Source: a virus
Length of the DNA: 22,395 nt
Direction: 5' to 3' (one strand)
Virus record (IMG/VR): IMGVR_UViG_3300026885_000015
Location: 1-22,395 of that record
Within the stretch, counting starts at the first letter, position 1, and each line of letters opens with the position of its first letter. Below are positions 1-22,395 of the stretch, piece after piece. Made by a program: the position numbers and the translations under genes. Under the pieces are notes generated by a model. The model saw only the letters and a list, made by a program, of their open reading frames with translations. It did no database searches and had not been told where the DNA came from.

Positions 1-94
1 TTCGACGTTAAGCAGTATAGAAAGTTATTCATTGTCCGGAAAAGATTTTCTAGAAGAGAAAAATTCAGAGAATCGAAAAGTCAAAAAGTAAAAG

Positions 95-157
95 CGTAAA
101 AGCATAAAGAAAAATTTATAAAGGGGAAAAGGGATAATATATAATTGGGGGAAAATA
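95..157 (+). promoter_or_regulatory. Promoter and leader of the first gene (class without GTC)
   Basis: A TATA-like AATTTATAAA lies at about 113-122 and would start transcription near 142-147. The 19-nt block CGTAAAAGCATAAAGAAAA (95-113) directly upstream is repeated exactly at 1105-1123 before another gene. The leader ends in TTGGGGGAAAATATG, with a strong purine-rich ribosome binding site. No GTC element is present. Similar leaders precede the genes at 1168, 12893 and 13361. Confidence 0.6.
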
Positions 158-414
158 TGATAACTCAAAGTAAAAAAATAAGTAAAAATGAACTTGAGGC
201 AATTAGAGGACTAGTTATGTTATTTCAACGTATATATGAACCGAAATATGACCACGTTTTATACGAATTCAAGATACTTAAAATGCCGATATTTGGTGAA
301 GTTGAAGGTGAAGAAAAGAAAATTGGTGAAGAAATTGTTTACGGTGTTATTCATTACCACGAATTCGGAAACGCATTGTATTTTGAAATTCATCATGAAA
401 GTCATTTCCATTAA
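157..414 (+). CDS. Small protein of unknown function (85 aa), left-end accessory gene
   Basis: I do not recognise this family. I chose the ATG at 157 over an in-frame TTG at 145 because the TTG lies inside the purine-rich GGGGGAAAA ribosome binding site. The protein starts with a basic, polar stretch and a predicted helix (about residues 8-25), followed by strand-rich sequence. It ends in a His-rich tail (HYHEF, then HHESHFH), which could bind metal, though no standard motif is formed. It sits at the left edge of the window, where rudiviruses keep non-conserved early genes, several of which encode anti-CRISPR proteins in relatives. That location is the only ground for suspecting host interaction. 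The promoter matches that of the winged-helix gene at 1168, so the two are probably co-regulated. Confidence 0.6.
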   Translation: MITQSKKISKNELEAIRGLVMLFQRIYEPKYDHVLYEFKILKMPIFGEVEGEEKKIGEEIVYGVIHYHEFGNALYFEIHHESHFH

Positions 415-575
415 TTAAGTTTTTTTATTTTTTCTTATTTTTTCTATTCTTCATTTTTGTTTTCTAATTTAGCCAAAATTATTTGTAATTTTTTTCAATT
501 TCCAAATCTAAATTCGAAATTCATAGAAATTCAAAGTCATGATGATCAATGTTAAAATTTTTGAAAGATAAAAGA
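415..575 (+). terminator. T-rich transcript end and intergenic stretch
   Basis: Immediately after the stop codon come several T tracts (TTTTTTTATTTTTTCTTATTTTTTC), the usual pattern of crenarchaeal intrinsic termination on the coding strand. The remainder, up to the next promoter, is AT-rich with a CTAAATTCGAAATTC motif near 507-521. I see no gene here. Confidence 0.45.
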
Positions 576-577
576 AG

Positions 578-594
578 TTTTAAATTTGTCATAA
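578..594 (+). promoter_or_regulatory. TATA + GTC promoter for the 154-aa gene
   Basis: TTTTAAATTTGTCATAA combines a TATA box with the rudivirus GTC element (GTC at 588-590). It lies inside the N-terminal extension of a longer open frame beginning at 549. The transcript would therefore start downstream of that ATG, which argues that translation begins at 624. Confidence 0.65.
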
Positions 595-623
595 TAAATA
601 AAATATTTTTAAGTGAAAAGAAA

Positions 624-1088
624 ATGGTCGAGAATAAGAATGATATGAAAAAAATAAATGAGATAATTAATGATTTAGAATTTTTGAAAGAGCAAATTAA
701 TAAGTTAGAGCTAAAAATAAAAAGAATAAATTATGATATTGACATAGAAAATGTTTTTAACAAATTGAGAAATCTCACAAATGAGAGTCAAATTAATTCA
801 GTAATTTTAGTTAGAAATAATGAGGTAAAATATATAGCTAAAGATGTGGAAAGCAATGGATATAAAACCCTTCTTATTCTAGAAGACAAAGCTTATGTTG
901 TTGATGATTTTGATGTTCTAAAAGATAAAATCGTGTTAAGATATTTTTACGAATATAATATTCCAGACAATATTTTAAAAGATCTAGAAATGATACCGGA
1001 ATCGAATATAGATTATGTTGAGCCAAAATTCTTTAAATTATATCACATTCTGAAAAAACATTATCATTTAAATTTAATTAAATCATAA
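624..1088 (+). CDS. Unknown protein with N-terminal coiled coil (154 aa)
   Basis: No family recognised. The open frame extends up to 549, but a TATA-GTC promoter occupies the first codons of that frame, and GTGAAAAGAAA precedes the ATG at 624, so I use 624. Residues 8-38 form a charged heptad-like helix (EIINDLEFLKEQINKLELK) that should make a coiled coil. Residues about 55-115 alternate hydrophobic strands with turns (VILVRNNEVKYIA, TLLILEDKAYVV), suggesting a small alpha/beta or beta domain. The C-terminus is helical and basic (YHILKKHYHLNLIKS). It lies in the variable left end and has its own promoter, so it is likely an accessory protein. Its function is unknown. Confidence 0.6.
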   Translation: MVENKNDMKKINEIINDLEFLKEQINKLELKIKRINYDIDIENVFNKLRNLTNESQINSVILVRNNEVKYIAKDVESNGYKTLLILEDKAYVVDDFDVLKDKIVLRYFYEYNIPDNILKDLEMIPESNIDYVEPKFFKLYHILKKHYHLNLIKS

Positions 1089-1104
1089 TGACGTAAGATA
1101 CAAA

Positions 1105-1168
1105 CGTAAAAGCATAAAGAAAACTTTAAATATAAAAAATTACATAATGTATATTGGGGGAAAAAATA
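1105..1168 (+). promoter_or_regulatory. Promoter and leader of the first winged-helix gene
   Basis: Contains the same 19-nt CGTAAAAGCATAAAGAAAA (1105-1123) as the first gene of the window. A TATA-like CTTTAAATAT follows at about 1124-1133, then a leader ending in ATTGGGGGAAAAAATATG. There is no GTC element. The shared upstream box, TATA position and leader suggest that one factor controls both genes. Confidence 0.6.
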
Positions 1169-1401
1169 TGGCAAAAGTAAAAGTTGGGAAAAAAGAAAAA
1201 GTAATAATTGAATTTTTAGCCAAGAATGGCGGAAGTGCATGGAAGTCCGACATATTATATCGGTTCAGCAGAAGCATCAAGTATGACGCAGTATTAAATG
1301 CAAGATTACAAAGAATGGCTCAAAAGGGATTGATCGAGATTCATGCTGAAATTAATCCGGCAAGCGGACGTAACAAACAACGCGTTTATTTAAAGCAATA
1401 A
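1168..1401 (+). CDS. Winged-helix DNA-binding protein (77 aa), paralogue A
   Basis: A small basic winged helix-turn-helix protein resembling the SIRV ORF83a/b family at the genome ends. An upstream in-frame ATG at 1147 would place the GGGGGAAAA ribosome binding site inside the gene, so I start at ATG 1168. In the sequence, KEKVIIEFLAKNG gives helix 1, then WKSDILYRFS and YDAVLNARLQRMAQKG give the helix-turn-recognition helix. IEIHAEINPASGRNKQRVYLKQ gives the two-strand wing. The protein at 1982 is a clear paralogue with the same core and the same C-terminal YLKQ, and even the first bases after both stop codons match. It probably binds viral or host DNA as a regulator. The target is unknown. 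Confidence 0.8.
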   Translation: MAKVKVGKKEKVIIEFLAKNGGSAWKSDILYRFSRSIKYDAVLNARLQRMAQKGLIEIHAEINPASGRNKQRVYLKQ

Positions 1402-1470
1402 TTTTTTTCTTTCTTTTCCTCATTTTTTTAGCTTTCTAATTTTAGTTTTTAATTTTCTAACTTTATTTTC
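1402..1470 (+). terminator. T-rich terminator region
   Basis: AATTTTTTTCTTTCTTTTCC directly after the stop codon, followed by more T tracts. The first 14 or so bases are the same as those after the paralogous gene that ends at 2242. Confidence 0.45.
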
Positions 1471-1560
1471 CCTATCTTCTATTTTTATCAATAATTTTTC
1501 TCAGTTTTGAAATAATAATTTTGTTAGTTTATGAATTTTTTAACTCGAGAGATAAAGATA

Positions 1561-1580
1561 TCTTTAATTTTGTCATAAAA
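1561..1580 (+). promoter_or_regulatory. TATA + GTC promoter for the 95-aa gene
   Basis: TCTTTAATTTTGTCATAAAA with GTC at 1572-1574, about 34 nt before the ATG. A purine-rich GAGGGA at 1595-1600 serves as ribosome binding site, so the transcript has a short leader. Confidence 0.65.
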
Positions 1581-1607
1581 TAAATTTCAATTTTGAGGGA
1601 AATAAAA

Positions 1608-1895
1608 ATGGGTCAAAATGTAGTAATTGAGAAATATAATTACGGATTTAGAATTAATTTATCTGAAAAAGAAAGCTATTTTTTAAAAGATCATGAAGTA
1701 AAATATTGTGTAATTGATATAGAAGATAATAGAGAAATTAAAGATATTAGTTTTAGCAATTATGAAGATTTTGGTGTCAAAAATTTAGATGAATTATTTT
1801 GTCTATTAACGAAAAATCCAAAAGAAATTCTAGAAATGATAACGGGAGATAATATAAAAATTGACAAAGTTATAATAGAATATTATGAAAGTTAA
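1608..1895 (+). CDS. Small acidic protein of unknown function (95 aa)
   Basis: Not recognised. The start is the ATG at 1608, because the alternative TTG at 1593 overlaps the GAGGGA ribosome binding site. The protein is rich in Asp and Glu and predicted to be alpha/beta: strands around residues 3-17 and 30-40, a helix near LDELFCLLTKNPKEILEMI (about residues 58-77), and a last strand KVIIEYYES. It lies between the two winged-helix paralogues in the variable left end, under its own GTC promoter. Small acidic proteins of this kind are often host-protein binders, including anti-CRISPRs in this virus group. That is inference from size, charge and place only. Confidence 0.6.
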   Translation: MGQNVVIEKYNYGFRINLSEKESYFLKDHEVKYCVIDIEDNREIKDISFSNYEDFGVKNLDELFCLLTKNPKEILEMITGDNIKIDKVIIEYYES

Positions 1896-1932
1896 TTCTT
1901 TTTTTATTTTTCTAATTCAAGAGTTTTCGAAT

Positions 1933-1950
1933 GTTTTATATTTGTCATAA
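1933..1950 (+). promoter_or_regulatory. TATA + GTC promoter for winged-helix paralogue B
   Basis: GTTTTATATTTGTCATAA with GTC at 1944-1946. It is followed by TTTGAGGGAGAAAAGAAA as ribosome binding region before the ATG at 1982. Paralogue A instead has the class of promoter without GTC, so the two copies appear to be expressed at different times. Confidence 0.7.
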
Positions 1951-1981
1951 AAGAAAAATTAGATTTGAGGGAGAAAAGAAA

Positions 1982-2242
1982 ATGAGTCAAATTCAAAGTC
2001 AACAAAAACAAAGAAAAATGGTAATAGGAAGAAGAGAAAAAGAAATAATAGAATTTTTGAAACAATATCCGCAAGGTATATGGAAAGAACAAATATTAAA
2101 TAGTTTTGCTGTATCTTCAAAATATCGCAATATCATGGTTAGACGTCTTTATAAAATGCAAGAAAAAGGATTGATAGAAATTCGTTTAGAACAAAATCCA
2201 ACATCTGGAAGACTTAAACAAAAAGTCTATTTAAAACAATAA
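1982..2242 (+). CDS. Winged-helix DNA-binding protein (86 aa), paralogue B
   Basis: Paralogue of the protein at 1168-1401. The cores line up without gaps (KEKVIIEFLAKNG with REKEIIEFLKQYP, LQRMAQKGLIEI with LYKMQEKGLIEI), ending in YLKQ in both. It differs by a longer, Gln- and Lys-rich N-terminal arm (SQIQSQQKQRK). The open frame extends to an ATG at 1931, but a TATA-GTC promoter lies within that extension, so 1982 is the likely start. The predicted fold is a winged helix-turn-helix with a basic recognition helix (KYRNIMVRRLYKM). It is presumably a viral transcription regulator. The nearest remembered relatives are SIRV ORF83a/b. Confidence 0.8.
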   Translation: MSQIQSQQKQRKMVIGRREKEIIEFLKQYPQGIWKEQILNSFAVSSKYRNIMVRRLYKMQEKGLIEIRLEQNPTSGRLKQKVYLKQ

Positions 2243-2439
2243 TTTTTTTCTTTTTAAATTTTTGTTTTTATAGGAAAGTTTATAAATTATTAATTATTTT
2301 TTAAAAAATGGGAGTGTCCGGGGCTACGGGCACAATGACCATAATTAATTAACAATAATTCTAATTTGTCATATTTTGTATATTGCATTTTTGATTTATG
2401 AGCAAAAAAAGTAAAAAACTTTATTAAATTCTTTTTAAC
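2243..2439. other. Convergent intergenic region with structured element
   Basis: This gap separates the plus-strand winged-helix gene from the minus-strand 110-aa gene. After a T tract (2246-2256) it holds a TATA-like GTTTATAAATT (2279-2289) and a GC-rich hairpin (2314-2333). An orphan TATA-GTC-like element, TAATTTGTCATATT (GTC at 2368-2370), has no gene behind it. The segment 2358-2384 is nearly identical to 15301-15327 (26 of 27 bases). Confidence 0.55.
2308..2352 (+). ncRNA. Candidate small structured RNA (GC-rich hairpin)
   Basis: GTGTCCG (2314-2320) pairs with CGGGCAC (2327-2333), one pair being G-U, around the loop GGGCTA. The stretch GGGAGTGTCCGGGGCTACGG is strikingly GC-rich in a genome that is mostly A and T, as is typical of functional RNA in hyperthermophiles. 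A TATA-like box at 2279-2289 would start a transcript near 2308-2312. The strand is inferred from that box. Alternatives are a 14-codon frame from the ATG at 2308 ending with TAA at 2350-2352, or a terminator for the convergent genes. No C/D-box pattern is evident. Confidence 0.35.
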
Positions 2440-2772
2440 TTATTTTTCTTCTTTCCACAGAATTTCTAATCCTTCAATTCTATTCCATGTTATTCTTGCT
2501 TTCTTCAATGTTATCTTGTCATGAGTATGTAAATCTCCAGCAGTAATTTCTATATCTAAGCTTGATTTAAGGATATGTAAAAATTTATAATCGGGATTGT
2601 TTATCAGAAAATTCATTTCTACAAGATTTTCGAAATCTGTAAAGGATACATTAACTAATGTTAAATTTGTAATATGTATATCATATAGATTATTATCATA
2701 TTTGTCATATCTAAATTCTAAATTATTTCTCCTTAAAAAGTCTAAAAGGTCTTTTCCTTCTTTTATCTTCAA
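2440..2772 (-). CDS. Unknown protein (110 aa), last gene of the thyX run
   Basis: No family recognised. It starts with TTG at 2772, and the sequence TTGA overlaps the thyX stop codon, so the two are translationally coupled. That overlap is why I keep the non-ATG start. The N-terminal 15 residues are a basic helix ([13 protein letters not shown]). The middle has alternating short strands ([15 protein letters not shown]), and a Trp-containing C-terminus ends in WKEEK. The order in this run is 92-aa protein, RHH protein, ThyX, then this gene. Position suggests a role related to nucleotide supply or to the same expression phase, but nothing in the sequence shows a catalytic motif. Confidence 0.65.
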
Positions 2773-3530
2773 ATTTCTTCACCTTTTTTGGCATTTTGTA
2801 TACACTTATAAATGCCTTCTTTTGGAACTCCTTCTATACATCTTTGAGATATAAATTCTGTTTTTTCATTTAATAAATCAAGAATTATTGGATTTTCTCG
2901 AATAAAATTTTCATGAATTATGCAATTTGGGCCGACATATTTGAAAAGTTTTGGATGAATTTTTTTAACTAATTCTAACATTTTCCAAGCTAAAGTCCTT
3001 AATTCCCATTGAGTTCTTGAACAAAGTCTTAAAGCAAAAAAGTTATAGAGTTCTCTAGCATTCATAGTAACTACTATATTTGTATTTACGCCGTTAGGTA
3101 AGACATATCTGGCATCTTCTCCCGGAACTCCAGATTCCAAAAGTTTGAAATAATAATTGTAAGCGTCTTCATAAGCTTTGTCAATAATTTCTTTAGCCCT
3201 CCTTTCTGCTGAAGGCGGTATAATTGGCTGATAATATTCATCTATAGGCTTAGCAAAACGATAACTTAATTGAGTATAAGACGCGATTCTATGCCTAACT
3301 AATTGATGTGATGTGACTCTGGAAATTCCTTCAATTGAAAAAGTGTAAACTGAATGTTCTAACACAGACCAATATCCGTGAATTATAGCATCTTTAATCC
3401 AAATTTCTATCTCTTCATCTGTCATTGTTTGCCAATGATAATCCCAACCCTTTCTAGACCTACTCATTTTTGATGCTATAGCTACAATTTTCTCACCGTC
3501 TTTTGTATAAGATATAAGTTCAACTTTCAT
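2769..3530 (-). CDS. thyX: Flavin-dependent thymidylate synthase ThyX
   Basis: FAD-dependent thymidylate synthase, which methylates dUMP to dTMP using methylenetetrahydrofolate and NADPH. The family signature RHRx7S is present as [14 protein letters not shown] (about residues 79-92). A further conserved region, [12 protein letters not shown]-like ([16 protein letters not shown]), precedes it, and [11 protein letters not shown] near residue 170 matches the C-terminal substrate-binding segment. The length of 253 aa fits the family and the 251-aa SIRV protein as I recall it. A GTG at 3539 would add three residues, but GTGAT just upstream of the ATG at 3530 looks like its ribosome binding site. 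It lies 15 nt after the RHH gene in one run with the 92-aa gene, and overlaps the next gene by 4 nt. It supplies thymidine nucleotides for viral DNA synthesis. Confidence 0.95.
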
Positions 3531-3545
3531 TTTTATCACAAATTG

Positions 3546-3734
3546 TTAAAATAATTTATCGCCTTTCTCAACTTTAATTTCTTGAACTTTCTCTTTCTCA
3601 AGTTCTAGTTCAAAAAATCTCTGTAATGCTGTCCTTACAACTTCACTTTTTGACATTTTATGTTTTATAGCATAAGTTTCTAACATCATTAGGAGGTCAT
3701 CATCAATTTTAAAGCTGAATTGTTTTGTCATCAT
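3546..3734 (-). CDS. Ribbon-helix-helix transcription regulator (62 aa)
   Basis: A CopG/Arc-type ribbon-helix-helix protein. An N-terminal strand, KQFSFKIDDDLLMML, is followed by helix A (ETYAIKHK), the turn MSKSEVV and helix B (RTALQRFFELELEK), then a short charged tail. Such proteins bind DNA as dimers through the paired beta strands. The ATG follows the stop codon of the 92-aa gene with no gap, and GGTGAT within the end of that gene acts as ribosome binding site (a second ATG at 3731 is equally possible). It is encoded immediately before thyX, so it may control this run or other viral promoters. Three more RHH or RHH-like proteins occur in the window (7748, 7918, 6660). Confidence 0.85.
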   Translation of the reverse strand: MMTKQFSFKIDDDLLMMLETYAIKHKMSKSEVVRTALQRFFELELEKEKVQEIKVEKGDKLF

Positions 3735-4013
3735 TTAGATCACCTTTTCAAATTCTTTAACAACAATCATTTTTCCAATTTTTACAGTTACCATAAATTT
3801 CTTTTCTTTTTCCATTTTACGAATTCTAAGTTCAAAATAGAAAATTTTATTTCTTATTTGCAAATATCCGTAAATTCCTAATGTACCTCTTCCAAAGAAA
3901 AGGATTTGTGGTTTTTCAGAAAAAATAACTGTTTTGTTTAAAATGTTTTGTATTTCTTTTTCTCCAAGTTTTTCATATATATTTTCTTTTTCTTGAATTG
4001 AACTTACGACCAT
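3735..4013 (-). CDS. Unknown small protein (92 aa), first gene of the thyX run
   Basis: Not recognised. A helical N-terminus (residues about 5-28, ENIYEKLGEKEIQNILNK) is followed by a strand-rich body (PQILFFGRGTLGIYGYLQI, FYFELRIRK, FMVTVKIGKMIVVKEF). This suggests a small antiparallel beta-sheet protein. It starts about 27 nt below a TATA-GTC promoter, so its mRNA is probably leaderless. The following RHH gene begins right at its stop codon, so at least this gene, RHH, thyX and the 110-aa gene form one transcription unit. Many Lys, Arg and Glu residues and no Cys make a metal-binding role unlikely. Confidence 0.65.
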   Translation of the reverse strand: MVVSSIQEKENIYEKLGEKEIQNILNKTVIFSEKPQILFFGRGTLGIYGYLQIRNKIFYFELRIRKMEKEKKFMVTVKIGKMIVVKEFEKVI

Positions 4014-4035
4014 TTTAGGTCATATAAATATTGTA

Positions 4036-4055
4036 ATATGACAAATAAAAAGACT
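4036..4055 (-). promoter_or_regulatory. TATA + GTC promoter of the thyX run
   Basis: On the minus strand it reads CTTTTTATTTGTCATAT, with GTC complementary to 4040-4042. The expected start of transcription falls close to the ATG at 4013. Confidence 0.65.
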
Positions 4056-4108
4056 TTTAATTTTATGTTTTATCAATTCATCAATCCATATTTGAAATAT
4101 TTTGAATA

Positions 4109-4750
4109 TTATTTTTTCTCATTTGTTTGAAAATATTCAAAAAGTGAGCCAAAACATCTAGATTTAAATTCGCAATTTTTACATAAATAATTATTAGCTC
4201 CGGGAATATTTTTATAGTCTGTCAATTTCAGATATTCCTTAAATTTCTTAATCCAATCTATGGCTTTTTGTAAATATTGATCTATTATATTTTTGTTAAT
4301 TTGGAATTGTTTAACTTCCTTACTTATTCTATTTAAATAAATAATATATACATTATCAATTTTGAAATTCTGTTGTTTCAACAAATGATAATATATAGCA
4401 ATTTGATAAAGATGATATTCTCTAATTTGTAAATAATTAGTTGAGATAGTTTTAATTTCTAGTAAATCGTTACCACAAATCAAGTCCGTTCTGCCGGAAA
4501 TTTTTAGACCTTCAATTTCGCCTTTTATCTCAACTTCAGCTTGACAATTTAATTTTTCTACAAAATAGTTCTCTATTCTTTCATGATGAAGTTCTCCAAG
4601 GTCAAGTACAAGTTCATTTATTCCTTTCTCAAATTCAAATTTCCTAGCAAAGTAAGATTTTCTAAAACAAACCCCAACTTCTGATGGAAATATTGTATCT
4701 TCCGGATATTTAACTTTGAAACTTTGTCTAACAAATTCCTCATAATTCAT
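4109..4750 (-). CDS. Cas4-like (RecB-family) nuclease, SIRV gp19/ORF207 homologue
   Basis: A PD-(D/E)XK nuclease of the Cas4/RecB type. Visible are Cys28 and a C-terminal CxxCx5C (Cys190, Cys193, Cys199), which would hold a 4Fe-4S cluster. The active site is GELHH (His56 region), GRTDLI (Asp89), LLEIKT (Glu98, Lys100) and QIAIY (Gln116 to Tyr120). SIRV2 gp19 (ORF207) of this family was reported as a single-strand endonuclease working with gp17 and gp18. The length of 213 aa fits. The ATG follows the ATPase stop codon by 2 nt, with GGTGAT straddling that junction as ribosome binding site. The probable job is to process DNA ends or recombination intermediates during replication. There are no cas1 or cas2 genes nearby, so a CRISPR adaptation role is not supported. 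Confidence 0.9.
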
Positions 4751-4752
4751 CT

Positions 4753-6060
4753 TTAATCACCAAGGTTTGAGAACCTCATAAAGTTGTAAATTTGATTACA
4801 AATTTCTTCATTTTGTCTTTGACCGATTTGCAAATCAATATCCAGAGCTTGTAAAATTATTTGTATATCAATAGCTTGTTCTTGTCTTCTGGACTCTAGA
4901 TTGTCACAAATTACATAATTGTTAGTATTGTTTATCTTTTGTTGAATTAAATCAATTAGAGCTTTTAAAATTGAAGGATATAGAACTCTAGCGTTAATAA
5001 TTTTATCATAAGTTTTCTTAATTGCTAATTGTATAATATGAATTCTATCCAAAATTGCTGAAGTAAAAATTTGATAGTTTACTAAATAATCTTCTACATC
5101 TGGATTTCTCAGTCTATTGATGGTCATTGAGTAAGGATTTCCGGCATAAATTATTGGAATACATTTTTGGATGGTTGAGGATTTACTTTCAGTTCCGGCA
5201 CCCCTAGTCCACACACAATTTTCCAGACCGGTTGATAAAGTAGCATTAATTGCACCGAGTTCTTTTGAAGAAAATCCATCTTTCCAATTCTGAATTTCAT
5301 CAAAAATTAAGCCGTTACTTAAAAACACGGCACCATACATATTGTTTCTTGCATCATAGACTAGATTAGCATAAGTTGGGGCTTCAGTATAATATCTGAA
5401 ATTAAATACTTCTTGTAAAATCATAAAAGTTGTAGTTTTCCCAGTTCCACGATTTGAAATTTCAATATAATTAATTTGGCGTTTAGTAATTGGCGATTTA
5501 AAGAGTGGGAATAATCTGGGCAGAAATAAAAAAATGTCATTTAATTCCATTCTTGATGGGTCATAACCAAAACTTTGTAATAATAGAGCATAAATTTGAT
5601 GCTCAGAATTTGCTAAATCAAATAATTCTTTTGCAATTTCGTAATTATTCGGTGGCTCAATTGAATAAATATCATGGATATACCAGTCATTTGCATCTTT
5701 ACGAATTTTAACAAACATATAAGAAGTTATTAAATTATAGAAATCTTCAGGATTATCAGCTATTTGATGTGGGTCAAAACTTCCAATAAAGCCATTCTGA
5801 AATCTAGCAATTACCATGTCATTTTTAACTTTAAAATTAGTAATTTTTGAGATAAATTTTACTTCATTATTAAAGAGTAAATAGCTTTGAAAATATTGTT
5901 GATCTATGCCTTTTTTATAAGCCTTCAGAATCTCAATTTTCTTTCTTTCTTCAATTTGTTTTTCTCCAATGATAATGTTGAGAATTCTCTCATTATCTCT
6001 CGGATTATAAAAAAAAGTGTGAGATTTGACTTTTTCCAAGGATTGAAAGTTACTGCTCAT
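4753..6060 (-). CDS. AAA-like ATPase / helicase, SIRV gp18/ORF436 homologue
   Basis: A P-loop ATPase of 435 aa. Walker A is NRGTGKTT (about residues 203-210) and Walker B is GLIFDEIQ (Asp254-Glu255). A sensor-1-like Asn occurs in IYAGNPY (Asn308). The N-terminal 200 residues form a separate domain with many strands. Length, position and neighbours match SIRV2 gp18 (ORF436), reported as a DNA helicase/annealing enzyme that acts with the ssDNA-binding protein gp17 and nuclease gp19. The gene has its own TATA-GTC promoter overlapping the end of the gp17 gene, so its level can be set separately from gp17. The role is inferred: unwinding or strand annealing in genome replication or recombination-dependent copying. 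Confidence 0.88.
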
Positions 6061-6076
6061 AAAAAAAATGAATTTT

Positions 6077-6094
6077 TATGACATTTTAAAATTC
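6077..6094 (-). promoter_or_regulatory. TATA + GTC promoter of the ATPase gene, overlapping the end of the SSB gene
   Basis: The minus strand reads GAATTTTAAAATGTCATAA. The TATA part encodes the last residues and TAA stop of the upstream gene, and GTC lies just past that stop (complement of 6080-6082). This compact arrangement recurs at 8615-8643. Confidence 0.6.
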
Positions 6095-6499
6095 ATCTTC
6101 AACATTCTTCTTTTGTTGTTTTTTCTGTGCTTTTTCCTCTTTTTGACTTGATTTTTGTTCTTGACCTTCACTTTCTAATTCTAATTCTTCTTCTTGAACT
6201 CTGTTGCCGTTTCTTGGTGTAAATTTTACATATTCGTCTAACAAATCTTTATATTTTGTTAAGAATTCTGAAATTAATCTTAAATCTTCAGCATCATTAG
6301 CAGTTATACCAATTTGTTTTCTAAAATTATTCTGGCTATGAATTGTCATTGAATATCTTACCTTTCCATTCTCTGGTATTGCATTAAGTTGTACAACTAA
6401 CCTTTTTAGACCTTTTATCTTTAAAATTCTTGAAGCTGGTTTGTTGTTTTGTTTTGTTTGTTGTCCTAACTCATCTATTATTTCCTTCAAACTTGCCAT
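6086..6499 (-). CDS. ssDNA-binding protein, SIRV gp17/ORF131b homologue
   Basis: 137 aa. The first 95 residues are a compact basic, strand-containing domain (ILKIKGLKRLVVQLNAI, KVRYSMTIHSQNN). It is followed by a low-complexity tail rich in Glu, Gln and Lys (EEELELESEGQEQ, KAQKKQQKK) that ends in an acidic EDEF. An acidic, disordered C-terminus is typical of ssDNA-binding proteins, which use it to recruit partners. SIRV2 gp17 (ORF131b) was shown to bind ssDNA through a new fold. The size and the order gp17-gp18-gp19 are the same here. A strong TATA-GTC promoter and a GGCGATGAAA ribosome binding region precede the ATG. It likely coats ssDNA during replication. Confidence 0.85.
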   Translation of the reverse strand: MASLKEIIDELGQQTKQNNKPASRILKIKGLKRLVVQLNAIPENGKVRYSMTIHSQNNFRKQIGITANDAEDLRLISEFLTKYKDLLDEYVKFTPRNGNRVQEEELELESEGQEQKSSQKEEKAQKKQQKKNVEDEF

Positions 6500-6526
6500 T
6501 TTTCATCGCCAATTAATAATATATAT

Positions 6527-6545
6527 TATGACAAATTTAAATATT
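6527..6545 (-). promoter_or_regulatory. TATA + GTC promoter of the ssDNA-binding protein gene
   Basis: The minus strand reads ATATTTAAATTTGTCATAA, one of the best matches to the motif in the window, about 28-46 nt before the ATG. Further upstream (6546-6659) I see only AT-rich sequence and a weak hairpin (ATATTCA 6602-6608 with TGAATAT 6617-6623). Confidence 0.7.
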
Positions 6546-6659
6546 CATAAATATATAATTTAGGACATTTTTTCTTAGATATGAAATAAATGTAAAATGC
6601 AATATTCATTATATTCTGAATATGAGATTGAGAAATTGAGAAATAGAAGAAAAAAATAT

Positions 6660-6932
6660 TTAAATTAATTCAAAGAATAGAGATCTAATTATTTTTACTG
6701 GTTTTATATTGTATTTTTCTGACAATTTCAACAGTTTGTCATAATATAGATCATCTATAGTAAAAAATACCCTTTCATCATAATTGTCTCGGCTTTCTAT
6801 TATTTTAAGTTCTTTTTCACCATTTAGAATTTTGTCAATTTCTTGTTTAATTTGTTCTCTTTTTTCATAAAAAACAGATTTGTATCTTGAAGGTATTCTT
6901 AATTCTATATATCTATTCCTTTGCCTTTTCAT
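6660..6932 (-). CDS. Small basic protein with RHH-like C-terminus (90 aa)
   Basis: The N-terminal half is very basic (KRQRNRYIELRIPSRYK) and then helical (EKREQIKQEIDKILNG). The C-terminal 40 residues, from RVFFTIDDLYYDKL to KIIRSLFFELI, follow the strand, helix, turn, helix pattern of ribbon-helix-helix domains. I therefore suggest a DNA-binding regulator, at moderate confidence. It is transcribed away from the Rep gene at 7004, and the two share a 12-bp palindrome, ACATTTAAATGT, in their promoter gap, so they may be co-regulated. ATG 6932 was chosen as the first start after the promoter. Confidence 0.65.
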   Translation of the reverse strand: MKRQRNRYIELRIPSRYKSVFYEKREQIKQEIDKILNGEKELKIIESRDNYDERVFFTIDDLYYDKLLKLSEKYNIKPVKIIRSLFFELI

Positions 6933-6960
6933 AATTTTATATTCTTTCGATCATGATATA

Positions 6961-6990
6961 AATGTGACATTAACATTTAAATGTCAGGTT
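6961..6990. promoter_or_regulatory. Divergent promoter between RHH-like gene and Rep
   Basis: A perfect 12-bp palindrome ACATTTAAATGT (6973-6984) holds a TATA-like core usable in both directions. A GTC lies to its right for Rep (6983-6985), and a GTC on the minus strand lies to its left (complement of 6966-6968). The rightward transcript would begin close to the Rep ATG. The leftward TATA-to-GTC spacing is longer than usual, so that half is less certain. Confidence 0.5.
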
Positions 6991-7003
6991 TTTAATCTGA
7001 TGT

Positions 7004-7351
7004 ATGGACTGTGAAAAAATTTTTAGTTATCACTTTCTTTATGCTTACACTTATTTTGTGACTATTGCCACAAATTATAGATATAATTCCACGATTCCAA
7101 TCTATAAAAAATTTCGGCAATATATTTATAATCATGATTCATCAGCCCATGTTTTTTCGATAAAGGAATATACAACAAAACTTCACGGTTTACATTATCA
7201 TGTACTTGTTTTTACGAATAAACGTCTTGATTATTCCAGAATTCATAAACATATGCCTCCACATTCAGATATAAATATTCAATTAATTCCGAAAACAAAA
7301 AAAGATATAAAAAAAGTTTTAACTTATATGTTAAAAAATCAAGTCATTTAG
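7004..7351 (+). CDS. HUH-type replication initiator Rep (SIRV ORF119c homologue)
   Basis: A Rep endonuclease of the HUH superfamily with one catalytic Tyr. The metal-binding HUH motif is HYH (His64, His66) within LHGLHYHVLVF, and the nucleophile is Tyr108 in VLTYMLKN. The length (115 aa) fits SIRV1 ORF119c, whose crystal structure and nicking-joining activity are published. In that model the protein nicks near the genome end, attaches to the 5' phosphate and starts replication, and can rejoin the ends. The start is ATG at 7004, closely behind a TATA-GTC promoter, so probably leaderless. It converges with the pyramid protein gene, with only 1 nt between the stop codons. Confidence 0.92.
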   Translation: MDCEKIFSYHFLYAYTYFVTIATNYRYNSTIPIYKKFRQYIYNHDSSAHVFSIKEYTTKLHGLHYHVLVFTNKRLDYSRIHKHMPPHSDINIQLIPKTKKDIKKVLTYMLKNQVI

Positions 7352-7352
7352 T

Positions 7353-7649
7353 TTATTTAGATGTTTGATTCTGAGAATTCTGATTTTGTTCAGCTTTTTT
7401 CTGTGCTAAATTGTTTACATCTCTAAGTGTATCCATATTAAGAAGTGCATTAATTCCAAGAGTTGTAGTATCTTTAATACTCTCAACTGCTGAAATTGTA
7501 GATTTTGTCATTTGATCAATCACTGTTTGAAATGTTTCATTTACTTGTTTTTGGTTGTATAAATGTACTATTTCTCCAATTACATAACTAGCTATTAGAA
7601 CTCCTACTAACGCTAAAAATCCTTCTAATGCATCTGTAGTTACGGACAT
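7353..7649 (-). CDS. Virus-associated pyramid protein (SIRV P98/PVAP homologue)
   Basis: 98 aa. An N-terminal membrane segment (about residues 8-31, LEGFLALVGVLIASYVIGEIVHL) has only a short polar stretch before it. A long amphipathic helical part follows (VNETFQTVIDQMTKSTISAVESI), then a Gln- and Asn-rich tail. The size of 98 aa and this layout match SIRV2 P98, which alone forms the seven-sided pyramids that open the host envelope for virion release. It lies on the minus strand next to Rep, as in relatives. A TATA-like CTTTATTATT near 7676-7685 is present without a GTC element, consistent with control separate from the GTC-promoter genes. Confidence 0.93.
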   Translation of the reverse strand: MSVTTDALEGFLALVGVLIASYVIGEIVHLYNQKQVNETFQTVIDQMTKSTISAVESIKDTTTLGINALLNMDTLRDVNNLAQKKAEQNQNSQNQTSK

Positions 7650-7702
7650 CTCAATTTTGTTATTTACAAATTACTTAATAATAAAGTTTGTGTAAAAAAT
7701 CG

Positions 7703-7723
7703 AAATATATAAATATGTCATAA
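7703..7723 (+). promoter_or_regulatory. TATA + GTC promoter of the RHH pair
   Basis: AATATATAAATATGTCATAAT with GTC at 7717-7719, about 30 nt before the ATG at 7748. Confidence 0.7.
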
Positions 7724-7747
7724 TATTCATTTAAAAATTGATAGAAA

Positions 7748-7921
7748 ATGATGGAAAAGGGAAAACCAGAAACAAAACCAGAAAGAGTAGTGTTTGGCAT
7801 AAACATGGACAAAAATTTGAAGATAAAATTAAAGAAATATTGTGTAGAGAATGACATAACACTTACTGAAGCTATAGAAACTGCAATTAAAGAATATCTA
7901 GAAAAGAGGGGGGTTAAATGA
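7748..7921 (+). CDS. Ribbon-helix-helix regulator (57 aa)
   Basis: The frame runs from ATG 7748 (or the next ATG, 7751) to TGA 7919-7921. After a polar arm (EKGKPETKPE) comes an RHH core: strand RVVFGINMD, helix LKIKLKKYCVEN, turn DITLTEA and helix IETAIKEYLEKRG. Its stop overlaps the start of the next RHH gene by 4 nt (ATGA), so the two are coupled and could form heterodimers or a regulatory switch. It is preceded by a clear TATA-GTC promoter. An antisense open frame over this region is a shadow. Confidence 0.85.
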   Translation: MMEKGKPETKPERVVFGINMDKNLKIKLKKYCVENDITLTEAIETAIKEYLEKRGVK

Positions 7922-8076
7922 AAGTCGTGACAATTAAAATTGAGAAAGATTTGTTAAAAGAAGTTGATAAATATGCTGAAGAACATGGACTTTTTAGATC
8001 AGAAGTTATAAGAATTGCAATTGAAGAATTTCTACGGACAAATGTAAGGATGACAAAAGCTATGTATAATAGTTAA
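7918..8076 (+). CDS. Ribbon-helix-helix regulator, SvtR-like (52 aa)
   Basis: ATG 7918 to TAA 8074-8076. The core MKVVTIKIEKDLLKEVDKYAEEHGLFRSEVIRIAIEE... has the RHH order: strand with alternating residues (VVTIKIEK), helix A, a turn with FRSEV, and helix B. A short tail (TNVRMTKAMYNS) follows. Size and genome position resemble SIRV1 SvtR (about 55 aa, gp08), the first characterised crenarchaeal viral RHH repressor, which controls viral genes including its own. Whether this is its orthologue or its coupled partner at 7748 is open. GGGGGTT upstream within the preceding gene can serve as ribosome binding site. Confidence 0.85.
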   Translation: MKVVTIKIEKDLLKEVDKYAEEHGLFRSEVIRIAIEEFLRTNVRMTKAMYNS

Positions 8077-8138
8077 AAAATAAGAATTTTTTAAGTTAAT
8101 TCATCTTTTTTTCTTAAGTTTATATTCTCAATTGTTTT

Positions 8139-8321
8139 TTATTCTTTATCTTTTGAGTTAATATTTGTTGAATTATCTACAAATATTTCTATAAATGTAT
8201 CATCTACAAGTTTATACCATTTCCCGTTACATTTAATAAAACAGCCTTCAATAGTACAATATATATTATTTTCATTACAATTCTCTAAATTTTTTGGATT
8301 TAAAATATTTTGCTCTTTCAT
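8139..8321 (-). CDS. Unknown small Cys-containing protein (60 aa)
   Basis: No family recognised. It carries three Cys residues in NNIYCTIEGCFIKCNGKW (plus one earlier at NLENCNE) among short strands. This suggests a small disulphide- or metal-stabilised beta fold, but spacing does not match a classic zinc finger. It ends in a polar tail rich in Asn, Asp and Lys. It begins about 20 nt below a TATA-GTC promoter that is identical over 29 nt to the promoter of the next upstream gene, so the two are probably expressed together from duplicated signals rather than as one mRNA. Confidence 0.55.
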   Translation of the reverse strand: MKEQNILNPKNLENCNENNIYCTIEGCFIKCNGKWYKLVDDTFIEIFVDNSTNINSKDKE

Positions 8322-8326
8322 ATCAA

Positions 8327-8355
8327 TTATTTTTTGTTTTATGACATATATATTT
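8327..8355 (-). promoter_or_regulatory. TATA + GTC promoter, copy 1 of a 29-bp repeat
   Basis: The minus strand contains AAATATATATGTCATAAAAC (GTC complementary to 8343-8345). The full 29 bp are identical to 8615-8643. Confidence 0.7.
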
Positions 8356-8359
8356 TTAT

Positions 8360-8602
8360 TTATCTCTTCTTTTTTAATTTCTCAATTTCTTGTTTAAGTT
8401 CATCAATTTCATCATAAACATTTACAAAAATATCAAAAATTTCTACATACATAAATGCGAAAATTCCAGATGCAAAAATTACTGATATTATAATTTCTAA
8501 CGTATTTTTTGTTAAAATCCCGAATGCTAAAATTCCTAATGCTAAAGATATAAAAGCTAGAAAAATTAGGAAAACTATTATTAAACGACATGTTTTATCC
8601 AT
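8360..8602 (-). CDS. Small membrane protein with two TM segments and coiled-coil tail (80 aa)
   Basis: Two hydrophobic segments (about residues 8-29, LIIVFLIFLAFISLALGILAFG region, and 36-57, EIIISVIFASGIFAFMYVEIF) are followed by a charged coiled coil, DEIDELKQEIEKLKKKR. Both termini are expected in the cytoplasm. Rudivirus virions carry no lipid envelope, so the protein most likely acts in the host membrane rather than in particles. The 75-aa protein at 12161 has a related plan (membrane segment, then ELKKEIEELKKKLS). No function is assigned. Its TATA-GTC promoter overlaps the 3' end of the upstream 101-aa gene. Confidence 0.7.
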   Translation of the reverse strand: MDKTCRLIIVFLIFLAFISLALGILAFGILTKNTLEIIISVIFASGIFAFMYVEIFDIFVNVYDEIDELKQEIEKLKKKR

Positions 8603-8614
8603 ATTTTCTCATTT

Positions 8615-8643
8615 TTATTTTTTGTTTTATGACATATATATTT
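8615..8643 (-). promoter_or_regulatory. TATA + GTC promoter, copy 2 of a 29-bp repeat, overlapping a gene end
   Basis: Identical to 8327-8355. Here the same bases also encode the last residues (EIYMS) and the stop codon of the 101-aa protein, so GTCATAA is both promoter element and gene end. Confidence 0.7.
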
Positions 8644-8932
8644 CTTCATTTTTTTGTCCACAAAAAACATTAATCTCAAACATGTTATGGTTATATCGCC
8701 AATTTACTTTTATTAATTCTGGACGTCTAAAAGTTTTAATTATATAATTTATAATTCCTAATCCTCTTTTTTCATAAAATTTTATAGTTATATTCATCTT
8801 AATTTTCATAGATATAATTTCATCATCTTCTAAAACTATAAAATCGTATACGTTATCAGAATAACGACTTTTTAACCATTTAAAAATCTGAATTGTATAT
8901 TTTCTACATTCATAAACCGCTAATTCACTCAT
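8627..8932 (-). CDS. Unknown protein (101 aa)
   Basis: Not recognised. A helix at the start (CRKYTIQIFKWLKSRY) is followed by alternating strands (YDFIVLEDDEIISMKIKMNITIKFYEK), a basic helix (IINYIIKTFRRPELIK) and final strands with one Cys (MFEINVFCGQ). This looks like a small alpha/beta protein. It starts close behind a TATA-GTC promoter. It is the first of three minus-strand genes that each have their own promoter (8932, 8602, 8321). Nothing suggests a catalytic site. Confidence 0.6.
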   Translation of the reverse strand: MSELAVYECRKYTIQIFKWLKSRYSDNVYDFIVLEDDEIISMKIKMNITIKFYEKRGLGIINYIIKTFRRPELIKVNWRYNHNMFEINVFCGQKNEEIYMS

Positions 8933-8948
8933 ATTTTAAAATTTATGA

Positions 8949-8966
8949 TGTGACAATTTAAAAATT
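8949..8966 (-). promoter_or_regulatory. TATA + GTC promoter of the 101-aa gene
   Basis: The minus strand reads AATTTTTAAATTGTCACAT, with GTC complementary to 8952-8954. The 174 nt from here to the coat promoter are AT-rich and show no gene. Confidence 0.6.
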
Positions 8967-9140
8967 TTGTATTACTTTAGATATAATGTATTATATATCA
9001 TGTAATTCTCAGAATTATCCCGATTTTTCAATTTATATTATAATCAGTTCATATACAAAATATTATGTATATAGCTTCAAGTTTAATTTTTTCATCAATT
9101 TCAACAAATAATATACCTCATATTTTTAATTCGGTGTGAT

Positions 9141-9153
9141 AATTTATATTTTA
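9141..9153 (+). promoter_or_regulatory. Promoter of the coat protein gene
   Basis: AATTTATATTTTA, centred about 35 nt before the ATG, gives a transcript with a leader of only a few bases. Unlike most promoters here, it has no GTC element downstream of TATA. Confidence 0.6.
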
Positions 9154-9180
9154 GAAAAATTAATTGTTAATTGACCAAAT

Positions 9181-9585
9181 ATGGCAAAGGGTCATGCACC
9201 AAGAAGCTATTCACAAAGGTATGCTAAGTGGCAAGCTAAATTTACCGCGTTCAGCAATCCTACTGTAGCTAGTACAATTTTAACTAATGTAGCTCCAACA
9301 GCACAGCAAAATTACCAGACAAATTCACCTAAATTTGTAGCAGTAAATGAGCAAGTTAGTGCGGTCTTAACTCAATACGGAATAACCGGGCCACAAAGAG
9401 CTATTTATCAAGGTTATGGTCTAAAAATTGCTAGGGCTTTGAATAGAATGGGTTCCGGCCCAGCTTTAGTAAATTTGATAAATGGTCTCAAAGCATATTA
9501 TATAAATGCTTTCGGTGCAAACCCACAAGTGCTTGACGCTGTAACTAACATAATCACAGGTTCACCGACTGGATATGTAAGCTAA
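9181..9585 (+). CDS. Major coat protein (SIRV ORF134 homologue)
   Basis: The 134-aa rudivirus major capsid protein. I recognise the sequence: the start MAKGHAPRSYSQRYAKWQAK and the block from GITGPQRAIYQGYGLKIARA to the C-terminal GSPTGYVS agree with SIRV1/2 coat protein at nearly every residue. In the virion it forms a dimer whose all-alpha fold wraps the DNA as A-form inside the helical rod. The basic N-terminal arm faces DNA. Codon choice is slightly richer in G and C than in neighbouring genes, as expected for a very highly expressed gene. It stands alone, with its own promoter and a T-rich terminator. Differences from SIRV are concentrated around residues 40-60 and 107-112. Confidence 0.98.
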   Translation: MAKGHAPRSYSQRYAKWQAKFTAFSNPTVASTILTNVAPTAQQNYQTNSPKFVAVNEQVSAVLTQYGITGPQRAIYQGYGLKIARALNRMGSGPALVNLINGLKAYYINAFGANPQVLDAVTNIITGSPTGYVS

Positions 9586-9645
9586 ATATATATATATTTC
9601 CTTTTAAGCTATTTTATTTTTTTATTTTTTTCTAATTCTTAATTT
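9586..9645 (+). terminator. T-rich terminator after the coat gene
   Basis: After an (AT) run come TTTTATTTTTTTATTTTTTT (about 9612-9631) and more T. It ends just before the convergent zinc-finger gene. Confidence 0.5.
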
Positions 9646-9649
9646 AAAA

Positions 9650-9820
9650 TTAATCATCTTCTTCAATTTTCAATTCGGCATATTCATAAGTTTTTGTTGA
9701 AATTCTCTTTACATCATGCATCTTGACACCTTTGTGGTTCCGTCTAACATGTCTAGACATACTTTGCCGACTTTTGCTAATTTTTCCGCAAACCGGGCAT
9801 TCATACAAAAAGGTGCCCAT
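9650..9820 (-). CDS. Single C2H2 zinc-finger protein (56 aa)
   Basis: One classical finger near the N-terminus: Cys8, Cys11, His24 and His29 (C-x2-C-x12-H-x4-H) within YECPVCGKISKSRQSMSRH. The finger helix is rich in Arg and Lys, as in DNA-binding fingers. A basic then acidic tail ends in EEDD. The open frame extends to 9856, but a TATA-GTC promoter on the minus strand (GTC complementary to 9839-9841) lies within that extension, so the ATG at 9820 is the likely start of a leaderless mRNA. Similar small C2H2 proteins occur next to the coat gene in other rudiviruses. Its promoter overlaps that of the glycosyltransferase. Confidence 0.85.
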   Translation of the reverse strand: MGTFLYECPVCGKISKSRQSMSRHVRRNHKGVKMHDVKRISTKTYEYAELKIEEDD

Positions 9821-9821
9821 G

Positions 9822-9852
9822 GAATTTATAAGTGTCATGACAATTAAAAAAT
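9822..9852. promoter_or_regulatory. Overlapping divergent promoters sharing the palindrome TGTCATGACA
   Basis: Rightward, AATTTATAAGTGTCAT has GTC at 9834-9836 and leads to the glycosyltransferase. Leftward, AATTTTTTAATTGTCATGAC has GTC complementary to 9839-9841 and leads to the zinc-finger gene. The two GTC elements fuse into the perfect 10-bp palindrome 9833-9842, so each promoter's start region lies on the other's TATA box. Confidence 0.7.
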
Positions 9853-9856
9853 TCAC

Positions 9857-10864
9857 ATGAAAACTACAATTCTAACTATGAATTATTCATCTATAAGAAA
9901 TGTTGCGGAAGATATAGCACAAGTTTTAAGAAAAAATGGCGAAATTGTAACAATTTCAACAAATCCATATTTAATTCCAAAATCTGAAAAATTAATTGTT
10001 TTTGTCCCGTTCCATCCGCCGTCTTTAAATCCATATCTCTTTGCTTTTCATGAATTTCACGGAATTAAGTATTTCTATACAACTTGTGACGGAATTCCAA
10101 ACTTAAATATCGTAAATCAATATCTATTAAAAGACATAAAATTTATTCCAAATTCAAAGTTTACAGCTGAAAATTTGCAAGAAATTGGATTAGAAGTTGA
10201 TCTCCCGGTCTTCCATGGTATTAATTTTGAAATTGTAGAAAAAGCTGAACAATTATCTGTCCAGCTTAAGCAAAAATTAGAAAGAGATTTTCCGAATACT
10301 GTAAAATTCGGTATAGTTTCTGGTCTGACTAAGAGAAAAAATATGGATTTAATGCTGAAAGTTTTCCAAGAAATAAATACTAAAATTCCGGAATTAGCAA
10401 AAAAAGTCCACTTCTTTATAATTTCTCACAAACAATTTAAAGAATTTACAGTTCCGGAAAATGTACATTTTGTTAGCGAATTTGGGCTAAATCCTAGAGA
10501 ATATATATTTGCATTTTATAGAGTTATGGACTATGTAATTGTTCCTAGCGGGACTGAAGGATTTGGAATGCCAATTTTGGAAAGTATGGCTATGGGGACT
10601 CCAGTTATCCATCAATTAATGCCTCCATTTGATGAATTTACATCATGGCAATGGAATTTATTAATTAAACCTTCAGAAATTGAAGAATATTACGATAAAG
10701 AACATGGTCAAAAATGGAGAATTCATAAATTCGATATTCAAGATATGATAAATGCAATATTAATAGCTACAGAATTACAAGATAGAGAAGAAAGAAGTAA
10801 GAATTTGAGAGAATTAACTAAGAAATATGATATTAATAATTTGTATGTCAGGTTTTTAGAGTGA
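9857..10864 (+). CDS. Glycosyltransferase, GT4-like (335 aa)
   Basis: A GT-B fold glycosyltransferase of the family common in rudiviruses. The C-terminal domain has the nucleotide-sugar binding EX7E motif, EGFGMPILE (Glu234 and Glu242), followed by SMAMGTPVIH. A basic loop GLTKRKNMD (156-164) contacts the donor phosphate in the family. The N-terminal acceptor domain is strand-helix alternating. It probably transfers sugar to virion or host surface proteins, since minor structural proteins of related viruses are glycosylated or bind pili. The exact acceptor is not visible. It starts just behind a GTC promoter. The first two-finger gene follows after 6 nt and is likely on the same mRNA. Confidence 0.88.
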   Translation: MKTTILTMNYSSIRNVAEDIAQVLRKNGEIVTISTNPYLIPKSEKLIVFVPFHPPSLNPYLFAFHEFHGIKYFYTTCDGIPNLNIVNQYLLKDIKFIPNSKFTAENLQEIGLEVDLPVFHGINFEIVEKAEQLSVQLKQKLERDFPNTVKFGIVSGLTKRKNMDLMLKVFQEINTKIPELAKKVHFFIISHKQFKEFTVPENVHFVSEFGLNPREYIFAFYRVMDYVIVPSGTEGFGMPILESMAMGTPVIHQLMPPFDEFTSWQWNLLIKPSEIEEYYDKEHGQKWRIHKFDIQDMINAILIATELQDREERSKNLRELTKKYDINNLYVRFLE

Positions 10865-10870
10865 GAATTT

Positions 10871-11188
10871 ATGGGCAAAGGTAAAGGAATTCCTAAAAAA
10901 TTCGTTTGTATAATTTGTAAAATCTCAATTTTGAATGAAAGAAAATTTATGAAACATATCGCTGAACATTTTGATGGCGAAAAATGTCCTCTTTGCGGGA
11001 TGAAAATTAGAAGAATTTCAGAACATTTAATATACTATCATATCAGACCAAATAAATCTCGACTATTACGTAGAGATTTAGCAATTTTAGTTAAGGAGTC
11101 TGGAAATTCAGCAATTTTATATGAACCAGAACTTGGTTTGTCAGAAAGTGAGATAAAGTTTATAAAAAGACTAGCTAAAAGGTTTTAA
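10871..11188 (+). CDS. Two-finger C2H2 protein, tandem paralogue 1 (105 aa)
   Basis: First of three adjacent paralogues of equal length. Finger 1 has Cys13, Cys16, His29 and His33. Finger 2 has Cys39, Cys42, His52 and His57 (KCPLCGMKIRRISEHLIYYH). A conserved linker, RPNKSRLLRRDLAILVKES, then leads to a variable segment and a basic C-terminal helix (EIKFIKRLAKRF). All three copies keep the Cys and His positions exactly. Likely DNA-binding, or protein-binding through the second finger. The gene lies 6 nt after the glycosyltransferase stop, so it is probably expressed with it. Confidence 0.88.
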   Translation: MGKGKGIPKKFVCIICKISILNERKFMKHIAEHFDGEKCPLCGMKIRRISEHLIYYHIRPNKSRLLRRDLAILVKESGNSAILYEPELGLSESEIKFIKRLAKRF

Positions 11189-11219
11189 TTTCGAGAATTT
11201 GAAAATCAAAAGATAAAAA

Positions 11220-11240
11220 ATTATTTAAATTTGTCATAAG
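11220..11240 (+). promoter_or_regulatory. TATA + GTC promoter of zinc-finger paralogues 2 and 3
   Basis: ATTATTTAAATTTGTCATAAG with GTC at 11233-11235, followed by AGGGG before the ATG at 11255. Confidence 0.7.
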
Positions 11241-11254
11241 GGGTAAATTTAATC

Positions 11255-11572
11255 ATGACAAACAACAAAGGTACTAAAAAGAGGTTCAAATGTCCATTGT
11301 GCAGATCTGTAGTTTGGACTGAAAAAGAATATTTAAAGCATTTACTAAGTCATTTTGACGGTGAAAGATGTCCGATTTGCAATATGAAAGCTAAACATAA
11401 AGCCTTACATTTGACAGAATATCATGTGCGTCCAAATAAACTGACATTGTTGGAACGAGATCTTGCAATTCTTATTAAAGAATCTAACAATTATGAAATT
11501 CTTAAAGACCCCCAATTTTCATTGACAAGACAAGAAATAAAAACTATTAAAAGATTAATTAAAATGTTGTGA
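11255..11572 (+). CDS. Two-finger C2H2 protein, tandem paralogue 2 (105 aa)
   Basis: Same plan as its neighbours: Cys13, Cys16, His29, His33, then Cys39, Cys42, His52, His57. The linker is RPNKLTLLERDLAILIKES and the basic end is EIKTIKRLIKML. It has its own TATA-GTC promoter and ribosome binding site AGGGG, so its timing can differ from copy 1. The stop is 6 nt from the start of copy 3. The finger 1 helix (WTEKEYLKHLLSH) differs from copy 1 at the positions that usually read DNA, suggesting different targets. Confidence 0.88.
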   Translation: MTNNKGTKKRFKCPLCRSVVWTEKEYLKHLLSHFDGERCPICNMKAKHKALHLTEYHVRPNKLTLLERDLAILIKESNNYEILKDPQFSLTRQEIKTIKRLIKML

Positions 11573-11578
11573 TGTGAC

Positions 11579-11896
11579 ATGGGGAAAACTAGAGGATTTC
11601 CGAAAAAATTCTATTGTCCGATTTGTAAAACATTCTTTAAAAATGTCAAAGAATTTAAAAAACATTTATATAAACATTACGATAAAATAAGGTGTCCTTT
11701 ATGTCTAATGCCGACCGGGAATTTATCTACACATCTTACACTTTATCATATAAAACCCAACCGTTCAAGACTTCTCCATAGGGATTTAGCAATTCTAGTT
11801 AAAGAAGCCGGAACTATGAAAATTTTAAAAGAATTAAATATTAAACTTTCAGATGGAGAAAAAGATTATATTCGAAATTTGTCAAGAATGTTATAG
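11579..11896 (+). CDS. Two-finger C2H2 protein, tandem paralogue 3 (105 aa)
   Basis: Third copy, with identical ligand positions (13, 16, 29, 33, 39, 42, 52, 57) and the linker RPNRSRLL-type sequence (KPNRSRLLHRDLAILVKEA). The N-terminus GKTRGFPKKF is close to that of copy 1 (GKGKGIPKKF), which suggests that copy 3 derives from copy 1 or the reverse. It follows copy 2 after 6 nt and is probably co-transcribed with it. It ends near a convergent gene at 11906. Confidence 0.88.
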   Translation: MGKTRGFPKKFYCPICKTFFKNVKEFKKHLYKHYDKIRCPLCLMPTGNLSTHLTLYHIKPNRSRLLHRDLAILVKEAGTMKILKELNIKLSDGEKDYIRNLSRML

Positions 11897-11905
11897 TTCT
11901 TTTTT

Positions 11906-12106
11906 TCAAGATTTCTTATTTTCTGAATTTTGCTTTAATATAATTGATATATCTTTTTCAATTTCTTCAGACATATTTTTAATCATTTCTAGAACTGCTA
12001 ATATATCATCTTCTGTAAGTTTTTCATCATTATGAATTTCTTCAATTAAACCTAACTGAAGTTGTAATAAAACTTCAATTTTTATTAAATCTGACTTCTT
12101 TATCAT
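11906..12106 (-). CDS. Small helical protein of unknown function (66 aa)
   Basis: No family recognised. Almost entirely helical and acidic: KKSDLIKIEVLLQLQLGLI, then TEDDILAVLEMIKNMSEEIEK, then a polar tail. This suggests a helical hairpin or dimer. The ATG at 12106 has AGAGGAAAT as a good ribosome binding site and a TATA-GTC promoter about 30-45 nt upstream. Function unknown. Confidence 0.65.
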   Translation of the reverse strand: MIKKSDLIKIEVLLQLQLGLIEEIHNDEKLTEDDILAVLEMIKNMSEEIEKDISIILKQNSENKKS

Positions 12107-12131
12107 ATTTCCTCTAAGATAAAAAAATATA

Positions 12132-12150
12132 TTATGACAAATATAAAATT
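12132..12150 (-). promoter_or_regulatory. TATA + GTC promoter of the 66-aa gene
   Basis: The minus strand reads AATTTTATATTTGTCATAA, with GTC complementary to 12136-12138. It lies between the stop of the 75-aa gene and the 66-aa gene. Confidence 0.7.
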
Positions 12151-12160
12151 TTCAAAATCT

Positions 12161-12388
12161 TTAACTTAATTTCTTTTTTAATTCTTCTATTTCTTTTTTG
12201 AGTTCATTTTGAGAAATCTTTAGTTCCTCAATTTGGATTTTTAAATTTTGTAATTCTGAATTTACGATTTCTTTAACAGCGTCTTTTAGGGCTTGTTTTA
12301 TTTTAAGATAAAGTTGGACAATTGCTAAAATTGTAGTTGTGGTTGTAGAAAATATAGTTAAGAAAAAAACTATTTCATCTACCATCAT
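12161..12388 (-). CDS. Small membrane-anchored coiled-coil protein (75 aa)
   Basis: An N-terminal hydrophobic segment (about residues 5-27, IVFFLTIFSTTTTTILAIVQLY) includes an unusual run of five Thr. It is followed by a long charged coiled coil (ELQNLKIQIEELKISQNELK and onward to KKKLS). The expected topology is an N-terminal anchor with a cytoplasmic rod. The start ATG at 12388 overlaps the end of the upstream 122-aa gene by 14 nt, so the pair is translationally coupled. Compare the membrane protein at 8360-8602, which also ends in an ELKKEIEELKKK-like coiled coil. Its function is unknown, and it is not an expected virion component of a naked rod. Confidence 0.7.
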   Translation of the reverse strand: MMVDEIVFFLTIFSTTTTTILAIVQLYLKIKQALKDAVKEIVNSELQNLKIQIEELKISQNELKKEIEELKKKLS

Positions 12389-12743
12389 GAATACCCCATT
12401 CTTCTTCTAGACTATCTAAGTCTAAATCTTCTTTTTCTTTGAACTTTTGTTGTACAGAGTCTACTTGTTTAGCGTAAGGTTGCGGATAAACTACGCGAAA
12501 ATCTGTGATATCTATTTGGTTAGTCTTTGGGTCTTTTACTATTAAAAACTGAAAATAAAATATAAATCCAGGGACATATAAATCTACAATCATAGGGAAA
12601 TTTATATTTTTTAAAACGATAATTGAATGTGGTAAATATCGGGATAAACCGTAAATTTGACCTCTGTTTTCTAATTCACGAATTTTATCTATAGCTATTC
12701 TAACTGGGCCGAAAATATTTGAAAACGGGTCATTTGATTGCAT
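12375..12743 (-). CDS. Unknown conserved-looking protein (122 aa)
   Basis: I do not recognise the family. The start is ATG 12743. A TTG at 12758 would add five residues but is unlikely, because the TATA-like TTATTTATTTTA (around 12765-12776) puts the transcript start near 12745. The protein begins with NDPFSNIFGPVRIAIDKI, then a hydrophobic strand region (HSIIVLKNINFPMIVDLYVP, FIFYFQFLIV). It ends in an acidic stretch (EKEDLDLDSLEEEWG). It might be a small structural or assembly protein. The context is a two-gene unit with the membrane coiled-coil protein. Confidence 0.65.
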   Translation of the reverse strand: MQSNDPFSNIFGPVRIAIDKIRELENRGQIYGLSRYLPHSIIVLKNINFPMIVDLYVPGFIFYFQFLIVKDPKTNQIDITDFRVVYPQPYAKQVDSVQQKFKEKEDLDLDSLEEEWGIHDGR

Positions 12744-12834
12744 AATTGTTAATTTCAAAAATCTAAAATAAATAAAGTCAAAATAAATTTCACATATTCA
12801 ACATATTTTGCATATTTGCATGTTATCAAATACG

Positions 12835-12893
12835 TAAATCATGATCGAAAAATTTTTAAATCTAAATTTCGAAATATATAATGGGAAAAAATA
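12835..12893 (+). promoter_or_regulatory. Promoter and leader of the 116-aa zinc-finger gene (class without GTC)
   Basis: CGTAAATCATGATCGAAAAATTTTTAAAT resembles the boxes at 95-122 and 1105-1132 (CGTAAA, CAT, GAAAA, then TATA). The leader ATATATAATGGGAAAAAATATG also matches the leaders of the genes at 157 and 1168. Confidence 0.5.
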
Positions 12894-13243
12894 TGGCAAA
12901 AAGGTTTAACCAAATTAAATCGCAAAACAAGTTATATTTTTGTAAATTATGTCCTTTTGTAGCTGAATCTTATGAAGAATTAGATTTACATTATAGCCTA
13001 GAACATGATTTCGCTGATGATATAAGTTATGAATTAGAAATTATGTTTGAACAAACAAAACAAAAAAAGAAAAAAGCAAAAACATTAAAGGAGAAGGCAT
13101 TACAACAATTAGAACTTTTGATTAATGGTGATCAATATCATAACGAATATGTGGGCTGGTGCGAAATTCCTTATTATATTACTACCAGAAAAGTAGGAAA
13201 TATATATAAAATTGATCTTGAACCTGGAATGGAAATTTGTTAA
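12893..13243 (+). CDS. C2H2 zinc-finger protein (116 aa)
   Basis: One finger with Cys17, Cys20, His33 and His38 (FCKLCPFVAESYEELDLHYS). A long basic helical region follows (EQTKQKKKKAKTLKEKALQQL), then a Tyr-rich C-terminal part (YVGWCEIPYYITTRKVGNIYK). The ATG at 12881 lies in frame, but GGGAAAAAA between the two ATGs looks like a ribosome binding site, and the same arrangement occurs at three other genes, so I choose 12893. It is probably a DNA-binding regulator. The promoter lacks GTC and resembles those of the left-end genes. Confidence 0.8.
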   Translation: MAKRFNQIKSQNKLYFCKLCPFVAESYEELDLHYSLEHDFADDISYELEIMFEQTKQKKKKAKTLKEKALQQLELLINGDQYHNEYVGWCEIPYYITTRKVGNIYKIDLEPGMEIC

Positions 13244-13360
13244 GTTATTATTTTTTTATCTCTAATTTTTTTCATCTTTGTATTAATATTTCGAATTCTT
13301 GGAATAAAGAAGACGAAAGATTTTTATATTTCGATTTCTAATATTATATTGGGAAAGGAT

Positions 13361-13582
13361 ATGAGTTTAAGTGAAGTCAAACAAAAAATTGTTCAAATAG
13401 CTCATGAATTTTCAGCAAAATATGGTGAAGAAGTTTTTCAAATACGTGCTGATGAATTAATTGCTTATATATCTTCACAATTTAACTATGAAGAATGGCT
13501 AATTTTTAAGCATAATGAATACGAATTATTGAAACTTTTTGTAGAAATTGTTAAACAAGATTTACAATCTCAAAATAAATAA
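13361..13582 (+). CDS. Unknown small protein (73 aa)
   Basis: Not recognised. Acidic and mostly helical (SEVKQKIVQIAHEFSAKY, ADELIAYISSQF, then YELLKLFVEIVKQDL). The start is ATG 13361 behind TTGGGAAAGGAT. The TTG at 13349 is part of that leader. The leader is of the same TATNTTGGGAAA type as the genes at 157, 1168 and 12893, suggesting shared timing. A TATA-like TTTTTATATTTC lies at 13320-13331. Confidence 0.6.
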   Translation: MSLSEVKQKIVQIAHEFSAKYGEEVFQIRADELIAYISSQFNYEEWLIFKHNEYELLKLFVEIVKQDLQSQNK

Positions 13583-13584
13583 TT

Positions 13585-13707
13585 CTAAGTTAATTTTCTT
13601 TTTTGTTTTTCTTTTATCTTTTTAAGTATATCTTCTTTTAATTTCTCTAAATCTTCTTTATTTTCAATTTCAATATAATAATATTCTCCATCTTTCCCAA
13701 ATTTCAT
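13585..13707 (-). CDS. Very small unknown protein (40 aa)
   Basis: ATG 13707 to TAG 13585-13587, too short for usual ORF calling. The sequence MKFGKDGEYYYIEIENKEDL, then EKLKEDILKKIKEKQKRKLT, has two strands followed by a basic helix. It lies 18 nt below another 40-aa frame, and both follow the 466-aa structural gene. Composition and codon use look coding, and GTTGAT before the ATG can act as ribosome binding site. Confidence 0.5.
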   Translation of the reverse strand: MKFGKDGEYYYIEIENKEDLEKLKEDILKKIKEKQKRKLT

Positions 13708-13725
13708 ATTTATCAACTCGTTTAT

Positions 13726-13848
13726 TTAACTAGTTAATATTTCTAAAATTTTCTTTTTGTCAATTTTATAAGGAATGTAAATTTTTCCATCCCATGTATT
13801 TGGGTCAAAATTCCATCCCTTTTTCTTTTTAACTATCATGACTATCAT
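13726..13848 (-). CDS. Very small unknown protein (40 aa) after the structural gene
   Basis: ATG 13848, 4 nt after the stop codon of the 466-aa gene, to TAA 13726-13728. A longer open frame upstream (to 13920) overlaps the structural gene out of frame and is unlikely. The sequence MIVMIVKKKKGWNFDPNTWD, then GKIYIPYKIDKKKILEILTS, predicts strands and a last helix. Like the next 40-aa frame, it has two strands followed by a basic helix. Probably co-transcribed with the 466-aa gene. Confidence 0.55.
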   Translation of the reverse strand: MIVMIVKKKKGWNFDPNTWDGKIYIPYKIDKKKILEILTS

Positions 13849-13852
13849 TTTT

Positions 13853-15253
13853 CTATCTATTTGCAATATTATTAAAGTTTTTGTAGTAAAAGATTGGCTT
13901 ATATTCTTTAACTTTTGCACTTTTTTGAGCTAATTTTATTGAATTTTCAATTTGGGCTTGACCTTGTAATTTCTGACCTAGACCTAATGCAAATTCTAAA
14001 TCTTGATCTGAAATTCCATAGAATTTCCATTTCGTTTTCCAATAGTTCAAAAATTCATTGTAAGACAATGTCCTTTTTCCAGCTTGATAACTGTAGTTTT
14101 GTTGATATGGGTATCTAGCAATTTCTATAATTGCTGAGGCAATCATTTTAGCATACCAAATATTTGAATACTTTTTATTTACGATTTGTTGAACTTGTAA
14201 AAATTGTTCATATGAAACTGCATAATTTTCAATTTCTGAGCTATAAGTTATATTTAACCCGCCCGGTGAAGGATCGTGAAGATGTAGTTTAAATAGATTT
14301 CCAAAAATGGAAATTACAGTTTTATCAGCTGATAAAATAGCTATTAAATTGTCTAATGTCACATTATTCGGGTTGAATTCCGGAATTAGAATTGTTAAGT
14401 CAAGTGGCGTATAATCTAAAATCATACCGAAAACATTTGCAAAGTTTTGCAAAATCATGCCGTTTTGTAATTGGACTTTGTAACTTTGTGAATCTTCAAT
14501 TTCCGGTGTTAAAACACATCTGTCTAACCACCCCACATCTAAAGCGAAACCGCTATTTATTATATCGTTTAAGTTAGGAACAAATGAAACTATAAATTTA
14601 GCTAAATCTGGAAGATTATTAAAATCCAAGTTAAGAACATTTAATAAATCTCCAATTCCAGTATTTTGAATATTTGATAACGAATAATTGTCTACATTTG
14701 GAATTTGAGTATTTCCGACTCCTAGAGTCGAAATGTCTACAGAAACATTTGCAGATGTTAAACTATCAAAATATTTTTCTAATTTTTTACATGCGTTATT
14801 TCTATTAATAATTGTATGTGCTGGCTGGAATACCGAGAGGTCAAAGTAAGTTTCATCAAAAACAGCTGGTTGATATAGAACTTTACAAAGGTCTACATAA
14901 TAATCGTAAAGTTGTGTAGATTTATTAACAAAATTAATTCCAGAAGTTTGACCAAGTATTGAAATTTGTCCTAATTGTAGAAAACTTTGGATGTTTATAT
15001 TCGGGTTAAAATTTGAAATTGCTAGATTATTTAAAGCTGAAAGTAAAGCTGAAATAATTGATGCATATAGAATTCCGTAATTTGTATTTATACCTGGAGG
15101 GACTTGAATATTCTCTAATGAAGTTGGGAGAACAGATTCAACTCCGGCGTTAAACATTACAGAAAATGCTGGAAAAGTGTTCCTATTTATGACTTTGTTG
15201 TAAAGTTTATATTTCATAGACGCGATATTTCTGTAGCCTACTTTTGTTGCCAT
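13853..15253 (-). CDS. Minor structural protein, SIRV ORF488 homologue (466 aa)
   Basis: Assigned by size, composition and gene order: it precedes the acetyltransferase and resolvase genes as ORF488 does in SIRV. The protein is rich in Asn, Gln, Leu and Ile, with few charges. It has long stretches of strand- and loop-type sequence (for example TSANVSVDISTLGVGNTQIP) and helices near the C-terminus ending in a basic tail. That is typical of archaeal virion surface proteins. There is no signal peptide (MATKVGYRNIASMKYKLYNK). SIRV2 virions contain ORF488 product along with the 564- and 1070-residue proteins, probably at the ends. A TATA-like AATTTATTTAAG about 25-35 nt upstream lacks GTC, similar to the coat gene, fitting late expression. 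Confidence 0.8.
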   Translation of the reverse strand: MATKVGYRNIASMKYKLYNKVINRNTFPAFSVMFNAGVESVLPTSLENIQVPPGINTNYGILYASIISALLSALNNLAISNFNPNINIQSFLQLGQISILGQTSGINFVNKSTQLYDYYVDLCKVLYQPAVFDETYFDLSVFQPAHTIINRNNACKKLEKYFDSLTSANVSVDISTLGVGNTQIPNVDNYSLSNIQNTGIGDLLNVLNLDFNNLPDLAKFIVSFVPNLNDIINSGFALDVGWLDRCVLTPEIEDSQSYKVQLQNGMILQNFANVFGMILDYTPLDLTILIPEFNPNNVTLDNLIAILSADKTVISIFGNLFKLHLHDPSPGGLNITYSSEIENYAVSYEQFLQVQQIVNKKYSNIWYAKMIASAIIEIARYPYQQNYSYQAGKRTLSYNEFLNYWKTKWKFYGISDQDLEFALGLGQKLQGQAQIENSIKLAQKSAKVKEYKPIFYYKNFNNIANR

Positions 15254-15364
15254 AACTGATATAATTATTGAATTCTTAAATAAATTTCATTACAAACTTG
15301 ATTCTAATTTATCATATTTTGTATATTAGCTTTAACTTGTGACATCATTATATTCAATTCGTAA

Positions 15365-15383
15365 AGTATATATTTGTCATAAT
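15365..15383 (+). promoter_or_regulatory. TATA + GTC promoter of the acetyltransferase gene
   Basis: AGTATATATTTGTCATAAT with GTC at 15376-15378, about 21 nt before the ATG at 15399. An upstream segment, 15301-15327, nearly repeats 2358-2384. Confidence 0.7.
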
Positions 15384-15398
15384 TTGACATATTTTCAT

Positions 15399-15860
15399 AT
15401 GGAATTACAATTTAGAATTGAAGAAGCTGAAAGTAAAGAGTTAATAAAATTTGTTAGAATGTTGATAAATTTCTATCATTCTCAAGGAATACCGATGGGC
15501 GGAGGTGCCGGTAAAAATTCGCGATATTTTATGTACATTGCTAACGACGGTGAACAAGATTTTATAGTTGCAGTTGCATGGCTTCACGATAACACACCAT
15601 TCCGTTATATAGCTCAACAATATAAAATTCCGAATGATAGAAGTTATTTTATTAGAAGAGTTACGAAAACAGCACCTGGAGATTATGCCGTAATGTTTCT
15701 AATAGATTTAGCTAAAAAATTGAAAAATGATGGATTTGAAGTATTATGGACACTCGGATTACCAGACCATTCTAACGCTTTATATAAACTTGCCGGGTTC
15801 CAAGAAGTCGGGAAAACAAATAGGACTGGTCACCCAGTTTTCGTGAAGTGGTTAAAATGA
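15399..15860 (+). CDS. GNAT-like N-acetyltransferase (SIRV ORF158b-type, 153 aa)
   Basis: The C-terminal half shows the GNAT hallmark: a strand (FEVLWTLGLPDHSNA), then helix and loop YKLAGFQEVGKTNR and the final strand PVFVKWLK. The acetyl-CoA loop in the middle is not a clear Q/RxxGxG/A match (RRVTKTAPGDYAVMFLIDLA is the candidate), so activity is likely but unproven. The frame extends to 15339, but the TATA-GTC promoter lies within that extension, giving ATG 15399 as the start of a leaderless mRNA. An acetyltransferase occupies this place in all rudivirus genomes I recall. The substrate is unknown. The last 4 nt overlap the next gene (ATGA). Confidence 0.82.
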   Translation: MELQFRIEEAESKELIKFVRMLINFYHSQGIPMGGGAGKNSRYFMYIANDGEQDFIVAVAWLHDNTPFRYIAQQYKIPNDRSYFIRRVTKTAPGDYAVMFLIDLAKKLKNDGFEVLWTLGLPDHSNALYKLAGFQEVGKTNRTGHPVFVKWLK

Positions 15861-16135
15861 CAACTATTATAATTATAGATAAAGAAATTAAAGATTTAGA
15901 ATGTATAAAAGAAGGAAATAGAGATTTATATGATGATATTGTAAGCGTTATGTCAGATTACGAAATTGTTAATGAATTAGCTGTAAATGTTGGCGATAAG
16001 ACATGGCAAGAAATAAAAGATGATTACATAAAAAGGTTGACATTAAATGAAGATGAATTCAAACGTTATATAGAAAACGCAAATTATATAATCGTTTACA
16101 AAAATGGAAAATATAAATTATGTTTGAAAAAATAG
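15857..16135 (+). CDS. Small acidic unknown protein coupled to the acetyltransferase (92 aa)
   Basis: ATG 15857 overlaps the acetyltransferase stop (ATGA), implying translational coupling. The GTG at 15848 is unlikely. The protein is acidic, with a strand TTIIIIDKE, then helices (DLYDDIVSVMSDYEIVNEL, TLNEDEFKRYIENA), ending in a strand pair (NYIIVYKNGKYKLCLKK). No family recognised. Coupling suggests a partner or antagonist of the acetyltransferase, or simply shared timing. Confidence 0.6.
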   Translation: MTTIIIIDKEIKDLECIKEGNRDLYDDIVSVMSDYEIVNELAVNVGDKTWQEIKDDYIKRLTLNEDEFKRYIENANYIIVYKNGKYKLCLKK

Positions 16136-16139
16136 AAAA

Positions 16140-16421
16140 TTATGACTTATATTTTGCTAATTTTTTGCCGTTATAAATTCCCATCAAAGTCGTTAAAAAT
16201 AACACCATCAAGTCATCATCTTCTATAATATTTCCAAATAGATAGCTAAAATATACAATTAGTGAAAGTATATCTATTTTTTTATTTGGATAATTAGTTA
16301 TAATATCTGTAACTGCATATTCTAAATAGCTAACATCTTGTTTTATTCTTTCTATTTGTTCATTGTTTAAATTTAGACGTTCTTTATAAACTTTTATCAC
16401 GAATTCCAAACCTTTATCCAT
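16140..16421 (-). CDS. Small helical protein, paralogue of the one at 17012 (93 aa)
   Basis: The alignment with the 91-aa protein at 17012-17287 is clear along the whole length: Q(R/E)RI..(D/E)V.YL.Y.V, then NYPNKKIDILSLIVYFSYLFG matching KYPDGKIEPLSFIVYVAYVLG, then IIEDDD matching IIDDNE, then FL..L.G.YN.KK. All-helical with a hydrophobic central segment (ILSLIVYFSYLFGNII), which could be a buried helix rather than a membrane span. Function unknown. The gene diverges from the Holliday junction resolvase gene through a symmetric double promoter. Confidence 0.7.
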   Translation of the reverse strand: MDKGLEFVIKVYKERLNLNNEQIERIKQDVSYLEYAVTDIITNYPNKKIDILSLIVYFSYLFGNIIEDDDLMVLFLTTLMGIYNGKKLAKYKS

Positions 16422-16444
16422 TTCACACCAAAATAAAATTTTTT

Positions 16445-16476
16445 TTATGACATATTTAAAGATATATATGTCATAA
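16445..16476. promoter_or_regulatory. Symmetric divergent promoter for the helical paralogue and the resolvase
   Basis: Perfect inverted repeat TTATGACATAT (16445-16455) and ATATGTCATAA (16466-16476) with a 10-nt spacer, TTAAAGATAT. Each arm holds a GTC element for one direction (complement of 16449-16451, and 16470-16472), and the spacer and arms supply both TATA boxes. Confidence 0.7.
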
Positions 16477-16493
16477 TTTCTAAATTCTAATTG

Positions 16494-16859
16494 ATGAATT
16501 TTAGATTATCCGGTAAATATTATGAATATAAGACCGTAGAACTTTTAGAAAAGCATGGATATAAAGCTGTAAGGATTCCGGTCTCTGGAACTGGAAAACA
16601 ATCAATTCCGGACATTCTTGCCACAAAAGACGGCATAATTTATCCGATTGAAGTTAAATCAACATCTCAAGATTCCGTAATTGTCAGGAATTTCCAAATT
16701 GAAAAATTATTTAAATTTTGTGAGATGTTCAATTTCTGTAACTGTCAACCTTTAGTTATTGTTCATTATAAAAAATATAAAAATGTCATAATTTATAAAT
16801 TGTCTCAAGATGTCAGAACAAAAAAGAAAATCCAATTTGTCTACAGAAATAACGGCTAA
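16494..16859 (+). CDS. Holliday junction resolvase (SIRV ORF121 homologue)
   Basis: An archaeal Hjc/Hjr-type resolvase of the endonuclease fold, exactly 121 aa, as in SIRV2 ORF121. Catalytic residues are visible: Glu11 (KYYEYKTVELLEKHG), Ser31 region (VSGTGKQSIPD), Asp40, and Glu53-x-Lys55 in YPIEVKST. It cuts four-way junctions, and in the rudivirus replication model it resolves head-to-head concatemers by cutting the extruded inverted terminal repeats, after which the nicks must be sealed to form hairpin ends. A frame from TTG at 16491 only adds one Met codon. The 3' part contains a promoter for the next gene, which overlaps it by 50 nt. Confidence 0.93.
   Translation: MNFRLSGKYYEYKTVELLEKHGYKAVRIPVSGTGKQSIPDILATKDGIIYPIEVKSTSQDSVIVRNFQIEKLFKFCEMFNFCNCQPLVIVHYKKYKNVIIYKLSQDVRTKKKIQFVYRNNG
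16772..16792 (+). promoter_or_regulatory. TATA + GTC promoter inside the resolvase coding region
   Basis: AAAATATAAAAATGTCATAAT with GTC at 16785-16787, about 23 nt before the ATG at 16810. The same bases encode residues of the resolvase C-terminal part (KYKNVIIYK). Confidence 0.65.
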
Positions 16860-17019
16860 ATTATATTTAGCTCTAGACGATCTAACTTTAGCTTTAGCAA
16901 CTTGTGATAATGAGAATGTTAGAAAATCTGAAGTTTTCCAAAAAGCTCTTGAAGTTGCGAAAGTTTTAAAAGAAATGAGAAAATTACAAGTAAAAATTGA
17001 GGAAGAGAAAAATGAATGA
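16810..17019 (+). CDS. Small helical unknown protein (69 aa)
   Basis: No family recognised. It overlaps the resolvase gene by 50 nt in another frame, with its own TATA-GTC promoter. The basic N-terminus (SEQKRKSNLST) is followed by two helices (AKLYLALDDLTLALATCDNE and SEVFQKALEVAKVLKEM) and a charged coiled-coil-like tail (RKLQVKIEEEKNE). This looks like a helical hairpin. The next gene starts within its last codons, so the two are co-expressed. Confidence 0.65.
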   Translation: MSEQKRKSNLSTEITAKLYLALDDLTLALATCDNENVRKSEVFQKALEVAKVLKEMRKLQVKIEEEKNE

Positions 17020-17287
17020 AGATAAAGAAGGATTAAAAGCATATTTAAACTATATAAAACTAACATTTGACCTTAGTAATAAAAAGATGCAAAGAATAGA
17101 AAAAGAAGTTAAATATTTATATTATGAAGTGTATAAAGTATTAGAGAAATATCCAGATGGAAAAATAGAACCGCTTTCTTTTATTGTCTATGTAGCTTAC
17201 GTTTTAGGAGCGATTATTGATGATAATGAGACTCTAGAAAAATTCATAGAAGTTCTAAAAGATTTATATAATATGAAAAAAACATAA
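17012..17287 (+). CDS. Small helical protein, paralogue of the one at 16140 (91 aa)
   Basis: Paralogue of the 93-aa protein on the other side of the resolvase gene, in opposite orientation. Conserved pattern: KMQRIEKEVKYLYYEVYKVL, then EKYPDGKIEPLSFIVYVAYV, then LGAIIDDNETLEKFIEVLKD, then LYNMKK. The start is ATG 17012 (GAGGAAGAGAAAA upstream is a good ribosome binding site), while the TTG at 16997 falls in that site. It overlaps the 69-aa gene by 8 nt. Function unknown. Keeping two divergent copies suggests distinct targets. Confidence 0.7.
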   Translation: MNEDKEGLKAYLNYIKLTFDLSNKKMQRIEKEVKYLYYEVYKVLEKYPDGKIEPLSFIVYVAYVLGAIIDDNETLEKFIEVLKDLYNMKKT

Positions 17288-17579
17288 TCTTAAATAATAA
17301 ATATAAAATTCAAATTTGTCAAAACAAAAATAAGTTAAAACTTTTTTTATCTAAATTTATGTAAATTTAAAATTCGAAACTTGATAATTTCAAATTACAA
17401 ATTAAAAACAAAATGTGAACTTAAAAGACATATTCATATTATTAATCATATGAGTAATTAACAAATTCTATTTGTCTCAAATTTTCGAAATCTAAAGTTT
17501 GAAATAAGATTAAATTCGAAATTTTCTTTATCTGAAGATAAATTTTCAGACATTGAATCAATTTGGAAAAATTTCAGAT

Positions 17580-17611
17580 AAAGGAGATAACACATTTGGG
17601 CTATCTCTTTT
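17580..17611 (+). repeat. Stem-loop inside the 687-nt gap
   Basis: AAAGGAGATA (17580-17589) pairs with TATCTCTTTT (17602-17611) over 10 bp including one G-U pair, with a 12-nt loop ACACATTTGGGC. A T-rich stretch follows. It could be a terminator-like RNA hairpin or a protein site. The strand is assigned only because of the trailing T residues. Confidence 0.4.
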
Positions 17612-17932
17612 GTTGCTAAACTTTTTTCTTTAAAAACGTTTTTACATCAATATTTCGCGTAATTTGACGTTTACAAAATCAAAATTTACGAGAAATAAGA
17701 GTTTAAAAATATTTTGCTAAAAGTTTAAAAGTTGATTTATATACTCATCATTACAATTTGTTTCAACATTTGTGAGATAAAATGACTCATGTAGAATTGA
17801 AAGAAAGGCAAACTTTGAATTTTTTAAATTCAGAATAAAGTTTCAGATAATGATTTTTTCAAAATATGAATTCGAAATTCAAATAAATAACTTCAAAAGA
17901 ATTTTTATTTTTTCATTTTTTGTTTTTTCATA

Positions 17933-17956
17933 TTGTCAAAATTTAAAATTTGACAA
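17933..17956 (+). promoter_or_regulatory. Promoter of the 1016-aa structural gene with mirrored GTC elements
   Basis: TTGTCAAA (17933-17940) and TTTGACAA (17949-17956) flank an ATTTAAAA TATA-like core. The downstream arm carries GTC only on the opposite strand. Transcription would start near 17970, just before the ATG at 17975. The symmetry looks like an operator placed over the TATA box. Confidence 0.5.
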
Positions 17957-17974
17957 GATGTATATATTAACAAT

Positions 17975-20900
17975 ATGAGTTTCTTTAATCCATTAGGGGC
18001 TTTAGAAAGCGTAGGGACATTTTTTTCAGATGAACTCAGTGCTCTGGAAAATTTTGTAAATTGGATAAGTTCAGATTTTATTAACTTTTTTAATACTGTA
18101 TCTAAAGATATTCAAAATTTTGTAAGTTTCATAGGTCAAGCAATTTCTGATATTCCGACATTTATACAAAAAATTGGAAATTATTTCTTACAAGTTTTAC
18201 AAAATTTTGTACAAACTGCAAGTTCTGCAATTTCCGGATTTATATCATGGTTTGCACAACAAGTCCAAAATTTCTTTCAAGATTTAGCAAATGTAGCGTC
18301 CGGATTTCTAAATGCAGTTTACGGTTTCTTTACAGATATAGCTAACGTTTTTGCCACAATTCTTAGCTCAATTGTTAACGATTTCTTAAGCGGGTTCGGT
18401 CAAAGTCTTAGTCATGTAGGTTCTGCAATTTCTCAAATTTCTCAATTTTTAACACCATTTATCGCACCAATTACAATTGGCAAATTTCTTCCAGCTATAA
18501 TTGATAAATTAGCTGAAATTTTGCCGGAAGTCGAAATAGACCTTTCTCCAGTCGGTCTCGGTGGGAAAGTACCGATTAAATTTGGAGAAATTATTAAAGC
18601 TTTCGCTGAAACTGCTGTAGACTTTTTTAATGAAGTAAGGGTTGAAGCCCAAAACACTTTGAAAGAATTTATTAAAGAACCATTTATTTCAGATTTCAAG
18701 ATTTCAGCTAGAGAATTATTTAATCAAATTGGTCTTGGAGACCTCCCGTTTGCAGACCCGCCATTTCAGCTAATTGCAAAATGGGTATCTGTAAGATCAT
18801 TTGACGAAATTAAAGACCATTTAAAGGAAACAATTCTACTTACCGGATATCCGGAATGGTTTACAGATGCTTATTTATCTCCTCCAACTGATGATTTTGT
18901 ACCCGGAAATCCGCTTTTCAAATCTGTATCAATTCGTGATGTAATTCTAGCTTCTCAATACGGAATTTTAGATATTTCTGCTGTTTCTCAATATGCATAT
19001 AATAATTTAATAACTCCAAAAACTTCTAAATTAATGTATCAAAATGAGACCGCAAGACTTCTACAAAAAGCTGTAGAACAAGGAATTAGACAGTTTGTAA
19101 TTTCTCCAGAAGACGCTTATTCCGAAATAATACAGAATGTTAATTTATCTGGAAAAGATTTGTATTTAAAATATTTCAAATTAGAATATAATTACGCTGT
19201 ACAGAGGATTGTTAGACAATTCCTCAGATCACTTTTATCCAGGGCTTTATCAGATTACGGAAGACCGTATGTGGATTTAAAATATCTAGAAACTACAGTT
19301 AATACAATATTTAAAGAACTTAATTATCCGAAACAAGTTCAAGATGTTTTTAATGTTATGATCACTCAATCACAACTTGTATATTCCAATCAACTTATCT
19401 TGAGTCAACTAGAACAAATTACCAGACTTGGGATTTTTAATGAAAATCAAGTAAACAAAATCTTGAAAGATAACAATTTTAATGAACAAATTGCGTTAGA
19501 AATTCTTAACTTTGAACTTCAATATTCACAACTAAGATATCAGATTTCACAAATTGAGGATTTAGTTAAGAAAGGATATCTAACTCCAGATGATGCTGTA
19601 AAACAATTACATAGTTTAGGCATGGTTAAAGCTTTTGCTGATATAATTGTAAATTATGCAAATCAAGAAATTGCGATATCTTCAACAATTTCGATTCTGA
19701 GAGGATTGTTGAGAAACTTTTTGACAGATTCTCAAACTGTTCAATCCGAATTATATAAATTGAAAATTAATGAGAATTTAATAAACGAGATAATAAAAGA
19801 AGAATATAACATAAATATTGCCAAATTACAATTATCATATATAGAAACTTTAGCTAAGAATTTATATTATGACCAAAATCAATTAACTGGGGAATTATCT
19901 AAAATTTTGAAAGATAGGACTGCAATAGACCTTTATGCCCAAAAATTCTATTATGAATATGTATTTCCAAAAATAGTTAATTATTACGTAAGTTTAGCAA
20001 GACATGGTATAATTGGAAATATTAAAAATTTGCCGAAAGAAGTCGTGGATTATGAAATTAATCCAGAAATCCAAATTTTTCAACTTACAACAGAATTAGA
20101 ATACATAAAATCATTATTAAAAGATTTACAAATAACTCAAGATAAAGCAGTTCAAGAATTAGAGAAATTAGGGATGCAAAAAGATTTAGCTAATTTATTT
20201 GTACAAACTTATACTCCAATACTTTATAGTTTACATACAATTATTGGAAATATTATAGAAGGTCAACTTTATAAAGTCGGGAAGATTCCAATTAATTTAG
20301 GAAATGCTGAATCACAATTAAGACAACTAGGAATTCCAAATGATCAAATAAAAGTTTTATTAGACCAATATGCCTCCAGTTTCGGATTAGAAATTTGGAG
20401 GAAATTCTTACCTTCACTTTCTCAAATTGAAACTGCAATAAAATATAATTTCCCGATTAATCAATTAGTTGAATATTCATTTATACCTTCTGAATTTCTA
20501 AATCTTTATTCCAATTTATACCAATATGAATTAGTGGGACAATATGTACAATCTCTCAAGACTGATTATGTAGAATTGTTAGTTTATGGAGTTCAAAATA
20601 TACAACTAGAAAGTTTATTAAAACAATATGGAATAAATGATGTATTATTAGGAGTTCTAAAATTATCTGCACAAATTAAGAAAATATTAACGGCTTACCA
20701 AGAATTATATTTGACTCCATCTAAAGCACTTTCTGTTGCTGAATATGTATCAAATCCAACTCAACTTCTACAAAAAATATTCTCAGAATTTTCAGTTCCT
20801 TCAGATTTACAAAATACTTATCTTGAGTATACAATAAATAGAAGAGTTAGGACTTATGTAAACGAAATAATATCAACAATTAGTTTATTAATCGAGAAAG

Positions 20901-21025
20901 GCAAAATTGACTTAGGAACTGCTCAATCTTATCTACAACAACTGCAAAAATATGGATTAACAAATGATGAAATCCAGTTAATCTTATTAAATTGGCAGTT
21001 ACGCTCAAATTTGTCAAGTTCATAA
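17975..21025 (+). CDS. Large minor structural protein, SIRV ORF1070 homologue (1016 aa)
   Basis: Identified by size, position and composition as the counterpart of the 1070-residue SIRV virion protein. Residues 1-165 are an unusual series of amphipathic helices rich in Phe and Trp (FFSDELSALENFVNWISSDF and similar) with no Lys or Arg clusters, resembling membrane- or sheath-contacting segments. Residues about 470-1010 contain at least seven degenerate helical-hairpin repeats. Each has hydrophobic residues, a Gly or Leu turn, Ala, then a Leu-rich helix and often LG(M/I), for example IEDLVKKGYLTPDDAVKQL at 526, IKSLLKDLQITQDKAVQEL at 711 and ISLLIEKGKIDLGTAQSYL at 969. This suggests a long alpha-helical rod or fibre, possibly the terminal fibres. 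A short gap to the next gene implies shared mRNA. Confidence 0.85.
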   Translation: MSFFNPLGALESVGTFFSDELSALENFVNWISSDFINFFNTVSKDIQNFVSFIGQAISDIPTFIQKIGNYFLQVLQNFVQTASSAISGFISWFAQQVQNFFQDLANVASGFLNAVYGFFTDIANVFATILSSIVNDFLSGFGQSLSHVGSAISQISQFLTPFIAPITIGKFLPAIIDKLAEILPEVEIDLSPVGLGGKVPIKFGEIIKAFAETAVDFFNEVRVEAQNTLKEFIKEPFISDFKISARELFNQIGLGDLPFADPPFQLIAKWVSVRSFDEIKDHLKETILLTGYPEWFTDAYLSPPTDDFVPGNPLFKSVSIRDVILASQYGILDISAVSQYAYNNLITPKTSKLMYQNETARLLQKAVEQGIRQFVISPEDAYSEIIQNVNLSGKDLYLKYFKLEYNYAVQRIVRQFLRSLLSRALSDYGRPYVDLKYLETTVNTIFKELNYPKQVQDVFNVMITQSQLVYSNQLILSQLEQITRLGIFNENQVNKILKDNNFNEQIALEILNFELQYSQLRYQISQIEDLVKKGYLTPDDAVKQLHSLGMVKAFADIIVNYANQEIAISSTISILRGLLRNFLTDSQTVQSELYKLKINENLINEIIKEEYNINIAKLQLSYIETLAKNLYYDQNQLTGELSKILKDRTAIDLYAQKFYYEYVFPKIVNYYVSLARHGIIGNIKNLPKEVVDYEINPEIQIFQLTTELEYIKSLLKDLQITQDKAVQELEKLGMQKDLANLFVQTYTPILYSLHTIIGNIIEGQLYKVGKIPINLGNAESQLRQLGIPNDQIKVLLDQYASSFGLEIWRKFLPSLSQIETAIKYNFPINQLVEYSFIPSEFLNLYSNLYQYELVGQYVQSLKTDYVELLVYGVQNIQLESLLKQYGINDVLLGVLKLSAQIKKILTAYQELYLTPSKALSVAEYVSNPTQLLQKIFSEFSVPSDLQNTYLEYTINRRVRTYVNEIISTISLLIEKGKIDLGTAQSYLQQLQKYGLTNDEIQLILLNWQLRSNLSSS

Positions 21026-21035
21026 ATTATATCTC

Positions 21036-21848
21036 ATGAGTGTAAACCTCTGTAGATATGAGGCAGAAAATATAAGTTATAAAGATTTAGAAAATTTTAA
21101 AGAACTAGTTTTTTATGAGATAAAATATGATGGAACACATATATGTCTGAAATACGAGAATGAATTGAAAATACATACTAGAAAAGATATACCGCATGAA
21201 AAAACTTTTCAAGAACTTTTCATGAAAGTCCCGGGAATTGAAGAAGTTATAAACTATATAAAGAAGAATCCACAATTTATAATTCATGGGGAACTTGTAC
21301 ATAAAAAGACATCAGCATTACAGATTCATCAAAATGAAATTCCACAATTTATCATATATGATGTCTTTGACAAAGAAAATAATAGATATCTAAATCCGTT
21401 TGAAATCGATGATGAAATTTCCAAATGGTATCCGGAAATTTGTTTACATGCTGAAGACTTACTTGACATTATAACTAAGGAAAGACTTGAGGGATTAGTA
21501 GCTAAAATTTATAATCCGAAATTCACGATTTGTGAAGAAGGTAGAAATTTCAATTTATGTCTTTACAAATATAAGCCATATTATTCTGTACTTGGCGTAA
21601 TATTTAAGCCGGTCAAAGGACAAATTGATGTTAGAAAATTAGCGTTTCTTCTTGGAGAAATTGATAACGATTTGAAAAACGGAAAAGATGATTGGTATAA
21701 AAATCATCCAGGACTTTATGACTTCTTTATTGAGAATAAAAACAAGATAATTCAAATTTTGCAAAATGAGAATTACATATTACAAATTGAGAAACAAACA
21801 CATTTAGATATAAGAAAAATTATAGAATATATTGTAAATTTCAAATAA
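21036..21848 (+). CDS. Predicted polynucleotide ligase-family nucleotidyltransferase (270 aa)
   Basis: All motifs of the covalent nucleotidyltransferase superfamily (ATP-dependent DNA/RNA ligases, capping enzymes) appear in order. Motif I is EIKYDGTH with catalytic Lys30. Motif Ia is IHTRKD (Arg49). Motif III is FIIHGELV (Glu86), and IIIa is FIIYDVFD (residues 105-112). Motif IV is EGLVAK (Glu152 to Lys157), and motif V is LYKYKP (Lys178, Lys180). About 90 residues remain after motif V, mostly helical, rather than a clear OB fold, so it resembles the short RNA-ligase (Rnl) type more than host-type replicative DNA ligases. It starts 10 nt after the 1016-aa structural gene and is probably co-transcribed. 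It may seal nicks in viral DNA (hairpin ends) or repair RNA such as cleaved tRNA. I do not recall such a gene in SIRV. Confidence 0.82.
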   Translation: MSVNLCRYEAENISYKDLENFKELVFYEIKYDGTHICLKYENELKIHTRKDIPHEKTFQELFMKVPGIEEVINYIKKNPQFIIHGELVHKKTSALQIHQNEIPQFIIYDVFDKENNRYLNPFEIDDEISKWYPEICLHAEDLLDIITKERLEGLVAKIYNPKFTICEEGRNFNLCLYKYKPYYSVLGVIFKPVKGQIDVRKLAFLLGEIDNDLKNGKDDWYKNHPGLYDFFIENKNKIIQILQNENYILQIEKQTHLDIRKIIEYIVNFK

Positions 21849-21888
21849 TGACAACATGCAATATTCATTATATGACAAATAAGAATTG

Positions 21889-21908
21889 TGTTTTTATTTT
21901 TGTCATTT
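21889..21908 (+). promoter_or_regulatory. TATA + GTC promoter of the last structural gene
   Basis: TGTTTTTATTTTTGTCATTT with GTC at 21902-21904, about 20 nt before the ATG at 21924. Upstream, ATGCAATATTCATTATAT (21856-21873) is also found at 6597-6614. Confidence 0.65.
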
Positions 21909-21923
21909 CTCAGTTTTTATTTA

Positions 21924-22395
21924 ATGAGTTTACCTTACAAAGTACAATATAAGCTTCCTCTAGAATATCTCACTTTGCAAGACTGGAATAACTTTGTGCA
22001 AAATTTACTCTTTTTGAATCAATATGGTTCAGCAAAACTTCTTCAATATTACAAAAATGGAAACTTCCAAAATCTTAATGATGTAATTGCTGAATATTTA
22101 TATGTTTCGGCTTTAAAAGTCATGGGATATAATGTTTTGCATAATCTATCAAAACCGTTAGCTTATATTTTTGGTGAAGGAAATCAACAGCCGTTTGAAA
22201 GCATGTCTCAAAGACCAACTGTAAGTTTCCCATATTCAATACCATTCGAATTTATACAATTTTATCCATTATCTGAATTGCCTAACTATAAACTTCCAAT
22301 TTTTCCAGTTGAAAAATTACAAGTTCAATTAGCTCAAGTTAGCAAACAATTACAATTATTAATTCCTAAGATAGTTTCGAAAATTGTAACTCCGA
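21924..22395 (+). CDS. Minor structural protein, SIRV ORF564 homologue (partial, N-terminal 157 codons)
   Basis: An open frame from ATG 21924 to the window edge, without stop. The visible part starts MSLPYKVQYKLPLEYLTLQD and is rich in Leu, Gln, Tyr and Pro with few charges, like the other two large virion proteins. Residues about 75-120 include Pro- and Phe-rich loops (SFPYSIPFEFIQFYPLSELP). Position directly after the ORF1070 counterpart matches the ORF564 virion protein of SIRV, but with the ligase-like gene inserted between them. It has its own TATA-GTC promoter. Assignment rests on position and composition, since only about a quarter of the expected protein is visible. Confidence 0.7.
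   Translation, partial: MSLPYKVQYKLPLEYLTLQDWNNFVQNLLFLNQYGSAKLLQYYKNGNFQNLNDVIAEYLYVSALKVMGYNVLHNLSKPLAYIFGEGNQQPFESMSQRPTVSFPYSIPFEFIQFYPLSELPNYKLPIFPVEKLQVQLAQVSKQLQLLIPKIVSKIVTP

Follow-up and report, generated by a model that had tools for sequence, protein, structure and literature searches.

The DNA analysed here, a stretch of 22,395 nucleotides from a single virus record that we call the window, encodes on its plus strand (21036-21848, ATG start) a 270-aa protein that sequence and structure modelling together predict to be an ATP-dependent polynucleotide ligase of the RNA-ligase (PF09414) type. The gene carries the motifs of the covalent nucleotidyltransferases, is modelled with their fold, evolves under purifying selection, is preceded by a promoter-like element, has no consistently co-occurring partner gene, and is dispensable. 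Our leading, still tentative, reading is that usarudiviruses carry it as an accessory, minimal RNA-type ligase that would repair RNA breaks inflicted by the host.

Catalytic motifs and family assignment

The sequence-only reading had recognized motifs I to V, in the right order, in this 270-aa protein, and alignment confirms their positions: motif I (K30-Y-D-G33, 21123-21134, signature KYDGTH), which would provide the nucleophile Lys30, motif Ia (T48-R49, 21177-21182), motif III (G85-E86-L87-V88, 21288-21299), motif IIIa (Y108-D-V-F-D112, 21357-21371), motif IV (E152-G-L-V-A-K157, 21489-21506), and motif V (K178-Y-K180, 21567-21575), all on the plus strand. Within the family these motifs are strictly kept, as K30, D32, G33, T48, R49, G85, E86, the whole of Y108-D112, E152, G153, K157, K178, and K180 are identical in each of the 14 homologues aligned; the predicted nucleophile is thus conserved in 14/14. 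The structure model delimits a nucleotidyltransferase domain at residues 1-182 (21036-21581, plus strand), followed by a C-terminal domain at residues 183-270 (21582-21845, plus strand), modelled as all-helical, for which a separate search of Pfam returned nothing above cut-off. The motif order, written as a regular expression, was found in one of 200,000 shuffles of the protein, a figure that serves as a guide and not as a formal significance level, since the expression was composed with the protein already in view. Run over the rudiviral and T4 loci, in which 409 ORFs reach 150 aa, the expression retrieved only the ligase family and one T4 ORF of 337 aa, whose length and position are those of RNA ligase 2. 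The median pairwise dN/dS of 0.16 indicates purifying selection, and the ORF is therefore a genuine, constrained gene.

Concerning the correspondence with known ligases, we produced unsupervised MAFFT alignments of the family with T4-Rnl2-like and T7-ligase-like proteins from several inputs; trimming the partner sequences lost the register of motif IV or V in some variants, and the variant used for the structure model was picked once the registers were known. The Lys of motif I and the Glu of motif III are in register in all variants tried, and so is the residue of motif IIIa in almost every one. For the Glu of motif IV this holds where the T7 set was aligned at full length, and motif V (K178, K180) lines up with T7 ligases of full length, not with Rnl2. 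Motif Ia, invariant within the family, is out of register with both references in the alignments tried, by one column against Rnl2 and by two or three against T7 ligases. In an alignment of 63 sequences, K30, G33, E86, E152, and G153 are invariant and common to the three families (the viral ligases, Rnl2, and T7 ligase), as is, in the C-terminal part, G207 invariant. On these alignments, motifs I and III are strongly supported by their register, IIIa and IV well, V less so, and Ia not at all.

Two Pfam profiles match the protein above their gathering cut-offs, RNA_ligase (PF09414) with 41.9 bits against a cut-off of 27 (E 1.6e-10) and DNA_ligase_A_M (PF01068) with 30.9 bits against 26.2 (E 2.8e-7). 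The best stretch of the latter is confined to residues 16-92, and each profile is matched by 14 of the 14 family members at E <= 0.1. NCBIfam gave matches to DNA ligases only, all sub-threshold, and the top PHROG, phrog_12949, is annotated as of unknown function. The protein has no match to the Rnl3 profiles PF18330 and TIGR01209, in a search that had no positive control, to the Rnl1 families PF09511 and PF20819, both recovered in the T4 Rnl1 control, or to the Rnl2 C-terminal family PF18043, recovered in the T4 Rnl2 control; no OB domain of Pfam was found either, and the T7 ligase control gave PF17879. Sequence searches of the PDB yielded no credible match, and a lysine decarboxylase, the sole match in one search, was judged spurious. 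Profile-profile comparison with single or narrow sets of T4 and T7 ligases gave no signal, because the profile of the viral family is too narrow. The motifs, the two Pfam matches, and the fold matches described below make the enzyme class well supported, and the protein can be placed in the covalent nucleotidyltransferase superfamily as had been proposed from its sequence.

Structure model and probable substrate

AlphaFold returned a nucleotidyltransferase fold (pLDDT 81, pTM 0.75) from an alignment of 63 rows including distant ligases, and a fold that was not usable (pLDDT 38) from the eight own homologues alone. The distant rows might bias the fold, and comparison with an independent model is therefore important: the model that BFVD offers for the SIRV11 homologue, which was independently made, agrees with ours at a TM-score of 0.90 and 2.8 Å over 270 alignment columns. 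Searched with Foldseek against the PDB, the model matches ligases down to E 1.4e-7, the value of the first-ranked archaeal Rnl3. Ranks 1-20 are RNA or tRNA ligases, with the exception of an entry from Aquifex that bears the title putative DNA ligase, while further DNA ligases appear from rank 21 on; in a viral structure library, the top named matches are mostly RNA ligases, the SIRV11 family model aside. The sequence-only reading had also pointed to the lack of an obvious OB fold, and this is borne out, as the C-terminal 88 residues (183-270) are helical in both AlphaFold runs, at pLDDT 38 as at pLDDT 81, and match no OB family in Pfam.

The best PDB fold match, archaeal Rnl3 (2VUG, 5D1O, 8UCF), is an RNA ligase from thermophilic archaea, namely Pyrococcus for 2VUG, Methanothermobacter for 5D1O, and Palaeococcus for 8UCF. 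It shares only 13-16% identity with the viral ligase and is longer (about 375 aa versus 270 aa), and the nucleophilic Lys, predicted at residue 30 in the virus, is residue 92 in Palaeococcus Rnl3, according to the title of the K92A entry. T4 RNA ligase 2 (rnlB) shares the PF09414 domain and has motifs I, III, and IIIa in register with the viral protein; however, its motif I is KIHGTN (the KxHGxN of the Rnl2 type) instead of KYDGTH, its motif V is unregistered, and it has a PF18043 C-terminal domain that the viral protein lacks. T4 RNA ligase 1 (rnlA) is likewise a viral RNA ligase, with a tail-fibre connection also, and shares with the viral ligase closely spaced motifs I-V and a helical C-terminal domain, but differs in its Pfam families. 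T7-type ATP-dependent DNA ligases align exactly at motifs I, III, IIIa, IV, and V over their full length, with motif Ia two columns off, but have both an OB domain and the KxDGxR form of motif I, and the viral protein has neither.

This last difference bears on the substrate. Motif I reads KYDGTH in 15 of 15 ligase genes, that is, without the Arg of DNA ligases, and KxDGxR is present in T7-type, T4, and 12 bacterial DNA ligases, the bacterial ones being examples chosen by that pattern. A DNA-ligase reading is weakened by this motif and by the C-terminal domain without OB fold. With VIA-align, the nucleotidyltransferase domain reaches practically equal Z-scores against RNA ligases (12.7) and DNA ligases (12.5), the Rnl3 value of 12.7 belonging to a match of 201 residues that spans the model from 1 to 270, and this domain alone therefore leaves the substrate undecided. 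The higher score of PF09414 over PF01068, the first rank of Rnl3 in Foldseek, and the absence of KxDGxR and of an OB domain agree with the leaning towards an RNA ligase expressed in the sequence-only reading, and on sequence and model the protein is RNA-ligase-like without being placed in Rnl1 or Rnl2. Against this, the C-terminal domain is unmatched by the known C-terminal Pfam families of RNA ligases.

The same gene is present in the related virus SIRV11 (A0A1X9SKF1, phrog_12949; 77% identity to the ligase of the window), where UniProt automatically names the product 'RNA ligase domain-containing protein' and GenBank 'hypothetical protein'. The ligase is thus partly known already through automatic annotation, and a full-text search of open-licence papers retrieved no description of a rudiviral RNA or DNA ligase.

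Genomic context, distribution, and history

The ligase gene lies, as previously read, between two virion genes: upstream, the homologue of SIRV2 ORF1070 (17975-21025, plus strand; phrog_7334), a minor structural protein termed tail fibre protein in SIRV2 (PMC7911016), and downstream, the homologue of SIRV2 ORF564 (phrog_7548), which starts at 21924 on the plus strand and runs off the window at 22395. A putative viral promoter element of TATA/GTC type, AAATTTGTCA (21007-21016, plus strand), precedes the ligase at a conserved position. In 15 of 15 ligase genes, TTTGTCA begins at precisely 26 nt upstream of the ATG, also when, as in the window, this position falls inside the coding tail of ORF1070. 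Upstream of the genes of SIRV4, TGTCA within 45 nt is about tenfold enriched (25 occurrences versus 2.6 expected), and SIRV promoters are known to have a GTC motif downstream of their TATA box (PMC5569661). From this fixed spacing, enrichment, and precedent, the ligase probably has its own GTC-type viral promoter. A further TTTGTCA (21899-21905, plus strand) stands 25 nt before ORF564 and is kept at sites without ligase, such as those of V3 and V65.

Two features of the locus vary. The tail of ORF1070 is extended through the ligase promoter element (21007-21025) in the window, in SIRV10, and in contigs L001 and L007, and has no such extension in V60 and SIRV4. In contig L029 (10021-10445), a divergent ligase is separated from ORF564 by an unusually long gap, which may hold another short reading frame.

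Homologues were found only in the Yellowstone usarudiviruses SIRV4-11, in isolate V60, and in related contigs, where they are annotated as hypothetical proteins or left unannotated. In all loci read, the ligase occupies one site, between the counterparts of ORF1070 and ORF564. The same two genes are adjacent, without ligase, in V3, V65, and SIRV1-3, and in contigs L028, L030-L033, L040, and L047. Profile searches with PF09414 and PF01068 found no such gene in SIRV2, SBRV1, ARV1, ARV2, SRV, SSRV1, SMRV1, MRV1, V3, or V65, nor in two lipothrixviruses, three bicaudaviruses, and one ampullavirus. The plasmids searched have no homologue, and none appeared in genome contigs scanned with two short peptide patterns, a scan that may miss host homologues; a profile search of Actinomycetota, also without a homologue, is uninformative. 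Sulfolobus acidocaldarius has a PF09414 match at E <= 0.01 and none at 1e-8, which may be its DNA ligase. Given that V3 and V65, lytic isolates as is V60 (PMC9319562), SIRV1-3, and several contigs are without it, the ligase is an accessory gene, dispensable for growth in culture.

Concerning its history, ligase distances track those of ORF1070 (Mantel r 0.78, 0 of 5000 permutations), with local exceptions such as V60 versus L005. Since the gene diverges in step with ORF1070 and is preceded by a viral-type promoter element of its own, it is a long-standing resident of the genus, with losses or exchanges, and not a newcomer. Of the horizontal gain considered in the sequence-only reading, an acquisition at the base of the genus may thus be true, whereas a recent arrival within the genus is not supported. 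In the ligases of L005 and L007, residues about 183-200 carry a block of FEKLKTIISKNIKNIDSL type in place of the usual FSTLGVIFKPIRREIDVR, a swap that suggests segmental exchange between ligase alleles.

Other genes of the window and its relatives also deserve mention. A ThyX thymidylate synthase (PF02511, 211 bits) is encoded at 2769-3539 on the minus strand; it was not found in the records of SIRV2, SIRV4, 5, 9, 10, 11, V3, V60, and V65, and among the other rudiviruses searched occurs in ARV1 and SRV only. The Holliday junction resolvase gene is flanked, on opposite strands, by the genes of two small proteins that are paralogues of each other (16140-16421, minus, and 16997-17287, plus; 38% identity, E 2e-19). 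Three evidently alike proteins of 105 aa, zinc-finger-like with paired CxxC and H-H, are encoded in tandem on the plus strand (10871-11188, 11255-11572, 11579-11896). In SIRV9 (NC_034620.1, 16729-17118), the Holliday junction resolvase is unannotated at its usual place, unlike in relatives, and its gene was possibly missed or is broken.

Possible roles in infection

If the protein is active as its motifs suggest, Lys30 would take AMP from ATP, the AMP would be passed on to a 5'-phosphate strand end, and the adenylylated end would then be joined to a 3'-OH. During infection, the enzyme would seal breaks made by host ribonucleases in tRNA or other structured RNA, with a role in counter-defence or fitness comparable to that of T4 RNA ligase, though without a recognized viral partner kinase. 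Among the genomes compared, the ligase is itself the sole ORF common to SIRV4, 5, 9, 10, 11, and V60 and absent from V3 and V65, and no kinase of the AAA_33 family was found in the ten records searched, so that no partner is visible. A link with the ring nuclease family PF08960 was also considered and dropped, as this family is present in SIRV2 and every usarudivirus tested lacks it.

A lone ligase of this superfamily requires 5'-phosphate and 3'-OH ends, and cuts by VapC toxins, which are PIN-domain proteins, are expected to leave such ends. Lacking a partner kinase, the viral enzyme would suit cuts of this kind. VapBC systems occur in great abundance in Sulfolobales, S. islandicus among them (PMC3718332), and antitoxin homologues in some usarudiviruses have been proposed to counter host toxin systems (PMC11065993). 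It is the end chemistry of a lone ligase, the abundance of VapBC, and these antitoxin homologues that make repair of host-inflicted RNA breaks the best single reading, one that may well be right and in which the enzymatic activity, RNA rather than DNA as the substrate, and a host nuclease as the opponent are inferred. However, the gene sits in the structural block and not at the early-gene position expected for counter-defence. A more specific version, in which a stand-alone, kinase-free ligase, with a C-terminal domain unlike those recognized in known RNA ligases, undoes the damage of toxins (VapC or HEPN) or CRISPR-ancillary RNases, as an archaeal parallel to T4 tRNA repair, is possible though rather unlikely.

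The protein could instead be a small DNA ligase, supplementing that of the host, that closes nicked hairpin ends after Hjr has resolved replication concatemers. SIRV2 Hjr does leave nicked hairpins that require a ligase in vitro and are sealable by DNA ligase (PMC3157427), and the PF01068 score above cut-off, the exact alignment of full-length T7 DNA ligases at motif IV (EGLVAK) and motif V, and the equal VIA Z-scores would all be compatible with this. However, beyond the form of motif I and the missing OB domain, SIRV2, SBRV1, V3, V65, and the other rudiviruses searched have neither PF01068 nor PF09414, V3 and V65 being lytic members of the same genus. Rudiviruses have a hairpin-ended replication scheme in common, yet relatives manage without the gene, and hairpin sealing thus has no need of it. 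We consider a DNA ligase unlikely, and end-sealing at maturation, which the sequence-only reading had suggested from the position among late genes, does not stand as a requirement, both because the flanking genes are adjacent without ligase in SIRV1-3, V3, and V65 and because the protein lacks the DNA-ligase features.

Somewhat less probable still is that the enzyme mainly adenylylates RNA 5' ends, as a cap-like or protective mark, instead of joining strands. The nearest fold is that of Rnl3, and the Palaeococcus enzyme is reported to adenylylate strongly and to ligate weakly (PMC12153264), but the sequence of the viral protein offers nothing to separate the two activities.

The gene might also encode a factor of terminal-fibre morphogenesis, after the manner of T4 RNA ligase 1, with a ligase fold that is possibly non-catalytic. 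Its place directly between ORF1070, the tail-fibre protein, and ORF564, the promoter-type element it has in common with ORF564, and its divergence in step with ORF1070 would fit such a role, as would the annotation of T4 rnlA as both RNA ligase and tail fibre attachment catalyst. We nevertheless hold this to be very doubtful, since V3 and V65 are infectious with both virion genes and without the ligase (PMC9319562), and since strict conservation of the catalytic motifs would be superfluous in a protein whose role is purely structural. Equally doubtful is a processing role unrelated to defence, the resealing of viral RNAs or the making of circular RNA, for although archaeal Rnl3 circularizes RNAs (PMC12153264) and the locus points to no defined substrate, the window has no viral tRNA gene and the ligase is dispensable.

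Repair of RNA cut by the host, already raised in the sequence-only reading as defence against nucleases, thus remains the reading we prefer, and the ligase is probably an optional viral tool, perhaps directed against host RNA-cutting defences. What makes it of interest is the group of viruses that carries it and the natural pairs of presence and absence, for with matched isolates that have the gene (V60, SIRV4-11) or lack it (V3, V65) its function is open to direct test. If the RNA-repair reading is true, it would show that warfare through RNA damage takes place in archaeal infections, and would provide a small ligase from a virus whose relative SIRV2 is reported to infect at 70-80 °C.
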